IMG/VR virus record: IMGVR_UViG_3300032675_000009
Location: 1-64,000 of that record
Length of the DNA: 64,000 nt
Source of the DNA: a virus
Strand: one strand, 5' to 3'
Position 1 is the first letter of the stretch, and every line of letters starts with the position of its first letter. Below are positions 1 to 64,000 of the stretch, one piece after another. The notes under the pieces were generated by a model. It made no database searches. It was not told the origin of the DNA and saw nothing but the letters and a program-made list of their open reading frames with translations. Position numbers and translations under genes: made by a program.

Positions 1-23
1 ATTGATCGTCCAGTTGGCCCCAT

Positions 24-113
24 CCCCGATGCTGGCCGACTCCCCGATGCTGGCCGACTCCCCGATGCTGGCCGACTCCCCGATGCTGGCCGACTCCCCG
101 ATGCTGGCCCCCT
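24..113. repeat. 18-bp tandem repeat, about five units
   Basis: Four perfect 18-bp units (CCCCGATGCTGGCCGACT) followed by degenerate copies up to about position 131. The unit is a multiple of three and stop-free. On the minus strand one frame reads ASIGES hexapeptides preceded by a hydrophobic stretch and ANIGKG, like a left-handed beta-helix (hexapeptide-repeat) protein, but that frame has no ATG, GTG or TTG start in the window. Another minus frame has an ATG at 179 and reads low-complexity Ser/Pro/Arg. A third starts at the TAATG overlap at 195-197. The gene is cut by the window edge, so I do not choose a frame. Confidence 0.8.
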
Positions 114-195
114 TCCCGATGTTGGCTTGCGGGACGAAGACGGAGTGTACGAGGGCGATGACGATTCCAGCGAGGACATCTATGGTGCGGGCACA

Positions 196-312
196 TTAGG
201 CGGACGGAACAGCGGCTAACAGCTTGTCGAGTTCTTCCACGGCTTGCTCGATCCCAGGCCGAGACAACCGTAAGGCTTCGATACATTCCTGCTTGGGTTC
301 GTCTATTCTCAT
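196..312 (-). CDS. small early protein, 38 aa, unknown
   Basis: Open frame of 38 residues starting at an ATG that overlaps the stop of the preceding gene (309-689) in an ATGA junction, so translational coupling is likely. It begins MRIDEPKQECIEALR and is mostly predicted helix with many Glu and Leu. The stop overlaps a further ATG (TAATG), continuing the chain of overlapping early genes. I do not recognise a family. Confidence 0.55.
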   Translation of the reverse strand: MRIDEPKQECIEALRLSRPGIEQAVEELDKLLAAVPSA

Positions 313-689
313 TTGTGAATTCCTTTCAAGGCTGCGTTGACGCTGTAGAATCCAGGTTCATCCATAGCGTTCCGCACGGCAATAGCGGCTGAGTTGCCCT
401 CTCGGTTCATGGTGAACAGCCAATCGAGCTGGGCGCCCATCACGCACGCTTGCCGAAAGCAGGTGATGGTTTCGATGCGTTCGCCGTAGCGGTTATACTG
501 CCGGCCCTTGGTCTGCAAGAAACCTTCGAGTTCTACGCCGTTGGCGAGAACCTTATCGTGGCGATACCAGTAGCGCCGGGCCGGGAAAGTGTTGGTGTAG
601 CCTGTCTGCTTTTCACCGCGTCGGATTGAGAACGTGGCACGCTCCGGCGAGACGGCCGCAATGGTGGTGGAAGTCAGTTGCATGGTCAT
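309..689 (-). CDS. hypothetical early phage protein, 126 aa
   Basis: A 126-residue protein of unknown family inside the leftward early operon. It overlaps the upstream gene (686-973) by four bases and the downstream gene by four, the compact spacing typical of phage early operons. The sequence is rich in aromatic and basic residues in its middle (RRYWYRHDK, RQYNRYGERIETITCFRQ), without transmembrane segments or recognisable catalytic motifs. The start is fixed by the ATGA overlap with the upstream stop. Confidence 0.7.
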   Translation of the reverse strand: MTMQLTSTTIAAVSPERATFSIRRGEKQTGYTNTFPARRYWYRHDKVLANGVELEGFLQTKGRQYNRYGERIETITCFRQACVMGAQLDWLFTMNREGNSAAIAVRNAMDEPGFYSVNAALKGIHK

Positions 690-973
690 CGGCTAACCTC
701 CAAGGCGTTCAAGGCGAAGAGTTCGACAAGTTCCCTTGCGTCGTTCTCGGTCTTGCAGGAACGGTGATCGTAGCGACTGCCAACCATAACGACAGTCCAG
801 CCGCCAGATGAGTAATCCTTGCGATAGTGTCCGATGACCTCCGGCTCGGGATTGCGTTTAATCAAGCGCATCCAGTGGGATGCTTCGGAAAGGCAATCCC
901 AGTAATACTCACCGTCAATGATCTGCTGCTGTAGCGGCGACGGTTTCCCATCGGTGCGAACGTAGTTAGGCAT
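686..973 (-). CDS. hypothetical early phage protein, 95 aa
   Basis: The reading frame is open further upstream, but the start MPNYVRTDGK at 973 is chosen because it overlaps the end of the upstream gene by only eight bases and keeps the operon's spacing. The protein is a compact, probably soluble domain of unknown function, with an aromatic-rich stretch (GEYYWDCLSEASHWMRLIK) and a predicted beta region (SSGGWTVVMVGSRYDHR). No family recognised. Confidence 0.65.
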   Translation of the reverse strand: MPNYVRTDGKPSPLQQQIIDGEYYWDCLSEASHWMRLIKRNPEPEVIGHYRKDYSSGGWTVVMVGSRYDHRSCKTENDARELVELFALNALEVSR

Positions 974-1511
974 TGTTGGCCTCCTGCCAGAGTTCATCCA
1001 CGCATTGCCCGCAGATTTCGTCACGAATGGGGTCATCCGGTGGACCACCGAACTGTTCTGCGCCGATCGGAAAGCCGCAGCGTGGACAGTGGGCTTCGGT
1101 CTTGAGTTCCGGCGGGCAGTTGGCATCCAAATACGTTTTCCGTATGGCCGCAGCCAACTCAGGGAAAGGAACGCTGTAGTCATCATTCAACTCCGTGGCA
1201 GGGACGCCATCAGCGTTGGCAGTCCCAAGATCGCGCACGGGTTTGAGTATTGGATTCTGCGCTAAGCCAAGCCAATTGAACACTGGTTCAGGAAGGAAAT
1301 CACTTGCGGTAATCCTGTCCTCGCCCTCGCCGATGACATAGCAGCCGTCCTCCCAATCGCCAAGGCCCGAGATCTCGCAGGCCACACCCAAAACGCAGAA
1401 GTAGCCGTCATCAAAGAGCGCCCCAGGCATCTGCCTGAACTTCCCACTCTCAAGTGCTTGGCACCACTGTTCGATGTGTTGTTTCTGCTCTTCGGTAAGT
1501 CCTCTTGGCAT
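966..1511 (-). CDS. hypothetical protein with C-terminal zinc ribbon, 181 aa
   Basis: The N-terminal part (about residues 15-65) reads EQWCQALESGKFRQ, then GYFCVLGVACEISG. This 'FCVLGV' arrangement occurs in uncharacterised phage proteins. The C-terminal part (about 135-172) carries CPRCGFPIG and CGQCVD, a CxxC plus CxxC pair likely to bind zinc. The protein is soluble and sits between two unknown early genes; the upstream gene ends four bases before its start. The function is unknown and the zinc site is inferred only from cysteine spacing. Confidence 0.7.
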   Translation of the reverse strand: MPRGLTEEQKQHIEQWCQALESGKFRQMPGALFDDGYFCVLGVACEISGLGDWEDGCYVIGEGEDRITASDFLPEPVFNWLGLAQNPILKPVRDLGTANADGVPATELNDDYSVPFPELAAAIRKTYLDANCPPELKTEAHCPRCGFPIGAEQFGGPPDDPIRDEICGQCVDELWQEANNA

Positions 1512-1514
1512 GGC

Positions 1515-1838
1515 TTAGGCAGCCTCCCGCTTGTCAATCTGGAAGTTGAACCTTCCATGGCACTCGTTAGTCATGTCTTCGTAGAACTTCACGTGAGTGA
1601 TAGCGTTGATGTACGTAATGAGAACGTACCCACCAGAAGCACTCTCCAGCCGGCCGAAAGTGTACTGGTACACTTGGTCAGCGTCAGCGTAGGGTGAATG
1701 GTCTGATTCCTTCACCGTACAACTGAAGTCAAACGTATTGTTCATGGCATCCTGAACAACATGCGTCAGGATCATTCTCTCTTTGTCGGAAGCCTTGTAG
1801 GCTGCTTCCAGGTCCGCATAGCTGAGCTTGCGTGGCAT
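1515..1838 (-). CDS. hypothetical early protein, 107 aa
   Basis: A 107-residue protein with a good Shine-Dalgarno (AGGAG about nine bases before the ATG). It starts MPRKLSYADLEAAYKASDKER, a helical N-terminus. The second half is predicted beta-rich and contains two histidines (ITHVKFYEDMTNECHGRFNF). No family recognised. It is followed three bases later by the zinc-ribbon gene, so they are surely co-transcribed. Confidence 0.7.
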   Translation of the reverse strand: MPRKLSYADLEAAYKASDKERMILTHVVQDAMNNTFDFSCTVKESDHSPYADADQVYQYTFGRLESASGGYVLITYINAITHVKFYEDMTNECHGRFNFQIDKREAA

Positions 1839-1850
1839 TGGGTGAAACTC

Positions 1851-2108
1851 CTAAGCGCCGAATGAGTCGGCAAGATCATCATGCGCCAATTTCGCCAGGT
1901 CGTCAAGATTTTTTTCTCCCTCGCGCGCGTTGGCTACGGTCGCCGGCTTGGGTTAGTTTCGAGACAGCCAGTACGTTACTTCGCAGTCGTGGCCAACCCT
2001 GAACGTAACCAAAAAGTACCTGTGCGCCCTACAGCGTGGCCCATCGCAATTGCAACCCAGGGCGCTTAGGCAATAGGCAAGCGGTAGTCTAAGGCGTCGT
2101 GTTGCCAT
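1851..2108 (-). pseudogene. small Cys-rich gene split by an in-frame TAA
   Basis: From ATG at 2108 (AAGG Shine-Dalgarno just upstream) the frame encodes about 51 residues (MATRRLRLPLAYCLSALGC and CNCDGPRCRAH), ending WLSRN at a TAA at 1953-1955. Directly after that stop the same frame stays open for 33 more codons, reading PKPATVANAREGEKNL and then DDLAKLAHDDLADSFGA, which looks like natural protein and has no start codon of its own. The simplest reading is one gene of about 85 aa with a nonsense mutation. A genuine 51-aa product, or readthrough, remains possible. Confidence 0.5.
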
Positions 2109-2214
2109 TCGCCTTCGAGTTATTTTCCCGTACCCTTGCCTCATCGATTAGCCTGTTCACAGCGTACTCCAAGCCACGCACGTAAGGGAAAAACCTGAGG
2201 AGCCATAGCAGCAT
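2089..2214 (-). CDS. small protein with hydrophobic N-terminus, 41 aa
   Basis: The frame starts MLLWLLRFFPYVRGLEYAV and continues as a charged helix to the stop, 20 bases inside the next gene. An AGG lies upstream of the ATG. The N-terminus could be a membrane anchor or an amphipathic helix. This is a prediction from composition and from the overlapping arrangement shared with its neighbours; no family is recognised. Confidence 0.45.
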   Translation of the reverse strand: MLLWLLRFFPYVRGLEYAVNRLIDEARVRENNSKANGNTTP

Positions 2215-2238
2215 CCTGCGGATATTGTAGCGGACGCA

Positions 2239-2335
2239 GGGCTCGGTTGCGGCACTGTCCGATCCTCGCGCATGAGTCTAAGGTAAACGTTTATCCATGC
2301 GGGGCTCGGTTGCGGCACTGTCCGATCCTCGCGCA
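2239..2335. repeat. 34-bp direct repeat, two copies 63 bp apart
   Basis: Two identical 34-bp copies lie at 2239-2272 and 2302-2335 (starting GGGCTCGGTTGCGGCACTGT). They sit upstream of the leftward genes that begin at 2214. A minus-strand frame through them reads REDRTVPQPSPA twice, but I consider a coding role doubtful. They could be regulatory or replication iterons, or a local duplication. Confidence 0.75.
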
Positions 2336-2443
2336 CAATCCAGCGCTCCATTTGCGCGCATCCATGATCTTCGCTCGCTCAGCCCGCATTTTACCATCTT
2401 CGCCTTTTCTTTATTTTTTTTGCGGTCAGGCCTTACTTTTCTG

Positions 2444-2472
2444 TTGACTTTCAAAACAGCTAGCTGTAAATT
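2444..2472 (+). promoter_or_regulatory. sigma70-like promoter with palindrome in spacer
   Basis: TTGACT at 2444-2449, a 17-bp spacer and TAAATT at 2467-2472. The end of the spacer and the first base of the -10 box form a perfect 12-bp palindrome ACAGCTAGCTGT (2456-2467), a plausible operator. It is followed by the 88-aa gene with a strong Shine-Dalgarno (TAAGGAG), so this is a well-formed isolated transcription unit facing away from the leftward operon. Confidence 0.7.
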
Positions 2473-2495
2473 AGGTGATGTAAGGAGATTTTAAT

Positions 2496-2762
2496 ATGCA
2501 AGAAATACTGCCCGAGGGATTCGGCCTGGGCTCACCAGAGGCCTGCCTACCAAGCAAAGTGATGGATGCTAGGGAGTTGGAAAGCATCCTGGAAGCGCGC
2601 CGGAACGCGCGCTACCCTGGCGGGGATGTGGCGGTGCTTAGCGCCGCCGAAATAATGGCGCTAAGCACCGCCGGAGTCATCTTCGTCAACGGCGAAGATG
2701 ACCGCTTCGCGGCCCTCACTGCCCACTTCCCCGATGGGGGTACGGTCGAAGGTATCTACTAG
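2496..2762 (+). CDS. small protein (88 aa) or structured RNA under a strong promoter
   Basis: The frame has a strong promoter, TAAGGAG Shine-Dalgarno and ATG at 2496, and encodes 88 residues beginning MQEILPEGFGLGSPEACL. No family is recognised. Its DNA contains three consecutive perfect inverted repeats (see 2594-2702), so the RNA may matter as much as the peptide. Its stop overlaps the 3' end of the convergent ISL3-like fragment. It is the only + strand gene among leftward early genes, suggesting an independently acquired unit such as a regulator. Confidence 0.55.
   Translation: MQEILPEGFGLGSPEACLPSKVMDARELESILEARRNARYPGGDVAVLSAAEIMALSTAGVIFVNGEDDRFAALTAHFPDGGTVEGIY
2594..2702 (+). repeat. 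three consecutive strong hairpins
   Basis: Stem 1: AGCGCGC (2594-2600) with GCGCGCT (2607-2613). Stem 2: a perfect 16-bp stem, GGCGGTGCTTAGCGCC (2630-2645) with its complement at 2657-2672 and an 11-nt loop. Stem 3: GTCATCTTCG (2676-2685) with CGAAGATGAC (2693-2702) and a 7-nt loop. No T-run follows, so these are not ordinary terminators. Three perfect stems in 109 bases inside an open frame strongly suggest selected RNA structure. Confidence 0.75.
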
Positions 2763-3190
2763 CGAAGGCGCTGGCGGCGGGCACTGCTGCGTTCGGCATC
2801 CTGCCGCCGGAGTCGATCCAGAAACCAGCGCTCGATTGTGGCCGGGGAAAGCCCTTCCCGCTTTCCCAGCCGGCTGCGGCTGATGCCGTCGAAATGCTTC
2901 TCCGATACCGCACGACGAAACGATTCCGTCGCCCGCAATCGCGGCAGGATCCCCGGGAACCTCTGCCAGAAGCTCTTTCCGCATCCCAGACACTTCCACT
3001 TCCGGCTCACCAGCTCCAGCATGCAATGCCGGGTTCCCCAGCTCTCATGCCGCGGCTGCCGCAACCGTTTGTCCCGTAGCCGCAGCCTTTCCCCTTGGCA
3101 GTGCGGGCACTCTACCTTCCCCCGGTATACCGCCCGGATCCCCACCACCCCACGCTTCTCTTCAATCCCGCTAATCTCATAGTCGGGCAA
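2759..3190 (-). pseudogene. ISL3-family transposase, N-terminal fragment
   Basis: The 143 residues match the front of ISL3-type transposases: a zinc ribbon (CPHC near residue 33, CLGCGKSFWQR near 68) followed by a helix-turn-helix region (RRAVSEKHFDGISRSRLGK, LSPATIERWF). The catalytic DDE domain that normally follows is absent; the frame ends soon after in RRQDAERSSARRQRLR. It is therefore a truncated transposase or a domesticated DNA-binding protein. I see no clear terminal inverted repeats, although a CTAG-rich palindrome lies just upstream of its start. Confidence 0.65.
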
Positions 3191-3217
3191 GCCGATTATC
3201 GCTTCTGTGCCTTGAGT

Positions 3218-3238
3218 AGTGCTAGACTAGCTAGCACT
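3218..3238. repeat. palindrome AGTGCTAG/CTAGCACT
   Basis: Perfect 8-bp inverted repeat with a 5-bp centre, 28 bp upstream of the ISL3-like gene's start. It could be an operator for that gene's product or a relic of an element end. The CTAG core recurs in the hairpins at 3453-3539. Confidence 0.6.
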
Positions 3239-3452
3239 AGCGTGGAAGCGGGAAATGCGGAGATTTGGCGCGGGAAGCTCAGATGCCGGAACCGCAAAAA
3301 GAGGCGATCTGAGGGGCATTTGAAGCACTTCGGGATGTCGCGGCACGTCTCGCTACCTCCGATTGCGCCATGAGGCGGAAAACTGGCAAGGCGCGGCGAT
3401 TCCGTAAGCGGGTTCGTCCGGATTCGGACAATGGGGCGGGCCCGAAACGCGG

Positions 3453-3491
3453 AAACGCCCCTGCTACCGGAGACCGATAGCAGGGGCGTTT
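3453..3491. terminator. 14-bp stem-loop, probable bidirectional terminator
   Basis: AAACGCCCCTGCTA pairs perfectly with TAGCAGGGGCGTTT around an 11-nt loop. It lies beyond the 3' end of the leftward gene 3569-4180. The T-runs are short, so termination strength is uncertain. Confidence 0.55.
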
Positions 3492-3508
3492 GGATGCGCC
3501 TAGACGTG

Positions 3509-3539
3509 AAAAAGCCCTGCTAGCTTGCACTAGCAGGGC
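3509..3539 (-). terminator. intrinsic terminator of the 3569-4180 gene
   Basis: GCCCTGCTAG (3514-3523) pairs with CTAGCAGGGC (3530-3539) around a 6-nt loop. On the minus strand the stem is followed by five T. It sits 30 bases after the stop of the leftward gene. Confidence 0.75.
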
Positions 3540-3568
3540 GTTGGTAGGGTGTGGAATTGAGAGCGGGA

Positions 3569-4180
3569 CTAGCTAGCCAGTTTGGCTTTGACCTGTTCGA
3601 GCGTCAGCTCCGATCCTGCCTTTTGGGTGAATTGGCTGTAGTTGGCAACCAGAAACTCGCGCACGGCCTTGCACTGACTTTCGCTGAATAGTGCTACGGC
3701 TCCGCTGAGATAAGCCGTGATGGGGAAGCGATTCAGTCCGTATATGCTGAGAGCGCCACCTGGAGATTTTTCGCCTGTTGGCTTACCGTTCTTATCCTTC
3801 CGCTCCGTTCCGCCTGCGCTCACTTTGAGGGTAATCTTCCCAGCGGCATTGCGTTCCCGGGCCGCCTCGAGGTAAGCAACTCGCGCACTGAGATAGGCTA
3901 GCTCGCCCTGCGTGCCTAACGGAAAATCAGCGCGGATCGGGTTGAGCAATGCAGGTTTTCCTGCTCTCTTGCGCGCTTCAATCTCCGCGTTTTCCCTGGC
4001 CTCCAAGAGCGCAAACTCTTGATCCTCAATGATTTCTTCAATGGTTTCTCCCTTGCCCATGCGAGCAAGGATATCATCGGCTGATACGCCTAGGCTGATG
4101 GCCCTGGACATAAGAGCCTGAGCCTTTGCGGTAGCCTTATCGGCTTGGGTGTTGCTGAGTGCTGTCTGTGGTGTTGCCAT
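3569..4180 (-). CDS. conserved phage protein of unknown function, 203 aa
   Basis: A 203-residue soluble protein with an acidic helical N-terminal half (EEIIEDQEFALLEARENAE) and a C-terminal region with KITLKVSAGG, then GALSIYGLNRFPITAYLSG. The 'S-YGL-RFP-T-Y' segment recurs, as far as I recall, in small uncharacterised phage and bacterial proteins. It is followed by a clear terminator and is one of the first genes behind the leftward promoter at 4660-4688, so it is probably made early. No enzymatic motif is visible. Confidence 0.7.
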   Translation of the reverse strand: MATPQTALSNTQADKATAKAQALMSRAISLGVSADDILARMGKGETIEEIIEDQEFALLEARENAEIEARKRAGKPALLNPIRADFPLGTQGELAYLSARVAYLEAARERNAAGKITLKVSAGGTERKDKNGKPTGEKSPGGALSIYGLNRFPITAYLSGAVALFSESQCKAVREFLVANYSQFTQKAGSELTLEQVKAKLAS

Positions 4181-4266
4181 GGTTGTAAGTTCCTTTTCTG
4201 AGGTTTAGTATTAGTGTGCCTCATACGGCGCACCGGGAGTGCCAATGCACCGAAGTGGCACGCTAC

Positions 4267-4503
4267 CTACCAGTAGAGGACTGAGGCCCCCAAACTGATC
4301 ACCCTACACCCTGCCAGCCTCAGGACCGAGACGCATTCCGCTCGTTCGCGTTTGTCCGGCACGTCCACCTGCGCGATCTCACGCCGTGGCTTGCGTTCAG
4401 GGCCATCCGGCGAGATATCCCGCGCCTTGGACTCCTCCATCAGCGGCAAGCAAGCTAACAATTGCCGCTCTTGTACCGATGTTGGCCATTGCGTTAGAGG
4501 CAT
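4267..4503 (-). CDS. hypothetical early protein, 78 aa
   Basis: A GGAGG Shine-Dalgarno stands ahead of the ATG at 4503, and the frame overlaps the end of the upstream 41-aa gene. The product starts MPLTQWPTSVQERQLLACL and is charged in the middle. I recognise no family. The ribosome-binding site and operon position are the main support. A GTGCCA/TGGCAC hairpin lies just past its stop (4239-4261). Confidence 0.55.
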   Translation of the reverse strand: MPLTQWPTSVQERQLLACLPLMEESKARDISPDGPERKPRREIAQVDVPDKRERAECVSVLRLAGCRVISLGASVLYW

Positions 4504-4619
4504 GAGGCCTCCATACGTCGGCGGCTAAGTATGGCGGACCGCTTCGCGGCGCGCTCGGGCAGCCTCTCTATCATCTCGCGCAGCGGCGAGCTCTCTACAA
4601 CCTTACTTCCATCTCTCAT
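4494..4619 (-). CDS. first gene of the leftward operon, 41 aa
   Basis: ATG at 4619 is preceded by a strong AAGGAG Shine-Dalgarno, about 40 bases downstream of the leftward promoter. The product is a short basic helical protein (MRDGSKVVESSPLREMIERL, ending RRRMEASCL). As the promoter-proximal gene of the early operon it could be a small regulator or host-takeover protein, but nothing in the sequence identifies it. Confidence 0.6.
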   Translation of the reverse strand: MRDGSKVVESSPLREMIERLPERAAKRSAILSRRRMEASCL

Positions 4620-4659
4620 TGTGTCTCCTTCTCAGTCCGTAACGCCGGACCTGATGAGA

Positions 4660-4688
4660 GCATAACCGAGCCGTCAACGGATTGTCAA
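4660..4688 (-). promoter_or_regulatory. leftward early promoter
   Basis: On the minus strand TTGACA (4688-4683), a 17-bp spacer, and TTATGC (4665-4660). It reads into the AAGGAG/ATG of the 41-aa gene at 4619. A perfect -35 box makes this the best candidate for the main leftward early promoter. Confidence 0.75.
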
Positions 4689-4800
4689 GCAAAAATGTGG
4701 ATTCGCCGCAAGTGGTTGATTTTAAAGGGCATTCGTTAAGGTTGTGGGTTGTGTGTAGTGTCCGCCTAGTAGCAGGGTATCCATAGATTGCATCACTAGC

Positions 4801-4877
4801 CATCACGTGATGCTAGGGGCATACGATGCCATCCGCTGCCATCGCTAGACATCACATGCCATCGCCATCACGTGATG
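4801..4877. promoter_or_regulatory. operator cluster with CATCACGTGATG palindromes
   Basis: Two perfect 12-bp palindromes CATCACGTGATG lie at 4801-4812 and 4866-4877, with a half-site ACATCAC between them near 4851. The second is followed at once by TATATA. The same half-site is used in the promoter at 4991-5029, so all are probably bound by one regulator that controls the divergent region. Confidence 0.7.
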
Positions 4878-4990
4878 TATATAGGGGAGAGGCACAGGGG
4901 GTAGCTCCTCTTAGCCAGGGCGGCCGGCGGGAAAAGATCGTCTCCAGTGTGGCCTCACACAAAAAAAATAAAAAAACAGAATCCAATCTG

Positions 4991-5029
4991 TTGACAATTA
5001 TCTGACATCACATGTAATCTAGTGATGTC
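4991..5029 (+). promoter_or_regulatory. rightward early promoter overlapped by operator
   Basis: TTGACA at 4991-4996, an 18-bp spacer and TAATCT at 5015-5020. GACATCAC (5004-5011) and GTGATGTC (5022-5029) form a perfect 8-bp inverted repeat bracketing the -10 box, so a bound repressor would block polymerase. The first downstream gene is the RNA ligase at 5079 with a GGAGAAAGG ribosome site. Confidence 0.8.
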
Positions 5030-5078
5030 GATTACACATGATGCTTTTTATCCATACGGTGGAGAAAGGTAACCGAAA

Positions 5079-5986
5079 ATGAACAGTTGGCATGGTTACC
5101 CGTCGCTTTACAACTTGGGGCGCAGGGCGATAGAGCGGTTGTTGAAGGTGCCAGTAAATGTGGAGGAGAAGGTGGATGGGTCGCAGTTCTCGTTTGGAGT
5201 GACTGAGGCGGGGGAGATTAAGGTTCGGTCGAAAGGGGCGCAGTTGAATGTGGTTGCGCCGGAGAAGATGTTTGCGAGAGCGATCGATGTGGTGAAGGAG
5301 TTGGCGCCGAGCCTGACGCCTGGATGGACTTACCGGGCGGAGTATTTGGCGAAGTCGAAGCACAATTCGTTGATGTATAGCCGGGTACCGGTGAAGCACC
5401 TGATCGTGTTCGATGTGTGTGTGGGGGAGGAGGCGTATCTCTCTTATGGGGACAAGGCGGCAGATGCGGGGCGGATTGGGTGGTGCCGCTGTTGTTCTCG
5501 GGGATGTTGGAGGATGTGGAGGTGTTGAGGAAGTTGTTGGACACCGAGAGCATCTTGGGTGGGCAGAAGATTGAAGGCGTGGTGGTGAAGCCGGCGGATT
5601 ACGGGTTGTACGGGGAGGATAAGAAGGTCCTGCTGGGGAAGTTTGTGAGTGAAGCGTTTAAGGAGATCCACGCGGTGGAGTGGAAGAAAACGAACCAGTC
5701 GCAGGGGGACATCTTGGAGATGTTGAAAGAGGAGTACCGGAGTCCGGCTCGGTGGCAGAAGGCGGTGATTCATCTCCGGGAGCGGGGGCTGATTGAGAAC
5801 TCTGCGCGGGACATCGGCTTGTTGATTAAAGAGGTGAGCTCGGATATTGACGCGGATAGTAAGGAAGCGATCAAGGAGCAGTTGTTTCAGTGGGCGTGGC
5901 CGCATATCCAGCGGGCGTCGACGGCGGGATTGCCGGAGTGGTATAAGGAGCAGTTGTTGATGTCGCAGTTTGAGGTAGGCGAGTGA
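5079..5986 (+). pseudogene. RNA ligase, Rnl2-like, with a frameshift
   Basis: Nucleotidyltransferase-type RNA ligase. Motif I is EEKVDGSQ with the adenylated Lys near residue 31, followed by the conserved YRAEYL region, motif IV KIEGVVVKP and motif V KVLLGKF. These lie in two frames: the first runs from ATG 5079 to about 5483, the second continues from about 5480 to 5986. Joining them by a -1 shift (or one missing base) near 5470-5490 gives a protein of about 302 aa with all ligase motifs, typical of the Rnl2 group, which seals nicked RNA in repair. It heads the rightward early operon. The shift may be a mutation, a sequencing error in the G-rich stretch, or programmed frameshifting. Confidence 0.75.
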
Positions 5987-6171
5987 GGTTCACGTTCACG
6001 ATAGAGGAGGAGCAGCACCGGGCGTTAGTGGAGAGAGCGGAAAAGACGGGGGTGCCGGTGGCAGAGCAGGTCAGGCGGGGAGTGGGGATGTGGTTGGAGT
6101 CTGCGCGATCAGTGGGTGAGGGGGAGGAAGAGGATATGCCGGCGTTTGAGGGGCCTGGAAGGGGAAAGTGA
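5983..6171 (+). CDS. small ribbon-helix-helix-like protein, 62 aa
   Basis: A GTG start overlaps the ligase stop (GTGA). The N-terminus MRFTFTIEEEQHRALVERA followed by EKTGVPVAEQVRRGVGMWLE has the beta-strand, helix, helix pattern of CopG/Arc-type DNA-binding proteins, with an acidic C-terminal tail. It could regulate the operators upstream of this operon. The fold assignment is by pattern only. Confidence 0.6.
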   Translation: MRFTFTIEEEQHRALVERAEKTGVPVAEQVRRGVGMWLESARSVGEGEEEDMPAFEGPGRGK

Positions 6172-6623
6172 ATAACACGGAATTGGAGATGTATAGAAGG
6201 GGAGTCAGTCAGATCATTAGGGATGTGTCGCGTATTTACGAGAAGTTGGGTGGGTACAAGATTGAGTTATTGGATGCGACGGCGTTGCTGGATGAATTAG
6301 AGGGGGGGCCGAGCCAGCATGTAGCGGATTTGGATCGTATACAGGCATCGATGAACGCATTGTGCCTGGCGGAGAGGATGTTGGCGGAGGCGATTCGGGA
6401 TGAGGTGGTGAGTCGCAACGAGGTGGTCATTAATAAGGCGGATAGAGCAAGGCGCCTGCGGATTTGGGAGGTGGGGATGTCGATGGCGGCGGCAATGATG
6501 TTTCCGGTAATGGTGTCTTGGGGTGTTGTTGCACTGGCGTGGTATGTGGGAGTGGGGGTGGTTTTAGGTGGGAGCTGGCTGCTGTGGGTTGACATTGAAG
6601 GATTGTGGGGGGAAAAGCAATGA
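6168..6623 (+). CDS. membrane protein with helical N-terminal domain, 151 aa
   Basis: A GTG start overlaps the previous stop. Residues 1-90 are charged and helical (coiled-coil-like). Residues about 100-145 hold two hydrophobic segments (MSMAAAMMFPVMVSWGVVAL and AWYVGVGVVLGGSWLLWV) forming a probable membrane hairpin. Function unknown; it could be an early inner-membrane protein for exclusion or host modification. It overlaps the next gene through ATGA. Confidence 0.65.
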   Translation: MNNTELEMYRRGVSQIIRDVSRIYEKLGGYKIELLDATALLDELEGGPSQHVADLDRIQASMNALCLAERMLAEAIRDEVVSRNEVVINKADRARRLRIWEVGMSMAAAMMFPVMVSWGVVALAWYVGVGVVLGGSWLLWVDIEGLWGEKQ

Positions 6624-6805
6624 ACCGCGACGGCTGGAACGCTGGCTTGTTCATCGTGCAGTGCCCTCCCGAGTGCGACTGCGAACAGTGCATTGCCGAC
6701 CGCGAGATCATCCACACAAGAAGCGCCGTCACGGTGGTGGAGCTGGTCGGCTACGCGGCAATTGCAGCGGTGATTGCGCTGGTGATGTATCTGGGGGTGC
6801 AGTGA
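6620..6805 (+). CDS. small Cys-containing single-pass membrane protein, 61 aa
   Basis: ATG at 6620 overlaps the preceding stop. The N-terminal part carries CPPECDCEQC, a cluster of four cysteines, and the C-terminal part one transmembrane helix (VVELVGYAAIAAVIALVMYL). It therefore probably displays a small metal-binding or disulfide-bonded head at the membrane. Family unknown; the start is set by the ATGA overlap. Confidence 0.65.
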   Translation: MNRDGWNAGLFIVQCPPECDCEQCIADREIIHTRSAVTVVELVGYAAIAAVIALVMYLGVQ

Positions 6806-7044
6806 TGGCGCAGCAGATCAAGTTCACATGCGACGGATGCGGGGCGGAACGGAAGCAGGCCAACCACTGGTTCACGACTCGGGTAAAGGACGATGGCATC
6901 ATCATTGACGCTTTTGATCCCTTTCTTGATGCTAATGGAAACTACGAGCACTACTGTGGCGAGTCATGCCTCATCGCTCGCGTGTCCAAGTTCCTCGCGG
7001 AACTCAAGAAGAAGTCGGACGAATTAAGGACGGTGCCAGTATGA
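6805..7044 (+). CDS. zinc-ribbon-like small protein, 79 aa
   Basis: ATG at 6805 overlaps the previous TGA. Cysteine pairs CDGCG (residues about 9-13) and CGESC (about 50-54) suggest a treble-clef or zinc-ribbon fold, followed by a basic helix (FLAELKKKSDELR). Such small zinc proteins are common in phage early operons; the role is unknown. Confidence 0.65.
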   Translation: MAQQIKFTCDGCGAERKQANHWFTTRVKDDGIIIDAFDPFLDANGNYEHYCGESCLIARVSKFLAELKKKSDELRTVPV

Positions 7045-7139
7045 TTAGCTTGGCTGGCTACCCGGAAGAAACGATGCGCGGGCTGTTCATTGATCCGCCG
7101 GCCAACCTGATCCTGCCCGAAGACTGGAGAGTGAAATGA
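7041..7139 (+). CDS. tiny ORF, 32 aa, translationally coupled
   Basis: Codes MISLAGYPEETMRGLFIDPP plus a short tail. Its ATG overlaps the previous stop and its own stop overlaps the ATG of the next gene, so it fits the unbroken chain of coupled genes here. No homology recognised. It could be a real micro-protein or a coupling ORF. Confidence 0.45.
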   Translation: MISLAGYPEETMRGLFIDPPANLILPEDWRVK

Positions 7140-7606
7140 ACAACGACAAAGTACGCCCGATGGACACGCATGAGTGGCTGTCAATATTGAAGGCGGCGCG
7201 CGATGAGGCTGAGTTCAAGGTAATTGAGCAGATCAAGAATGAAGCATTTCAGTGCGGCGTGAACCGGGGAAGAGTAACGATGTTTGATATGGAAGCGCAT
7301 TTGATTCGACAGCGCGAGTTTTCGAGGAAAACGTTCGGCCCAGGCACTCGGACCAAGGGAGTAATTGACCACATCCGCAAAGAGCTTAATGAGATTGAAG
7401 CCGACCATCAGGATGTTTGCGAATGGGTGGATGTCATCATTCTGGCGTTTGACGGCGCATGGAGGGCCGGATGGGAGCCCCGCGATATTATCCAAGCCAT
7501 AGTGGCGAAGCAAACCAAGAACGAATCGCGCACTTGGCCCGACTGGCGCACGGCATCCCCGGATCACGCGATAGAACATGTGCGTGGCGTTAAGGAGGAA
7601 GCGTGA
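7136..7606 (+). CDS. DUF550 / MazZ-like nucleotide pyrophosphohydrolase, 156 aa
   Basis: The C-terminal half is a clear DUF550 domain: HIRKELNEIEADHQD, CEWVDVIILAFDGAWRAGW, then KQTKNESRTWPDW. The Glu/Asp helices bind Mg2+ in the MazG-like all-alpha fold. Known members include MazZ, which hydrolyses dATP/dGTP in phages whose DNA contains 2-aminoadenine, but many DUF550 phages have ordinary DNA. I see no PurZ in the window, so a general nucleotide-pool role is the safer inference. ATGA-coupled to the 32-aa gene and followed by an overlapping gene. Confidence 0.75.
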   Translation: MNNDKVRPMDTHEWLSILKAARDEAEFKVIEQIKNEAFQCGVNRGRVTMFDMEAHLIRQREFSRKTFGPGTRTKGVIDHIRKELNEIEADHQDVCEWVDVIILAFDGAWRAGWEPRDIIQAIVAKQTKNESRTWPDWRTASPDHAIEHVRGVKEEA

Positions 7607-7824
7607 GAGATCCCCGGATAGACCCGATGCCCGGCGACGTGGTGCGGGCGAAGCGAACCCGACGAGTGATGACAGTAGCCAAATCCCATTTGGGAAATTA
7701 CCCGTCAGCGTTGATCTTTGAAGGCACGTGTGGATATTCCACACGTGGAGTAATTTCACTCTCCCAGTGGCGCAAGTGGGCGGCAAACGCGGAAGTAATT
7801 GAAAGGGGCGACGATGCCAAGTAA
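7603..7824 (+). CDS. hypothetical early protein, 73 aa
   Basis: A GTG start overlaps the previous TGA. The sequence begins MRDPRIDPMPGDVVRAKRTR and is predicted beta-rich with a C-terminal acidic tail. The 'MPGDVV' opening resembles small SH3-like or beta-barrel phage proteins. No confident family. It overlaps the start of the VRR-NUC gene. Confidence 0.6.
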   Translation: MRDPRIDPMPGDVVRAKRTRRVMTVAKSHLGNYPSALIFEGTCGYSTRGVISLSQWRKWAANAEVIERGDDAK

Positions 7825-8203
7825 GCCGAAGTTTAGCGAGGCCGATGTTACGGCGCAGGTGCGCTCCTACCTTGAAGCGATGGGCTGGCGTGCGATCCGG
7901 ATGCAACGCACGGTGATGAAGGGGCAGTTCCAGACAGGCGAGCCAGGGATGGCGGACTGCCTGTTTCTGCGATACCCCAAGCGTGGGGGTACTGGCGGTA
8001 TTTGTGCGCACCTGTGGATCGAGTTCAAGGCACCCGGCAAGCTCGCTAATTGCATTTGCGCCACAAAGAAGCCACGGCAACGCTGTACGGCCTGCGATCA
8101 GTTCGCATGGCAGACCGAAGAGCGCCGGCGCGGCGCCGTGGTCTGGCAGGTAGACGACTACGAGCAGTTCTGCGCGCGGTACAGATTGGAGTTTGGACAG
8201 TGA
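7814..8203 (+). CDS. VRR-NUC domain nuclease, 129 aa
   Basis: Small VRR-NUC (PD-(D/E)XK superfamily) nuclease, a family that acts on branched or flap DNA. The conserved order is visible: N-terminal helix ending ALxxMGW-like (YLEAMGWRAIRMQR), GEPGMADCL with the catalytic Asp, LWIEFKAPG with the catalytic Glu-x-Lys, then the Gln-containing helix (CDQFAWQTEERRRG). An extra CICATKKPRQRCTAC insertion contains three cysteines and may bind metal. ATG at 7814 is preferred because it gives a short overlap with the upstream gene. Confidence 0.8.
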   Translation: MPSKPKFSEADVTAQVRSYLEAMGWRAIRMQRTVMKGQFQTGEPGMADCLFLRYPKRGGTGGICAHLWIEFKAPGKLANCICATKKPRQRCTACDQFAWQTEERRRGAVVWQVDDYEQFCARYRLEFGQ

Positions 8204-8316
8204 CCACACTAAAGCGCATGGATAAGCCCGTCACGGGTGATTTGCCCAATCGACCATACATGAAAACCCTCGACCGCATATTGCAAATGGGCGGCGCGGC
8301 ATCGGCATTGAGTTGA
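8200..8316 (+). CDS. small ORF, 38 aa, uncertain
   Basis: A GTG overlapping the previous TGA opens a frame of 38 codons (MTTLKRMDKPVTGDLPNRPY). It ends in a different frame inside the methyltransferase remnant, so its last residues are read out of frame from that relic. It may be a new product created by the deletion that destroyed the methylase, or not be expressed. Confidence 0.35.
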   Translation: MTTLKRMDKPVTGDLPNRPYMKTLDRILQMGGAASALS

Positions 8317-8432
8317 AGCCATCCTACTTCCGGCAGGCCGTCAATAACTGCGCAAACGTGCAAGCGGTCGGCTGGGGTGAAGATACGCAAGAAGAACTGT
8401 TTCAGGGCGATCCCATCGAAGCCGCGCGTTAG
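8283..8432 (+). pseudogene. DNA methyltransferase, C-terminal remnant
   Basis: The frame reads ANGRRGIGIELKPSYFRQAV and ends QEELFQGDPIEAAR. This is the usual C-terminus of phage DNA N6-adenine/N4-cytosine methyltransferases, where a Gly-rich motif I is followed by '-RRGIGIELKPSYFRQA-'. Everything before it, including the DPP(Y/W) catalytic motif, is missing and there is no start codon in frame. It is a deletion relic in the early operon. Confidence 0.7.
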
Positions 8433-8464
8433 ACGATTTTGCGGTACAACCAAACGAGGACAAC

Positions 8465-8821
8465 ATGAAAATAGACGAATTGACCATTGGAGAAGCAAAA
8501 CAGCTTGCCGCGATTTTTTCGGCTGGCTCAACTGAGACGAAACACCCAATGATGGGGCGTCGGTGCTTGATCCGCACGTATAGCGCCGGGGTTCATGTCG
8601 GCGACGTGGTGCACATCAAAGACATGGAGGTACAACTTAAAAACTCCCTGCGATTGTGGAAATGGGAAGGCGGTGGGCTTTCGCTTTCGGCAGTAGCCAA
8701 GAACGGAATCAAGGGAGGCCGCCTAGATCAGACTGGAGAAGTTTACTTGACTAATGTAATCGAGTTCATCCCGACAACGCCGGAGGCCGAAGCAACCTAT
8801 GTCAAATTCATTGAAAAATAG
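8465..8821 (+). CDS. DUF6948-like phage protein, 118 aa
   Basis: Small conserved phage protein of unknown function. The signature HPMMGRRCLIRTYSAGVHVG followed by VHIKDMEVQLKNSLRLWKW, and the end YLTNVIEFIPTTPEAE, match the family I know as DUF6948, whose core is predicted as a small beta-barrel. It is typically encoded next to early nucleic-acid genes, as here. It overlaps the start of the repeat protein. Confidence 0.7.
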   Translation: MKIDELTIGEAKQLAAIFSAGSTETKHPMMGRRCLIRTYSAGVHVGDVVHIKDMEVQLKNSLRLWKWEGGGLSLSAVAKNGIKGGRLDQTGEVYLTNVIEFIPTTPEAEATYVKFIEK

Positions 8822-9104
8822 GAATCACGGCTACGGCGACGGCTCCGGCTCCGGCTACGGCTCCGGCTACGGCTACGGCTCCGGCGACGGCGACGGCTCC
8901 GGCTCCGGCTACGGCTCCGGCTACGGCTACGGCTCCGGCGACGGCTCGTGCTCCGGCTACGGCTACGGCTCCGGCGACGGCTCCGGCTCCGGCTCCGGCG
9001 ACGGCTCCGGCTCCGGCTCCGGCTACGGCTACGGCTCCGGCTCCGGCTCCGGCTCCGGCGACGGCGACGGCTCGTGCTCCGGCGACGGCGACGGCTCGTG
9101 CTAA
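8799..9104 (+). CDS. Gly-Ser/Tyr/Asp repeat protein, 101 aa
   Basis: ATG at 8799 lies inside the end of the previous gene. After about ten residues the protein is almost entirely Gly-X, where X is Ser, Tyr or Asp (for example GYGDGSGSGYGS), apart from two Cys. It is predicted fully disordered; alternating Gly and Tyr/Ser/Asp resembles phase-separating or adhesive low-complexity sequence. Similar GYGDGS tracts occur in other phage proteins but have no defined function to my knowledge. The minus-strand Arg/Ser frame is a shadow. Confidence 0.55.
   Translation: MSNSLKNRNHGYGDGSGSGYGSGYGYGSGDGDGSGSGYGSGYGYGSGDGSCSGYGYGSGDGSGSGSGDGSGSGSGYGYGSGSGSGSGDGDGSCSGDGDGSC
8832..9102. repeat. hexanucleotide-type minisatellite (GGCTCC/GGCTAC/GGCGAC)
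   Basis: About 270 bp built of GGC plus TCC, TAC or GAC, with blocks repeated at larger scale (for example GGCTACGGCTACGGCTCC). Such DNA can expand and contract by slippage without leaving frame, so length variation between isolates is expected. Confidence 0.9.
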
Positions 9105-9163
9105 AATAGAAGAGTCCCCCGGCCAAGGGATAGTTGTACGGATTTCGGTCTGGGGCGGGTTAC

Positions 9164-9201
9164 TCCAATTCCCCGCTCCCACCGAAGATTCCGGAATTGG
9201 A
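9164..9201 (+). promoter_or_regulatory. stem-loop covering a Shine-Dalgarno
   Basis: TCCAATTCC (9164-9172) pairs perfectly with GGAATTGGA (9193-9201) across a 20-nt loop. The 3' arm includes most of the GGAG (9199-9202) that serves the ATG at 9209. Folding would hide the ribosome site, so translation of the next gene could be regulated. Confidence 0.55.
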
Positions 9202-9208
9202 GAAAAAC

Positions 9209-9362
9209 ATGAAGACCAAAGAAGAGATAGAACGGCGTATTTTTTGAAGTTCTTGAACAATTGATGGACCTTGAAGAAGACCAGCGCCAAGGATTTCAGG
9301 GCGTTGAAATGCGGTCAATAATTTTCACTTTGAATTGGGTTATCGGCAAAGGGGGAAGGTAA
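9209..9362 (+). pseudogene. small helical protein (about 50 aa) with a T-tract frameshift
   Basis: ATG 9209 with GGAG upstream reads MKTKEEIERRIF and stops at a TGA caused by a run of six T at 9240-9245. With five T the frame continues EVLEQLMDLEEDQRQGFQGV and RSIIFTLNWVIGKGGR to a TAA at 9362. Both parts look like one acidic helical protein. This is a single-base insertion, real or a homopolymer error. Confidence 0.6.
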
Positions 9363-9392
9363 ATGCCCGTAATCCCGCTAGGAGGTTGAACT

Positions 9393-9812
9393 ATGAGCCC
9401 ACACGCATGGAGCGAACAGCAGAAAGACCGCGATCGGGAAGTTGGCGATACGATTTGCAGGGGCACTCGCATTGAAATCCTTCGCATGGTTCAGAGAGTG
9501 GAGGAGGACAGAGTAAATCTCTTGCGGGACATCGGCGGCTTGCGCGCATTAGAAACGCTTTTGCAAGATCGAGTGCGAGAACTGGAGGTTGCGCTTCGTT
9601 GTCTGTATGACAAGATAGAAGCGATTCGCAGCGACACCAGCTATCAAGCAATACTCACACTGGCAAAGGTTCACGGTCAAGATTACACCGGGCCGTCATG
9701 TGCACTTGAGATGGAGGTGGCAAAGGCCGTCCTGGGAGGGACAGCAGACTCTGCATCACTTCCAAAAGTGCTGGATGATGATAATCAAGAAGCCGCAGGC
9801 CGGAGCGCTTAG
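9393..9812 (+). CDS. coiled-coil hypothetical protein, 139 aa
   Basis: A strong AGGAGG precedes ATG 9393. The protein is almost all helical, with heptad-like sequence in residues about 25-75 (RIEILRMVQRVEEDRVNLL and LLQDRVRELEVALRC), then a shorter mixed tail. No family recognised. It ends the rightward early operon and its 3' end overlaps the convergent holin-like gene by 57 bases. Confidence 0.65.
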   Translation: MSPHAWSEQQKDRDREVGDTICRGTRIEILRMVQRVEEDRVNLLRDIGGLRALETLLQDRVRELEVALRCLYDKIEAIRSDTSYQAILTLAKVHGQDYTGPSCALEMEVAKAVLGGTADSASLPKVLDDDNQEAAGRSA

Positions 9813-10070
9813 CATGGCAAGGACCTTCAGTACGGCAAATGCTGAATTGTTGCTCAGCCTCAAAGAGTCAATCGCGGCTTGGAATTTTTCACGCTCAACC
9901 TGGAAATCATCACTCATGAGAGCCTCCTGTTCGAGCAGGGCAACTCGAGCTCTTAGATTTTCCACGGCGGCTAACCCCAGTACGGCTTGGTCAAGGCGCA
10001 TCTCGATCCGTAGGAGCCTGTCGGAATCGGCCTTGGTGAATTGGAGATTCACTTCATCATTAATGGACAT
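9756..10070 (-). CDS. holin-like or lysis membrane protein, 104 aa
   Basis: An N-terminal charged coiled-coil (residues about 10-70, RIEMRLDQAVLGLAAVEN, VALLEQEALMSDD) is followed by one C-terminal transmembrane helix (VLKVLAMLSAPACGFLIIII). This topology resembles XhlA-type and other single-pass lysis proteins. It starts six bases after the endolysin stop, forming a two-gene lysis cassette, which is the main reason for the call. It could instead be a spanin component. Confidence 0.6.
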   Translation of the reverse strand: MSINDEVNLQFTKADSDRLLRIEMRLDQAVLGLAAVENLRARVALLEQEALMSDDFQVEREKFQAAIDSLRLSNNSAFAVLKVLAMLSAPACGFLIIIIQHFWK

Positions 10071-10076
10071 CGAGGC

Positions 10077-10544
10077 TCAATCGTTACACTGCACGAGTTC
10101 ATACGGCGCCGGGTTTCCAAGAAACATGGACTGCTCCGCCTTGCGACGGTTCAAAAGCTCTTGTGATGTCACGCCGTTTACTTTGTCCCACCAGAGAATC
10201 GCTTCGGACGTGTCGGAACCAGGGCCTTGGAAATTATACCGCTTTAGAACCGTCGAACCTTTGAGAGCGCCGATGCCGATGTTGTACGCCAGTGAGCAAA
10301 ACGCATCAAATTCGCATTGCTTGACGTTCGGCCACGTCAGCCACTGATTCAGCGCGGTGACCACGGGTTGCACATCCTGAAGAAACAGCGCATCAGCCTG
10401 TTCCTGTGTAATGGTGTCGTTAGGGCGAACGTTGCCTACGTGTCCCCACCCGATAGTCCAAACTCCGCCGATGTCTTGGTAAGCATTAAGCCTGCAAGAC
10501 TCTTGCTGTTTGATAAAAAATATCCCCGCTTTAGATATTGTCAT
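10077..10544 (-). CDS. endolysin, GH24 phage lysozyme, 155 aa
   Basis: Peptidoglycan N-acetylmuramidase of the T4/P21 lysozyme family. The catalytic triad is visible as Glu in IKQQESCRLNAYQD, the Asp nine residues later in YQDIGG, and Thr in VWTIGWGH. The helical C-terminal part follows (FDAFCSLAYNIGIGALKGS). Length is normal. The start MTISKAGIFF places the Glu near residue 14, as usual; TTG and ATG codons up to 27 bases upstream are less likely. No signal peptide, so export needs the neighbouring membrane protein. Confidence 0.88.
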   Translation of the reverse strand: MTISKAGIFFIKQQESCRLNAYQDIGGVWTIGWGHVGNVRPNDTITQEQADALFLQDVQPVVTALNQWLTWPNVKQCEFDAFCSLAYNIGIGALKGSTVLKRYNFQGPGSDTSEAILWWDKVNGVTSQELLNRRKAEQSMFLGNPAPYELVQCND

Positions 10545-10589
10545 ACGTGTGACCATTCGAGAAATACGCAACTACAATGGAAGACTGGA

Positions 10590-10757
10590 TTAGTAAACCT
10601 TCGCGGCGATAACCATCCGAGCAGAAAACTTAACGCTGAGGCGGTTCGGGAAATTCGCGCCAGCGAAGCGGGGAACTCGGAATTAGCAAAGCGCTTTGGT
10701 GTTTCCGATTCGCTGATATGCATGATTCGCCAGCGCAAGCGATGGGCATCTTCGTAG
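10590..10757 (+). pseudogene. HNH homing endonuclease, C-terminal remnant
   Basis: Reads GDNHPSRKLNAEAVREIRAS, then ELAKRFGVSDSLICMIRQRK and RWASS before the stop. This is the DNA-binding helix-turn-helix tail found at the C-terminus of phage HNH homing endonucleases. The catalytic HNH half is absent. It lies antisense and directly abuts a broken lysozyme gene. Confidence 0.65.
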
Positions 10758-10828
10758 GCCAAGAGTCGACAGCCCTCTTCTCCAAAGAGGAACGCCTTGC
10801 CTTCGGGTGAAAGGGATAATGTCATCAC
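10743..10828 (-). pseudogene. second GH24 lysozyme, N-terminal fragment
   Basis: The minus strand starts MMTLSLSPEGKAFLFGEEG and continues CRLLAYEDA, the beginning of a GH24 lysozyme including the catalytic Glu and Asp, then loses similarity at about 10750 where the homing-endonuclease remnant begins. The complete endolysin at 10077-10544 has a different N-terminus, so this is the relic of another lysozyme allele. Confidence 0.65.
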
Positions 10829-10872
10829 GGGTATTCTAAAGCATCAATTCGATTCTACAAAGGGGAAACGTA

Positions 10873-10992
10873 GTGAAGCGTATGGGAGAGTTTCGTTTGG
10901 GGTTGGCTATCGAGGCGATCCTTGGATGTCTATTGGGCATCTGGATTGGCTCCATAATGTCGGTGGTTTTCGGTTCATGTAGGGTAGGTTAG
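10873..10992 (+). CDS. small single-pass membrane protein, 39 aa
   Basis: GTG start with AGGGGAAA upstream. The sequence MKRMGEFRLGLAIEAILGCL continues LGIWIGSIMSVVFGSCRVG, one long hydrophobic helix with GxxxG-like spacing and a positive N-terminus. Too short for a confident family; small lysis or membrane regulators have this shape. It ends ten bases before the ParB-like gene. Confidence 0.55.
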   Translation: MKRMGEFRLGLAIEAILGCLLGIWIGSIMSVVFGSCRVG

Positions 10993-11002
10993 AAAGGGAA
11001 GC

Positions 11003-11851
11003 ATGGCAGATAAGGTGTTGAAAATAGAAAGCATAACGGAATTACAAGAGTGTCAGGTTCGTGGTGGACTAAATCCGCGCCAAGTGGCCGAGTACCGAGA
11101 TTTAATTGACAGCGGGGTTGAGATGGACTCGATTGACGTTTTCTGCGACCCCACCGATTCATCCTCCCCCAACTGGGTGAGCGATGGGTTTCACCGGCTC
11201 GCTGCGTACAAGCAGGCCGGCCGCGACCGAATCCCCTGCCAGATCCACGAAGGAAACCTGAGCGCGGCACTGGAGTTCGCCCTCAGTAAAAACTCTCGCC
11301 ATGGCGCCGCAGTGACCAACGCCCAGAAGCGGCAGATGGTGAAAATGGCGCTTGCCGATACGCGGATCCGGAGACTGTCGGACAAGCGCATAGCTCGAAT
11401 GTGCGGGGTATCGGCCTCGTTCGTTGGACAGATGCGTTCAGGAAAAGCGGACAAGCCGGCCAAAGAGCGCCAGGCAAAATCTGGAAATCCCCAGGCACCC
11501 AGTTCCGAGCCGGTTCGCCGAGAAGACCCGGAGCCCCGGGTAGCGGCAGAACCGGCGACCAAGCCGGTTGTCACTCAGGAACGAAACCCGGCGGTGGCGC
11601 CGACCAAGGTCGAAACACTTGACGAGAAAATGAAGACGATCACGGATTGGATCAAGGCCGGCTATATCGACCTCCCGGCGATTGTTTCGGCCGCCGAGAC
11701 CAAGAAGCATCGCTTGGTCATTGTGCCCAAGAAGGATCTGATGCTTGTAATAGCGGCGGAGGGAGTCGAGGTGCGCCAGTACCCGCTGGCAAAGCTGGAA
11801 ATGGTCGACGGTAAAATTCAAGTGGAACTAAAGGAAGGAACGGTAATCTAG
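11003..11851 (+). CDS. ParB-like domain protein with HTH, 282 aa
   Basis: Residues about 1-90 match the ParB/sulfiredoxin nuclease-like fold: the Arg-containing NPRQVAEYRDLI helix, VSDGFHRLAAYKQAG and RIPCQIHEGN. Residues about 95-155 form a helix-turn-helix (MALADTRIRRLSDKRIARMC, GVSASFVGQMRSGK). A Pro/Ala/Glu-rich linker leads to a C-terminal domain (about 205-282). In phages such proteins act as regulators or DNA-modifying factors rather than partition proteins; no ParA is adjacent. It opens the operon 11003-12119. Confidence 0.75.
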   Translation: MADKVLKIESITELQECQVRGGLNPRQVAEYRDLIDSGVEMDSIDVFCDPTDSSSPNWVSDGFHRLAAYKQAGRDRIPCQIHEGNLSAALEFALSKNSRHGAAVTNAQKRQMVKMALADTRIRRLSDKRIARMCGVSASFVGQMRSGKADKPAKERQAKSGNPQAPSSEPVRREDPEPRVAAEPATKPVVTQERNPAVAPTKVETLDEKMKTITDWIKAGYIDLPAIVSAAETKKHRLVIVPKKDLMLVIAAEGVEVRQYPLAKLEMVDGKIQVELKEGTVI

Positions 11852-11852
11852 C

Positions 11853-12119
11853 GTGAGTAAAGAATACGAAGATATCAGCATGGCAACCGCCGAGCAGTTT
11901 GCTGAATTGTCACAGCAGTTCAAGGAAGACCAATTTGCCTATATCCAAAAAAGGCACTTGGCAGAACTATTCGACAACATGTCGACTATCCTTCGAGAGC
12001 AAACTGCAGTGACAAATAAGATTTTGGATCTCCAGGATCGAATGCTGGCAATCCTAGAGGGGCCGGCCGAACAGGAGGACCAAGCGGCGTCCGCCTCGAT
12101 CAAAGATACCGCTAGTTGA
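11853..12119 (+). CDS. helical hypothetical protein, 88 aa
   Basis: A GTG start follows the ParB-like stop by one base, so it is translationally coupled and probably works with it. Predicted nearly all helix (FAELSQQFKEDQFAYIQKRH, LQDRMLAILEGP) with a low-complexity Ala/Ser tail. No family recognised. A dispersed-palindrome copy and a terminator follow. Confidence 0.65.
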   Translation: MSKEYEDISMATAEQFAELSQQFKEDQFAYIQKRHLAELFDNMSTILREQTAVTNKILDLQDRMLAILEGPAEQEDQAASASIKDTAS

Positions 12120-12125
12120 CTCCAA

Positions 12126-12139
12126 GTCCGAATTCGGAC
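12126..12139. repeat. dispersed palindrome, perfect copy (GAATTC centre)
   Basis: GTCCGAATTCGGAC, a perfectly symmetrical member of the dispersed family, seven bases after the stop of 11853-12119 and upstream of its terminator. Confidence 0.75.
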
Positions 12140-12178
12140 ATTATAACCGTGTGGGAGTGACCGTCCCTCACTTTCACT

Positions 12179-12230
12179 AATAGCCAGTGGCGAGAAGGAC
12201 AAGTCCGGACCTCGCGCTGGCTATTTTTTT
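12179..12230 (+). terminator. intrinsic terminator of the ParB-like operon
   Basis: AATAGCCAG (12179-12187) pairs with CTGGCTATT (12217-12225), extended inside by GGCGAG against CTCGCG. Seven T follow. The loop contains CAAGTCCGGAC, related to the dispersed palindrome. The stop codon of the convergent ribbon-helix-helix gene lies in its 3' arm. Confidence 0.8.
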
Positions 12231-12379
12231 ACCTTCGGCGCTGTCGTCATGACCAACATGTCGATCGCCCGGCCAAGGTTACTACACCCCATCGCCTCGA
12301 GGGCCTGCTTGGTAGATGGAAGGACTCGACCCCACACCCCCACGCGTCGTTCAGTATCGGGCAGTTTTTTCTTCGGCAT
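12221..12379 (-). CDS. small ribbon-helix-helix candidate, 52 aa
   Basis: The minus strand encodes MPKKKLPDTERRVGVWGRVL, then PSTKQALEAMGCSNLGRAID and MLVMTTAPKVKK. A basic strand followed by two helices is the ribbon-helix-helix pattern (Arc/MetJ class), a common phage repressor size. It is divergent from the membrane gene at 12427 with about 47 bases between them, and on the minus strand a TAGAAT lies at 12420-12415, suggesting shared control. Fold by pattern only. Confidence 0.6.
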   Translation of the reverse strand: MPKKKLPDTERRVGVWGRVLPSTKQALEAMGCSNLGRAIDMLVMTTAPKVKK

Positions 12380-12426
12380 ACCCTACATCATACTCGATTC
12401 CGTTGACGGCGTGCTATTCTAACCGC

Positions 12427-12981
12427 ATGAACACAATCGTTCTTGCGGTTGCCGTCACGGTAGTATCCATGGTGGTCCTACTGGTGACTGCAGTTGCTGC
12501 GTATGCTGCGTTTAAATTATTCCGAGAGGTGGCCAAGGCATCGGAAACGCTTCAGGCAAGCGGACTAGCACACCGAAATGCAACCCTCGATATAGCCTCC
12601 GCTTTCTTGGGGATGGCCGATAAGCTAGCGGCCCTAGATGAAACCGTAAAGACGCTGGCCGAGGCCGTCAATGGATTTCCTGCCGACATGCAAGAAGCCA
12701 AAGAAGCGCTTCTGTGTCTTCCGGAATTCGCCAAGGGGTTGACTCAGTTCACCAAGGATGAGGTGGATGCACTGCGCTCGATGACCACATCGATCGACAA
12801 GTTCCGGGCGATCGCATTCAGTGGCGGCGGAGACGGCGTGATGGAGTATGACGAAACCAAAGCGGCGTTCGATGACGAAGTATTTGCCGTGATGGAAAGC
12901 GCCAACTGCGACCAAGAAGAGGCCGAGGCACGGGTAAAGCAAAACCGGTTGTACCGGAACATGAAAATCACGAGAGGCTAA
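12427..12981 (+). CDS. membrane-anchored coiled-coil protein, 184 aa
   Basis: Starts MNTIVLAVAVTVVSMVVLLV, a transmembrane helix with short N-terminus, followed by a long helical region with repeats of hydrophobic residues (ASAFLGMADKLAALDETVKT, LAEAVNGFPADMQEAKEALL) and an acidic C-terminus (FDDEVFAVMESANCDQEE). The topology suggests a membrane-tethered coiled coil exposed in the cytoplasm or periplasm. No Shine-Dalgarno is visible; a TATTCT box ends only six bases before the ATG, so the transcript may be leaderless. Function unknown. Confidence 0.65.
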   Translation: MNTIVLAVAVTVVSMVVLLVTAVAAYAAFKLFREVAKASETLQASGLAHRNATLDIASAFLGMADKLAALDETVKTLAEAVNGFPADMQEAKEALLCLPEFAKGLTQFTKDEVDALRSMTTSIDKFRAIAFSGGGDGVMEYDETKAAFDDEVFAVMESANCDQEEAEARVKQNRLYRNMKITRG

Positions 12982-12983
12982 TC

Positions 12984-13682
12984 ATGACGAGATCCAAAAT
13001 GGAAGCGGCCATTCGGGCGGGCCTAAAGAAGTCCGAAGGCATGGAGCCTAGCGCCAGGGCAGGGAAGATCGCAGACGTGATCGAGTTGGCCCTGGAGATG
13101 GACTCGGAGGATTCACCGGCCGCCCCTGCACCGACACCCATATCAGCCGCTCCTCGCCCGGTATTACCGCCGGCGCCGCGAGCCGTTGCTCCGATTGCAA
13201 TTAGCTCAATCGAGCAATCCGACATCAGTGAGCCCTGGGATGACGACGAAATTCCAGCTTCACCCGTAGCGACTGACGAACCCGAGCGCGAGTACTGGAC
13301 GGTGGAAAAGCTTGTGTCGGAAATTAGCGCAAAGGCCCCGGTCACTTTTGTACTCGAAGTCGAGGTTGAGGGGGAGATCAAGAAGATCAAGCTTGCTCGC
13401 AATGTCGTAGCGGACTACGGGCTAAAGGCCGTCAAGCTATGCTATGCCGAACCTCGGTACGCGGATCTTGAGGCCAAGGTTCTTATCTTCACCACCACTC
13501 GGGTGATCGCGATAGACACGTTCATGGAGGAGATCCACCGCCAAGCGAAAGGGATTTACCGGCCGCGCCAGCGGCACATCGAGAGCAACACCCCCCGGCC
13601 GCCGGCAACCCTACGCTTAGAGGATGCCATGTACGGTGGCAAGACAGAGCCCAGCGAAGAAGAAAAACGCCGCTTGGGTTGA
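12984..13682 (+). CDS. hypothetical protein with Pro/Ala linker, 232 aa
   Basis: Begins two bases after the preceding stop. Residues 1-40 are a basic helical segment (MTRSKMEAAIRAGLKKSEGM). About 45-105 is a low-complexity linker rich in Pro, Ala and acidic residues. About 105-185 is a predicted alpha/beta domain (VTFVLEVEVEGEIKKIKLAR, VIAIDTFMEEIHRQAKG). The tail is basic and disordered. I recognise no family; it is co-transcribed with the membrane coiled-coil gene. Confidence 0.65.
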   Translation: MTRSKMEAAIRAGLKKSEGMEPSARAGKIADVIELALEMDSEDSPAAPAPTPISAAPRPVLPPAPRAVAPIAISSIEQSDISEPWDDDEIPASPVATDEPEREYWTVEKLVSEISAKAPVTFVLEVEVEGEIKKIKLARNVVADYGLKAVKLCYAEPRYADLEAKVLIFTTTRVIAIDTFMEEIHRQAKGIYRPRQRHIESNTPRPPATLRLEDAMYGGKTEPSEEEKRRLG

Positions 13683-13702
13683 GGTCCTCACTAGTTTAGA
13701 AT
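13674..13702 (+). promoter_or_regulatory. late-type promoter before 13736
   Basis: TTGGGT (13674-13679), a 17-bp spacer and TAGAAT (13697-13702). A leader of about 25 bases follows, with an AAGGAG site before the ATG at 13736. The -10 sequence is the same as at several other late starts. Confidence 0.55.
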
Positions 13703-13735
13703 AGTTGCCGACCGGGACTACCGGAAGGAGCAACT

Positions 13736-14092
13736 ATGCCAGATCTCGCAATCAACCCATTCGGCTTGGGTAAAGTGGCAGTACCCACGCCGGGTTCGCC
13801 GGTTTCGCTACTCGTCAACTACTCATCCTTCACAGGAAACGCAGACAACACCAAAGACCTGTTCGCCAACAAGTGGACGGTTCAGGCGAATGCGAACAAC
13901 AAGGGACCGATCTACATTGGCGCCTTGAGCATGGTGCGCTCCACGCTGGTGAACGTGATCGGCATTGTTCAGCCAGGTCAGTCCTGGACGTGGCAGCACG
14001 ATGTTGGCATGAACAAGTACCACATTGGCGACTACTATCTGGATGCGGACAATGCCAACGACTGGGGTTTGCCCGTGGTGGATGTGTGCTAG
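13736..14092 (+). CDS. hypothetical small beta-rich protein, 118 aa
   Basis: Strong AAGGAG Shine-Dalgarno. The 118-residue protein (MPDLAINPFGLGKVAVPTPG, IYIGALSMVRSTLVNVIGIV) is predicted beta-rich with no membrane segment. Its size, composition and place next to fibre-like genes suggest a capsid decoration or fibre-associated protein, but no family is recognised. The next gene begins two bases after its stop. Confidence 0.6.
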   Translation: MPDLAINPFGLGKVAVPTPGSPVSLLVNYSSFTGNADNTKDLFANKWTVQANANNKGPIYIGALSMVRSTLVNVIGIVQPGQSWTWQHDVGMNKYHIGDYYLDADNANDWGLPVVDVC

Positions 14093-14094
14093 CC

Positions 14095-16248
14095 ATGCGA
14101 ACACTCATCCTGTTGTTACTCGCGAATGGTGTAGTCTTTGGGCAAGGCGGTCCGAGCGGGCCGGGGCCAGTTCCGTTTCAGTTCCGCGTAGTGTCGACCG
14201 ATCCGAGCGGCACGTGCTCGAACGCTTCCCTGCCATACTTCTCGACCCAGGCGGGAACGGGTGGACCGTTCTTTGGATGTGGCAATGGAACGATAGCAAA
14301 GATTGGGCAGGGTGGCACTGTTACGGCGATCACGGGCACCGGTCCCATCACGGCGACAGGAACAACCAGCGTTACCATCGCCTGCCCCACCTGTGTAACC
14401 TGGACCAACTACGCGGTGACCATCGCGAACGGCGGCAGCGGTGCCATCACCATGACCACGCCGAGCACGTCATTCACAGCGGCGCGGGCAGATGCGGGGC
14501 AGACGTTTACGGGTTCTCAAACTTTCAGCAGTCAGATTCTTGGACAAGGAGGGTTTAACGACGCGACCGGGCAAACAGCAATCAGCGGAACTAACTACAG
14601 CAGTGCGGGGTATATCGCGCAAGGTTCCTACTACAACGGGTCCGCTGGCGCAAACGACGTCTGGACGATAAAAAACGTCCTCAGTACAGGCACCAATCCG
14701 ACCAGTACGCTGACGTTCTCGCATAGCGGGAGTAGTGGGACGAGCACGGTATCACTGCCGGGATTGACGATTGCGGGTGGCGCTCAAATCATAACTGGCT
14801 CAACAGCGACAGATTCGGCGTCGCTTGGTGCTGAGCTAACTACATCTGGAGGGACCACTTCCACTGGATGGACTGGAACCTTCCCGACATTCACAAATGG
14901 AGCCTCAAATACTTCGCCGCTAACATATACCATTTCAGGTATTGGGTCTGGGCAGTTATATCAACTTGTTTTTACGCTTTCATCCGTAACTGGCGGCACG
15001 GTGGATGTGAGTATCGGGGGAACGGACCTGGGTAATTACGGATCGAATGGAACGACCACCATCGGACCCAAAACGGTAAGCTCAGCGGCTTTAATAGTCA
15101 CCCCGACATCGTCGTTCGCTGGAACCTTCACGATCTCCGTAAAGCGGATAACCGCCATTCCAAGTTACTACCTGACTTTAACCGACAGCACTGGCGCAGT
15201 GTCGTTACAGGTTGGACAATACTTGGCATCGCTGAATAATTCATCGGTTGGCCGCAACGCACTCCTGAACAACACAACCGGAAACCAAAACTCCGCACAG
15301 GGAGTAAGCGCACTCCAGAACAACACAACCGGAGTCCAAAACTCCGCACAGGGAGTAGCCGCACTCCTCAGCAACACAACCGGAAGCCTAAACTCCGCAC
15401 AGGGAGTAAGCGCACTCCAGAACAACACAACCGGAAGCCAAAACTCCGCACAGGGAGTAGCCGCACTCCTGAACAACACAACCGGAAACCAAAACTCCGC
15501 ACAGGGAGTAAGCGCACTCCTCAGCAACACAACCGGAAGCCTAAACTCCGCACAGGGAGTAAGCGCACTCCAGAACAACACAACCGGAGTCCAAAACTCC
15601 GCACAGGGAGTAGCCGCACTCCAGAGCAACACAACCGGAAGCCTAAACTCCGCACAGGGAGTAAGCGCACTCCAGAACAACACAACCGGAGCCCAAAACT
15701 CCGCACAGGGAGCAGCCGCACTCCAGAGCAACACAACCGGAAGCCTAAACTCCGCACAGGGATATCAGGCTGGATACGGCACTTCTGCTACGAACGCTAA
15801 CACCACAGGCAGCAATAACACTTTTGTCGGTTCCTACTCTGCACCAGGATCTTCGACACAGCAGACGTACATGACGGTAATCGGTTCCAGCGCAACTGCA
15901 TCATGCAATTCGTGTGTACAGCTGGGGAGGGCGCAGGATATTACCTACTCGGCAGGGTATGCCTCTAGCGGAACCAAATTTACAATTTCTGGATGTTCCG
16001 CCGGGACTACGGTTGGTGGGGCAACGGCCGGAAGTTTCTCCAGCGGCACTACAGGAACATGCACAGTTACGGTGACTATGGACGGAGCAACTGGATTGAC
16101 CGCACCGAATGGATGGTCTTGTTGGGCATCAGACACAACGACGACGGCGGACACGATCCTTATGACCGCATCAACGACCACCACTGCTACGTTTTCTGGC
16201 ACTACGGTATCGGGGGACGTTATTAAGTTTGGATGTGTGGGTTACTGA
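14095..16248 (+). CDS. secreted or fibre protein with YadA-head-like repeats, 717 aa
   Basis: The start MRTLILLLLANGVVFGQGGP is a typical short Sec signal peptide. A Gly/Ser/Thr-rich beta region follows (residues about 20-385). Residues about 390-560 are ten 17-residue repeats of the form LQNNTTGSQNSAQGVSA, like the NTTGxNxxxG repeats of trimeric autotransporter heads and some phage fibres. The tail is again Thr/Gly-rich with several Cys. A fibre would not normally carry a signal peptide, so a protein exported to the cell surface is equally possible. It overlaps the convergent sigma-factor gene by seven bases. ATG 14095 is preferred over upstream in-frame codons because of the signal peptide. 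Confidence 0.7.
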   Translation: MRTLILLLLANGVVFGQGGPSGPGPVPFQFRVVSTDPSGTCSNASLPYFSTQAGTGGPFFGCGNGTIAKIGQGGTVTAITGTGPITATGTTSVTIACPTCVTWTNYAVTIANGGSGAITMTTPSTSFTAARADAGQTFTGSQTFSSQILGQGGFNDATGQTAISGTNYSSAGYIAQGSYYNGSAGANDVWTIKNVLSTGTNPTSTLTFSHSGSSGTSTVSLPGLTIAGGAQIITGSTATDSASLGAELTTSGGTTSTGWTGTFPTFTNGASNTSPLTYTISGIGSGQLYQLVFTLSSVTGGTVDVSIGGTDLGNYGSNGTTTIGPKTVSSAALIVTPTSSFAGTFTISVKRITAIPSYYLTLTDSTGAVSLQVGQYLASLNNSSVGRNALLNNTTGNQNSAQGVSALQNNTTGVQNSAQGVAALLSNTTGSLNSAQGVSALQNNTTGSQNSAQGVAALLNNTTGNQNSAQGVSALLSNTTGSLNSAQGVSALQNNTTGVQNSAQGVAALQSNTTGSLNSAQGVSALQNNTTGAQNSAQGAAALQSNTTGSLNSAQGYQAGYGTSATNANTTGSNNTFVGSYSAPGSSTQQTYMTVIGSSATASCNSCVQLGRAQDITYSAGYASSGTKFTISGCSAGTTVGGATAGSFSSGTTGTCTVTVTMDGATGLTAPNGWSCWASDTTTTADTILMTASTTTTATFSGTTVSGDVIKFGCVGY
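15262..15771. repeat. 51-bp tandem repeat, ten units
   Basis: Ten in-frame 51-bp units coding LxxNTTGxxNSAQGVxA. Units alternate among a few variants (NQ, VQ, SL, SQ or AQ after TTG) and share long identical stretches such as AACTCCGCACAGGGAGTA, indicating recent recombination or gene conversion. Confidence 0.9.
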
Positions 16249-16754
16249 ACCATCGCCCGAAGCCGCGCAATGGCCCTGGCGTGGATCTGAGAAACGTGGT
16301 TCCAGCCGTACTTGGTCCGGTAGCCAAGAGCATGTGCGGTTTCTTTGAGCGATAGACCTTCACAGAACCTAGCGCGTACCACAGCCAATTCCAGCGGGAG
16401 AAGCTCCTCTGCGGCCATCGCCCAAAAAGCGGGGTACTCAAACGGCTCCTCGCACCTTCGGCTCATGGCGTGACGGAACATCACGCGGGTTTCCAGACGC
16501 TCAGCGAAGCCCACTTCACGCCCTGCACGTCTCGCCCAGTCCATGCGCCTGAGTCCGTCCCTGATTGCGCCATGGACCCGCTGACCGGCATAAGCGTTGA
16601 ACGGCACGCCTGAGGAAACATCGTACTTGTTCGCCGCTTCAACGAGCCCGACCATGCCATCACTGATCAAGTCCTCTTTGTCCCAAATGCGCCAATAGTG
16701 GCGCTTGACGATAGCGTAAACGATGGCGAAGTCTTGCTCGGTCAGGGCGTGCAT
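16242..16754 (-). CDS. RNA polymerase sigma factor, sigma70 family, 170 aa
   Basis: Alternative sigma factor that would redirect host RNA polymerase. Region 2 is clear at residues about 10-72: WDKEDLISDGMVGLVEAANK, YDVSSGVPFNAYAGQRVHGA and IRDGLRRMDWARR, as in FliA/SigB-type factors. Region 4 (about 115-165) has LPLELAVVRARFCEGLSLKE and TAHALGYRTKYGWNHVSQIH, a helix-turn-helix for the -35 box. Region 3 is reduced. It lies antisense in the late region, two bases after the 16757-17029 gene, and could recognise the repeated TGCTAGAAT promoters around it. The promoter link is inference. Confidence 0.85.
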   Translation of the reverse strand: MHALTEQDFAIVYAIVKRHYWRIWDKEDLISDGMVGLVEAANKYDVSSGVPFNAYAGQRVHGAIRDGLRRMDWARRAGREVGFAERLETRVMFRHAMSRRCEEPFEYPAFWAMAAEELLPLELAVVRARFCEGLSLKETAHALGYRTKYGWNHVSQIHARAIARLRAMVQ

Positions 16755-16756
16755 GG

Positions 16757-17029
16757 CTACGGTTTAGGAGCATCCTTCGGCGTGACACACCGGATATCCA
16801 CAGGAACGCCGTTTGGCCCGGCGACCGCTTCAATCTCCCCCCCGCATTGCTTCTTCGCTTCGGCAATCGCAGCGTCCAGCGCGGCCTGAAGCTTGGTCCG
16901 TAGCACCTCATTTCTCGCGAGATTGGCATCGGCCATCGCGATGGCCAGCCTCGCTTCAGGTGTCAACTTCGGCGCGTCTTTGAGTTTGTCCTGGGCGAGC
17001 CCAATCAACAGCATCGTTTCAATTAGCAT
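16757..17029 (-). CDS. hypothetical helical protein, 90 aa
   Basis: GGTGGAG Shine-Dalgarno before the ATG. The hydrophobic start MLIETMLLIGLAQDKLKDAP is followed by a long Ala-rich helix and a C-terminal part with two Cys (KKQCGGEIEAVAGP, VDIRCVTPKDAPKP). It might be a weakly anchored or exported protein. It is co-transcribed with the sigma factor, two bases away, and could influence it (for example as an anti-sigma), but nothing in the sequence proves this. Confidence 0.55.
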   Translation of the reverse strand: MLIETMLLIGLAQDKLKDAPKLTPEARLAIAMADANLARNEVLRTKLQAALDAAIAEAKKQCGGEIEAVAGPNGVPVDIRCVTPKDAPKP

Positions 17030-17098
17030 TGCGTCTCCACCTAGGAGACTACACCAATCCGTTGACTAATTACAAGTGAACACATATCGGTGTTGCGC

Positions 17099-17104
17099 TA
17101 GAAT
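17099..17104 (+). promoter_or_regulatory. TAGAAT -10 box six bases before a GTG start
   Basis: GCGCTAGAAT is followed by only ATCAAC before the GTG of the small-terminase-like gene. The expected transcription start is at or next to the start codon, implying a leaderless mRNA. The -35 region (GTGAAC, 17 bases upstream) is poor. Confidence 0.5.
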
Positions 17105-17110
17105 ATCAAC

Positions 17111-17551
17111 GTGCCGATCAAGAGAAAGCGCGGGCCGCGCGTAGTCATTATGCCGCCAGCCGGTGGACCACCCCCAACCGATCCGCCGCCGGAAGAACCT
17201 AAGGCCCCGGCGCGCGTCCCGCCGAAAGTCACCCTCGCCAAACTTCCCGAGATGCGGCGTCCGAGTTCCAAAGGGCTCTCCAAGCTGACAGAGGCCGTAG
17301 TCAATGGCTACGGCAAGGCTGTTCTAACCGAGTTCTTCCAAAGCCTACTCGAGGGCGTCACGGCCGGAGATGTACCGACCATGCGAATGGCTGGAGAAGC
17401 TTACGGCATTTTGCAAGGCAAGGGCGGGTTTGTCATCAACAACACAGTGCAGAACAACAACGCGACAGTCAACGTGGGCAGTAACCGCAAGTTCGACAAC
17501 TTGGTTCGCATGATCGAGCAGGAAGAAAAAACCGGCGCAATCGACGTGTAG
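17111..17551 (+). CDS. putative terminase small subunit, 146 aa
   Basis: Placed directly upstream of the large terminase subunit. The N-terminus is basic and Pro-rich (MPIKRKRGPRVVIMPPAGG), the middle helical (LTEAVVNGYGKAVLTEFFQS, TMRMAGEAYGILQGKGGFVI), and the tail Asn-rich and acidic. No canonical helix-turn-helix is obvious, so the call rests on position and size. A GTG start is chosen because it sits just after the promoter and no other start fits. Confidence 0.5.
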   Translation: MPIKRKRGPRVVIMPPAGGPPPTDPPPEEPKAPARVPPKVTLAKLPEMRRPSSKGLSKLTEAVVNGYGKAVLTEFFQSLLEGVTAGDVPTMRMAGEAYGILQGKGGFVINNTVQNNNATVNVGSNRKFDNLVRMIEQEEKTGAIDV

Positions 17552-17560
17552 GGTGAATCC

Positions 17561-19750
17561 GTGATCATTAAATCAGAGGGACGCAAGACCGGTCGTGATC
17601 CGGCCATCGCGGAAATCATTAAGCACTTCGACCAGCCGGAAAAGGTCGGCAACCTGGGAGCGCTCTCGCGCAAGGAGATTGAAGTCATTGCGGGCGAGAC
17701 CCGCAAGTGCCGCAAGGATTTCAACTACGCCGCTCGCAACTACTTCTGGATCATCGATAAAAAACGAAACGACAAGCTGTTCACCCTATGGGAATCCCAG
17801 GAGTTGATTCTTGATGAAATCCGTAAACTTCGAGATCAAGGAAGGTCTCAGAAGTTGATGATTTTAAAGGCGCGTCAATTAGGGTGTTCAACTTTGATAG
17901 AAGCATTGGTAGCTTGGCGCACGATGTTCTTCTCGAACACGAATGCGATAGTAGTCAGTAATCGGCCGGACCATGCGTCGTACCTGTTCGCCATTATGCT
18001 CCACATCTACGACCAGATGCCGTGGTGGCTGAAGCCGGATATTGCATCGCGAAAACAGGAAGACGGCTTACTGTTTGATAATCCAGACCCCGACCAGCGC
18101 CGCACTTCTCCGGGGATGAAGAGTATGATTTCAGTGCAGGCGGCAACCCAGATGTCCGGTATCGGACAGGGCATCACCATCAACGCGGCGCATTTATCCG
18201 AGTATTCAGATTGGGACCAAGACAAGGCTCAAGAGTGCATTGAGGGGGATCTTGGCAACGCGCTAGCCGATGGACCGCAAACCTTCGCGATCCTTGAGTC
18301 CACTGGACGCGGAGCAGGATCGTATTCCCATCGTCTGTGGAGAAAAAACGTAGAACTGAAGGAGCGCGCAGATTGGGTGCCTGTGTTTCTTCCTTGGTTT
18401 TTTGATAGGCGTCACGTAATGGCTCCGGCCAGTGGGTGGAAAATTCAACTGCCTGAGCGAGATATGTCCATTAGGATTGCCAGTGAGTGGGTTAGGTGTG
18501 ACGGATGCGGGGCGTGGCGCGAATCCATGGACAGGGGCGTTTCGTTAGTGGATTTCGCGTGCCAAGCTTGCACCGCTGGAATTCTTCGTACGTACCAACT
18601 TGCGGATGAGCAGCTGTGTTGGATGGAATGGCGCCGGATGAACGCCGAAAAAGACGTTAAATCTTTGAAAACACTACGCGAAGAACAATCAAGCACGGCC
18701 GAAGAGAGCTGGCAAATTAGTGGGTATAATGTTTTTCCAACGGAAGTTCAATCGTGGGTCAATAATTGCGTGCGTCCACCGATCGCGGAGGGTGACCTGG
18801 ATGAACAAGGAAAGTTTCACGGGGTCAAATCACGAGGAGATATTGTCACTTGTTGGTGTGACGGCTGTACTGTCGACCATACCTACGACGGGGCGCCACT
18901 GAGAATCTGGGAATGGCCAATGCCGAATTACGACTATGTGATCGGAGGGGATGTTTCCGAGGGCCTTGGCGGAGAATCGGATTACTCAGTAGGCTGCATC
19001 AACCGCGTAGGTAAAGCCCCAAACGCCGACGTGCAAGTGGCTGTCTACCGGAGTAACACGATTGATCCGATCGCTTTTGCGAAACCGCTGACCCAGATGG
19101 GTAAGATGTACAACGAGGCGATGCTCTCAATCGAGTACAACAAGTACGATTCGTGCGCGAACACGGCACGGTTCCAGTTGCAGTACCCGAACTTGTTTCA
19201 GTGGAAACACTTGGACTCCACGAATCCCCGGGCCACCAAGGTTCACTGGTACACGACCATGACCACCAAGCCGCGCTTATGGCAGACCATGGTGAAATTC
19301 CTTCGCGAACGCTTGTACGTGATCCAGGACGAGGTAACAGCGAACGAAATGAAAACTTTTCAGAAGGACGATTTCGATGATCGATCAGGATCAGCCAGCT
19401 TCGGGTTCTTTGACGATTGCCTTATAAGTGCAATGATCGCACTGTACACGGCCCACGAAACGGACTTCGATGAGAACCTGGGGTACATTCCCATTCGCAA
19501 GACGCGGGAGGAAATTCGGGGTGCTTTTCCATGGGAAATGGAATGCACGCGTTGTGGCGCGACGTGGGGATCGGCCAATCCGAACTCGGAATGGAACTGC
19601 CCAAATGAAGACTGCGGCTGCAGGATCCACACCGCTAAGAGGACCGGCGTTGAAGAGAACTTGCCGGCCAAAGTGGATTGGAACGACATGGGGAAAACGG
19701 CCGAAGAAATGGCGGCTGAGGGTTTCAAGTTAGACTACGAGATGATGTAG
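17561..19750 (+). CDS. terminase large subunit, 729 aa
   Basis: DNA-packaging ATPase and nuclease. The Walker A-like loop is ILKARQLGCST (residues about 101-111), Walker B with catalytic Glu is INAAHLSEYSDW (about 207-218). The RNase-H-fold nuclease domain begins with YVIGGDVSEGLGGESDYSVG (first catalytic Asp near 463). Unusually long: a CDGCGAW...CQAC zinc finger (about 313-336) is inserted between the domains and a second, CTRCGATW...CPNEDCGC, sits near 661-684. GTG start nine bases after the upstream stop. It is followed by a mobile-element remnant rather than directly by the portal gene. Confidence 0.93.
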   Translation: MIIKSEGRKTGRDPAIAEIIKHFDQPEKVGNLGALSRKEIEVIAGETRKCRKDFNYAARNYFWIIDKKRNDKLFTLWESQELILDEIRKLRDQGRSQKLMILKARQLGCSTLIEALVAWRTMFFSNTNAIVVSNRPDHASYLFAIMLHIYDQMPWWLKPDIASRKQEDGLLFDNPDPDQRRTSPGMKSMISVQAATQMSGIGQGITINAAHLSEYSDWDQDKAQECIEGDLGNALADGPQTFAILESTGRGAGSYSHRLWRKNVELKERADWVPVFLPWFFDRRHVMAPASGWKIQLPERDMSIRIASEWVRCDGCGAWRESMDRGVSLVDFACQACTAGILRTYQLADEQLCWMEWRRMNAEKDVKSLKTLREEQSSTAEESWQISGYNVFPTEVQSWVNNCVRPPIAEGDLDEQGKFHGVKSRGDIVTCWCDGCTVDHTYDGAPLRIWEWPMPNYDYVIGGDVSEGLGGESDYSVGCINRVGKAPNADVQVAVYRSNTIDPIAFAKPLTQMGKMYNEAMLSIEYNKYDSCANTARFQLQYPNLFQWKHLDSTNPRATKVHWYTTMTTKPRLWQTMVKFLRERLYVIQDEVTANEMKTFQKDDFDDRSGSASFGFFDDCLISAMIALYTAHETDFDENLGYIPIRKTREEIRGAFPWEMECTRCGATWGSANPNSEWNCPNEDCGCRIHTAKRTGVEENLPAKVDWNDMGKTAEEMAAEGFKLDYEMM

Positions 19751-19814
19751 CTGTAGAATGGCTGTGTCCGTGAAACACCTTGCGGCTTCTCAGGCAACGC
19801 ATGAGCTAACAGCC

Positions 19815-20065
19815 TCTATCTACCCGCCTAAGCACATCCTCACAGCATCGGAAGTTTGCCAGTGTTAGGCAGCCGTCTTCGCGCATCGGCTTGACCTGCC
19901 TAGACTGGTCGAAGAACGTTATCGATTTGCGGCATGCATCCCAAGCGCCAATGCGCTCCTCAAGGGCTGCGTTGTAAAGTGTTCGCACGCTTCCCGAAGT
20001 TGACCGTCCAGGAACGCGACCTGCGGCTTCGTCGGGTAGATCCTGTATTTATAGGTGAGCTTCAT
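19815..20065 (-). pseudogene. TnpB (IS200/IS605 family) N-terminal remnant
   Basis: The minus strand reads MKLTYKYRIYPTKPQVAFLD, GQLREACE, then after a small frame change LYNAALEERIGAWDACRKS and later LTLANFRCCEDVLRRVDR. This is the start of TnpB/OrfB proteins (RNA-guided nucleases of IS605 elements). The frame is broken near 19985 and similarity stops near 19815, well before the RuvC catalytic domain. It is a dead fragment lying between terminase and the next late gene. No TnpA was seen. Confidence 0.75.
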
Positions 20066-20283
20066 GATGGCTTTTGCGGGCACTGTGGCATGTGTGAGCG
20101 TAGCTCTCGAACGCCTAATTTCTTTCGGCAATACGGACAGGGGCTCGGAATCTTCTTCCTTCCGCCTCCCGTAGCCCTCTTTCTTTCCATGCCTAATTGT
20201 GACACCAATAAGGATCAAGCGCAACCTACTCAGAAAAAGAATCCTCAATGCCTTAGAATGAATTCGAGAGGGACAGGGACGCA

Positions 20284-20493
20284 ATGAACAAGTACGCAGC
20301 AAGAACCACCAATGGATTTGTTGACATCATCGCTGATAGATTCACCTATACAGACGATGGTTTATTTCTGCACTTCCTTCGCACCACGGATGCGCAGGAG
20401 GAGACGGCGGGATTGATTGCAGTGGAGTGCTTGGAGCATATGGTGGTCGTGCCACTTGCTAAGAAGCCGGAGACCGCCAATGGCAACCAGTAA
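20284..20493 (+). CDS. hypothetical late protein, 69 aa
   Basis: Begins after GGGACAGGGACGCA, a weak Shine-Dalgarno. The product starts MNKYAARTTNGFVDIIADRF and is predicted as a small beta-rich protein that may form a single domain. No family. It overlaps the start of the next gene by 14 bases, so it belongs to the head operon. Confidence 0.6.
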   Translation: MNKYAARTTNGFVDIIADRFTYTDDGLFLHFLRTTDAQEETAGLIAVECLEHMVVVPLAKKPETANGNQ

Positions 20494-21064
20494 AAAAGAA
20501 ACACAGTTCTCGCTGAGTATCGCTTTGCGAGAAGACCGCGTTAGCAAGATCGACCGAAGCGTTCAGCAATCTCTTCAGATTGGCGAGAAGGTTGCCGGCA
20601 TCGCCACCGGCCTACTCAACGAACTGGCAGACGGCGGCCTCATGTTGACCGCAGACCAAGCGAGTCGCATTCAGTCCATCCTGGGGGAAACCACCGGTGA
20701 GGCAATCATCAAGGCGGCAGAGAAAGCGGCGGGCCGGCGCGGTGGCGGAGTAGTGGTCGAGTGGGTTGCGGATCCATCCTGGGTAGGATCTTTCGAGGAT
20801 ACTGCCAAGCAGCAGGGCATTACCCTCAGCGCATTGGTCCAGCAGATGATGGACACCGCTGTCGACAATGGTTGGTTCTACCAGATGTCCATCCAGCCCC
20901 GGCGTATCCTACTGTCGGAAGCGGCCGACCGGTACTTGCGTCAGGTAATGGGTCGCGATGTATTCACCGGTGAGGACATTGTTCAGTTGGTGAAGGAAAA
21001 GATCGCAGAGGCGGACGGCGACCTGTTTGGCTTGGCGACAACCAAAGAGGCGGTTCCGGCGTAA
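20480..21064 (+). CDS. hypothetical head-module protein, 194 aa
   Basis: ATG 20480 lies inside the previous gene's end; a longer in-frame extension upstream is a shadow. The N-terminal half is helical (MATSKKETQFSLSIALREDR, EKVAGIATGLLNELADGG). The C-terminal half is a mixed domain with PSWVGSFEDTAKQQGITLSA and WFYQMSIQPRRILLSEAADR. No family recognised. Located between terminase and portal and coupled to the following zinc-ribbon gene by a TAATG overlap. Confidence 0.65.
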   Translation: MATSKKETQFSLSIALREDRVSKIDRSVQQSLQIGEKVAGIATGLLNELADGGLMLTADQASRIQSILGETTGEAIIKAAEKAAGRRGGGVVVEWVADPSWVGSFEDTAKQQGITLSALVQQMMDTAVDNGWFYQMSIQPRRILLSEAADRYLRQVMGRDVFTGEDIVQLVKEKIAEADGDLFGLATTKEAVPA

Positions 21065-21471
21065 TGCCGATGTACGAGGGGTATTGCCCCGCGTGCGATC
21101 CGGAGTGCCGCAATCCGGAAGAGCACTACTACCCGCTATCAACAAGCCCAGAAGCACCATGTTCCGCATGTGGCGGCGAGCGCCGGCGACTGGTTTCCCA
21201 GTTCGCCGTTGTGTTCACCGGGGTGATCTCGACATCTAAGTACGGGGATCCGAGACTGGAACGCTACAACACCAAGGTGGATGGCCACCAAGCGTGGCGC
21301 CGGCGAAGCAGCTTAAGCGGAAAACCGGAGCCCGTCTGGATTGAGACCTTCGAGGACCAAAAGCGTTTCTGCCGCGAAGAGGGTTTGACGAATCCCAAAG
21401 ACGTCGGGCCCATGGAAATCGGTGATGACGGAAAGTCTTACAGTACTCGGGGTATGCCGGGGTGCTGGTGA
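21064..21471 (+). CDS. zinc-ribbon protein, FmdB-like N-terminus, 135 aa
   Basis: Opens MPMYEGYCPACDPECR, then CSACGGERRRLVSQF, the paired-cysteine zinc ribbon seen in FmdB-type small regulatory proteins and in many phage proteins encoded near the portal. The C-terminal half is charged and unassigned (EPVWIETFEDQKRFCREEGL). The start overlaps the previous stop by one base. Role in head assembly unknown. Confidence 0.65.
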   Translation: MPMYEGYCPACDPECRNPEEHYYPLSTSPEAPCSACGGERRRLVSQFAVVFTGVISTSKYGDPRLERYNTKVDGHQAWRRRSSLSGKPEPVWIETFEDQKRFCREEGLTNPKDVGPMEIGDDGKSYSTRGMPGCW

Positions 21472-21477
21472 GACTGC

Positions 21478-21483
21478 TAGAAT
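21478..21483 (+). promoter_or_regulatory. TAGAAT -10 box before the portal gene
   Basis: ACTGCTAGAAT is an extended -10 with TGC before TAGAAT; no good -35 lies upstream. The portal ATG is 12 bases further on, leaving a leader of only about five bases and no room for a Shine-Dalgarno. Confidence 0.5.
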
Positions 21484-21495
21484 AGCGTGGACTGA

Positions 21496-23379
21496 ATGTC
21501 CGTAACGCCGATACCACGCGCGCCGTACTACCGGGAAAAGTCCGGCTCCGAGATCGCTCCGGACTCGGATTACAAGAGTCGTCTGCTATCGTGGCGGGAA
21601 TCCGCCAAACAGCAAGCGATCGTCGAACTCCAGGCGAGTCTTGAGTGGTCGGAAATCGCTTCGTACATTGCGCACTTGAATGGCGATATGTGGCCTCGAG
21701 AGCGCGCGAAGTACCTATCCTCGTTCGTCGACAACAAGCTGGGAGATTGCCGGCAAGACACATTGGCACAGCTTACCGACATCAATCCGACGATCGACGT
21801 ATCATCGGCGGTAGGGGAATATCAGCAGCAAGCCAAGATCATCAACGACGTCATCCATGCGGAATGGTCTCGCCGGAACATGGGGATGAGCCTCATCCAA
21901 CTGGTCGACCATTCACTGTTCGGTCGTGGCTTCTGGAAGCTCGGAGCGGTATCGCCAGGGAAATTGATCACGACGGCGTGCGGCATGGATACGGTGCTTC
22001 CGATTCAGTGCAACGGGGATATCCAGGAATCGAGCGCGGTGCTGTACCGAACCCTAAAGCCGCCGTCGTATTTCAAGAATATCTGGGGGGCCCGGGCAGA
22101 TGGCATCGAGAATCAATCGAGTGCCAACATGCTGGCCACTACCGGCACGAACACATTTCAGCGGCCGGGCAACATGAGCGAGTACACTTGGAATTCGTTG
22201 TCGCCAAGTATGCGCCGGGCGATGGGATCGCGCGTATCACTAAACCCAGCGGCCAATGAAGTACAGACATTCCCGGCGGTGGAACTGCAGGAGTTCTGGG
22301 TCGATGATTTCGAGACCAACAACTCGCAGCACGACGTGTTGGTAAAAAACCCGTACATTTCAGAGGCCCTTCACAATTACCACTACGTGGTGAAACCCGG
22401 TCAGCGGCTATGGCCGCGCAAGCGTCTTATCGTATTCGCGGGCGATCGCATCATGTACGACGGCCCAAGTCCGTACTGGCACGGAAGATTCCCGTTTGCG
22501 GAGTTAAGCTTGAACCCGGTGGTGTGGGCGCCGGGTGGGGCAAGCAAGTATCGCCCCCTAGTGCCGCTCAACAAAGCGATCAACGACATTGGCGCCGGCA
22601 CCCTGGACAACATCAAGAAGGCCCTGAATCAAACCGTTATCACGCGCAAGGGCGCCATCAACGACGCGGACTGGGAAAAGTACTACCCGAACAGGCCGGG
22701 CTCGAAACTCAGGATGAATCCAAACGCCAACCCGACCGCTGACCTTCGGTTCAGTGGAGCCGTGGATTTGCCGGGATACGTGTTCCAGTTCCTGTCCCAA
22801 TACCTGCAGCCCCGGTTTGACAAGGCGGCCGGCATCCTTGACGTGTCGTCCTTGACAAAGAAGAAACAGGTTCCCGGCGGCGATGCGATCGAGGCAATAC
22901 GTGATTCACAGACTTCTCAATTTCGGCTCGAGAGCAAGTTTATTGCAAACATGCTGACCAAGGCCGGCGAGCAGGCGGTTTCCAATATCATCCAGTACTT
23001 CGACCGATCAACCCGGATGAGGATGCTGGGAGCGGATGGGCAGACCTGGAATGACTTCGATTACAAAGCCGGTAGCCTTGCCCCAGCCATGGGTGACGAG
23101 TATGCGCATTGGACCAATTTCGCGCTTCGCATATCCGAGGGCTCGCTGGACGGCAGGAGTAAGGATCGAGACAAGACGCTGGCCGCGCAGCTTTACAAGC
23201 TTGGCGCCATCTCCCTGCAGGAACTTCACCGTAAGCTCGGCATCAGCAACTCCCAGCAAATCCTGAAGGAGATGTCCGAGGAGGCCCAAATGGGGCTGCA
23301 TGGATCCGGGGGTGGCAAGTCGAGTGGCGGCCGGACCCCGCGCGCAACCAGGGGACAGCGCAACGGTAAGGATGTTTGA
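21496..23379 (+). CDS. portal protein, 627 aa
   Basis: Dodecameric head-vertex channel for DNA entry and exit. Length, position between terminase and capsid genes and composition fit: an N-terminal helical part with DMWPRERAKYLSSFVDNKL, a central portion with HSLFGRGFWKLGAVSPGKL and FAGDRIMYDGPSPYWHGRFP, and the stem/crown region with DIGAGTLDNIKKALNQTVIT and FDKAAGILDVSSLTKKKQVP, typical of podovirus-type portals that include a 'tick/stem' helix. The C-terminus is Gly/Ser/Arg-rich (GGGKSSGGRTPRATRGQRN). The start is preceded by a -10 box 12 bases away and has no Shine-Dalgarno. Confidence 0.85.
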   Translation: MSVTPIPRAPYYREKSGSEIAPDSDYKSRLLSWRESAKQQAIVELQASLEWSEIASYIAHLNGDMWPRERAKYLSSFVDNKLGDCRQDTLAQLTDINPTIDVSSAVGEYQQQAKIINDVIHAEWSRRNMGMSLIQLVDHSLFGRGFWKLGAVSPGKLITTACGMDTVLPIQCNGDIQESSAVLYRTLKPPSYFKNIWGARADGIENQSSANMLATTGTNTFQRPGNMSEYTWNSLSPSMRRAMGSRVSLNPAANEVQTFPAVELQEFWVDDFETNNSQHDVLVKNPYISEALHNYHYVVKPGQRLWPRKRLIVFAGDRIMYDGPSPYWHGRFPFAELSLNPVVWAPGGASKYRPLVPLNKAINDIGAGTLDNIKKALNQTVITRKGAINDADWEKYYPNRPGSKLRMNPNANPTADLRFSGAVDLPGYVFQFLSQYLQPRFDKAAGILDVSSLTKKKQVPGGDAIEAIRDSQTSQFRLESKFIANMLTKAGEQAVSNIIQYFDRSTRMRMLGADGQTWNDFDYKAGSLAPAMGDEYAHWTNFALRISEGSLDGRSKDRDKTLAAQLYKLGAISLQELHRKLGISNSQQILKEMSEEAQMGLHGSGGGKSSGGRTPRATRGQRNGKDV

Positions 23380-23404
23380 CGTCGTTGACGCGACCTGCTA
23401 GGAT
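23376..23404 (+). promoter_or_regulatory. promoter TTGACG-17-TAGGAT
   Basis: TTGACG (23376-23381) overlaps the portal stop codon; TAGGAT (23399-23404) is preceded by CCTGC. Exactly 17 bp separate the boxes. The next ATG (23415) is ten bases after the -10, so the transcript has almost no leader. It likely also drives the tRNA gene. Confidence 0.75.
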
Positions 23405-23414
23405 ACGGGCCGAT

Positions 23415-23663
23415 ATGCCGCACATTAACGATAGAGTATTGGTATTTTTGGCCTTTCTGACAACTCTTGTCCTCATGGGTATCCTCGTGGCCTCTAAAGG
23501 TTGTACCGGGACTGAGCCGGTAATGCTGGCCCTGGGTACGATCGCCACTACGCTGGCGGGTGTTCTCGGCGGCATTTCGCGCAGTTCACCTGGCGCGACC
23601 ACTACGACCACTACAAGTGACGACAAGCCACCAGTGACCGATACACAGACGAAGACCCAATAA
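23415..23663 (+). CDS. small two-helix membrane protein, 82 aa
   Basis: Two hydrophobic segments (VLVFLAFLTTLVLMGILVAS, and MLALGTIATTLAGVLGGIS) are followed by a Thr/Asp/Lys tail of low complexity (TTTTTTSDDKPPVTDTQ). This is holin-like topology (two spans, short charged tail). It lies in the head operon with its own promoter, away from the endolysin. Either a second holin or a membrane protein used in assembly. Confidence 0.6.
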   Translation: MPHINDRVLVFLAFLTTLVLMGILVASKGCTGTEPVMLALGTIATTLAGVLGGISRSSPGATTTTTTSDDKPPVTDTQTKTQ

Positions 23664-23779
23664 TGTTCCGGCGGACCGGGCACGCCACACTCCGGTCCTT
23701 AATGGCGATACAGTACTCCCAGCCTTAAGGGCATAACGGGATGGAAAATAACGCCGGACATGATACATTGGAATTTCGC

Positions 23780-23856
23780 AGCGCGGTAGAGCAGTCAGGT
23801 AGCTCGAATGGCTCATAACCATTAGGCCGCTGGTTCAAATCCAGCCCGCGCCACCA
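23780..23856 (+). tRNA. tRNA-Met (CAU anticodon), initiator-like
   Basis: A full cloverleaf of 77 nt with encoded CCA. Acceptor AGCGCGG pairs with CCGCGCC except for an A1/C72 mismatch. D stem GAGC/GCTC has the A11-U24 pair usual for initiators. The anticodon arm is AATGG CTCATAA CCATT, the T arm GCTGG TTCAAAT CCAGC. The unpaired first position and A11-U24 resemble initiator tRNA-fMet, although only two of the usual three G-C pairs flank the anticodon loop. A terminator follows. Confidence 0.9.
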
Positions 23857-23882
23857 ACACACCCCATAGCCGATGGCAGTAC

Positions 23883-23925
23883 CCGGCCGACGAACTACGG
23901 TAACGTAGCGTCGGCCGGTTTTTTT
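23883..23925 (+). terminator. intrinsic terminator after the tRNA
   Basis: CCGGCCGACG (23883-23892) pairs with CGTCGGCCGG (23909-23918), followed by seven T. A small TACG/CGTA stem sits in the loop. Confidence 0.9.
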
Positions 23926-23927
23926 GT

Positions 23928-23956
23928 TTGACCCTACTTATTTGACCTGCTAGACT
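23928..23956 (+). promoter_or_regulatory. promoter TTGACC-17-TAGACT
   Basis: TTGACC (23928-23933), 17-bp spacer ending CCTGC, TAGACT (23951-23956), beginning three bases after the tRNA terminator. It drives only the 16-residue peptide at 24001, as a terminator follows that gene. Confidence 0.8.
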
Positions 23957-24000
23957 TCCGGGCGATGAATCAACTCTGCCAAGGAAGGAGGGATCCAGAC

Positions 24001-24051
24001 ATGGCAAAGGGTCGCAAGAAGTCCAAAAGAATGAAGAAGGAGCGCATGTAA
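24001..24051 (+). CDS. 16-residue basic micro-peptide
   Basis: MAKGRKKSKRMKKERM, ten of sixteen residues Lys or Arg. The ATG has a strong AAGGAAGGAGGG Shine-Dalgarno. An upstream in-frame ATG at 23965, eight bases after the -10 box, would add MNQLCQGRRDPD; that is possible if the mRNA is leaderless. The unit is isolated, with its own promoter and UUCG-loop terminator. No homology recognised. It could be a nucleic-acid-binding peptide or the leader of a small RNA. Confidence 0.65.
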   Translation: MAKGRKKSKRMKKERM

Positions 24052-24070
24052 TGCCTTCCCACTTAACCCT

Positions 24071-24098
24071 GGCCGGCCTTCGGGTCGGCCGTTTTTTT
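24071..24098 (+). terminator. UUCG-loop terminator
   Basis: GGCCGGCC and GGTCGGCC form an 8-bp stem closed by a TTCG tetraloop, followed by seven T. It ends the micro-peptide unit. Confidence 0.9.
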
Positions 24099-24122
24099 GT
24101 GACAAACATTTTCCATTGACAT

Positions 24123-24151
24123 TTGCGATTTAATTATTTCCCTGCTAGAAT
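24123..24151 (+). promoter_or_regulatory. promoter TTGCGA-17-TAGAAT
   Basis: TTGCGA (24123-24128), 17-bp spacer ending CCTGC and TAGAAT (24146-24151). A TTGACA further upstream (near 24116) is too far to pair with this -10. The leader to the next ATG is about 50 bases. Confidence 0.7.
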
Positions 24152-24208
24152 CACCGCGACGTTCGTGATAAGTACGCGGGCGAATATAGGGAAAGGGGAG
24201 CAACCACC

Positions 24209-24256
24209 ATGGCACGCAAAAAGGCCGGCCGCAAGGCCAAGCACGCCCGTAAGTAG
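24209..24256 (+). CDS. 15-residue basic micro-peptide
   Basis: MARKKAGRKAKHARK, eight of fifteen residues Lys or Arg plus one His. A GAAAGGGGAG Shine-Dalgarno lies ten bases before the ATG. It has its own promoter and is followed by a GC-rich region able to fold (GCCGGGC near 24260 with GCCCGGC near 24309), then by the 24344 gene. Same design as the 16-residue peptide 150 bases upstream, but little shared sequence. Unknown function. Confidence 0.6.
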   Translation: MARKKAGRKAKHARK

Positions 24257-24343
24257 TTTGCCGGGCGTAGTTGAACTAGGGCGGCCCTCTTCCCTTTAGG
24301 ACGGGCTGCCCGGCTCACTCTCAGCACAGTGGAAAAGGAAAAC

Positions 24344-24646
24344 ATGCCGAGCAAAAATTTTGACACCATCGGAACGCAACAGGGATTGGGAACCAAGCCT
24401 GTCTCTTCTCCGTCGTCCAACCCCCGGAGTGGCCAGTTCGAGCCCATCGGCACGGAGGCTAGTCTCGGGCGCAAGCCGATCGCCTCGCCTTCAGCAAACC
24501 CGAAAAGCGGAGCGTTTCAGACGATTGGCGAGCAGTCGCCACTGAATCGCGCGCCGCAGAAGGTCTGGAACAGCAATGATCGCATTCCGTTTTCGGAACG
24601 TGCGGTCGCGCAGTCACAGATCTCGGGCAAGGGAAAGCGTAAGTAA
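24344..24646 (+). CDS. head-module protein with internal repeats, 100 aa
   Basis: Start MPSKNFDTIGTQQGLGTKPV follows GGAAAAGGAAAAC. The sequence contains a repeated motif of about 30 residues: FDTIGTQQGLGTKPVSSPSS, FEPIGTEASLGRKPIASPSA, then FQTIGEQSPLNRAP. The C-terminus is basic. Predicted mostly disordered. Position between portal and scaffold-like genes suggests a structural or assembly role; no family recognised. Confidence 0.6.
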   Translation: MPSKNFDTIGTQQGLGTKPVSSPSSNPRSGQFEPIGTEASLGRKPIASPSANPKSGAFQTIGEQSPLNRAPQKVWNSNDRIPFSERAVAQSQISGKGKRK

Positions 24647-25063
24647 ATGGCCGATCAGTACACGCCGCCGCAGCCGCCGCAAGTTCGGAGACAGCAAATC
24701 TCTCCCATGATGCTTGCTGCCGCGCAGCATGGATCCGGCGCTCAGCCCGGCACTCAGCAGGCCGGCGGAGAACTGGTCGACCAACTGGGCCAGAAAATCA
24801 GCGAGCTTGAGAAGTGGACGTCCGACGTGAATACGCTGGTGAGTTCTCTCAAGCCTGAACTGAAGGCATTGCTCGGGCCTATCGCTCAAGTAGGCAAAGC
24901 CTTTCAGAAGGAAGTCATGGAAATGAAGAAGCGCGCCGGTCAGAGTGTCCCGGGACAGGCACCCCAGGCAGGAGCGCAGCAAGGTCAGGAGCAGGGAGAT
25001 GGTGCGGGCGGCGCCGATGTCCCGAATCCTGCCGAGGGCGCGGCGGTCAACATGGCCGCCTAG
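24647..25063 (+). CDS. putative scaffold-associated protein, 138 aa
   Basis: Directly follows the previous stop. Residues about 42-100 form a coiled-coil helix (GGELVDQLGQKISELEKWTS, KALLGPIAQVGKAFQKEVME) flanked by Pro/Gln-rich and Gly/Ala/Gln-rich low-complexity tails. This is typical of assembly factors that do not remain in the mature head. No direct family evidence. Confidence 0.55.
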   Translation: MADQYTPPQPPQVRRQQISPMMLAAAQHGSGAQPGTQQAGGELVDQLGQKISELEKWTSDVNTLVSSLKPELKALLGPIAQVGKAFQKEVMEMKKRAGQSVPGQAPQAGAQQGQEQGDGAGGADVPNPAEGAAVNMAA

Positions 25064-25068
25064 TAAGG

Positions 25069-25088
25069 CATGTCCGGATTCGGACATG
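25069..25088. repeat. dispersed palindrome, full 20-bp copy
   Basis: CATGTCCGGATTCGGACATG between the genes ending 25063 and starting 25116. Symmetrical except for the central GGATTC. Confidence 0.85.
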
Positions 25089-25115
25089 GATTTCGAGTAA
25101 GGGACAGGGACAACC

Positions 25116-26009
25116 ATGGGCATTTTTGACGATGTACTTGCAGAGCAGGTGACGGACTCCACAGACCGCGAGGTACTGGCGGGGTATGCAAAGAAGTATC
25201 CAGGCTTGGAAAAGGCCGTCTTGGCGCAGCGAGAGTTTTCTCGCAGGATGAATGAACTCACCGCCAAGGAGATCGAGTACAAGCAGGACAGGGAACAGTT
25301 GACCGCTTGGGAGGCGTGGCGGGATCAACACTGGGACGGTGAGTCGAAAATGACGAAGGCGCAGAAGGCGGCCTACGATCGACTCAATGCAGCAGAAGCA
25401 AGGGTAGCAGAGTTGATGGCATCACAAGGGACAGGTAACGAAATGACATTTGACGAGATCCAACAGAACCTCGTGCGCGAGGGATACGTGAAGAAGGGCG
25501 ACATTGAGCAGTTCGCTAAGCAACTCAATCTCGTCGACTCTAACGGACTCACGACCGGCCTGCAAAACCAGGCAAAGGCGTTCGAGCATATCTACGTGAA
25601 GGCGACCCCGTTCATCCGGAAGTTCGAGCGGGAATTCAACGAGGACATGGATTTCGAGGCGTTCTACAAGACGATCGCAACACCAGAAGCGATCGCGGAC
25701 ATTCCGGCTGCTTACGAGAAGTTCATCGCACCGAAGCGCGCTGAGTTGCAGGTCAAGAAAGCGCAGCAGCAAGTGGAAGAACTGAACAAGCAGATCGAAG
25801 AAAAGAAGACCGTCGCGAACAGCGCCGGCCAGCCTACTGACAACGGAGCGCCCGTAATGGGCCACATGCAGAAGGCGGCGATGGAACGTGCCAAGGGCGG
25901 AGACCCGGCCGCATCGCTCGACAAGATTACGGCGCCACTCGGTTCTGGCGCCTTGGCGTCGGCCATCGCGGCCGATTACGCAAAGCAAAGCGCCGGAGGA
26001 ACGGCGTAG
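25116..26009 (+). CDS. putative scaffolding protein, 297 aa
   Basis: An acidic, almost entirely helical protein immediately upstream of the capsid gene. N-terminal coil (VLAQREFSRRMNELTAKEIE, AAYDRLNAAEARVAELMASQ), central folded portion (ATPFIRKFEREFNEDMDFEA), and a second coil (QVKKAQQQVEELNKQIEEKK) before a Gly/Ala tail. Size, charge pattern and location fit phage scaffolding proteins, which shape the prohead and are then released. Sequence families of scaffolds are too diverse for a firm match. Confidence 0.65.
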   Translation: MGIFDDVLAEQVTDSTDREVLAGYAKKYPGLEKAVLAQREFSRRMNELTAKEIEYKQDREQLTAWEAWRDQHWDGESKMTKAQKAAYDRLNAAEARVAELMASQGTGNEMTFDEIQQNLVREGYVKKGDIEQFAKQLNLVDSNGLTTGLQNQAKAFEHIYVKATPFIRKFEREFNEDMDFEAFYKTIATPEAIADIPAAYEKFIAPKRAELQVKKAQQQVEELNKQIEEKKTVANSAGQPTDNGAPVMGHMQKAAMERAKGGDPAASLDKITAPLGSGALASAIAADYAKQSAGGTA

Positions 26010-26018
26010 GGACGAACA

Positions 26019-26159
26019 ATGAACTATCGCTCTATTTCATCTCGACACCACGAGCAGGGGACAGTGAGTGGTGGCCGGACTCCCGAGTATCTTGGCGGGG
26101 GAAAACCTTTACCCACAACCCCTAGTTCGCAAGAACTAGTCACTGTCAAGGAGAATTAA
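26019..26159 (+). CDS. small protein before the capsid gene, 46 aa
   Basis: Encodes MNYRSISSRHHEQGTVSGGR and a tail PEYLGGGKPLPTTPSSQELV. A weak AGGGA precedes the ATG. Its stop lies one base before the capsid GTG, and the capsid Shine-Dalgarno (AAGGAG) is inside its last codons. The DNA holds a CTAGTTC/GAACTAG hairpin with GCAA loop (26122-26139) that could stabilise or regulate capsid mRNA. Unknown function. Confidence 0.5.
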   Translation: MNYRSISSRHHEQGTVSGGRTPEYLGGGKPLPTTPSSQELVTVKEN

Positions 26160-26160
26160 C

Positions 26161-27135
26161 GTGGCCCTAACCCTCACGGAAATCAACAGCTACACCGTCC
26201 CATTTATCGTACCCAGGACAAGCGACACAATCTTTAAAAATAGTCCTGTCTTTACGCGCCTTCAGACCAAGCAGCGGCAGCGGTTCACCGGTGGTACGCA
26301 AATTCAGCGGCCGATCATCGTTGGCGAACTGAACGGTGATTTCGTCAACCGTGGTGAAGCGATGAACATCGACTTCGTGACCACGGACACGGCCCTGGTC
26401 AACAACATGAAGCTGTGCTACGTGACCATCGCGCTGTACGGTTACGACAGCATGCTGAACGACGGGCCGGAGGCGATCTTCAGCCAGGTCGAAACCAAGT
26501 TCCTCAACGCGTCCATGAAGATGGCGAAACTGATGGGGACCAACATGTACCTGGACGGCACGTCGACCAGCGGCCGCACCAAGTACCTGAACGGTTTTTC
26601 GGAGTGGATCGACGACGGCAACCTGTATCCCTCGGTCGGCGGCATCAACCGTGCGGACATCGTGCCAGTTGGAACGGTCGGTGGCCTGAACGCGTACACC
26701 GCGACCATGACCAGCTTCCAGTTGCAGACCGTGAACTCGGCTTACGGACAAGCGTGGTTCGGCGCCGACCATCCGGATTTGATCCCGTCGACACAGAACG
26801 GCTGGAACTTCATTTGGAATGCGCTGCAGCCCAGCCAGCGTTACCCTGACCCCAACGGCGACATGGCGACCACCGGGTTCCAGTCGTTCCGATTCAACGC
26901 GGCGGATGTCGTGGTTGACAAGTACATGCCGACCGGCACCTCCGGAGTCATGTTCCTGCTGAACACCGATTACATCGAGTGGTACTTCAGCACCAACCCC
27001 AAGTTCCAGTTCGGATTCACCGGTTTCAAGGAACAGGTCAATTCGATCGACGTGGCCGGAGAATTCCTCTGCGGCTCCAACATCGTGTGCCCCAACCCCA
27101 GAACCTCGGCCAAGATCCTGAGCACGCTGTTCTAA
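26161..27135 (+). CDS. major capsid protein, 324 aa
   Basis: The HK97-fold major head subunit is inferred from position after scaffold-like genes, length and composition. Sequence features include an N-terminal arm (MALTLTEINSYTVPFIVPRT), a stretch typical of capsid cores (AIFSQVETKFLNASMKMAKL, GTNMYLDGTSTSGRTKYLNG), and a C-terminal beta region ending PRTSAKILSTLF. GTG start with AAGGAGAA nine bases upstream. Codon use is strongly GC-biased compared with neighbours, as expected for the most highly expressed gene. No protease or decoration fusion is visible. Confidence 0.82.
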   Translation: MALTLTEINSYTVPFIVPRTSDTIFKNSPVFTRLQTKQRQRFTGGTQIQRPIIVGELNGDFVNRGEAMNIDFVTTDTALVNNMKLCYVTIALYGYDSMLNDGPEAIFSQVETKFLNASMKMAKLMGTNMYLDGTSTSGRTKYLNGFSEWIDDGNLYPSVGGINRADIVPVGTVGGLNAYTATMTSFQLQTVNSAYGQAWFGADHPDLIPSTQNGWNFIWNALQPSQRYPDPNGDMATTGFQSFRFNAADVVVDKYMPTGTSGVMFLLNTDYIEWYFSTNPKFQFGFTGFKEQVNSIDVAGEFLCGSNIVCPNPRTSAKILSTLF

Positions 27136-27163
27136 GGAAGAAAGAGAAAGGAGACCAAAGAAC

Positions 27164-27667
27164 ATGACTATCACAGACGTAGCAGTTGGCCTCGGCGGGT
27201 TGGTGACACTTCGCAAGTTCACCATCCCCTACAACGACCCCAACCTGATCGCGCTTGGAGCGGTGACGGCCGGCAATGTGAACTTGGCGGTGTCGTCCTT
27301 GACAAATGCGCCGATTCAGCCGACGACAAGCCCAGTGCAGGGATACCTACTGAATCAAGCGGCAAAGATTCTCGGTGTCTGTATTCACCACACCACGGCG
27401 TTCACCGGAACGGGTCCGCTCACTGCCCTCACGGTCAGCGTCGGAAATTCGATCAGTAACACTCAGTTCACCAACACTCAGGACATTTTCCAGGCAACTG
27501 GAGACACGGTGCTGTTGGAAACCGGTGGCCTGTTCAAATGCGGCCAGATCACCCCCAGCCAAGTCTTTGCTCGGTTCACTGCGACAGGCGGAAACCTGAA
27601 CGTGCTAACGGCCGGCTCGGTGGATATTTACGTGATGTTTACGGACGTCACCAGTCCAAGTGAATAA
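27164..27667 (+). CDS. beta-rich structural protein, 167 aa
   Basis: Follows the capsid gene by 28 bases with AAAGGAGA before the ATG. Predominantly beta (LRKFTIPYNDPNLIALGAVT, LGVCIHHTTAFTGTGPLTAL) with Ser/Thr/Val-rich strands and no membrane segment. Likely a capsid decoration or head-fibre component, judging from place and composition. No family recognised. Confidence 0.6.
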   Translation: MTITDVAVGLGGLVTLRKFTIPYNDPNLIALGAVTAGNVNLAVSSLTNAPIQPTTSPVQGYLLNQAAKILGVCIHHTTAFTGTGPLTALTVSVGNSISNTQFTNTQDIFQATGDTVLLETGGLFKCGQITPSQVFARFTATGGNLNVLTAGSVDIYVMFTDVTSPSE

Positions 27668-27676
27668 AGGGGAACC

Positions 27677-28300
27677 ATGGCCGCTCAATACGATCCAGCC
27701 AGACTGTTATCCCCGAATGGGAACAACTCGTGGTACTCGGGCACCGGGTATCCCACACTGTCCACGGACGGTACTTTCGCCCAGGGCGATATCATTTTCA
27801 ACAAGGCCCCGTCGGCCACATCGAACGTATTCGCGTGGATCTGCATCACAGGTGGTACGCCGGGAACCTGGCTACCGCTGTCGATCGCAACGAACACCCA
27901 GTTCGGCACCAGCCCGCAACTGATCGGGCACGCGCAGTACAGCTTTGCCAATGATGGCGGGGCGGTCGGCGCGATCACGCCGGCCAACAACGTCACGCTC
28001 CCCGCAAACGCGGTGATCGTGAACGTGTCTATCCAGTCGACCACCGCAGTGACTTCGGGTGGCGCGGCCACGGTTGCAATTGGGACCTCGGCCGGATCGT
28101 CCGCAAATTCACTGCTGGCCGCAACCGGTAAGGCGTCATTTACGGCCGGAGCATTCGTGCAGGGCATTCCGGTTCCGCAAACTGCGTCTACTTGGGTCAA
28201 GTTGACCGCAGCCGGCAGTATCACTGCAACGGTAGCAACGGCCGCATTGACGGCGGGAGTTATCGAGATCTATGTTTTCTACTTCGTCTCCAGCACTTAG
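27677..28300 (+). CDS. beta-rich structural protein, 207 aa
   Basis: AAAGGGGAACC precedes the ATG. The N-terminus (ARLLSPNGNNSWYSGTGYPT, FAQGDIIFNKAPSATSNVFA) resembles carbohydrate-binding or head-fibre domains that begin with a 'GD-IF/N' loop. The C-terminal half repeats the style of the previous gene (TLPANAVIVNVSIQSTTAVT, LTAGVIEIYVFYFVSST). The two end similarly (SVDIYVMFTDV versus VIEIYVFYFVS), so they may be paralogous decoration proteins. Confidence 0.6.
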   Translation: MAAQYDPARLLSPNGNNSWYSGTGYPTLSTDGTFAQGDIIFNKAPSATSNVFAWICITGGTPGTWLPLSIATNTQFGTSPQLIGHAQYSFANDGGAVGAITPANNVTLPANAVIVNVSIQSTTAVTSGGAATVAIGTSAGSSANSLLAATGKASFTAGAFVQGIPVPQTASTWVKLTAAGSITATVATAALTAGVIEIYVFYFVSST

Positions 28301-28321
28301 ACGGGGGATCGCAATCATGAT

Positions 28322-28363
28322 GGCCCGCTCTATATCCGGATTCGGACATGGGGCGGGCTTTTT
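28322..28363 (+). terminator. terminator with the dispersed palindrome in its loop
   Basis: GCCCGC (28323-28328) pairs with GCGGGC (28353-28358), followed by five T. The loop holds ATCCGGATTCGGAC (28334-28347), a one-mismatch copy of the dispersed palindrome that can itself fold. Confidence 0.75.
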
Positions 28364-28380
28364 CAATTAACAGGTACTGA

Positions 28381-29562
28381 ATGGCCATTTATCCAGATAC
28401 GCTCTCAACGATGGTTGGACGGGTTCAGCAAATAAAGCCGAACGCCAAGCCCGAGCAGTGCCGTAATTGGCTAAACGATCGGGTGCGGGAAGCGATCGAC
28501 GCCAGGCCATTCTGGTCGGACATGATGCGTAATGGCATCATCTCTATCCCCAACCCGTACACGACCGGAACGGTTTCGGCAAGCTATCAATCGAACCTCT
28601 TGATCGGAAGTGGGACCGGGTGGCCGGTGGCGGACCTGGTGAATACGACGCTAACGACCGGAGTGAGCGCGATCGGTTATCAGTGGGTGACCCCAGCGTC
28701 CATGAATGGAATCACTGGGGATACGCTTCTTCTGGTTGACGCGGGTACGCCATCCCAAGAAGTAGTCTCGGTCGTACAGGTTGGGCAAACATCGTTTTTG
28801 GCTCAGTTTCAATTCACCCACAACGGCAGCCAGAACAATCCCCAGTCGGGCACCATCGCGACATTGACATGCTCGTCACTGACTCAACTTCAAATCCAGA
28901 TGGCTTCGTACCAACCGATATTCACGGTCAACGCTGTCGTGAGTCCGACTGAGATCATAATGGACCAGCAGTTCGGTGGGCCCAGTGTGAGCGCGACGAA
29001 CTATTCAATCCTGAAGGTCTACTGTACGATGCCTTCGGACTTCAAGGACTTCCTCAGTGTCAAGGATCCGGTTCAGGGAATACCGCTCGAGTTCCATGTA
29101 AGCCAGCGGCAGATCGACTGTATTGACCCACAGCGCAGTTCGAGTGGGGAACCACAATGCTTGGTCGATAGAATCCCGGACAGCAACGGAAACATGCAGT
29201 ACGAGATTTACCCGACAAGCGTTTCCGCGCGACAGTTGCCGTACATCTATTGCGCCCAGTGGCCGGAGATGAAAAAGCCCAGCGACAAACCGCCATGGTT
29301 CATCAATCCCTCCGTATTCGTTTATGGCGCCACGGCGGATGCGTTGATCACCAAGCTGGGGAAGACGGACGAATACTACGACCCGGTTGGATCAAAGTAT
29401 TGGCTTCAGCGCTTCACTTCCGCGCTCGAGGCCGCCGTTAACGCAGACGAAAGCAAGGCTGTCCGAAATTACACGACGGCGATGGATCAATTGTGGGGCT
29501 TCAGCCTGAATAGTAAGTTCGGCCAGAGCCATGACATCCAAGCGATTCTTGGGTATTTCTAA
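28381..29562 (+). CDS. head-tail connector/adaptor protein, 393 aa
   Basis: First gene after the head cluster. Helical N-terminus (MAIYPDTLSTMVGRVQQIKP, EQCRNWLNDRVREAIDARPF) and a beta-rich middle with an inserted domain (about 55-200), then helical C-terminus (YYDPVGSKYWLQRFTSALEA). Residues CRNWLNDRVREAI and the closing helices resemble phage head-completion adaptors (gp4/tail-tube-A class). Function by position; exact family uncertain. Confidence 0.6.
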   Translation: MAIYPDTLSTMVGRVQQIKPNAKPEQCRNWLNDRVREAIDARPFWSDMMRNGIISIPNPYTTGTVSASYQSNLLIGSGTGWPVADLVNTTLTTGVSAIGYQWVTPASMNGITGDTLLLVDAGTPSQEVVSVVQVGQTSFLAQFQFTHNGSQNNPQSGTIATLTCSSLTQLQIQMASYQPIFTVNAVVSPTEIIMDQQFGGPSVSATNYSILKVYCTMPSDFKDFLSVKDPVQGIPLEFHVSQRQIDCIDPQRSSSGEPQCLVDRIPDSNGNMQYEIYPTSVSARQLPYIYCAQWPEMKKPSDKPPWFINPSVFVYGATADALITKLGKTDEYYDPVGSKYWLQRFTSALEAAVNADESKAVRNYTTAMDQLWGFSLNSKFGQSHDIQAILGYF

Positions 29563-29584
29563 CCAGACGGAGAAAGGGAAGCAC

Positions 29585-29863
29585 ATGAAAAAAGCCAAAG
29601 ACAACGGGCAATTGACGGATCGCAGGATGGACGGCAATCTGTCTCCAGTGAACAAGATCCCGGCCGGAATTCACTCTTTCGACCAAGAACGCATTCAAGC
29701 CCAAAACCGAATGCACGCCAACTGTGACGAGGTGAAACGAGGTGGGCCTCCCAACTGGAACGAGCAGACGTTCAGGGATCACCACGTTCTGGAAGAAGGC
29801 CGCCGCCGGCATTATTCCGGAGCAAGCACGTTCGTTCAAGGGCAGGGTGTCAGGAAGGACTAG
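29585..29863 (+). CDS. small hydrophilic structural-region protein, 92 aa
   Basis: GAAAGGGAAGC Shine-Dalgarno. Very hydrophilic and basic (MKKAKDNGQLTDRRMDGNLS, VKRGGPPNWNEQTFRDHHVL). Predicted disordered except for short helices. It sits between two connector genes, stops two bases before the next TTG start, and may be an assembly chaperone or plug. Family unknown. Confidence 0.6.
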   Translation: MKKAKDNGQLTDRRMDGNLSPVNKIPAGIHSFDQERIQAQNRMHANCDEVKRGGPPNWNEQTFRDHHVLEEGRRRHYSGASTFVQGQGVRKD

Positions 29864-29865
29864 TA

Positions 29866-30507
29866 TTGCCCTCGATTCCGCTTTCTGAACTGCAGGCTCG
29901 TGTGTATCGAAGGGTAGAGGATAATTCACTCTTCTACCCTGAGTACCAGGTAACCAATGCGATCAACGAGGCCCTGCAAGTTCTCAATCTGTTCACCGGG
30001 TATTACCAGACCACCCTGCAGATCGGGCTCAGCGTGGCCAATCGATTTTTCTATAACATCCCGAACAACATGATCTTCCCGATGCAGGTGTACATTGATC
30101 AGCGCATGATCTACAAGTCGCCGCTGTCGGATACTTGCCGGATGGTGACTAACTTCTTGCGCAATGATCAACTGCAGGACGGGTCTCCGCTGTATTGGGT
30201 GCCGATTGGAATTCGGTTGTTTGTGCTGACGCCGGCGGATACGACGGGTGGCCGGCAACTGGAAGTGGTTGGGGTGGTGGAGCCGCCGGTGCTCGCAGCC
30301 AGTACCGACGTGGCCCAACTTTCAGATAGCTGGATGGAGTTGATCGAGGACTACGCGTTCTATACGTTGGTCCTAACGGAAGGCGGAAAAATCTTTGCCG
30401 ACGCAAGCAAGCTGTTTCAGAAGTTTCAAAAGCGCATGGGCGAACTTCAGATGTGGCAATTGCAGATCAACCCTCGATACTTTGTCGAAGTGGAGAATCA
30501 AAAATAA
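29866..30507 (+). CDS. connector/tail-tube-like protein, 213 aa
   Basis: TTG start with AGGAAGGA upstream; the start is set by the preceding stop. N-terminal helices (LSELQARVYRRVEDNSLFYP, VTNAINEALQVLNLFTGYYQ) and a central beta part lead to C-terminal helices (MELIEDYAFYTLVLTEGGKI). This pattern, together with the following gene, suits the adaptor and nozzle proteins that sit below the portal in podoviruses. Assigned by position and fold pattern. Confidence 0.58.
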   Translation: MPSIPLSELQARVYRRVEDNSLFYPEYQVTNAINEALQVLNLFTGYYQTTLQIGLSVANRFFYNIPNNMIFPMQVYIDQRMIYKSPLSDTCRMVTNFLRNDQLQDGSPLYWVPIGIRLFVLTPADTTGGRQLEVVGVVEPPVLAASTDVAQLSDSWMELIEDYAFYTLVLTEGGKIFADASKLFQKFQKRMGELQMWQLQINPRYFVEVENQK

Positions 30508-31353
30508 ATGGCTGTCTTGGTGGGGACCATCATCTCGGCGGTTTGCGATGTCATTCTCGAGCCGTATATCAATGGGGACTTCACTGCCGGCGGAGGGCCG
30601 CAACTCGGCATTATTACCGAGGCGGACCTGCTGGCCACCTATCAAGTTGTGATCACGGACTTTCTTCAGCAAGCGGGATTGGTCAAGAGGGCATGTGGGA
30701 TTCTCCAGCAATTTGGAGTGAGCACCTACAACGTGATCAATTCGGCCAATGATGTCCAGGAGGTATTTTCCGACCAGGTAGCTCTCTTCACCACCGATGG
30801 ATTCGATCTTGACCGAGAGAATCCGGTATGGCAACAGATGGTAGGGACGCCGTGGGAGTGGAGACAGGACAGGACCAAGATGAAAAGCTTCGTTGTTATT
30901 CCGGCGCCAGACGGTACGGGTTCGACCGTATACGAATCAACGGGCTTGGGGGGATACGGAACGCTGTCGGCATTCAACAATGGAACAATTTCCATATCCT
31001 TCACCAATGCAGGCTATGGAACTCTTTCTGCAGACTCCGGAACGATGGCGTTATTGCCGGCCAACCTCGGCATTGGAACGCTGTCCAGTATCATCCCAGC
31101 ACAGGGCAATTTAATGCCGGTGGCAACGGCCGGGCTGAGCACGTCACAAGTGTACATGGGGTCAATCATGGAAGCCCTACCGGACAGCTTCGCGTGCTAT
31201 ATCAAATACGGAATTTTGGCTAAATTGTTTTCTGCGGACGGCGAATTGAAAGATAACCAGCGGGCGATTTATTGTCACGCTCGCTACCTGGAGGGGGTCA
31301 ATATGGCCAAGGCAATCACTAAGGAAATGATTGGATCGAGAGGAGTGAAATAA
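30508..31353 (+). CDS. tail/connector protein, 281 aa
   Basis: Starts immediately after the preceding stop. Residues 1-105 are helical (LLATYQVVITDFLQQAGLVK, VFSDQVALFTTDGFDLDREN). About 150-200 is Gly/Ser/Thr-rich with repeated GTLS motifs (YGTLSAFNNGTIS, YGTLSADSGTMAL, GIGTLSS). The C-terminal region is helical again (YIKYGILAKLFSADGELKDN). No family is certain; a head-tail interface or tail role is inferred from order. Confidence 0.55.
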   Translation: MAVLVGTIISAVCDVILEPYINGDFTAGGGPQLGIITEADLLATYQVVITDFLQQAGLVKRACGILQQFGVSTYNVINSANDVQEVFSDQVALFTTDGFDLDRENPVWQQMVGTPWEWRQDRTKMKSFVVIPAPDGTGSTVYESTGLGGYGTLSAFNNGTISISFTNAGYGTLSADSGTMALLPANLGIGTLSSIIPAQGNLMPVATAGLSTSQVYMGSIMEALPDSFACYIKYGILAKLFSADGELKDNQRAIYCHARYLEGVNMAKAITKEMIGSRGVK

Positions 31354-31809
31354 ATGTCTTCAGCGGCGATAGCAACGTTTCGAGAATTGTACCTACAAGA
31401 CCTCGCAATAGGAACGGCAGAGGGGCAAACAGATACGGTTAACGTTCTCGGAGTTGGCCCCACGGCGCTTACCAAGATTACGTTGGCTAGCTTGGCGGCG
31501 TCTCTCGTAAACGCACCAACCGGAGATGCCGCTGCGGGTGCGGCCGGAGTGAGGACTGGGGTTCTGTATGTGGGTCCCGGCGGCGGACTATGCGTGAAGG
31601 GCCCAGATGCCGCCGTCGTGGCCACGGCGAATGGAAGCCAGACTTCTTTTTCCTACACTTTTACAAATGGCTGCTACGCCTGTTTGGGGTTCGTCGGCGG
31701 CGCACTGCAGGCGCCTTCCACTATGGCGGTGGTAAGCGGTGTAGCAACGATGACCCTTGGAACCCCGCCGGCATCTGGAACTCAAATCATATTCGTGAGG
31801 ACCGCATAA
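31354..31809 (+). CDS. small fibre-attachment-like protein, 151 aa
   Basis: N-terminal part is helical (SAAIATFRELYLQDLAIGTA), followed by Ala/Gly-rich and beta segments with a Cys pair (FTNGCYACLGFVGGA). Its stop overlaps the ATG of the giant secreted/fibre gene in a TAATG junction, so the two are coupled and probably function together, for instance as an anchor. No family recognised. Confidence 0.55.
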   Translation: MSSAAIATFRELYLQDLAIGTAEGQTDTVNVLGVGPTALTKITLASLAASLVNAPTGDAAAGAAGVRTGVLYVGPGGGLCVKGPDAAVVATANGSQTSFSYTFTNGCYACLGFVGGALQAPSTMAVVSGVATMTLGTPPASGTQIIFVRTA

Positions 31810-34800
31810 TGCGAAAAGTGCTAACGCTTCTCATTGTCATGTCCGGATTCGGACATGCTCAAGCCCCTCCAGCTACTGTGCAGTTGACGCACGTAGACAA
31901 CATAACTAGCTCGAGCGGGACAATCATAGACAATCGAAGTGCGGCGTACCGGCAAAACAACGCACACCTGTTTTGCGCGATTGGCCCCGGAACATGGTCG
32001 GTGACCATCCAGTACCAAGACGGATCGACAACTGGAAGCTGGACAAATTTCTCGGACCCGACTGCAACCGTTGCGGGAAGTCCTCTGTGTGTCGGAGCCG
32101 CGAATGGGTATCACGATTACATAAGGTTTTCATTTTCCGGAGCTAATGCTTCAACCGTTTCGGTTTCGTATTCAGGGCTGAGGAATGTTTACCAATTGAC
32201 CTACGCGACATCGGCATCTGGACCGGCCGGGGGAGATCTATCCGGTTCATATCCGAACCCAACCGTAGCCAAAATCAACGGAACGTCGTTGGCGAGCCTT
32301 GCATCAGGGTTGATGTTCAACACTAATGGGACCGGCGTTCCATCGATCGTCACGAGCCCCAGCGTGATCATCAGCCTTTTCAGTGGATGCTCGGGCACGC
32401 AGTATCTGGGTGCGGACGGATCATGCCACACGCCGGGCACAATAACCTCAATCACGACCAATTCGCCTGTAACCGGCGGACCCGTAACATCCGGAGCTAT
32501 CACGCTCGGCTGTCCCGGTTGCGTGACATCTTACCTGCCTGGAGTCGGCGTTGCTCACTTCGCCGGTGGTAATCAGGTGGTCACTAGTTCCGCTGTCAGC
32601 TTGACGGCCGATGTATCTGGAACGCTTCCAGTGGGTAATGGTGGGACCGGAACAGCAAGCACTCTCACTGGGCTAGTGCGTGGCGGGCCGAGCGCAATGA
32701 CAGCTTCGGAGTTGTCAGGAGACGCCACAACGAGCGGCAGTAACGTCGTAACGGTTTCCAGGATCAACGGGACCTCGCTGGCCGGTCTTGCTTCCGGGGT
32801 ACTATACAACACCACAGGCACGGGAATATTGTCGATCGCGCCGGTACAAGGCAATGGATCTAAGGTTCAGTTGAGCACCGGAACCACCACGACTGGCCAT
32901 TGCGTACAATACGACGCAAGCGGCAATACGGTAGATGCCGGCGCATTGTGTGGAACGATAACGGCATTGACCGGTGATGTGGTAGCAAGTGGTCCGGGAA
33001 GCTCGGCGGCTACAGTAAAGGCCGTAAACGGCACCACGCTAAGTAGCTTGGCAACAGGACTTTACTGGAACACGACGGCTACCGGAGTACCAAGCATAGC
33101 AACCGGATCCCAGGTGTTGGGGGTGATCGGCGCCGGCAATATCGGAAATTCATATTTGACGAATAGCGGCATCACATTCGGTTCTACTGCACAGGCGCTC
33201 GGCTCAACGGTAACAAACCTAAATGGCGTAAATGTGGGCCCGTCGACACCTGCAACCGGATCCTTCACTTCTCTGTCGGCATCAACGTTGACAGTGAACG
33301 GGGCGGCTAGCAGCCAATTGGTGAGTTACTTCAAAAGCCCAACCGGAAATGCAAGTTACCTGGAAGTAGGAAGCGCTAGCAGTAACTACGCCGAATTAGA
33401 AGGGGATTCTTCCGGCAATTTTCTTCTAGGCCATTATGGCGTCACGAGTGGAGTACTGCAAAGCATTCGATCTGGCGCTGTGTCAGGTACGATCGTAATG
33501 CAAAACGGTAACGTGCGAATGCAAAGCTTGGGGACCGGGCCCGTTGTCAGCAATTCGGGGGTTCTCGGAAATGCGACAGTGGCGAACTACAACGGCATCT
33601 TGCCGGTAACGCTTTGTACGGCGTGCGCGCTCAATGGAACCACGGACGACACCGCAGCGTTTCAGACGTGGCTCAACTCCGTCGCCAACGGCAGTACCCC
33701 AGTCACGATCTCTCTTGCGGGAAAGACGGTGTACCTATCCTCTCCTACGCTTCAGTCTCCGTTTACGATCCCGTCTAATGTGCAATTTATCGGTCCTGGG
33801 ACTATCAAGGGGACGGCCGTAAATGAGACCGGAGGATATCCTCTGCCAACATCGTACATTTCGATTGCTGGCACGTTGGGGACAGCCTACAGCTACGGAT
33901 CGACCATCGCACAGGGAACTAGTGCGTTCACGCTGAGCAATGGCTTCAGTGAGGCCCAGATGTTCCTGCTGAGCAATTTCCCCTACGACAGTTCTCACGC
34001 AACCGGGACGTATCCGCAAGGGTCCGACACTTGCACGTTAGTAACGGGCAATCCCCAAAATCAGTGCTCGTACCCGGTAGCCATTGCAACCACCAAGGGA
34101 ACGGCATCGGGCTCGAGCACCACCTTGACGGTTTCATCTGGGGCCGGGACAGCCAACGGTCAGTACATCGCCGGAACAAACATTCCGGCCAATACGACAA
34201 TCGTAAGTGGTGGCGGCACAACAACGTGGACGATCAGCAACGCCACAACGGGCGCGATCAGCGGCGCGACCATTAACACTTACGCGACGGCGGCGCTTGC
34301 GGTTTTGAATAACGATGTGGGTCAAGAAGGGCCAAATAATCAGCGCCAGAATCGGCGCGAAGAAGTCGGCTTAATTCGCTCGGCTACTGGGTCTTCAATA
34401 TTACTCATGGAGCCTGTTGTTCAGGCTTATACATCCACCACGGCCCTGCAATTTCAGGTTGTGAATCCGGCTCAAAATATTGAATTTTATGGAGTCACGC
34501 TTAGCGGCCTCTGGATCCAGATGGACCTGAGTAAGAATGTGTCATTTCGCGGCGGCAATTGGTTTCAGACTTCGATCGGATATTCCCGATCGCTGTATGG
34601 CACGATGGACCCGGACTACGACGACGCGCAGAACTGCGATTGCGGCGTAGCCGTGGGACTCGGATCTCGGCACATGGACATTCGCGGAAACTACGGTAAC
34701 GGAGCAATCAATAGCGACAACGGCCTAGTTCGTTGCGACATGTGCTCGGACACCACCATCAACGTGAATCTCGGAGGCACGTCTCAATCTCCATCAGGAG

Positions 34801-35864
34801 TATCCGGTGGAGAGGTGATGGAAAACATCATTGTGGACACAGGCTATTTCGAGAATCCGACAGGTTACACCTCGGGGGGAGACTACAACCTCAACATCAA
34901 GGCGACGGCGGCGCAGAATCCTTGTCAGGTCGGCCTTGTGATGTTCGGCTCTTCGCTGGCTCCGATTGAAAACGTTAACATTGAGTGGAACACCGAGGCC
35001 GTCCAGGGGACTACCTCGACATGTTACGGCGCGGCCGTTCAGATGTCCGGCGTTAGCAGCGGTCGACTGAACATGGAAGACCCTTACGGGACGCTGTATG
35101 TGCAGGGAACGCACGATGTCAAATTAAGCGGTCATGCTCATCGGTTTTATAGTGCGGCCCCGGTAACGTTGCCCTATGGTTGGGGTTCTTCGTGGAACAA
35201 CGATGCTCTCGACTTCAACGGCATCACGTTTGTTTCTGCTTCCACAGATGGCACAGCAGGAGTTACGCCGATGTACTGCCAGTATTGCGACCATACCAAA
35301 CTGTCCAATGTTACTTTTGACCAGCGCAACTACAACAATGGAGTGAACATCGGGAACACCAGCACAGATATCTGGTATGGAAATGTGAACTGGCTGATGA
35401 CAGGCGCGGCCACGCCGGCGTTTGATTGCTCGGCATTCACTGGGACGCTCCACATTCTAGGCGATGTGCAGTACCAGAACGCTATCAACGTGTCCGACTG
35501 TGGGACAACCTCGACCTACCTGCACGGGTTCACATCCAACTACGGCGCGACGATCGGAGATCCTACCAGTTCCAGCCAGATCGTAAATATCAGCCGCCAT
35601 GTGCGGTACGTGAACAGTTCATTCAACCCCGGCACCGTCCCGGCCGGAGGGGTATATTCACTTAGTGGGCAATCGCTGTATTCAGTCGCCCTAGGAGAGG
35701 CCGTCAGTTGCGGATTCTCTGCGCTAACAGGATCGTATTCCGCTATGACTATTGGTGCCAATGTAACGGCATTCGGTACTATCCAGGTAAACCTCTACAA
35801 CCCGACTGGAAGTTCTCTAGCGCCTGGTGCCGGCCAAGTAACCTGTGACGCATTCGTTCACTAA
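31809..35864 (+). CDS. giant fibre or surface protein with signal peptide, 1351 aa
   Basis: The first residues MRKVLTLLIVMSGFGHAQAP form a Sec signal peptide cleaved after AQ; part of it is encoded by a full copy of the dispersed palindrome. Residues about 140-590 carry phage-fibre modules (GGDLSGSYPNPTVAKINGTS, then similar GTSLAGLASG units). From about 600 a pectate-lyase-like right-handed beta-helix begins (LNGTTDDTAAFQTWLNSVAN), fitting a polysaccharide-binding or -degrading spike. The C-terminus is unassigned. ATG 31809 is chosen for the overlap and signal peptide. Export is unusual for a virion spike. Confidence 0.7.
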   Translation: MRKVLTLLIVMSGFGHAQAPPATVQLTHVDNITSSSGTIIDNRSAAYRQNNAHLFCAIGPGTWSVTIQYQDGSTTGSWTNFSDPTATVAGSPLCVGAANGYHDYIRFSFSGANASTVSVSYSGLRNVYQLTYATSASGPAGGDLSGSYPNPTVAKINGTSLASLASGLMFNTNGTGVPSIVTSPSVIISLFSGCSGTQYLGADGSCHTPGTITSITTNSPVTGGPVTSGAITLGCPGCVTSYLPGVGVAHFAGGNQVVTSSAVSLTADVSGTLPVGNGGTGTASTLTGLVRGGPSAMTASELSGDATTSGSNVVTVSRINGTSLAGLASGVLYNTTGTGILSIAPVQGNGSKVQLSTGTTTTGHCVQYDASGNTVDAGALCGTITALTGDVVASGPGSSAATVKAVNGTTLSSLATGLYWNTTATGVPSIATGSQVLGVIGAGNIGNSYLTNSGITFGSTAQALGSTVTNLNGVNVGPSTPATGSFTSLSASTLTVNGAASSQLVSYFKSPTGNASYLEVGSASSNYAELEGDSSGNFLLGHYGVTSGVLQSIRSGAVSGTIVMQNGNVRMQSLGTGPVVSNSGVLGNATVANYNGILPVTLCTACALNGTTDDTAAFQTWLNSVANGSTPVTISLAGKTVYLSSPTLQSPFTIPSNVQFIGPGTIKGTAVNETGGYPLPTSYISIAGTLGTAYSYGSTIAQGTSAFTLSNGFSEAQMFLLSNFPYDSSHATGTYPQGSDTCTLVTGNPQNQCSYPVAIATTKGTASGSSTTLTVSSGAGTANGQYIAGTNIPANTTIVSGGGTTTWTISNATTGAISGATINTYATAALAVLNNDVGQEGPNNQRQNRREEVGLIRSATGSSILLMEPVVQAYTSTTALQFQVVNPAQNIEFYGVTLSGLWIQMDLSKNVSFRGGNWFQTSIGYSRSLYGTMDPDYDDAQNCDCGVAVGLGSRHMDIRGNYGNGAINSDNGLVRCDMCSDTTINVNLGGTSQSPSGVSGGEVMENIIVDTGYFENPTGYTSGGDYNLNIKATAAQNPCQVGLVMFGSSLAPIENVNIEWNTEAVQGTTSTCYGAAVQMSGVSSGRLNMEDPYGTLYVQGTHDVKLSGHAHRFYSAAPVTLPYGWGSSWNNDALDFNGITFVSASTDGTAGVTPMYCQYCDHTKLSNVTFDQRNYNNGVNIGNTSTDIWYGNVNWLMTGAATPAFDCSAFTGTLHILGDVQYQNAINVSDCGTTSTYLHGFTSNYGATIGDPTSSSQIVNISRHVRYVNSSFNPGTVPAGGVYSLSGQSLYSVALGEAVSCGFSALTGSYSAMTIGANVTAFGTIQVNLYNPTGSSLAPGAGQVTCDAFVH
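31838..31857. repeat. dispersed palindrome inside a signal peptide
   Basis: Full 20-bp copy CATGTCCGGATTCGGACATG coding M-S-G-F-G-H in the signal peptide of the 31809 gene. Confidence 0.85.
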
Positions 35865-35871
35865 GGAAACA

Positions 35872-38800
35872 ATGGACACTCAAAAAAAAACGGTCGTCCT
35901 TAGCAATCATGGAGTGGTCTTAAAAAAGGACCCTTCGCAACTTCAGGATGGTCAGTATCCGCAGTTACTGAACGTCACCAGCCTGCAGGAAGAGTCGCTC
36001 AGTATTCGTTTGGGATCTCGTAAATACCCTAACTCCGCCAGTCTCGGATTGATTGATTCGCTCGCCAAGCTTAGAATTGGGAGCACGGATTCAGCGAATC
36101 CTCGGTACGCATTCTGTGCTGGCAATCTACAGCGAATCACTGGGCCGTACTCAAGCTATACGCAGGTTAACGCCGGTATTTCACTGGGATCTGGAAGAAC
36201 CGAAGCGGTTCAGTACAACGCCGGATCCAGCGGCGATCCCTACATTTTTTTTGCGAACCCGGGTGTGATGCTGAAGGACAACGGGGCCTACGCGCCACTG
36301 CATCCGTGGGGATATTTCCCTCCGACCATACCGGTGACTCTTGGATTGGCCAACCCTTCACTCGCTGGATCCGAGGGATTGGTGGTGGAAACTACCCAAG
36401 CCGGCGGGTCGGCACGAATCAGTGGGGTCACCCTTTCGTCTGTTACCGAGGTCAACAATAACTACTACTCGTTCACCCCGAGCAGCATGAACAATATTCT
36501 TCCGGGAATGCTTGTGTTTGTCGGGGGAGTGCAGGTTTTGATTGATGGCACAAACGTGTCATCGTTTTTTGGGTACATGGCTACGACTCCTTCGCCGGGT
36601 GCATCGATCACTAGTTTCTACGATACTGTGATCACAAAGGTCGGCGGAGGAACAGTCAACCCTCCAGTGGCAGATGGCAGTGCCTACTATTCCCAGTACA
36701 ATAATGCCGTTGATTGGTCACTGAGTGGAACGGCGGCGAACGGTTACAGTTCCGACGACAATGTTCACGTTGGTATTAACCTATCCAGTATCACTGATGT
36801 GCAGATGGTTCAAGTGCTCGTGTTTGTCAATGGGTCGTCAACTGACTATTACGAAGCCACCCTCACTCTTCCTCAGTCCCAAGTAGCCGGGGCATGGTTT
36901 GAAGTCGATACGATGAAATCAACGTTTGTCGGAGTCGGGCTTGCTGGTAGTGGCGCGTATTCCTGGAAGAACGTGACTGGCGTTCGGGTCTTGGTCACCT
37001 CCAATAATGTTTCCGGAACCCCGACTTTCACGGCCTACGTCGGCGCCATCTATGCTCAGGGTAACCAAGGACCAAATTCTGAAGTAACCGGAGTGTCTCA
37101 GCCGTACAACTACCTGTATACCTTCCGTAATCCATTGACCGGCGCCGAAAGCAACCCGTGTGTTCCCCAGGTTCTCTCGAGCTACGTGAGTGTTCAGAAC
37201 CAAGCCGTCCAGGTCACCGTGTTTGGATGCGGTACGGCCAACCCTGGTGGGCAGCCGGACATTCAAGGCTTCGGCTCAATCGCAATTTACCGGGCCGGTG
37301 GCGTGTTCGCGGATGGATACTATCGCTTTGTCGGGTATAGCACTAATCCGGGGATTCTAGGGAACAACGTACCCAACTCAATCACCTTCGTTGACAATCA
37401 GGCGGATGCCGCGATTGCCACCAATCGGCTGATTGCAATGGACAACTACCCTCCCGTAGTGAGCAACCTTCCCATTCCGTTTGCTGGAACGGTGGCAAGC
37501 ATCACGCTGATTTCATCGGGCTCCTATGCGGGACTCTATCAGGTGTACCTGCAGGGCTACCCGGGGTACGGAACGACAGATCCGCAGTTGTCTACTTTCT
37601 TCGGACCAGGATCGACTATTTCGATTGGAAACGGGACGAATGTTGAGCAGTGCGTGGTGATCGTGGTGGGGGGCACCGTGGGCGCCGGCACGAACTACGT
37701 GACTGTTTTCCTGCAGGAGTCCCACTACGCGGGAGATCAAGTTACCTGCGATTTCCGAATCGGGCAGCCGTGCGATATCGCCCTTCAGGTGGCGGACAAT
37801 ATTCTGCTGGCCGGTGATCCCTACAACCCGCACGTTGTCAGTCTTTCCAAGTCGGGGAATCCCGAATCTTTCCCCGTGGAAGTATTGGCCACCGGCATCG
37901 TCAACCAAATGAACGTTGGCTCTCCTTCGAACCCAGTGTATGGACTTGTGGAGTTCAATGGAGAGATCGTTTCGCTTAATCAGTCTTCGGTCTACACGTT
38001 CTACTTGATCCAGGGTCAAATGACTCCACCGAACGCAAGTCCGGCGAATCGAGGAATGTTCGCCAAGCACTGCTGGTGCCGCGTCGACAACGCGATCTGG
38101 TATCTCAGCTACGACGGAATTTACGCATGGTCCGGCGGGGAAAGCGCGAAGGTTACCGAGCCCATCAATCCGATATTCACTGGGCAAACGATCAATGGCT
38201 ATGTTCCATTGGATTACACCACGTTTACATCAGGGACGGTCGCCCCGTTCTCGATGTCCTATTACGAGAACTACGTCTGGGTGACTTACATCGGAACCGA
38301 TGCCAAGAAATACACCATGCGGTACAGCACGATCTACAAGCGCTGGGAACCCATCGGCATCGGCAGTTACGGATCTGGCTCTTCGGGGTACTACATAAGC
38401 GCCATGTTGACCGAGCAGGACACCGGCCGACTAATTGCCGGCGTCTATGAAAACTCCGGTCCGGCCGCATATCTGTACCAGATGGAAAGCGGCACCACCG
38501 ACGCCAACGATGGCGGCGCCACTGATGGAATTGATATCGCCTGGAGCGTACAGACGCCAAACTACACCCTTGGTGATCCAGGAGTCCGCAAGCAGTTTAC
38601 CGACATTTTGGTCGAAGTTGAAAACGTATACGAAAACATTCAGGTATCAGTGTACGAGGATAACTCTTCAACGCCGACTACGGAAACCACAATCACCACC
38701 GGCATACGTCGCGTGGTTCCAATCCCACTGAATCTTGATGGATCAAATTACGCCAATGGCTTCGAAGCGTACGCCGTGTCCTTCTTGTTCTCTGGCGCCA

Positions 38801-41715
38801 CAGCCAATACGATCGTCCTGCACTCCCTACAGATCTTCTTCAATCCACTGGCGCCTATTCAGCAGGGCCGCATTATGGATTGGTCCGATATCGGACATCC
38901 GTACGACAAGCGGCTGTATGAGGTGACGATCGAGTACAACACGTACGGGCAAAGCGGTGGCGTCCTGTTCGCGATTGACACGTTGAGTGGAATCAATGGA
39001 AACACCTACAACGCGGCGGTCCAGACCTTTACCCTGACAGGAAATCAGCGTAGCAAAATCACCATACCGATCGTCGACGGGACGATCGCCAAGATGGTTC
39101 GCCTTCGGAGCGTTGCCACTGGAGTGAACTACCAAGTGTTCAGCGTGTCTTGGCACAAAGAAAATTACCCGGCCGACACGACGCTCTTCACTGAGTACAG
39201 TGATGTTGGGTATCCCTACCAGAAGTACGTTCAGCAGGTTGTGTTCGACGTTAACACCAACGGTGTTGCCATCCCGGTTGGAATCGATACGGATGGAACA
39301 ATTGCTGAGACCTTGAGTGTCACGGCAACACTGGACACTCGCAAGCAAATATTCACGCTCAACCCAGCGCTCCCGGCGTTCAATATTCGCATTCTCATCA
39401 ACCCGGCAAACATACCGGCCGGCGGCCAGTTTCAATTGTGGTCTGTAAATTACATCGTTCAACCGGTGAATAAAGGCCCAGTGGGACACTCATTCGGCTG
39501 GGACGACCTTGGTCACCTGTACGACAAGAAGCTTCAAACCGTGACATTCGAGTGGGAGAATGCCGGATCTGGAGTTGTGATCAACGTAGACACTTTATCG
39601 GGTATCAATGGGGGGACAGACACAACAGCCGCCATGACGTTCACGCTTACCGGGAATGGTCGATCAAAAAAAACCTTTCCGATTCCGGACGGAATGATCG
39701 TAAAAATGGTCAAGGTATACCCGGCCACCTCGTTGAGTTCGATGACTAATTTCAACATCTGGGGGTATCACTTCACGAAGATTGACTATCCACCAGACAC
39801 TGTAAACTTCACGGACTGGGACGACTTCGGCTACGAGCATCTCAAAATCATTCAGGAGATCGCCTTTGATGTCGACACAAATGGAGTCTCTGCGTCTGTT
39901 CAAATTCTGTCGGATCAGGGGCAGAGCCAAACCTTAACCGTGACGGCGACGAACTCGACTCGAGAACAGATCGTAACCTTAAACCCGGAAATTGTCGGGA
40001 AGAAGTTTCAGTTGCTAATTACACCCGGATCCGGCGGAAAGTTCCAACTCTTCGGATGGAAACCAAAATTTGAGAAGCAGGATCCCGGCCCCGTGTCTCA
40101 CAGTTTTTCCTGGGATGACCTTGGACACATCTACGATAAGAAATTGATCACGGTAGCCTTTGAGTGGCAAAACGCCGGCTCGGGGGTGGTAATGCAAATG
40201 GACACGCTTACTGGGATCGGCGGGAACACTCAGAACACAGCAGTGCAGACGTTCACGCTGACTGGCAATGGGCGCGCCAAGGCCAACTTCCCGATCAGTA
40301 ACGGCGTCATCGCCAAGATGGTAAGGGTTTATCCCCAGACGTCTTCAATTCCCTCAAACTTCGGAATCTGGGGATACAAATTCACAAAGATCGACTATCC
40401 GCCGGACACCGTGTATTTCACCGAATGGAACGATTTTGGCTATGAACACGAGAAGATCATCCAGGAAATCGCATTTGATGTGGACACGAATAATGTCGCT
40501 GCTGCGGTGGAGATTGTTTCCGACGAGGGAACAACACAGACGGTCAACATCACGTCGACCAATGGAACACGCGATCAGATCGTAACCTTAAACCCGGAAA
40601 TTGTCGGGAAGAAGTTTCAGTTGCTAATTACACCCGGATCCGGCGGAAAGTTCCAGTTGTTCGACTGGAAACCAAAGTTCATCAAAAACGACCCGGGGCC
40701 TGTCGAGCATTCCTTTTCCTGGGATGACCTCGGATGGCCTTACGACAAGCTACTGCAGACGGTGGTGATCGAGTATGACGTCAAGGGAAGCCCGGTGACC
40801 ATGCACATGGACACAATAACCGGCGATGGCACCGTTCAGAACATCAACGTCCAGCAGTTTCTACTCAAGGGCCCTACCGCAAGCGGAGCAGTAGGCAGAA
40901 GCAAGGTGTCGTTCCCGATCACCGCTGGTACGATCGCCAAAATGGTTCGGCTGTATCCGGTTTCGGACACGACCCTTTTCCAGATGTGGGGCTACAAGTT
41001 CACCAAGGTAGACTACCCGCCGGACACCGTACTATCAACGGATTGGGAAGACCTTGGGTATGGATGCGACAAGGTATTCCGCGTCTTAACGATCGACGCT
41101 GACACTGGAGGTATTCCAGCTACTGTAAACTTCCAGGTCGACGGGGTGACTCGGTATACGTTTACCATGACGACCACTTCGATTGACCGACAGAGGATTA
41201 TCACGTTGCCGTCGAATCCGGGAGAAATCATGGGTAGAATGGCGCGCTTGGTATTCACGCCCGGGGCAGGTGGGAAGTTTCAGTTGTTCAGCAAGCAGTA
41301 TCAAATCGTGCGCGAACCGTGTGCAGTCACCCAGATAGACACGTTGTCGATTGTTCTCGGACAGGCCGGTTGGAAGTTCATCAAGCAAATCTGGATGGAG
41401 TATGTATCTGCCGTTCCTGTCACGTTTTCTATTTTCACGGACAACAACCAAGTGTTTTACACCGCAACGCTTCCAGCCCAAACCTTTCGGGATGTCCAGC
41501 GCTTTTATCTCCCCAACATCAACGAGGCGAACGGTGTTGTCAATAAGTCAAAGCGCTATAGGTTCTTACTGGCGCCGATTGACGGAGTGACTCCTTTCAA
41601 GTTTTATTACGATGGTAGTCGCATTGAGTACCGGGCGCTCGCAGGAGATCAACGAACGGCGTACCAGCAATTTGTTTTCTCTGAAACCCTAAGCCCAACC
41701 GGCAGCGGAACCTAA
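35872..41715 (+). CDS. very large tail protein (nozzle/stabilisation-like) with tandem domains, 1947 aa
   Basis: AAGGA precedes ATG 35872; an upstream GTG in frame is less likely. The N-terminal 950 residues (VVLSNHGVVLKKDPSQLQDG, then beta-rich sequence with LLAGDPYNPHVVSLSKSGNP and AKHCWCRVDNAIWYLSYDGI) look like the beta-propeller of podovirus nozzle or P22 gp10-type stabilisation proteins. About 1000-1810 is four repeats of about 203 residues, each starting SFSWDDLGHxYDKKL and ending in a Gly-Lys-Phe-Gln-Leu-Phe segment. The repeats are probably carbohydrate-binding arms. Tail placement is firm; exact role inferred. Confidence 0.7.
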   Translation: MDTQKKTVVLSNHGVVLKKDPSQLQDGQYPQLLNVTSLQEESLSIRLGSRKYPNSASLGLIDSLAKLRIGSTDSANPRYAFCAGNLQRITGPYSSYTQVNAGISLGSGRTEAVQYNAGSSGDPYIFFANPGVMLKDNGAYAPLHPWGYFPPTIPVTLGLANPSLAGSEGLVVETTQAGGSARISGVTLSSVTEVNNNYYSFTPSSMNNILPGMLVFVGGVQVLIDGTNVSSFFGYMATTPSPGASITSFYDTVITKVGGGTVNPPVADGSAYYSQYNNAVDWSLSGTAANGYSSDDNVHVGINLSSITDVQMVQVLVFVNGSSTDYYEATLTLPQSQVAGAWFEVDTMKSTFVGVGLAGSGAYSWKNVTGVRVLVTSNNVSGTPTFTAYVGAIYAQGNQGPNSEVTGVSQPYNYLYTFRNPLTGAESNPCVPQVLSSYVSVQNQAVQVTVFGCGTANPGGQPDIQGFGSIAIYRAGGVFADGYYRFVGYSTNPGILGNNVPNSITFVDNQADAAIATNRLIAMDNYPPVVSNLPIPFAGTVASITLISSGSYAGLYQVYLQGYPGYGTTDPQLSTFFGPGSTISIGNGTNVEQCVVIVVGGTVGAGTNYVTVFLQESHYAGDQVTCDFRIGQPCDIALQVADNILLAGDPYNPHVVSLSKSGNPESFPVEVLATGIVNQMNVGSPSNPVYGLVEFNGEIVSLNQSSVYTFYLIQGQMTPPNASPANRGMFAKHCWCRVDNAIWYLSYDGIYAWSGGESAKVTEPINPIFTGQTINGYVPLDYTTFTSGTVAPFSMSYYENYVWVTYIGTDAKKYTMRYSTIYKRWEPIGIGSYGSGSSGYYISAMLTEQDTGRLIAGVYENSGPAAYLYQMESGTTDANDGGATDGIDIAWSVQTPNYTLGDPGVRKQFTDILVEVENVYENIQVSVYEDNSSTPTTETTITTGIRRVVPIPLNLDGSNYANGFEAYAVSFLFSGATANTIVLHSLQIFFNPLAPIQQGRIMDWSDIGHPYDKRLYEVTIEYNTYGQSGGVLFAIDTLSGINGNTYNAAVQTFTLTGNQRSKITIPIVDGTIAKMVRLRSVATGVNYQVFSVSWHKENYPADTTLFTEYSDVGYPYQKYVQQVVFDVNTNGVAIPVGIDTDGTIAETLSVTATLDTRKQIFTLNPALPAFNIRILINPANIPAGGQFQLWSVNYIVQPVNKGPVGHSFGWDDLGHLYDKKLQTVTFEWENAGSGVVINVDTLSGINGGTDTTAAMTFTLTGNGRSKKTFPIPDGMIVKMVKVYPATSLSSMTNFNIWGYHFTKIDYPPDTVNFTDWDDFGYEHLKIIQEIAFDVDTNGVSASVQILSDQGQSQTLTVTATNSTREQIVTLNPEIVGKKFQLLITPGSGGKFQLFGWKPKFEKQDPGPVSHSFSWDDLGHIYDKKLITVAFEWQNAGSGVVMQMDTLTGIGGNTQNTAVQTFTLTGNGRAKANFPISNGVIAKMVRVYPQTSSIPSNFGIWGYKFTKIDYPPDTVYFTEWNDFGYEHEKIIQEIAFDVDTNNVAAAVEIVSDEGTTQTVNITSTNGTRDQIVTLNPEIVGKKFQLLITPGSGGKFQLFDWKPKFIKNDPGPVEHSFSWDDLGWPYDKLLQTVVIEYDVKGSPVTMHMDTITGDGTVQNINVQQFLLKGPTASGAVGRSKVSFPITAGTIAKMVRLYPVSDTTLFQMWGYKFTKVDYPPDTVLSTDWEDLGYGCDKVFRVLTIDADTGGIPATVNFQVDGVTRYTFTMTTTSIDRQRIITLPSNPGEIMGRMARLVFTPGAGGKFQLFSKQYQIVREPCAVTQIDTLSIVLGQAGWKFIKQIWMEYVSAVPVTFSIFTDNNQVFYTATLPAQTFRDVQRFYLPNINEANGVVNKSKRYRFLLAPIDGVTPFKFYYDGSRIEYRALAGDQRTAYQQFVFSETLSPTGSGT
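38874..41300. repeat. about 610-bp tandem domain repeat, four units
   Basis: Units begin near 38878, 39484, 40096 and 40706. An 80-bp stretch is identical between 39967-40046 and 40576-40655, whereas the rest of the two units differs clearly, which suggests gene conversion between units. Confidence 0.8.
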
Positions 41716-41716
41716 T

Positions 41717-43552
41717 ATGACGACGACTCCAAATCCTGCCCCTGGGTCAGTGCCGTCTGTTTCGAATGGTGCGGTAAATCTTCCGACTGTAACGTCGGCA
41801 GATATTCAGGATCCGAATCTAACTCGGCTGAATCGGGTTTTCAAGCTCATTGGAAACCTGCTAACCAATGTGACCGGCGGTAATGGGCCATTCACGTTCC
41901 TGTCAAACATTTCGGCGCCTTCGATATATAGCACCTTGGGAGATCCTTCGGCAACGCCAAGTGCTAATCAGTTCCTGACATTGGCGGCGGCTGAAAAAAT
42001 ATTTGGCGAGGGGTCGCAGGGCCCAGCCGGGCCGCCTGGTGCAATCGTAAGCACCGTTGAAATCGAAAGTCGAAAAGGGATAACCCTAACGGGCGCGACG
42101 CCAGCGGAGGTGGCTATTCTCCTGGGAGAGCGACCCTCGCTAAATTCATTCAATGGAGTTGGAGATGGGGCTACGGATAACCGAAACGCGCTTCAGTCTC
42201 TAATCAACGCCGTTAGTGCGATAGGCGGGGGAACAGTCAATATACCAGCCGGCAATTACCTATTGTCAAACTACGTGCTGGTCCCCGGAAATGTGTGGAT
42301 CGTTGGTTTCGGCGTGGCGTCACAATTGACGCGGGGCGGCGCGATTACGTCCGGATTCGGACTCCTCACGGTGCAGGCCGGATCCAGTAATGTCCTTTTC
42401 AGTAATTTTTTGATCGAAGGATCAACCCCAACGCCGACAACGGTTAACTATTCGTCGGTTGTATCTCCCGAGCAGGCGAACTTCATTGCGAATACCTCGA
42501 TCTGGATACAGCCTGGCGTGAGTGGATTCATGATGAATTCGGTCACGATACAGCACACCGGTGGATATTCGTGTTTCATTGATGTCCGCACCGCGACAAG
42601 TTCCAATTTCAAGTTCAACCAGTGTTACTTTACCAATAATCGGCCGTTTCTATTCACGGACGGGACCTACACCACCGGTGGATGGCCCGGCGGGATCTAC
42701 GTGTCCGGGGTGTGCTCCTCGGGGGCGCCGTACTATCTCAATGGCCTACGTGCAACGGATTGTCACTGGAGTAGAAACGCCGGAACATGCCTGTGGTCGC
42801 ATTCAAATGATTTCTATGTTCAGCACCTTCTCTTCCGTGTGAGTGGTTGCACGTTCGAGGACTGCGGGCTCGACGGCGTTCTCTTTGGCAATGTGGCCGG
42901 CGGCGGCGTGAGAGATTGCGATTTTCACCGGATCGGCTACACAACCACTTCGGACACATCGACACCGACGCCCGGATACATCCCCGGCAAGTACGCGGTG
43001 GCGATCGACACGGCTGGCTATGCGACAAACATCTGTCACTCCAACAACACGATGATGTCGATCAACGGCGGGGGATACGACCTAGACGGCATGCGGAATA
43101 GCGTTATCCAGGGCGGCAGTATGTACATTCCGTACCCAACCGATCCACTATACGGGACAGACAGCGTGTCCGAATTCGGATATTTGGTTCTTGGGGTTCA
43201 GACACAAGTAACCAAAGGAATCAACTTCGGGAACACCAATCAAAACGGGGCAGCTAACGGAATCAGCATTCAGGGAGTGCTCATCAACAACATGGGCGAG
43301 ACTGCGGTTTCCATGAGTTACGCAAAGTATTGCGTTGTTCAGGGTTGCAATATTACACATCCGGCAACGGCTCAGACGACACCGGTCGTCTACAACGGAA
43401 CTACCGGTGGCTCCCCGGCGGACGAATTTTATTGCTACCTGAACACCGTCACCGGAAACACATTCAACTACGCCGGCGGAAATTTTTGCGTCTCGGAACA
43501 AGGTGGCGAGTGTTCCGGCAATAACACGTACGGGAATATCATAATCGTATGA
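41717..43552 (+). CDS. tailspike with pectate-lyase-type beta-helix, 611 aa
   Basis: Starts two bases after the nozzle-like gene. Residues about 1-115 are a virion-binding head with a collagen-like GPAGPPGAI. From about 145 the hallmark FNGVGDGATDNRNALQSLIN and AIGGGTVNIPAGNYLL of pectate-lyase superfamily tailspikes leads to a right-handed beta-helix with many N/G/C turns. Expected to bind or cut host surface polysaccharide. Active-site residues cannot be assigned from sequence alone. A dispersed-palindrome core lies at 42349. Confidence 0.85.
   Translation: MTTTPNPAPGSVPSVSNGAVNLPTVTSADIQDPNLTRLNRVFKLIGNLLTNVTGGNGPFTFLSNISAPSIYSTLGDPSATPSANQFLTLAAAEKIFGEGSQGPAGPPGAIVSTVEIESRKGITLTGATPAEVAILLGERPSLNSFNGVGDGATDNRNALQSLINAVSAIGGGTVNIPAGNYLLSNYVLVPGNVWIVGFGVASQLTRGGAITSGFGLLTVQAGSSNVLFSNFLIEGSTPTPTTVNYSSVVSPEQANFIANTSIWIQPGVSGFMMNSVTIQHTGGYSCFIDVRTATSSNFKFNQCYFTNNRPFLFTDGTYTTGGWPGGIYVSGVCSSGAPYYLNGLRATDCHWSRNAGTCLWSHSNDFYVQHLLFRVSGCTFEDCGLDGVLFGNVAGGGVRDCDFHRIGYTTTSDTSTPTPGYIPGKYAVAIDTAGYATNICHSNNTMMSINGGGYDLDGMRNSVIQGGSMYIPYPTDPLYGTDSVSEFGYLVLGVQTQVTKGINFGNTNQNGAANGISIQGVLINNMGETAVSMSYAKYCVVQGCNITHPATAQTTPVVYNGTTGGSPADEFYCYLNTVTGNTFNYAGGNFCVSEQGGECSGNNTYGNIIIV
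42349..42362. repeat. dispersed palindrome core in the tailspike gene
   Basis: GTCCGGATTCGGAC, exact 14-bp core, coding S-G-F-G within the beta-helix. Confidence 0.7.
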
Positions 43553-44991
43553 GCTACGGAGAAATCATAAACGAGTCGGGCTCTGGAAGCTTAAGTACCA
43601 GGGTGTACAGTAGTTTGTCTCCGGGCATCACCGGCGGGCGCCAGCAAATCAATGTTCAGTGCGAGGGGTATGGATCCACGGCGGCGCTCAAGTGGTACAA
43701 CGTCACCGCGTCTGGATCTCAACAAATACTTTCACTGGCGGTGGCCGGCGCCAACGGGGGTCCGCTACTCAACGTCAGCGCGGGCGGAGCGGCTGGCACC
43801 GGTGCGTTTTCAACCGGGAATTTTTCTAGCATTGGAATAGCCAACTCTGTCACCACTCAGCGCTTATTCAGTATTGGGGGATTCATCGCGGCCGAAAATA
43901 CTGGAACAACCGATAGTGCGGCCGCGAACAGTCTCGAGGGGGCAAGCCACAATCCTGCCACGTATGGCCTATTGCAGTACACGGCCGGCGTGTGGCAGCA
44001 AAGCGTGGCGACTGATAGTTCGGCTCATCGCATCTGGACGACGCTTGGAGGAGGGGGCTCATCCGGGGCGGTTGATCTAGTGCAACTCAGCGATGGAAGT
44101 GGAGGGTTCACATCGTCAGTGAATCTGTTTTTCACTCCAGCATCTCAATTGCTGACGGTTGATGGGATAACGGCAACCGCCGGCATCTACGCAAGCAACT
44201 GCTTCATTCAGGCCGACCAAGGTTTTTACACTACCTCGTCATCCTCTACCGCGATTAATGTGCCTTCTGGCGGAGTAACTGCGCTGTCTCTGATTTCGAT
44301 ACGAAACGACGGAAGCCCCGGGTTGACAGTTTATGGCAATAGTTCGGCGGCCGTGTCTCTGAATATTCAGAACATTGTGAGCGGGGGGCGGTCGTGGATT
44401 CTGGGCACGGCGGGCACAAGCGGAGTCGCAGCGGTTGGCGACTTGTTCTTGTACGACGCAACAGCCGGGCTCACTCGACTCACGATGGATTCCACGGGCC
44501 TTTTGACTGTTGGAAACTTGACGGCACAGGGAATTACGTGCCAAGGCGTGTCGGCTAAAACGTACACAATCGGAGCCGCTGAGTATGCTTGGTGGAACGG
44601 AAGCGGCTATATCTACGCAGCAAACTCGACGACGAGCGGGAGTCCCTCATCTGTGACGATCAGTGGTGGTATCACCACGGCCATCACTTACGTGTCAGAC
44701 GCGACCATGAAAACCATTCTTTCCCGCCCTCGGTATGGCCTCAAGGATTTGGTCGGCCTGCAGGTGGCGGAGTATGTCTGGAATGATCAATCGCGCGCGC
44801 TGTACGGAAACCTTGGGACCGAGAGAACCATAGGATTTATTGCTCAAGACGTCAAGGATCGGATGCCTGACGCGTGCTTCCTTGATCAGTTCGGAAAAAT
44901 CGGATTTCACAAAGACGCCATTCTCGGGGCGCTGGTTAATGCGGTTAATGAATTGAAGCGGGAAATAGGTAAACTGAAAGGGCAAATATGA
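43549..44991 (+). CDS. tail fibre with C-terminal S74 chaperone, 480 aa
   Basis: ATGA overlap with the tailspike stop. The N-terminal 380 residues are Gly/Ser/Thr-rich beta fibre. The C-terminal 100 residues are a peptidase S74 intramolecular chaperone: TYVSDATMKTIL with the Ser and Lys of the self-cleaving dyad, GLQVAEYVWNDQ, RTIGFIAQDVKDRMPDA, then a trimerising helix (AILGALVNAVNELKREIGKL). The chaperone folds the trimer and cuts itself off. Probably assembles beside the tailspike. Confidence 0.88.
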   Translation: MSYGEIINESGSGSLSTRVYSSLSPGITGGRQQINVQCEGYGSTAALKWYNVTASGSQQILSLAVAGANGGPLLNVSAGGAAGTGAFSTGNFSSIGIANSVTTQRLFSIGGFIAAENTGTTDSAAANSLEGASHNPATYGLLQYTAGVWQQSVATDSSAHRIWTTLGGGGSSGAVDLVQLSDGSGGFTSSVNLFFTPASQLLTVDGITATAGIYASNCFIQADQGFYTTSSSSTAINVPSGGVTALSLISIRNDGSPGLTVYGNSSAAVSLNIQNIVSGGRSWILGTAGTSGVAAVGDLFLYDATAGLTRLTMDSTGLLTVGNLTAQGITCQGVSAKTYTIGAAEYAWWNGSGYIYAANSTTSGSPSSVTISGGITTAITYVSDATMKTILSRPRYGLKDLVGLQVAEYVWNDQSRALYGNLGTERTIGFIAQDVKDRMPDACFLDQFGKIGFHKDAILGALVNAVNELKREIGKLKGQI

Positions 44992-45377
44992 AAAAGCCGG
45001 GACTGGTCGACGGAAAGTCCGCATTGAAAATTGGTCCATTAGGCTGTATCAACCTCATGGAGCTATTGACATTCAAGGGGCCGGCTTCCGAAAAGCAAGT
45101 CAGGCTTGACCTGCACGGATATTTCTCCAAGGAATTGAGGTCGTTCGGGGGGCGGATTGAATACGTCGAAAAGGATGGCAGTATTGGAATCAACTCGGTA
45201 CTGGCAAAAAAAATTGGCGAGGAGTCGGCGTCAATCCCCCTGTCCGGTAACGAATGGGCCGTTCTGAAATCGGTGATGTTGATGCCGGATCGGCCGGTCG
45301 GTATTTTTGAAACGTGGGATGATCATGTCTTGGCTCAAATCAAAGCTCGCGAAAACTCTCCGGCTCCGACTGCTTAG
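44988..45377 (+). CDS. hypothetical protein after the fibre gene, 129 aa
   Basis: ATGA overlap with the fibre gene. A mixed alpha/beta protein (ALKIGPLGCINLMELLTFKG, IPLSGNEWAVLKSVMLMPDR) without membrane segment. The position suggests a fibre-assembly chaperone or attachment factor, but no family is recognised. Confidence 0.6.
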   Translation: MKKPGLVDGKSALKIGPLGCINLMELLTFKGPASEKQVRLDLHGYFSKELRSFGGRIEYVEKDGSIGINSVLAKKIGEESASIPLSGNEWAVLKSVMLMPDRPVGIFETWDDHVLAQIKARENSPAPTA

Positions 45378-45431
45378 GGCGTCGTGGTCTATTCACGACA
45401 ACTGGCGAGACTGGTGCGGCCGGTAATGCTT

Positions 45432-45437
45432 TAGAAT
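45432..45437 (+). promoter_or_regulatory. TAGAAT -10 box with coupled mini-ORF
   Basis: GCTTTAGAAT is followed after two bases by ATGGCGAAGCTATGA, a four-codon ORF whose stop overlaps the ATG of the 45451 gene. The leader is at most about seven bases to the real start. The -35 is unclear. Confidence 0.4.
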
Positions 45438-45450
45438 AGATGGCGAAGCT

Positions 45451-46038
45451 ATGACCGGACAGACCATAAACTCGCTCGGGGGAACGCTGTTCATCATTAA
45501 ACGGCCTCCGCAGGAAGCACTGGCTACAGTCTACATACGACTGAAGCAAGAAGGCCAGCTCGAGCGCGTATGGTATAGCCGGCCAACTAGCTTACTTGAC
45601 GTCCTGCAGTGGGCGGCCCTCCCCAACAATATTACCTACGCCGGCTGTTTTCAGAAGACCGGTTCGGACCAAGTAGAATTGTGCGGCATTGGCTGGATCA
45701 ACGAGGTGACCGCACTGGGCGTTGGTAAGTATCGGGGTGAGGTCGGCATGGCATTTCTTCGGGAATGGCAGTACGACAATATTCCATTGGAATTGTGCTC
45801 GATGATGATCGAGGACGGGTTTACTCACGAGGGCCTGGATGTGGTGTTCGGGACCACACCGGTGAAGAATCCGGCGGCGATTCGATTTGTAAAGAAGATT
45901 GGGTTTCGCGAGGTGGGGACTGCACCGCGCTTTGTTTCCTGGAAGGGCGAACCGTGCGACGCGTTGATATCATGCGTCACAAAAGAAGAATGGTTCGGTC
46001 AACGTGCATGTCCGGATTCGGACATGGAGGCGGCATAG
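45451..46038 (+). CDS. GNAT-like acetyltransferase, 195 aa
   Basis: The C-terminal half resembles GNAT N-acetyltransferases: VVFGTTPVKNPAAIRFVKKI followed by GFREVGTAPRFV, the usual last helix and strand around acetyl-CoA ('N-A-A-x-x-F-x-x-K-x-GF'). The N-terminal half is divergent. Phage GNAT proteins of this type sit among virion genes; targets are unknown. The end CPDSDM is coded by a dispersed-palindrome copy, so the C-terminus may have been altered by it. Confidence 0.65.
   Translation: MTGQTINSLGGTLFIIKRPPQEALATVYIRLKQEGQLERVWYSRPTSLLDVLQWAALPNNITYAGCFQKTGSDQVELCGIGWINEVTALGVGKYRGEVGMAFLREWQYDNIPLELCSMMIEDGFTHEGLDVVFGTTPVKNPAAIRFVKKIGFREVGTAPRFVSWKGEPCDALISCVTKEEWFGQRACPDSDMEAA
46007..46026. 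repeat. dispersed palindrome at the end of the GNAT-like gene
   Basis: Full 20-bp copy CATGTCCGGATTCGGACATG, 12 bases before the stop of the GNAT-like gene. Confidence 0.85.
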
Positions 46039-46039
46039 C

Positions 46040-46837
46040 ATGGGTGGTCCAAGTCAAGCACAGACGCAGCAGCAAAATATCGCGGCACAGCAGAATCAAG
46101 AAGGTCTTGCCCTCGAACAGCAGTCGCTCAATCTTCAGCAGCAGGGCTTGAACGAAGAGCAGCCGGCCATTAACTATTACACGGCGCTTACCAGCGGGAA
46201 TCCGAACTTGGCGCTGTCTGCCGCCGCGCCACAGGTATCGCAGATTTCTAAGTCGGCCAACACCGCGCAGCAGCAGATCGCTGATACGATCGCGCCTGGC
46301 GCCGCGCAGCAGATCGCGCAGGGGCAGGTCATCCAGGGCGCCAATACCCAACTGGCGAACACGCTGAACACGACCGAGACATCGGCGTTCGACAAGCTGG
46401 CGAACTTGGGCGCGGGCATCGGCGCGTTCTCATTGCAGGACTTGGGCGCCGGCCTCGGTTCGGTGCAAAGTTCCGCGAGCAACTATGGGCAGGTGAGCCA
46501 AGAGCAGAACGCACAGAAGGCGAGCACACTTGGCCTACTCGGTGGATTGGCTGGAACTGGAGCATCGTTCTTCCCTACCTATTCTGATCGTCGATTGAAA
46601 GGAAATGTTGTGTTTATCGGCCGGATCGGGCCGGTCAACATCTACGAGTTCAAATTCATCGGCCAGTCGCACCGGGAGATTGGCGTCATCGCGCAAGAGG
46701 TTCACGCGATCTATCCGCAGGTGGTACATGTTGGCGGCGAGGATCCGGCCGTTGATCCTTGGACGGTTGACTACTGGGCGCTCAAGCGAATCATTGGGCA
46801 GTTCTACTCGGGGCGCGTGTTCGGGAAGGCGGCGTAG
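46040..46837 (+). CDS. internal virion protein with S74-like C-terminus, 265 aa
   Basis: Starts one base after the previous stop. Residues 1-180 are Gln/Ala-rich and helical (QTQQQNIAAQQNQEGLALEQ), typical of small podovirus ejection proteins. The C-terminus is a peptidase S74-type domain: SDRRLKGNVVFIGRIGPVNI, YEFKFIGQSHREIGVIAQEV, DYWALKRIIGQF. The combination in a Gln-rich internal protein is seen in other phage genomes. Ser/Lys dyad present, so self-cleavage is possible. Confidence 0.75.
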   Translation: MGGPSQAQTQQQNIAAQQNQEGLALEQQSLNLQQQGLNEEQPAINYYTALTSGNPNLALSAAAPQVSQISKSANTAQQQIADTIAPGAAQQIAQGQVIQGANTQLANTLNTTETSAFDKLANLGAGIGAFSLQDLGAGLGSVQSSASNYGQVSQEQNAQKASTLGLLGGLAGTGASFFPTYSDRRLKGNVVFIGRIGPVNIYEFKFIGQSHREIGVIAQEVHAIYPQVVHVGGEDPAVDPWTVDYWALKRIIGQFYSGRVFGKAA

Positions 46838-46840
46838 GCC

Positions 46841-48673
46841 ATGGGATCCCCGAACAACAGTTTGTATCAGGGACCGTTCAGCGCTCAGTTGGCGCCGATC
46901 GTTCCGGAGACGCCACGGCTGAACCCAAACACGCCTCCGACGAAAGCGGGCGGCGCGTTTTTTCTGGCATCGAAGTTCCTCGAGGGTGCGGCGCAGGCCA
47001 AGGCTCGGTCTTTTGCTCAAAAGGAACAAAAGAAGCAGGAGTATGTAGACAACCTGAATCGAAAAGTTCAAGAGGTGATGTCTGATCCGAAGTACACCGA
47101 TGAACAAAAGCATGCTTATATCCAGGCGGCGAATAATGCAATCGGTCCGCACATCAACGAAACCTTAAAAAAATCGGACAGTAAAAAAAATCCGGTCCTG
47201 GGGGCGGCCAAAAGTCTTTGGGATGGATTGACGGGCGGTAAGTACGAATCGACCAAGCCCGACCCCCAGAGTATTCAAGACTTCATGGCGGGAGCCGGGG
47301 AAAATATTCTTCGTGATCCGAAGGGGCTAAAAGCTACCTACGCGTCTCAATTGACTGGAACGTTCGATCAGGTTTTAGCTGCCCAGCCTCCGGGCACGCC
47401 GGTGACATTCGAGACGCTAAGGAATCACCCGGATGTCATTAGGGCGATTAACGCAACGCGGCCGTACTTGGGAGACCAAGGCGTTAATGACATCGTAAGC
47501 ACGTACACCGGAGCAAGGCAGAAAGAGCCGGCTCCAGGGAGCGTTGAAGCAATCCGTGCTGGCATGCAAAAAAAATACGGCCAGCCACAAACAGTTCCGC
47601 CTCCCGGGGCTCCGGGATCAACAGCACAGCAGCAAAACGCCTTACCCCCACTGGCTCCTGGATCCGCTCCAATACCAACTGCAGAGCCGCCGCTACCACG
47701 CAGTTCTACGGCAACTCAGCGTCCGGCTGTTTCCGATCAACAAATCCTTGCCGACATGACTGAGGCCGGATGGGCATCAAAGCCCACTTCGGGAATATCG
47801 AACGGAAAAGATGTCAATGCTGTCTACGTGAATAACCCCCTGGACTCCTCGCTTAACGGATATCGCGATGCCAACACCGGTAAGCTGCTGCCAAACTTTT
47901 CTCCTGTTCCCAAGGCCGGCGAAGAGCCGAAGTATGAAAAGGGAGAGCAGACAGAAATCAATGGCAAGGTGTATCAAGTCTACGTCAATCCCAGAAATCC
48001 CAAGGAATCGTATGTGGACATGGATCATCCGGTCTACAAGGCGCCCAAGGCGACAAAGGGCGGTGGCGGTGGTGGAGAAAAACCGTTAACGCCGGCGCAG
48101 AAGCTGAACATCACGAATAGCTACAAGGCAGCCTTGACGCGTAATCAGCAGCAGGCGGACGCGGCCGTAGCAAACTACTGGGCCCAGCTAAACAACGACA
48201 AAAATCCGCTGTCCATCAAGTTTACCGCCCAAAACAAAAACAATAACGAAGAGACACTTCAAATGCGCCAGCAGGAACTGGAGCGCTACAAGCGAGATGA
48301 GGTGTACGGGCCGAACGGGATTAAGGCGCGCGCCGATAAGCAGGCCCAGCAGGAGTACTACCAAAGCATCGCAGCGGTCAATCCTAATTTTGTCATCCCC
48401 GAGGAAACGACGGAGCCGCCAAAGCCTCGAGTAAACAAGGAAGCGTCGATCGGCAAGCAGGCGCCGGGTGAGGTAAAAGCGTCGACAGAAGCGCCGCCGA
48501 CCGCAAAAGGAATCGTGCCATCATCTGATCCAAGGCGCGCCGCCCTTAAGGCAAAAACTCCCAACATGGAAGCCCCGGATGACATTCTAAGGAAATACAT
48601 CATCTTGGCCAGGCAACACGGTGGCGATTACACTGAAGCGGTGAAGATGATGCAGCAAGACGGATACAGATAG
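46841..48673 (+). CDS. putative internal (ejection) virion protein, 610 aa
   Basis: Starts three bases after the previous stop. Charged helical N-terminus (AAQAKARSFAQKEQKKQEYV), Pro/Gln-rich linker (about 230-290), predicted small beta domain (about 310-385) and a Gly/Lys-rich C-terminal half ending in a helix motif DDILRKYIILARQHGGDYTE. No enzymatic motif seen. Placement between the S74 protein and the 1930-aa protein, plus composition, fits podovirus ejection proteins. Confidence 0.6.
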   Translation: MGSPNNSLYQGPFSAQLAPIVPETPRLNPNTPPTKAGGAFFLASKFLEGAAQAKARSFAQKEQKKQEYVDNLNRKVQEVMSDPKYTDEQKHAYIQAANNAIGPHINETLKKSDSKKNPVLGAAKSLWDGLTGGKYESTKPDPQSIQDFMAGAGENILRDPKGLKATYASQLTGTFDQVLAAQPPGTPVTFETLRNHPDVIRAINATRPYLGDQGVNDIVSTYTGARQKEPAPGSVEAIRAGMQKKYGQPQTVPPPGAPGSTAQQQNALPPLAPGSAPIPTAEPPLPRSSTATQRPAVSDQQILADMTEAGWASKPTSGISNGKDVNAVYVNNPLDSSLNGYRDANTGKLLPNFSPVPKAGEEPKYEKGEQTEINGKVYQVYVNPRNPKESYVDMDHPVYKAPKATKGGGGGGEKPLTPAQKLNITNSYKAALTRNQQQADAAVANYWAQLNNDKNPLSIKFTAQNKNNNEETLQMRQQELERYKRDEVYGPNGIKARADKQAQQEYYQSIAAVNPNFVIPEETTEPPKPRVNKEASIGKQAPGEVKASTEAPPTAKGIVPSSDPRRAALKAKTPNMEAPDDILRKYIILARQHGGDYTEAVKMMQQDGYR

Positions 48674-48685
48674 AGGACCTAACTC

Positions 48686-51600
48686 ATGGGATCTGCGGTT
48701 ATTGATTTGGAAACCCGCGCTCGTAGAATGGCAGCCACGATGCCTCGAGCGGATTCCACTGCGGATGTGTCATCCGACTTAGAGGCGCGCGCTAAGCGCA
48801 TGGCCGCGACCATGGCCGTAGAGCCGGTCCGGTCACCGAGCAATCAAGAATACGAGAAGCCGCCGTCGCTAATGGAGCGCGCCAAGAAAGTCGGTGGCGA
48901 ACTCCTGGGGTCAGCCCAGACGCCGATTCCGGTTACCCTCAACCGGATGCTCGGCACGCCGCAGGAATCGAACCCTATGGCGCAGAGCGGGAAGGCGCTG
49001 GGTCACACCATCCGGCAGGGACTGGGTGAAGCCGCCACCGCGCTCGTTGATATCCCGTTCGGCAAGGGAACAGCCGCGAAGATTGCAAACTATGAACCCG
49101 TCAATCCCGCGCTGAAGCATGTCAAGGACGCTGTGGATTTCGGCGGCGAACTGATTGAGCAGGGCAGTGAGGCGGCCGGTGGCCTGGTTGATTTCATGGC
49201 ATCACCGCTGGGTATTGCCACGGCCGGTGCTGGGATTATCCCGAAGGCGGCCGTCAAAGCGAGCGAGGTGGCGTTCGGCGCGCAGATGACTGGTGCCGCA
49301 TGGGAGAAGATCAAAAAGGCAATCGACGACCCCACGGCGCACAACTTAGCTGATGCGCTCGTAGGCACTGTTATGGCGGCGCTGCCGGCAGTGCATGGTG
49401 TCAGCGAACACCTCAACGTCGGCAAGGATCTCAAAACTGAATTCAAGGGGGACGTGACCCCGGAGCCGCCGAAGCCATTGGAGCAGCAGATGTCCAGCGG
49501 CGATCTCGCTAAGGCGCTGAAGTCCGAGAAAGATCCTGCCAAGCTCGACAAGTTGAAGGCGGAAGCAAAGAAGCGACTCCAGGAGCATTACAAGCAGGCG
49601 AGTCAGTCCGCATCGGTACCGCCTGAAAAGTTGTCCGATGCCGCGCTACAGCAGACGATGCAGGTGGAAACCGGACCGCGCCGGAAGGAACTCGAAGCTG
49701 AGGCCCAGAAGCGCGGCGTGCCCGTCGTTGCGCCGATACCCGCCGCGCAGGCGGCGGCCGAGACGTTCAAACCGATCACCGATTACGACGCACTGTTTGA
49801 CCAAGCCGATAAGTTGGAAGCACGCCGGAAACGCGAGAAGCCGACGATTCCCACTGAGGGACCGTCCGACGAGGAGCAGCGCCAAGCGGCGGCGCGCGAG
49901 GATGTTTCTTCCCAGTTGGGCAACACTGTTCCCTACGACCAATTGGAGCCGGAAGAGAAACAGGTCGTCGATGACTTCATTGCAGGTGGGTACATCGGCG
50001 TAGGGGCACCGGAGCGGCCTCCCGCAGCCGCTACGGAAGCGCCCTCAGTGGAACCGCCGAAGCCGCGCAGGTCTACTAAGGTCTACTTGGATGGGCAGCC
50101 GAGTTCGCTGATGTCAGATATTGTAAGTCGTTCAGGCCGTCTTGATATTGGCGCGGAAACTCATGGCGAGGGCGATGCTGGGCACTGGGAAGTCGGGCCA
50201 ACATCGGAAGAGTTTGGGCCGACATTCGTACCACGAAAAGTAAACCCGGCGCACTTAGCAACACAGGCGGACAACGCAAGAAATGCAAAGCCGCGAGTTG
50301 AAACGAAAGCGGCAGAACTTGGAACGGCACCGCCCGAACGTGAGACGAAACCCGTAGTTAGTGAAACGAAAGTAGTCTCCGGAGAACCCCCAGCACCGCG
50401 CCGAAATAAGAAAAACCAGCAGGCCAGGGCCAAAGCCGAGAACCTCAAAGGGAAAACCGTTCGCAACTACTTTGGTGAGTTGGATCAGGTGCTGGATGTT
50501 ACTTTTGACGGCGAGATACCAATCTACACGGTCAAGGACTTGGCGACCGGAGAGGTGCGCAATCACAGCACCCCAATCAAGGACAGTGACGTTGCGGTCT
50601 CCGCTGAACCGCCAGCTGGAAGGACAAGTGATGTCCATCGCGACCCGGAGACCCTGAAAAGGCTAGGACCGTCCACAGCCATAGACATTCAGCGCGACCA
50701 AGAGCCGCCGAAAAGACTTACGGACATGTCCGAATCCGGACAGGACGCGTCAACCGTTTCACGGGAAACATCAGAGGTCGAACCGAAGGAACAGTCAGAG
50801 TACCAAAAGAACTACGCTGCATTCAGTGCGGATGCCGGCTCCTACGAAAAGGGTTCTCGCGTCAAGGCGCTGACGGACAAGATCGCGCAGCACGCCAGAA
50901 CGCTCGGCATGAAGCCGGAGGAACTGCAAAAGGAGTTGAGTGACGTTTACGGCTGGGCGCCGCGTGACGTCGACATTGCGGTAGGGAAAGCGTTCAAGAC
51001 ATCAGAGGTGTCAGCCGAGCCACCACCGAAGCGCGCGCGCAAGGGAAGCGGCGGCAAGGTTGTAGTCTCACGACCAACCCAAGAGGCGAGCGTGGAGCCT
51101 CCGGCGCCACGACGGAGTGGATGGGAAAGTCAGCCCGCCCCGGACTGGTGGAAGAAGGCCCACGGATCGGAGTCGATTACTGAGCCATGGGATACCGTGC
51201 GGGACGCCTATGTCAAGCGCACTCAAACAGATCCGCAATTCCAGCAGACGATGATGGACTACGCCCACGACTGGGCTGACGGCACGGCGGAAGCGGGGCG
51301 CGATCGCAGGGCTATGTCCGAATCCGGACCTGAGGCCAGCGCTGAGCCACCGGCCAGGTCTGGTTCATTGCTGGACAAAGTGCAGTCCATGGAACCGATC
51401 AAAGGCGTTCCGGTTTCCACGCTTCGCTTGCGTAAGGAGTTCCCGGGGCTCACCAAGGAAGAGTTCGACCAGCAGGCCCTGAGGCTCCGCAAGGAGCAGA
51501 AGGTGTTCCTATCGCAGTACGGGGACAACGTGAACAACCTGAGCCAAGCGGACCGGGACATATTGATTCACGATCCGGCGACCGGCGAGTACTTCGTGGC

Positions 51601-54478
51601 CGTGGCGGAGCGCACTTCGGATGAAGCGCCAGGTGGAGATGAACCGCCGGAAACGCCGGATCGCAACGGCGATATTCCCGACGACAATCGCAACGTTGTA
51701 GGCAATCCGTACAAGATCAAAGGCAGCAAAATCAGAAAGGGCAACGGGTCGATTGACTTCGGGGCCTACGTTTCCAAGATCAACGATGGCATCAGGGAAG
51801 CGTGGGATCGGGTTCGCCATCCAGACAAATACACCCAGCATTCCAGTGTTAAGGCCAACGTCATGGACTGGATGATCCGAAACCTTTCGGAGTTGTCTGA
51901 GGTGGCGCCTGATGTTCACACCGATGCGCTGCGTGCGACCGGAAGCAAGGGGCAAGCTAACATCTTGTCTGTCACCGTGCTGCCCAGGATTGCGAAAGCG
52001 CTAGAGGGAAGCCAAATTAGCCCGGATATATTCCTCGCCGCTCTTGAGCAAGACCGTTTGGATGGAATCAAGTCGGGATGGGGAAGACTGGCTGCAGATG
52101 TTCGGAGATTGACTCCGGATGAGTTCATGGCATCCGCTGGCGCTTACCAGTGGTTTGTCGACGCGATCAAGGACAAAAGCGCGTTCCAGGGTGACACAGT
52201 AGCCGAAGCCTATCTGCGAGGAATCGGCGGCCGGATGACCCAACTGATCGAGAACAATAAACTCGAAGAAGCCAGAAACCTGGCGGCCGGTGCATATGAA
52301 CTGGCCGCTCAGAAAACAGGAACGATCTTTGGCTCGAAGCCGGCTCAGTTGCAGTACTCGAAGATCAGTGTCAATGATCCTCACGTAGCCGAGGCGCTGA
52401 AGATTTACAAGGAGGGCATCGAGGCACCGGCGGCGAAGGCACATAAGCGGAACGAGGGTGTGTTTGCGGATTGGGTGGGGCCGAAGTTCGGCACTTGGGT
52501 TCCGCTGTCTGCTCCTAAGGAAACGGGCATCCGCCGATGGCTGCAAATTCCCGCATCCTCACCGTACAAGAAAGGGCGCAACATCGCCAATTACTTCACG
52601 ACCGGGTTGAGCAAGGACTACGACCTGACGTGGCGCGGCATGCTCGAAACTCTTGGGGCGTACAACCGAAACTCCAATATGAATGCGCTCAAAGAAGCCA
52701 TGGTGCATTTCGGGATAATCCAAGAGGTAAAGCCATACAAGAGCGCGCCAGCGGAAATATACTATGCCGGTAAAATGGTTCCGGCGGTCGTTATACCCTT
52801 GGGGGTTGATCGTATCCAGAAGTCCGCCAGCGGAAAACTGAATTTCATCCCTGCTCGAAAAGGCGTAATCCCGGCGACGATCAAAAACGAGATTGATATT
52901 TTGCTGAAGCACTACAAGGACCCAGCCACTGGTATGGCAGCGGTAGCTGAGGGCATGGCTGCAGTGTTGACCAAAGGCACATTGATGGGGGTAACCGATG
53001 CCGAATTCCACTCCCTGAATTTATTGGGCGGACTCATCGGTAATACCCCATGGCTGGAGAACTCACTGTTTTCAAAAACGGTCGGTGGTTGGTTCCCGAT
53101 CAAGGCGCTTCACGCGATCTACAAGCTCTCCAATATTGACCCGCTGGACCCGAAGTGGGCTAAGTCACTGCAGGAGTTGGCGGACCTTGGTTTGGTGCCA
53201 GACAAGTACGGCCATGAGACGTACAGCAAGAAACTTGCGGAATTGACTGGTGCTGAAAAGGTTACATTCAGCGCCGGGCCACTGTTGTTCGGCCCAAAGG
53301 GCATTGACATCCGCGCCAGGTTGCTGATGTACGAAATCTCTAAAGAGGTCAACCCTCTGGCGACTCCGCAACAGCACTTCAGGTTTGTCAGTCAGTTGGG
53401 AAATTACGTTCGCGATAATCAAAGTTTCGTGGAGCGCGGTTTGAAAAATGTGAATCTAGGCACGTTCGCCACGGCTGGACTTACCGCTTTCCGGAATGGC
53501 GTCAACGCGGCATTCAGTACGGGACCGCTTCCGATCAGGCCGGAAATCGAGCGAGCCGCGAATCCGCCGGAATCTTACAAGGGCGACCCCAAGCGCGTCA
53601 TCGAGATGCAGAAGATGACGAACGAGGAGTGGCAGTCCCATGCGGCCATGCAGCGTTTCAAGGAGAAGGTGCGGCAGCAGATGACGGTTGGCATAGTCAG
53701 CATGGCTGCTACGGCCCTCATAGCCAACTACGCTGTTCGCCAAAAGTGGGCGTGGGATGATAAAGCCCAACGTTTAGGAAAAGTCATTGCCCCGGACTGG
53801 CTCAGACAGAGCACGTTCGGAATTAGCTACTGGGGACCGGACCTGAACAAACTTGGCTACTTGGATATCAGAACGTTCAACCCGGATATGTTCCGCGTCT
53901 CAGAGATCACGGGAGTGGAGAATTTTCTCAATACACTGCAAAAAGGTGGCAGCGTGGGAATGGCTAGCGAAGAAGCCAAGCGGCAATTCTACAACTCCGC
54001 TATGGCTCCAGTAACTCGTAGCCCCGTGGTCAGGTTCGCAACAGTTGCGGCGTTCGGTAAGGAGCCGTACATCACGCAGTTGAGAAATCGGCAGACAGGA
54101 GCGCCGGAGGTTACTTGGATGTCAGCCTCCAAAACCAAGCAGCCTGGGCTTTCGCAGGAAGCAGAGAACATCAGGGAGGCGTTCGCCGGCATCAACCCCA
54201 TGGGGCTTCAGTGGTCGGGTGCGATGGGATTGGGCGAGCGCGGCGAACTGGAAGAATCGTACGGTGGAAAAGCGTGGGTAAGGAATGCAACCGGAATGGT
54301 ATTTCCCCGCTTCTTCGCACTAGGGGAAAACCCTGACTTGGAAACCAAGAAGCTGAAGGACCTCCAGAAGCGGATCGATGCAACCGTGAAGAAAGAAGAG
54401 ACCCCTCCCGAACTACGAACGCACGGTCACGCGAATTCCGCCGCGCCGCCGGCACCACGAAGATCGCACCACAAATGA
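48686..54478 (+). CDS. giant putative ejection protein, 1930 aa
   Basis: The largest late protein apart from the nozzle-like one. N-terminal tandem motif (LETRARRMAATM, LEARAKRMAATM), an Ala/Gly-rich amphipathic region (about 100-245), then a long disordered section (about 250-1000) with repeated [SG]-x-EPPxPRR motifs (near residues 454, 565, 639, 776, 801, 885 and at the very end). Residues about 1020-1900 are an ordered helical region. It resembles the giant internal proteins of podoviruses that are ejected with DNA. I see no lysozyme or polymerase motif. Two dispersed-palindrome copies code MSESG in the disordered region. Confidence 0.6.
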   Translation: MGSAVIDLETRARRMAATMPRADSTADVSSDLEARAKRMAATMAVEPVRSPSNQEYEKPPSLMERAKKVGGELLGSAQTPIPVTLNRMLGTPQESNPMAQSGKALGHTIRQGLGEAATALVDIPFGKGTAAKIANYEPVNPALKHVKDAVDFGGELIEQGSEAAGGLVDFMASPLGIATAGAGIIPKAAVKASEVAFGAQMTGAAWEKIKKAIDDPTAHNLADALVGTVMAALPAVHGVSEHLNVGKDLKTEFKGDVTPEPPKPLEQQMSSGDLAKALKSEKDPAKLDKLKAEAKKRLQEHYKQASQSASVPPEKLSDAALQQTMQVETGPRRKELEAEAQKRGVPVVAPIPAAQAAAETFKPITDYDALFDQADKLEARRKREKPTIPTEGPSDEEQRQAAAREDVSSQLGNTVPYDQLEPEEKQVVDDFIAGGYIGVGAPERPPAAATEAPSVEPPKPRRSTKVYLDGQPSSLMSDIVSRSGRLDIGAETHGEGDAGHWEVGPTSEEFGPTFVPRKVNPAHLATQADNARNAKPRVETKAAELGTAPPERETKPVVSETKVVSGEPPAPRRNKKNQQARAKAENLKGKTVRNYFGELDQVLDVTFDGEIPIYTVKDLATGEVRNHSTPIKDSDVAVSAEPPAGRTSDVHRDPETLKRLGPSTAIDIQRDQEPPKRLTDMSESGQDASTVSRETSEVEPKEQSEYQKNYAAFSADAGSYEKGSRVKALTDKIAQHARTLGMKPEELQKELSDVYGWAPRDVDIAVGKAFKTSEVSAEPPPKRARKGSGGKVVVSRPTQEASVEPPAPRRSGWESQPAPDWWKKAHGSESITEPWDTVRDAYVKRTQTDPQFQQTMMDYAHDWADGTAEAGRDRRAMSESGPEASAEPPARSGSLLDKVQSMEPIKGVPVSTLRLRKEFPGLTKEEFDQQALRLRKEQKVFLSQYGDNVNNLSQADRDILIHDPATGEYFVAVAERTSDEAPGGDEPPETPDRNGDIPDDNRNVVGNPYKIKGSKIRKGNGSIDFGAYVSKINDGIREAWDRVRHPDKYTQHSSVKANVMDWMIRNLSELSEVAPDVHTDALRATGSKGQANILSVTVLPRIAKALEGSQISPDIFLAALEQDRLDGIKSGWGRLAADVRRLTPDEFMASAGAYQWFVDAIKDKSAFQGDTVAEAYLRGIGGRMTQLIENNKLEEARNLAAGAYELAAQKTGTIFGSKPAQLQYSKISVNDPHVAEALKIYKEGIEAPAAKAHKRNEGVFADWVGPKFGTWVPLSAPKETGIRRWLQIPASSPYKKGRNIANYFTTGLSKDYDLTWRGMLETLGAYNRNSNMNALKEAMVHFGIIQEVKPYKSAPAEIYYAGKMVPAVVIPLGVDRIQKSASGKLNFIPARKGVIPATIKNEIDILLKHYKDPATGMAAVAEGMAAVLTKGTLMGVTDAEFHSLNLLGGLIGNTPWLENSLFSKTVGGWFPIKALHAIYKLSNIDPLDPKWAKSLQELADLGLVPDKYGHETYSKKLAELTGAEKVTFSAGPLLFGPKGIDIRARLLMYEISKEVNPLATPQQHFRFVSQLGNYVRDNQSFVERGLKNVNLGTFATAGLTAFRNGVNAAFSTGPLPIRPEIERAANPPESYKGDPKRVIEMQKMTNEEWQSHAAMQRFKEKVRQQMTVGIVSMAATALIANYAVRQKWAWDDKAQRLGKVIAPDWLRQSTFGISYWGPDLNKLGYLDIRTFNPDMFRVSEITGVENFLNTLQKGGSVGMASEEAKRQFYNSAMAPVTRSPVVRFATVAAFGKEPYITQLRNRQTGAPEVTWMSASKTKQPGLSQEAENIREAFAGINPMGLQWSGAMGLGERGELEESYGGKAWVRNATGMVFPRFFALGENPDLETKKLKDLQKRIDATVKKEETPPELRTHGHANSAAPPAPRRSHHK
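50725..50742. repeat. dispersed palindrome, inverted orientation
   Basis: CATGTCCGAATCCGGACA; coding D-M-S-E-S-G-Q in the disordered region of the 1930-aa protein. A second copy, core GTCCGAATCCGGAC at 51316-51329, codes M-S-E-S-G-P. Confidence 0.8.
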
Positions 54479-54495
54479 GAAAGGAACAACCACGC

Positions 54496-54864
54496 ATGCC
54501 CACTGACTACAGACACCCTTCGAGCGACGTAGCCCTCAACCTGATGCACTCAGTCGTCCAGCAGTGCTTGTTCAACCGGGCGTTCCCCGCCGAACTAAAG
54601 ATCTTGGACAGGGATATGAAGGTGATTGATCAAGTGCGACTTGTGTCGGCCGAGGACGAATCGATTAAGGCGGCCATGCGGTTGATCCGCCGCACCAGCC
54701 AAGCTCACGCGGTTCGCATTGAGCCTGGCCCCCAGTCAACCGTTGCGGTGAGGTGCTGGATTAAGATCGTCTCGTCATACCAAACGCCGGACGATCGAGC
54801 GTCGGCCACGCGCAGCGTGTGGGAGCGAAATTACGGCATTGACCCGGACGGGCTTACGGCCTGA
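54496..54864 (+). CDS. last late gene, hypothetical 122 aa
   Basis: GAAAGGA precedes ATG 54496 (MPTDYRHPSSDVALNLMHSV); an ATGA-overlapping start at 54475 would add seven residues. Mixed alpha/beta protein with VVQQCLFNRAFPAELKILDR and AVRIEPGPQSTVAVRCWIKI. No family. Its 3' end overlaps the convergent 38-aa gene by 11 bases, marking the switch to the leftward block. Confidence 0.6.
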   Translation: MPTDYRHPSSDVALNLMHSVVQQCLFNRAFPAELKILDRDMKVIDQVRLVSAEDESIKAAMRLIRRTSQAHAVRIEPGPQSTVAVRCWIKIVSSYQTPDDRASATRSVWERNYGIDPDGLTA

Positions 54865-54970
54865 CCTGCTTACAACTTAGGTCTCCCCAGTTAACGCCGT
54901 CACTGACGCCGCACTTCTCGATCGCCACGTCTGTGGCTTGGCGTAGTTTGACTAATTCCTCTCGGTTCAT
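54854..54970 (-). CDS. last gene of the leftward operon, 38 aa
   Basis: ATGA overlap with the upstream 53-aa gene. Codes MNREELVKLRQATDVAIEKC and a short tail. Small helical protein, unknown family. Confidence 0.5.
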   Translation of the reverse strand: MNREELVKLRQATDVAIEKCGVSDGVNWGDLSCKQVRP

Positions 54971-55128
54971 TGCGCATACATCCAAGCCTGAACATCGCAG
55001 CGAAGGAACTCGGCTACGGTGCTGTTGTTCCGCACGAACCTGAGAGTGTGCTCCCCGGTTTCGATACTGTCGCATTTTACTGTGAAGGGATTCTCTCGAC
55101 CCCTGACGTAAATCTGGAAGGTGTTCAC
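54967..55128 (-). CDS. hypothetical protein, 53 aa
   Basis: GTG start overlapping the TGA of the Acb2/Tad1-like gene. Codes MNTFQIYVRGRENPFTVKCD, then FVRNNSTVAEFLRCDVQAWM; predicted as a small beta-sheet protein with two Cys. It is coupled to its neighbours on both sides. Many phages carry a similarly small beta protein in this kind of operon; no named family. Confidence 0.6.
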   Translation of the reverse strand: MNTFQIYVRGRENPFTVKCDSIETGEHTLRFVRNNSTVAEFLRCDVQAWMYAQ

Positions 55129-55496
55129 TTGACCAACTCTCCCTCAACGCCGCGCGCGATGCGCTCCTTGGTGCGGTTCTGCAGGAACTGCAACCCAATG
55201 CCGATGTGCTCCAAAGCGCAGGCATTTGCCGTACAGGTAAATGGCCCGTCCTGGAACGAGTTCAATCGGTCCATCACGATCGCTAGTAGCGCCTCGTGAG
55301 TGAGTCCATTCACACCTGCTTCCTTGATCGGTCCGTTCTGGAATTTAATCAGAACAGACTCCGGGTCATCGTGTCCGAATCCGGACACCAAGTACTCATG
55401 GTTCGCCCCGCCGGCTCCCGGCTCGTCGATCACCTCGATCTTCAACTGATGGTTTGCCGAATCGCCTTCGACAATGTGGTCTGTGATTGTTCTCAT
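55125..55496 (-). CDS. Acb2/Tad1 hairpin-domain protein (candidate cyclic-nucleotide sponge), 123 aa
   Basis: The C-terminal 65 residues match the family annotated as Acb2/Tad1 hairpin domain: KFQNGPIKEAGVNGLTHEAL, IVMDRLNSFQDGPFTCTANA, and LQFLQNRTKERIARGVEG. Characterised Acb2 and Tad1 proteins bind cyclic di- or trinucleotides or gcADPR-type signals and thereby block CBASS or Thoeris defence. Whether this divergent member does so is not shown. The N-terminal 55 residues (NHEYLVSGFGHDDPES) include a dispersed-palindrome copy. GAGAGAAGGG Shine-Dalgarno. Confidence 0.65.
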   Translation of the reverse strand: MRTITDHIVEGDSANHQLKIEVIDEPGAGGANHEYLVSGFGHDDPESVLIKFQNGPIKEAGVNGLTHEALLAIVMDRLNSFQDGPFTCTANACALEHIGIGLQFLQNRTKERIARGVEGELVK

Positions 55497-55530
55497 GTTA
55501 ATCGTTTTTCCCTTCTCTCAAAACTAACTT

Positions 55531-55959
55531 TTATCGAGTCCCTTTCTTCGCTCGCAGGCGAAGTCCGGATTCGGACATGGGAATCGGCCTCGGCATGATC
55601 TCGACAACCGTTTTGTAGTGGTCGGAGATCACCGCCGGCTCAATAATAATACGCCCGTTGTTCCGGGCGATGGAATCGTTCTTCAAGACCTTCATTTTGA
55701 CAAGGCAATCCAGGAGCGTGCTGACCATGTTATCTCGATCGCTTCGGCCGTCCGCCACAGTAAACATGAACCAGATGTCCGGGGACTCCAGGTTGAGATC
55801 GCGGTACTCGCCCGGAACCTGCAGCATAATCGCATTCATTGAGTCCTGGGCCTTCTTCGAGTTGGCCACCCGCATCTTGCCGTCCTTGCCTACGAACGGA
55901 GTCTTGCTGTTCTTCTTGGCTTCGACCTTACCGAAGAACTCTAGGGTGATCAGGCTCAT
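55531..55959 (-). CDS. RusA-like Holliday-junction resolvase, 142 aa
   Basis: Pattern of RusA-type endonucleases: a beta N-terminus with Lys/Asn-rich loop (LEFFGKVEAKKNSKTPFVGK), VANSKKAQDSMN, then SDRDNMVSTLLDCLVKMKVL with the Asp pair that binds Mg2+, and DSIARNNGRIIIEPAV. Resolves or trims branched DNA before packaging. Start MSLITLEFF overlaps the HNH stop (ATGA). A dispersed-palindrome copy near the C-terminus codes MSESG. Confidence 0.7.
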   Translation of the reverse strand: MSLITLEFFGKVEAKKNSKTPFVGKDGKMRVANSKKAQDSMNAIMLQVPGEYRDLNLESPDIWFMFTVADGRSDRDNMVSTLLDCLVKMKVLKNDSIARNNGRIIIEPAVISDHYKTVVEIMPRPIPMSESGLRLRAKKGTR

Positions 55960-56375
55960 GCGATGACCTTCAATCCATGGGCTTTGCCATGACAACCGGC
56001 ACACAATGCGCGGAGATTAGATGGCTCGTGCGTTCCACCCTGACTCCTGAATTTCACGTGATGCACCTGAAGCGGTTTGACGCCACCACAGTCCTCGCAC
56101 CTGTAGTCGCACTGCTTCAGCCTCAGTTTCTTGTGAAGATCCAAGACCGTCTGGACCAGCACCGCAAGCGCGCCCTTGAGGGTAGTGTCGGTGATCATGA
56201 CGGCCGTTCCATCGCAGATCTTCGTGGCCACGGTGAGCATTCTACTGCCAGGCACAGCTGGCAATACCTCGATAGGGTAGCCGATCATCTTCTCGGCGTG
56301 CAGGATAGTCACTACCAGATCATACGGAATTCGTTGACGGAATGCAAGGGGGGATTTACTCCAGGCCGATCCCAC
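55956..56375 (-). CDS. HNH endonuclease, 139 aa
   Basis: The C-terminal half is an HNH motif with zinc cysteines: CDYRCEDCGG, VKPLQVHHVKFRSQGGTHEP, SNLRALCAGCHGKAHG. The N-terminal half (IPYDLVVTILHAEKMIGYPI, GTAVMITDTTLKGALAVLVQ) is an unassigned alpha/beta domain. It may be a free-standing (homing-type) or packaging-associated nuclease. GTG start because the frame is closed just upstream. Confidence 0.75.
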   Translation of the reverse strand: MGSAWSKSPLAFRQRIPYDLVVTILHAEKMIGYPIEVLPAVPGSRMLTVATKICDGTAVMITDTTLKGALAVLVQTVLDLHKKLRLKQCDYRCEDCGGVKPLQVHHVKFRSQGGTHEPSNLRALCAGCHGKAHGLKVIA

Positions 56376-56452
56376 TGCGTCCGCTCACCTGGACGGCCCA
56401 AAGAGAACACCGTGCCGGAAGCGGAAGAAACGGCACGCCGATAGGGTATCAC

Positions 56453-56480
56453 AAAAAAGGCCCCCTGTACTAGCGGGGCC
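56453..56480 (-). terminator. leftward terminator
   Basis: On the minus strand GGCCCC and GGGGCC form a stem followed by six T, 31 bases after the stop of the 56511-57263 gene. It separates the DnaB-to-250-aa part of the leftward block from the HNH/RusA/Acb2 part. Confidence 0.75.
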
Positions 56481-56510
56481 ATTGCAGTGGTGCTACTCCG
56501 TCACCGAAGG

Positions 56511-57263
56511 TCAGTTGGCATCAACTTCCTTTTCCGATGGGTAGTCGTCATCGTCTTCCTCGGGCTGCTGCTGAAGGCCACTCAGGAATTCTGCCATGAC
56601 GTACTCTAGAATCACCCCGTGGTCCGAACTCGAACAAGCTGATTGAACCGCACCAGAGTTCACGAAATCAGTCCACATATTCGAGATTGCCCGGCTGGTG
56701 ATGATCGTTATGCCGTACTTATCCTCGGAGGTGTCGAACAGCTTGCGCTTGACCAGCGCCTCTTTGAGTTCCGCAATCGTGCTGTTCTCTGCGATCGCCA
56801 GAAGCTCTTGGTAATCCGAGTTCTTCTCGGTCGTCACGCTCGAAAGAATCGACATCGAGACAATGCCGATCTCCGCCTGCTTCTCAACGCTTAAAGACGG
56901 GAACGCCAGTGCGACCTTCTTGGCCGCGTAGGCATCCGTGCGGGACACACCGAGTTTTTCGACAACTTCTTTCCGCATGAACTGCTCGAAGGACTGGTAG
57001 CCCAGTCGAGTGTAGCTCTCTGGGTTGTCGTGAATAGAAACCAGAAGCCGGCCGATCAGTGGTCGCATTTTGGCTGTGACTTCGCTGGCGCGAACCATGA
57101 CTCGGCAACAGACCGCGAGTGTTTCGTAAAGCGCTTCCGGAGTGAACTCCCGGTCCAAGACGAAATCGATCTTGGAGGTCGGCTCCAGCGCCGCCTTAAA
57201 CATCTTCGCCTCAGACGGAGTGAGACTTGCCTGCTTGATGGATGGATCGGGAGTGGGTGCCAT
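56511..57263 (-). CDS. hypothetical helical protein, 250 aa
   Basis: ATG 57263 (MAPTPDPSIKQASLTPSEAK) follows the previous stop closely; a longer in-frame extension is a shadow. All-helical central domain (YETLAVCCRVMVRASEVTAK, YQSFEQFMRKEVVEKLGVSR) with a GVSRTDAYAAKKVAL segment like a helix-turn-helix, and a very acidic C-terminus (QQPEEDDDDYPSEKEVD). May be a DNA-binding regulator. Ends at a terminator. Confidence 0.6.
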   Translation of the reverse strand: MAPTPDPSIKQASLTPSEAKMFKAALEPTSKIDFVLDREFTPEALYETLAVCCRVMVRASEVTAKMRPLIGRLLVSIHDNPESYTRLGYQSFEQFMRKEVVEKLGVSRTDAYAAKKVALAFPSLSVEKQAEIGIVSMSILSSVTTEKNSDYQELLAIAENSTIAELKEALVKRKLFDTSEDKYGITIITSRAISNMWTDFVNSGAVQSACSSSDHGVILEYVMAEFLSGLQQQPEEDDDDYPSEKEVDAN

Positions 57264-57264
57264 G

Positions 57265-57480
57265 TTATTTAAGCGAGTCGATTGCCTTGTATATCTCAGA
57301 TTCCCCGAGCCAAAGCCATGCAGGATCTTTGAAGGCATGGCAAGCGAAAACGGCCTTGGCACGATCAAGATCAGGTTCATGGTTCGGCTCATAGGCTATC
57401 TGTCTACATGTTGGCCATAGAATCTCCAGATCAATACGCCGAAGCCTTCGGTACCACCAGTTCAGGATGAGGGTCTTCAT
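57265..57480 (-). CDS. hypothetical protein, 71 aa
   Basis: Starts MKTLILNWWYRRLRRIDLEI, a hydrophobic-basic N-terminus, followed by a helical domain (LDRAKAVFACHAFKDPAWLW). One base separates its stop from the next start. No family recognised. Confidence 0.6.
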   Translation of the reverse strand: MKTLILNWWYRRLRRIDLEILWPTCRQIAYEPNHEPDLDRAKAVFACHAFKDPAWLWLGESEIYKAIDSLK

Positions 57481-57493
57481 CGCAATTCAGGAA

Positions 57494-57763
57494 TTATGAT
57501 TCCGGTCCCAATGTAAGCTTAGCGCCGTCAATGCGCCGAGCAAGGGTAACAACCTCGTTGATCCCGTTACTCACGGCAATGGTGGCCGTGTTGATCGCGT
57601 CCACCCCTTGCTTAACCATCGGGCTTAGGCCGTCAATCACCTTGTTCGCCAATGTATCGAGATCCTTGGCCGACTGGGTTTCGAGCGCCGCGATCCGGTC
57701 CAGCGCCTCCTGTAGCATGGTCTGGGTTTTTGCCAAGTCAGCTTGTACGCCAAGGATGTCCAT
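57494..57763 (-). CDS. coiled-coil protein, 89 aa
   Basis: Helical, with heptad pattern (DLAKTQTMLQEALDRIAALE) then a second helix (KDLDTLANKVIDGLSPMVKQ). No membrane segment. It lies between a membrane protein and the 71-aa gene, perhaps as a partner of the former. Family unknown. Confidence 0.6.
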   Translation of the reverse strand: MDILGVQADLAKTQTMLQEALDRIAALETQSAKDLDTLANKVIDGLSPMVKQGVDAINTATIAVSNGINEVVTLARRIDGAKLTLGPES

Positions 57764-57765
57764 CT

Positions 57766-57960
57766 TTATTTACCTGACAACTTTCTGGCCGCCTTAACGA
57801 TGGCCTGCTTGGTCGCGTGTGCCGCCTTCCTGCCCTGCTGGATTCGCTCCTTGATCGTCAATAGGTTAACGCCGATGGTGGTGCCGGCCGCTATGCCCGT
57901 CAGTGGAACTTTTGCGTCGCACAAGAGCGCGATGACAAAAAACGCGCAGAGCAGTTTCAT
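57766..57960 (-). CDS. small membrane or exported protein, 64 aa
   Basis: N-terminus MKLLCAFFVIALLCDAKVPL is a signal peptide or anchor, followed by a weakly hydrophobic Gly-containing segment (TGIAAGTTIGVNLL) and a basic helical tail (ERIQQGRKAAHATKQAIVKA). Could be a spanin-like or pore protein. It follows the outer-membrane-like gene by one base. Confidence 0.55.
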   Translation of the reverse strand: MKLLCAFFVIALLCDAKVPLTGIAAGTTIGVNLLTIKERIQQGRKAAHATKQAIVKAARKLSGK

Positions 57961-57961
57961 C

Positions 57962-58528
57962 CTAGAAAAACTTTCCGATTGAAAGGATCACGTTGGGGGT
58001 GACTTGATTTGGGACCACGGCCGTCGTTGAGGTAACCGCCGTTATTCCGACCTCAGCTACCACGCTCCACCCGGACAGTTTACCCGAAAGATCGTACTTT
58101 CCAAATCCGCCTCCACTGAAGTTTCCCACGGTTGGAGTGGCCGTTGAGATTCCAGCCGCAAGTAGTCCGCCAAGCGTGAAGTTGCCCGACTTGGCGAACA
58201 CCTTGGCTACGCCAGTGTCGACCGTGCTGTAGGTAGAATTGATCCGAAGATGGTTAACCCAGTACGTCCCGCTGCCGGTCCCGATCTCCAGCCATGTTCC
58301 AATTACTCCATTGGCCGCTTGCGGAGTGGAGTTCTGGGTGTAACTGGCACCAAACGTGACACCGTAGGCGAAGTCCTGTGGCGTGCTAACCGGAAGCGTG
58401 GGAGCGGCCGGCGCGGGGTTCGTGACCGTGGTCGTGGTTGCAACTGGGGTTGTGGTGGTTGTTGGGGTTGTGGTTTGAGCGCTCAGGGTGCCCGCGAGGA
58501 TTAATAAAGCGATAGATGGTGTTCTCAT
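57962..58528 (-). CDS. outer-membrane-beta-barrel-like protein, 188 aa
   Basis: ATG 58528 gives MRTPSIALLILAGTLSAQTT, a Sec signal peptide ending in Ala-Gln. A Thr/Pro linker (TTTPTTTTTPVATTTTVTNP) is followed by alternating hydrophobic strands (FAYGVTFGASYTQNST, GVIGTWLEIGTGSGTYWVNH, SGWSVVAEVGITAVTS) and a C-terminal Phe (ILSIGKFF), as in outer-membrane barrels recognised by BAM. A phage-encoded surface protein could alter receptors or exclude other phages. Role is inference. Confidence 0.65.
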   Translation of the reverse strand: MRTPSIALLILAGTLSAQTTTPTTTTTPVATTTTVTNPAPAAPTLPVSTPQDFAYGVTFGASYTQNSTPQAANGVIGTWLEIGTGSGTYWVNHLRINSTYSTVDTGVAKVFAKSGNFTLGGLLAAGISTATPTVGNFSGGGFGKYDLSGKLSGWSVVAEVGITAVTSTTAVVPNQVTPNVILSIGKFF

Positions 58529-58538
58529 AATTGTTGGT

Positions 58539-58976
58539 CTACTTTCCAAATCGACGTGCGTACTCTTGCCAAAAGTCACCCAGGAAAATGGCTTGACCTT
58601 GGGCCAGTGTCAATCTCCCGGAGCATACATCCTTCTTCACTGCGGTCTCCAGCCTGTCTTTCTGCCGCGCCTCCGGCCAAATTTGCGGCCAAAGATTCTT
58701 GGGGTCCTGGGGCGCGCCGCCCACCTCGAGGGGTACTCGGTGGTCTTCCTCGTATGACTCCGGTATAGTGATCAGGCGAAGGTCGACCATCTGTTTCAAC
58801 TTCAGGGAGTCCGTGAAACTCACTGGCGGCCGAACCGCCTTGGTCCACGATGCCGCACAGATGGTCGTCTTGATATTGGCTTGGGTGACATTGGGATTGA
58901 TAGCCCCCGGCGTCCATGACGGTGGCAGGCTGTAATCAGCGGAGGATGCGGCGATCAGTAGGAGAAGTAACTTCAC
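58539..58976 (-). CDS. secreted HNH-like protein, 145 aa
   Basis: The GTG start gives MKLLLLLIAASSADYSLPPS, a signal peptide. The mature part has GAINPNVTQANIKTTICAAS, WTKAVRPPVSFTDSLKLKQM and EEDHRVPLEVGGAPQDPKNL, an HNH-like 'D-H-x-P-L-x-x-G-G' motif known from exported bacterial proteins of unknown function. One Cys lies on each side of the motif. An upstream ATG in the dispersed palindrome (59033) is in frame but would spoil the signal peptide. It may degrade DNA outside the cytoplasm. Confidence 0.7.
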   Translation of the reverse strand: MKLLLLLIAASSADYSLPPSWTPGAINPNVTQANIKTTICAASWTKAVRPPVSFTDSLKLKQMVDLRLITIPESYEEDHRVPLEVGGAPQDPKNLWPQIWPEARQKDRLETAVKKDVCSGRLTLAQGQAIFLGDFWQEYARRFGK

Positions 58977-59015
58977 GGTTAGAGTATAGCCTCCGGGCCG
59001 GAAGTCGTCAATGTG

Positions 59016-59034
59016 ATGTCCGAATCCGGACATG
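59016..59034. repeat. dispersed palindrome in the methyltransferase 3' end
   Basis: ATGTCCGAATCCGGACATG; lies in the restored C-terminus of the methyltransferase (coding C-P-D-S-D) and upstream of the secreted HNH-like gene. Confidence 0.85.
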
Positions 59035-59125
59035 GCTTGAATACGCGTGCGATGTAGTTGGACAACTCAAATGGGATCATCGCCCGTTCCGCCTTCCAGG
59101 ATGACGACATTGATTCCTTGCGCCG

Positions 59126-59135
59126 CCCCCCCCCC
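59126..59135. repeat. C10/G10 homopolymer in the methyltransferase gene
   Basis: Ten C on the + strand, that is ten G in the coding strand. Nine would keep the gene open to its conserved end; ten truncate it. Confidence 0.9.
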
Positions 59136-59556
59136 GTTGAACTTGGGTAGCAAAGCCGGAACGTCGCCCCATAAGTACTGGGCTCCGTAGTGAGCTTTGG
59201 CTGTACCGAGCCATCGCTGGGCCTCGCGAACATTTTCCATGACGATGGGTAGGTTGGCCTCTTTGGCTATCCGCCAGCACGCCTCGATTAACGACAGGTC
59301 TGGCAGTGGTGGGTTACGTGCGCGCGTCCAGGGCATAGCGTGACGGCTAAACTCTTCGCACGGCATAGAGGCCACGATGACCGTACCGTGTCTTAGTTTT
59401 GTTCCGTCGATAGTCCGAACGTCCTGCAAGATGAGATCTCCTGGATACCCGTGGTTGACAACATCAAACCCGATACACCGGTAGCCTTCGGCTTGGAATC
59501 CAAGGGTCCAGCCGCCCTTGCCACAACCAAGATCAATGCAAAGTGGCTTCCGGTGT

Positions 59557-59853
59557 TCAGGCATACATAGCCCTCTCTCGTTGCGTCAGAAAACGTCCGG
59601 TGTGAGGACAGCGCGGCGGTTCTGGTGTAGGGTGAAGGCACGCTTGAATCTCGATTAGTAGATGTGGACACGAGCACATTTTGTTAAACAGAGCCATGTG
59701 ATGAATATGAAACCCTGGTCGCGGCGGCCGTCCGGCGGCCAAAGTAAACACCGCACGGTGAAGGTACTGGTCGCGCCATTTTCCCGAATTCATTCGGAAG
59801 TATCCTTTGTGGTTGCGTCTCGCTGATCCAAAAATGGGATGGGTGATGGTCAC
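59557..59853 (-). CDS. HNH-type protein, 98 aa
   Basis: GTG start just after the preceding stop. Contains GKWRDQYLHRAVFTLAAGRP and FHIHHMALFNKMCSCPHLL, an HNH-like His-His pair in the usual setting of small phage HNH proteins (a W-x-x-x-H-R helix, 'G-x-x-I-H-H'), with a short Cys/His C-terminus. Overlaps the methyltransferase start. Likely a small homing-type or structural HNH protein. Confidence 0.6.
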   Translation of the reverse strand: MTITHPIFGSARRNHKGYFRMNSGKWRDQYLHRAVFTLAAGRPPRPGFHIHHMALFNKMCSCPHLLIEIQACLHPTPEPPRCPHTGRFLTQRERAMYA

Positions 59854-60012
59854 TTAGACACTCCGTTTCTTCCGAACTTCCGTCCGGCGCCGCCTACGTT
59901 CAGCCACGGCTTTCTGTCGACATCCAAGGCAACAGTATTTATCGCTAGGAAGTTGCGGCCGGAAATCTTTCTTGCAATGAGAGCAGGGGATTAGCGCGTC
60001 GGTAAAACTCAC
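59854..60012 (-). CDS. small zinc-ribbon protein, 52 aa
   Basis: GTG start overlapping the upstream stop. CSHCKKDFRPQLPSDKYCCL shows a CxxC then CCxxC arrangement, followed by an Arg/Lys-rich tail. Typical of small nucleic-acid-binding zinc fingers ('zinc ribbon with basic tail'). Stop TAA is followed at once by the GTG of the next gene. Confidence 0.6.
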   Translation of the reverse strand: MSFTDALIPCSHCKKDFRPQLPSDKYCCLGCRQKAVAERRRRRTEVRKKRSV

Positions 60013-60446
60013 ACCTTCAGACCTTTCGCCAGCCGTCTCCGAATTACCCTGACATACTGAGCCCGATATCCCAACACTGTCTCAATCTCAACCGGCGTTT
60101 TCCCGGCCTTGAGCATGGCAATTATGATCGGCCGCTTGCGATCGTTCTCCGCGCGTTTCTCCGCGTTCGGGTTCCCCGGTTGGTAGTACCGTCCACACTC
60201 GCGGCATTTGAAACCCTTCTTGCCGGCGGTCGCCATGTCGCCATTGCAGAGGGGGCAGTGAACGCCTGGCACCGGCGTAAACCTAAATGACTTCGGTATC
60301 TTGGGCATCTCAATGCGGGGTTTATCCGGCGATACCTTCATCGCCTGATCGAGATCCCTGAACACGTCCGGGTCGCGCCAAGTGTCTTTCCAGTGGCGAC
60401 GTGGCGGCTCCCCTGTTTCAATCAGACTGGACAGTGAGCTATTCAT
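60009..60446 (-). CDS. zinc-finger/HTH protein, 145 aa
   Basis: Residues about 62-90 carry VHCPLCNGDMATAG and FKCRECGRYYQPGNP, a four-Cys zinc ribbon. The C-terminal 50 residues are helical and basic (KRPIIIAMLKAGKTPVEIET, VLGYRAQYVRVIRRRLAKGL), a helix-turn-helix. Probably a transcription regulator or recombination helper. Overlaps both neighbours by four bases. Confidence 0.65.
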   Translation of the reverse strand: MNSSLSSLIETGEPPRRHWKDTWRDPDVFRDLDQAMKVSPDKPRIEMPKIPKSFRFTPVPGVHCPLCNGDMATAGKKGFKCRECGRYYQPGNPNAEKRAENDRKRPIIIAMLKAGKTPVEIETVLGYRAQYVRVIRRRLAKGLKV

Positions 60447-60799
60447 GATAAATTCCTTTCAGGTCTGAAGATAACGATGGCGCTCGGGAACGGAGCGCGT
60501 GCGGTGTGGTCGCGACGATCATTGAAATTCAACCGTCCACGCAGGAATCGAATCTCTCCCCGCATACACAGGGCGTGCCACCAACTGGTATCGGTGCGAG
60601 CCGGGAGTAGCATCACAACAGTGCAGCCGGCTTTGCTTGTTTCGTAGCCCTTGTGGATCCACCGATCGATCTGCCGGTCGTCAAAACAAAACTCCCGATT
60701 CAAAAAGTAAACAACGGAATGCGGCGTGGCGTGCTGGTCCGTGATCGACGACATCATACCCGGGTTCCATAATCGGCCAAGACTACTCATCGTCACCAT
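60443..60799 (-). pseudogene. phage Dam-type N6-adenine methylase with internal deletion, 118 aa
   Basis: The C-terminal half is the phage Dam family (PF05869): YETSKAGCTVVMLLPARTDT, SWWHALCMRGEIRFLRGRLN and APFPSAIVIFRP. The N-terminal part keeps DQHATPHSVVYFLNREFCFD but jumps directly to DRQIDRWIHKGYE, skipping the 40-50 residues that normally contain the catalytic NPPY motif. Without it the protein should be inactive as a methylase but might still bind DNA. Start uncertain (60799, 60790 or 60754). The gene overlaps the DnaB stop. Confidence 0.65.
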
Positions 60800-62216
60800 C
60801 CTGGTCTTCGTCCTCGGAGAACGTCAAGGTTTTACCGTTGAAGCGGCCCATGATTGTGCCAAGGGGTCCTGACCGGTTTTTTCGGATAATGAATTCGGCT
60901 AGTTGTTTTAGCTCAGGGCACTGCGGACGGTCCAAGATCTCACGGTAGGGAAAGATCACAACATCAGCCGACTTGGCGATAGCCGAACTCCCGTGAATCA
61001 TATTAAGGGTTGGGCGAGGGTCTCCGCCTTTATTGTTCTTGCCGGCTTCCTTCGTCAAGTGACTCAGGGCAACAACTGGAACCTTCAGGCGTTTCGCCAT
61101 GTTCTTTAAGCTCGGGGCGATGAAACTCAACGCCTCATTCTCGGAGCGAAAGTCTATGCCGGGATATCCACTTTTGAAATACGAAAGCAACTGCAGTTGG
61201 TCTAAGAAGATGGCCACGGCGCCATGCTTCTTCACTGCTGTTTGAGAAGCCATGTACACAGACTTCATCGTCGGGTATGCTTCGTCAGAAAAATAAAGAG
61301 GGTACTCCGCAGCCCGCCCGGCGGCCGTGGCGATATCAATCCTCTCCTGCTGGTCCAGTTGGCCGTATCGAAACCTATGGAACGAGACGCCAGAGTCACG
61401 AGCAATCAGCCTGAGCGCTTGGTCTTCAGAACTCATTTCCAAACTGAAGAACAATACCGGGCCCTGTGTCTTGACGATATGGATTGCCCACTGAAGGGCT
61501 AATGCTGACTTCCCTTCGGATGTCCTGGCCGCAATGATGATCAGCTTACCCGGATCCAGGCCGAAGATTCGCCGCTGGAGTTTGGGCATGCCGAAATGGA
61601 GGCCGCGAATCCGCAGGTGGGGGCTCAGGAAAGAGTTGATCCCCCCATCGCATCCCTCCATGATCTGCTTTAGTGAACGCAGGCCATGCTCTTCGTTTTC
61701 CTCGGTAGCCATCTCGGCTAGTCCGAGTTCGGCGCTGGCGAGAATGTCGGCCGCGCTGGACTCACCCATCAGCGCGAGATTCATAATGCGCTTTCCGTAA
61801 TCGATTGCCCGGCGAAGTGTGGTCTTCTCTCGGAGTAATAAGATGTAGGAATCCAGGTTGGGCAACCGGGGCATGTTCTCATCAAGGGAAATCAAGTACG
61901 TGAGTCCACCAACGGCTTCGTACTTCTTCGCTCGCTGGAGTTCGGTTGCGACGGTGATGCGGTCAATCTTCTGTTTGCGGTCCGAGATCGTCTTCATCGC
62001 CTCCAGGATGAACCTGTGTGACTCCAATACGAAATCGTCGCGGTCCAGCCGTCCCGAAACGTCATCCCAGTGAGAGTGATCTAGCAATACAGATCCGAGG
62101 ACTAAGCGTTCGGCGTCAAGGGCTTGAGGAAGCCCATGACGCATGGCGATATCTCCAGCCGACCTCTGAGGTTGTTCTTGCTTGCGTGGCTTTCGAATCT
62201 CAGGCATGGCGCTCAC
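60783..62216 (-). CDS. dnaB: replicative DNA helicase, DnaB family, 477 aa
   Basis: Hexameric 5'-3' helicase for phage replication. N-terminal domain about 27-125 (ALDAERLVLGSVLLDHSHWD). RecA-like core: Walker A AARTSEGKSALALQWA (unusual TSEGKS in place of PGMGKT), FFSLEMSSEDQALRLIA, Walker B AIFLDQLQLL, VALSHLTKEAGK with the conserved His, and the C-terminal KNRSGPLGTIMGRFNG arginine finger region. No intein or fused primase. Overlaps the preceding 217-aa gene by 17 bases. A helicase loader or primase is not visible and may lie outside the window. Confidence 0.92.
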   Translation of the reverse strand: MSAMPEIRKPRKQEQPQRSAGDIAMRHGLPQALDAERLVLGSVLLDHSHWDDVSGRLDRDDFVLESHRFILEAMKTISDRKQKIDRITVATELQRAKKYEAVGGLTYLISLDENMPRLPNLDSYILLLREKTTLRRAIDYGKRIMNLALMGESSAADILASAELGLAEMATEENEEHGLRSLKQIMEGCDGGINSFLSPHLRIRGLHFGMPKLQRRIFGLDPGKLIIIAARTSEGKSALALQWAIHIVKTQGPVLFFSLEMSSEDQALRLIARDSGVSFHRFRYGQLDQQERIDIATAAGRAAEYPLYFSDEAYPTMKSVYMASQTAVKKHGAVAIFLDQLQLLSYFKSGYPGIDFRSENEALSFIAPSLKNMAKRLKVPVVALSHLTKEAGKNNKGGDPRPTLNMIHGSSAIAKSADVVIFPYREILDRPQCPELKQLAEFIIRKNRSGPLGTIMGRFNGKTLTFSEDEDQDGDDE

Positions 62217-62853
62217 GGTGGATCGGTTCAGTGCTCAGCCGCATCTCGCCACAGTGGAACGCATTGACTTTGGTTCCCGAGTAGGTGGCGAAGTTGGCGA
62301 TGTCGGAACCGTCCTCGAACTTCACCATGAGTTGATTCCAAGCGCAGTCCTTGTAGTAGTCGTCGATCACCGAGCCGGCCTTGTTAGGCGGAAACAATGG
62401 GCCGTTATAGTAAACGCGGGTGCCGGTCGGGAACTTCTCAGTTAGGGTTTTTCGGATGTGCTCGTTCGCGGTCTTGTTGGCGCATAATTCGCGGTTCCAA
62501 ACACTTCCACAGGGGCAACCGTAGTGGTCAGCGCGGGCCTTCCGCTCCGTTTCTTGCTCTCGGTGGCTCTGGTAGGCTCTGCCTTCAAACGGTTCCTTAC
62601 TCATACGTTCCGCTTGCCGACGCAGCAAATCCTCCGCTTGCCGACGCAGCAAGTTCCGATCGAAGTAGTAGGGGGTATAGGTTCTGCCGAAGGAATCTGC
62701 GGCTTTAGCTTGCTTCGGAGGGACCGGATCTTGCGCCTGCCCGGCGGCCTCTAGTGCCCGACGCAGTTTCTCTTTCGCGACCCTGCCTTCGGCCTCGGTG
62801 CCCGGCCTATCCGCCAAGGCACGCAGTGCCGCTATTCTTCGGGAGTCCCTCAC
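62200..62853 (-). CDS. hypothetical protein with N-terminal helical domain, 217 aa
   Basis: The N-terminus (RRIAALRALADRPGTEAEGR, VAKEKLRRALEAAG) is a helical module often found at the front of unrelated phage proteins. A repeat LLRRQAE is coded by an exact 20-bp direct repeat (about 62614-62655). The central part has CPCGSVWNRELC, perhaps a zinc site. The C-terminal part is mixed (FPTGTRVYYNGPLFPPNKAG). Unknown role, presumably in replication as it precedes DnaB. Confidence 0.6.
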   Translation of the reverse strand: MRDSRRIAALRALADRPGTEAEGRVAKEKLRRALEAAGQAQDPVPPKQAKAADSFGRTYTPYYFDRNLLRRQAEDLLRRQAERMSKEPFEGRAYQSHREQETERKARADHYGCPCGSVWNRELCANKTANEHIRKTLTEKFPTGTRVYYNGPLFPPNKAGSVIDDYYKDCAWNQLMVKFEDGSDIANFATYSGTKVNAFHCGEMRLSTEPIHRERHA

Positions 62854-63203
62854 TTTTCAACCAACCTCTCCATCCGCAGTGATGCCGAAGAACGACCGTC
62901 CGCCGGCGTGAAGCTGGTTTCGTAAATCTCCCTCACCTGAATCGGTTTCGGAAAGAACTCGCACCGATCCGTTATCTGGGCCACAAGCCATTCCAGGTCA
63001 CCGGAGTAGCCCTTTAAGATTGGCGCGTAGTCCCGGTCAATGGCAACCCACTCGTCTGTCTTGAGGCCACGCACGATGCGCGCGACTGCTTTGGCGTACG
63101 CGGCCTTCGGCTTGCTTTCGGTCGGCTTACCTGGCAGGGAAATGCCGTCTATGTGGCTCCAGATCTCGTTCAGAAACTCAGCCGTCAACTTCACCTTACG
63201 CAC
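62850..63203 (-). CDS. hypothetical protein, 117 aa
   Basis: Start overlaps the end of the 203-aa gene; stop overlaps the next start (ATGA). Helical protein MRKVKLTAEFLNEIWSHIDG, with GLKTDEWVAIDRDYAPILKG and YETSFTPADGRSSASLRMER. No family recognised. Embedded in the replication operon. Confidence 0.6.
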   Translation of the reverse strand: MRKVKLTAEFLNEIWSHIDGISLPGKPTESKPKAAYAKAVARIVRGLKTDEWVAIDRDYAPILKGYSGDLEWLVAQITDRCEFFPKPIQVREIYETSFTPADGRSSASLRMERLVEK

Positions 63204-63807
63204 CCTCCTTTCTTGGCGGTACGGCTACTTTGTGCTTATAGTCAACACTCCAACACGTAACGGACTCGTTCGCTTTACGGAATGCTTCACATGCGGCCTG
63301 CAGTTCTCTGATGCCATCCAGCCGTTCATAGGCAACATCTTCATCCATCTCGTCACATGCTGACTCAATCAGCCGCTCAATATTTGGGGCCTTGAACGGA
63401 AACTCCTCGCAGCAAAAAACGAACTCAGGCCGGTCCTCGTCAGGGCCGTCGTCTAGGTACTCCGCAAGTTCGTCAATGTCGGCAAAGTAACTATCTCCCA
63501 ATGATCCGTGTCCGCCCTCGAAGTAAACTGGGCCCGCGTAATTCGGAACCAACTCTGATCGGTCTAGCATCTCCGCTTCACGTTTCGCGCGGCGCTTAAG
63601 TTCACACTCGCGGTGATACAGTGACCTGACGTTACCTTCAGCGTAAGGAACGCGTTCGTCTTTGGCTAATATTCCTCCGCAGTCATAGCAAGTGCAGCAC
63701 TTTTGTGAGACGTCGAAGTTGCCCGGCGCCGCGACCCCACGACACTCCGAACACATAGACCACTTCGTCGGGGTACCGTCCGGGAGATGAAGGAAAAAGG
63801 CGTTCAC
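63196..63807 (-). CDS. Cys-rich hypothetical protein, 203 aa
   Basis: GTG start overlapping the preceding TGA. Residues about 19-46 contain CSECRG and CCTCYDCGG, a probable zinc-binding module, followed by a basic helical stretch (HRECELKRRAKREAE), an acidic middle (DIDELAEYLDDGPDEDRPEF) and a C-terminal mixed region. No family recognised. Confidence 0.6.
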   Translation of the reverse strand: MNAFFLHLPDGTPTKWSMCSECRGVAAPGNFDVSQKCCTCYDCGGILAKDERVPYAEGNVRSLYHRECELKRRAKREAEMLDRSELVPNYAGPVYFEGGHGSLGDSYFADIDELAEYLDDGPDEDRPEFVFCCEEFPFKAPNIERLIESACDEMDEDVAYERLDGIRELQAACEAFRKANESVTCWSVDYKHKVAVPPRKEGA

Positions 63808-64000
63808 TGTTCACCGTCTTTATGCTGCGCCAGTAGTGCTGCTGCTTCGGCTACGCAGGTCGGGCAGTATTTGTTCTTGGAATCGTACTCTCCGATGGAT
63901 ACCGCCACGAGTACGTATTCGGAGCAGCCGTCGCACGAAACATGCGTCCAAGACAAATTCCCGATGATCGCGTTGATGTCCTGCCACGTGGGGTTGTCCC
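63804..64000 (-). CDS. zinc-ribbon protein, partial (N-terminus outside window)
   Basis: The minus strand ends WTHVSCDGCSEYVLVAVSIG then YCPTCVAEAAALLAQHKDGE, a CxxC/CxxC zinc ribbon. The 5' end lies beyond the window edge. Its stop overlaps the GTG of the next gene, continuing the coupled operon. Confidence 0.65.
   Translation of the reverse strand, partial: DNPTWQDINAIIGNLSWTHVSCDGCSEYVLVAVSIGEYDSKNKYCPTCVAEAAALLAQHKDGEQ

Follow-up and report, generated by a model that had tools for sequence, protein, structure and literature searches.

What does a phage make from a short transcription unit that carries three perfect hairpins in 109 bases: a structured RNA, a protein or both? The question is raised by positions 2444-2762 of the virus record IMGVR_UViG_3300032675_000009, which an initial annotation, made from the letters alone, read as a strong promoter driving a structured or dual-function RNA. 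The record is 83,313 bp long, and the window, the whole stretch of 64,000 bases analysed here, is its bases 1-64000. Since it encodes a terminase, a portal, a major head protein, a tail protein and a DnaB-like helicase, the record is that of a tailed phage. The record ends have the beginning of an 18-bp tandem array in common (window 1-126; L007 19126-19313), and a circular or circularly permuted genome is therefore probable.

The distant relatives G001 and G003 match the virion and replication genes at roughly 24-68% identity. For the first 10 kb, no called gene matched at E <= 1e-4, and the hairpin unit sits in the variable part of the phage. Genes were called with a home-made script, which left out the ISL3 ORF described below and may have missed or misplaced others. 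The phage also encodes a sigma-70-type factor with regions 2 and 4 (16242-16754, minus strand). The possibility of an N4-type virion RNA polymerase with hairpin promoters was not supported by any family match of the three giant proteins.

The promoter and its shared operator

Two features define the start of the unit:

2444-2472, plus strand: sigma70-type promoter TTGACT-17-TAAATT, 9/12 to consensus; similar promoters occur twice more in the record
2452-2467, plus strand: operator CAAAACAGCTAGCTGT in the spacer between -35 and -10, with an exact 16-nt copy elsewhere in the record

A promoter is present, but to call it strong was generous at 9/12, and three such sites occur in 6 kb against 2.6 expected. 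A lone consensus match is therefore worth little, and the promoter is convincing because it is one of three with the same operator. The core palindrome, ACAGCTAGCTGT, lies at 2456-2467, inside the spacer. The exact 16-nt copy of CAAAACAGCTAGCTGT is found at L007 16140-16155 on the minus strand (record about 80140-80155), in TTGACACAAAACAGCTAGCTGTTTTAATC, and a third version, TTGACATACAAAACACCATGCTGTAAAGT, at 81917, also on the minus strand. The degenerate operator ACASCWWGSTGT, which was derived from the three sites themselves, matches exactly three places in 83 kb, all of them promoter spacers. Each copy lies between a TTGACW -35 and a -10 in a near-identical layout. When scored on 26 positions, the three operator-promoters reach 25 (the unit's site, which is the reference itself), 22 and 22, against a maximum of 18 in shuffled records (n=10).

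The operator-like palindrome that had been noticed in the spacer is thereby strongly supported, in that the same site occupies the same place at three promoters of the phage, above chance, as would be expected of an operator-controlled promoter set. By these sequence comparisons the palindrome is a real phage motif, and the unit probably belongs to a phage regulon of three promoters. The exact operator-promoter pattern had no match in viral_contigs. Downstream of the promoter at about 80.1 kb lie leftward genes at 79938-80093 and then 79573-79941, followed by a 647-aa gene at 77542-79485, and downstream of that at about 81.9 kb lies the leftward gene 81593-81871; these genes are mostly small. 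Among the phage genes, no cognate regulator gene could be singled out. The ISL3-type Zn-ribbon/HTH ORF and an HNH-like protein with a possible DNA-binding tail (L007 16405-16971) are candidates only.

Other palindromes also recur in the record. With up to 2 mismatches, TGTCCGGATTCGGACA has 19 sites:

Window: 3415-3430, 12125, 18153, 25071, 28333, 31840, 40954, 42348, 43167, 46009, 50727, 51315, 55372, 55562, 59017
L007: 2602, 8183, 11259, 17929

With up to 3 mismatches, there are 29 strand matches in the window against 0.75 expected. One copy of TGTCCGGATTCGGACA is in a promoter spacer (12116), and one is beside the third promoter at 81.9 kb. The distribution is stoperator-like, and the sites are palindromic; those of mycobacteriophage L5 are asymmetric 13-mers (PMC9283540). 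At about 4800-5030, repeated CATCACGTGATG-like palindromes, seen by eye ahead of an RNA ligase-like ORF (5079-5528), suggest another operator. The RNA ligase-like gene at 5079-5986 is apparently split across frames (5079-5528 and 5534-5986) by a frameshift or a sequencing error.

A probable coding frame with palindromes

The remainder of the unit comprises a reading frame and the stems within it:

2482-2487, plus strand: Shine-Dalgarno AAGGAG, 8 nt before the ATG at 2496
2496-2762, plus strand: 88-aa ORF for an orphan protein, probably translated by its own-frame codon usage; single-sequence model
2564-2570/2583-2589, plus strand: additional 7-bp stem inside the ORF
2594-2600/2607-2613, plus strand: perfect 7-bp stem inside the ORF
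2630-2645/2657-2672, plus strand: perfect 16-bp stem with an 11-nt gap, folding as 18 bp at -35.8 kcal/mol
2676-2685/2693-2702, plus strand: perfect 10-bp stem with a 7-nt gap, folding as 12 bp with one G-U at -16.3 kcal/mol

The perfect stems of 7, 16 and 10 bp described earlier are present in succession at 2594-2702, within a small open frame of 88 codons, and the good Shine-Dalgarno is found ahead of its ATG. A codon score was trained on 11 phage genes, which themselves score 0.119-0.270. The ORF scores 0.102 per codon in its own frame and -0.389 to 0.011 in the other frames, and it has both the own-frame codon usage and the ribosome-binding site looked for in a translated gene. The codon adaptation index is 0.84 for the hairpins and 0.71 for the remainder of the ORF, with 0.75 as the median over genes. 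In the predicted transcript, little pairing involves the start codon or the bases immediately ahead of it, and the Shine-Dalgarno is partly paired.

The protein is an orphan. No homologues were found by pattern scans of viral_contigs and genome_contigs or in five related phage records plus one more, and tblastn searches to E 10 of phages and plasmids returned 3 and 9 records at best E values of 1 to 9, which are not credible. A local tblastn match to L019 (25 residues, E 0.12) was judged to be chance. DNA similarity to 2000-4400 was absent from phages, and in plasmids was limited to a 37-base match to a Streptomyces gene, at the ISL3 ORF. A single-sequence model of the protein, helix-helix-three strands, has a mean pLDDT of 67 and is weak, given that four of five models are near 40. 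Fold searches with the predicted model gave nothing at E <= 0.001, and glyoxalase-like matches at E about 0.1 were too weak to be used.

It is very unlikely that the unit specifies a non-coding structured RNA with an incidental ORF. Its exceptional hairpins and orphan peptide speak for such an RNA, but the good Shine-Dalgarno, the 88 open codons, phage codon usage in that frame only and the preferred codons within the stems all argue for translation. The ORF is most likely a translated ORFan gene and not a non-coding RNA.

Among the called genes of the record no stem is longer than the 16-bp one, and 40 codon-permuted sets of all called genes contained no stem of at least 13 bp against the one of 16 bp observed. 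In 20 sequences simulated from an order-2 Markov null of the window, 12-bp perfect stems occurred at 0.1 per sequence and none was longer, compared with one of 16 bp and one of 14 bp in the window itself. When the protein and codon set of the ORF are held fixed, the 16-bp stem is reached in 28 of 12,000 permutations and the summed stem length in 3 of 12,000; a smaller null (two sets of 500) never gave a 16-bp stem, and the larger run provides the value used. The stem can be reached because, by coordinates, third codon positions of its arms pair with third positions, and first and second positions, mostly fixed by the peptide, pair with each other. The palindrome therefore seems to be largely written into the peptide, with the peptide itself encoded on both arms.

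The stems are not terminators, as had been claimed: no T run follows the 16-bp stem (GGAGTCAT) or the 10-bp stem (CGCTTCGC), and the terminator scan lists no intrinsic (Rho-independent) terminator on the plus strand at the unit. Nor does the unit match a known RNA family among the Rfam 15 covariance models at gathering level, for which a tRNA at 23780-23853 is the sole match in the window.

The folding results bear on the proposed dual-function RNA, a peptide message that would also carry selected tandem 18-bp and 12-bp hairpins, for example as an RNase III or protein-binding site or as a ribosome brake. The structural half of this proposal holds. Of 16,634 segments of 76 nt scanned over the two strands of the record, the one that begins at 2631 has the greatest stability, so that selection on the RNA would be possible, and both the rarity of the summed stems and the lack of a 16-bp stem in any of the 40 permuted gene sets point the same way. 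In the codon-preserving folding check that had been suggested, the ORF is low in energy (z = -3.35; 1 of 500 permutations as low, with protein and codons fixed), but the whole-ORF value of z = -3.09 (20 permutations) ranks only 8 among the 255 of 263 coding segments of the phage that were compared, and is matched or exceeded by 7 others. Sense and antisense folds of the unit are almost equal, at -52.1 and -50.7, as a palindrome in the DNA would give, and the two perfect stems can thus be regarded equally as a DNA palindrome and as an RNA structure. With the coding-like frame, the preferred hairpin codons and the empty Rfam result also against an RNA function, the dual-function reading is possible but not favoured.

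The ISL3-type neighbour and the surrounding stems

Three further features lie to the right of the unit:

2759-3190, minus strand: stand-alone ISL3-type Zn-ribbon and HTH ORF that lacks a DDE domain, convergent with the unit and sharing the bases CTAG at its stop
3453-3491, no strand assigned: 14-bp hairpin with A/T flanks; may serve the unit's transcript as a bidirectional terminator
3514-3539, minus strand: site resembling an intrinsic terminator, belonging to the leftward gene 3569-4180, from the terminator scan

The unit does point opposite to its neighbours, in that the ISL3-type ORF and gene 3569-4180 run leftward, and the ISL3 fragment next door was confirmed. It is not an insertion sequence with a complete transposase: the DDE domain PF01610 is absent from the 83-kb record, and control genomes were positive. 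The ORF has a codon score of -0.127, unlike phage genes. It has no relatives in viral and genome contigs, and five plasmid records gave weak ISL3 matches. For gene 3569-4180, no relatives were found.

Six perfect stems of at least 9 bp occur in the window, five of them at 2630-3539. This clustering, together with an adjoining ORF that lacks a DDE domain and differs from the phage in codon usage, could mean that the hairpins are the ends or a MITE-like relic of an ISL3-type element. Such an origin is highly improbable, given that the codon usage of the unit's ORF and its promoter operator are phage-like, unlike the ISL3 ORF, and that its stems have no second copy in the record. The cluster itself is of mixed nature, and part of it is terminator-like, because 3514-3539 resembles a terminator and 3453-3491 is a putative bidirectional one.

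Some other repeats were noted nearby. A 9-bp perfect stem, TAGTGCTAGACTAGCTAGCACTA, lies at 3217-3239 upstream of the ISL3-type ORF, and GCTAGC is dense near that ORF, with 5 of its 15 record copies within 2459-3902. Just upstream of the unit, a direct repeat of about 33-37 bp was seen by eye in two nearly identical copies (2241-2273 and 2304-2336), 63 bp apart.

The proposed reading and known systems

The unit is probably an operator-controlled accessory phage gene, a translated ORFan whose mRNA carries a coding palindrome and whose stems act at most in cis. A phage or host regulator would bind the palindrome between -35 and -10 and switch the unit together with the two leftward small-gene sets at about 80.1 and 81.9 kb. 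The three promoters share sites and layout; a common regulator is presumed, and repression would be its simplest sign. A short mRNA, made while the promoter is unoccupied, would be translated from the good Shine-Dalgarno into the 88-aa ORFan protein, as the codon statistics suggest. The 16- and 10-bp stems are real structure in the mRNA and in its DNA, and may have arisen, most plausibly, when template switching perfected a quasi-palindrome where the peptide tolerates one. The best reading of them is as a coding palindrome, a structure within an mRNA, given a perfect repeat in a frame that looks translated from its sequence. They might act in cis on translation or on the lifetime of the mRNA, by ribosome slowing or message shielding. 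A more elaborate scheme is unlikely, in which a message with a private operator and tandem 18-bp and 12-bp coding hairpins would let ribosome density switch RNA processing or host-factor capture, coupling the ORFan protein to an RNA signal.

The shared operator at three phage promoters, as recognised by sequence, is the new result of the analysis. In the literature, searched to a limited extent, coding palindromes are already described for hairworm mitochondria (PMC6649704), and an operator placed between promoter hexamers is a textbook feature. A hairpin curiosity can be recast as a testable regulon, with one operator common to three promoters of an uncultured phage, one of which drives a gene showing how far coding sequence can be palindromic. 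If the hairpins are cis-acting, the unit is a compact model of structure within a translated phage message; if not, it illustrates cleanly how a palindrome can form inside a gene.

Lambda-type early promoters have a spacer or overlapping operator. The phage resembles these in that several of its promoters have sigma70-type hexamers with an intervening palindrome, and differs in that the unit's exact pattern is unmatched in viral_contigs and its regulator is not singled out. Rickettsia palindromic elements, which PMC6649704 also mentions, are palindromes inserted within genes and likewise place a palindrome inside an ORF, but the phage stems lack repeated copies in the record. Type I toxin mRNAs with metastable structures also embed structure in a small coding mRNA, according to PMC6733600. 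By contrast, the 88-aa protein shows no toxin sign, and no antisense promoter was found inside the phage unit: a consensus scan gave no minus-strand sigma70-like site in 2440-3200, where a non-consensus promoter is possible. There is also a likeness in form to mitochondrial genes of Nematomorpha, for which PMC6649704 describes perfect inverted repeats inside translated genes, with both arms coding, and discusses template switching as their origin. In those genomes the repeats are numerous and up to 284 bp long, whereas in the phage they are 16 and 10 bp and are found in one gene.
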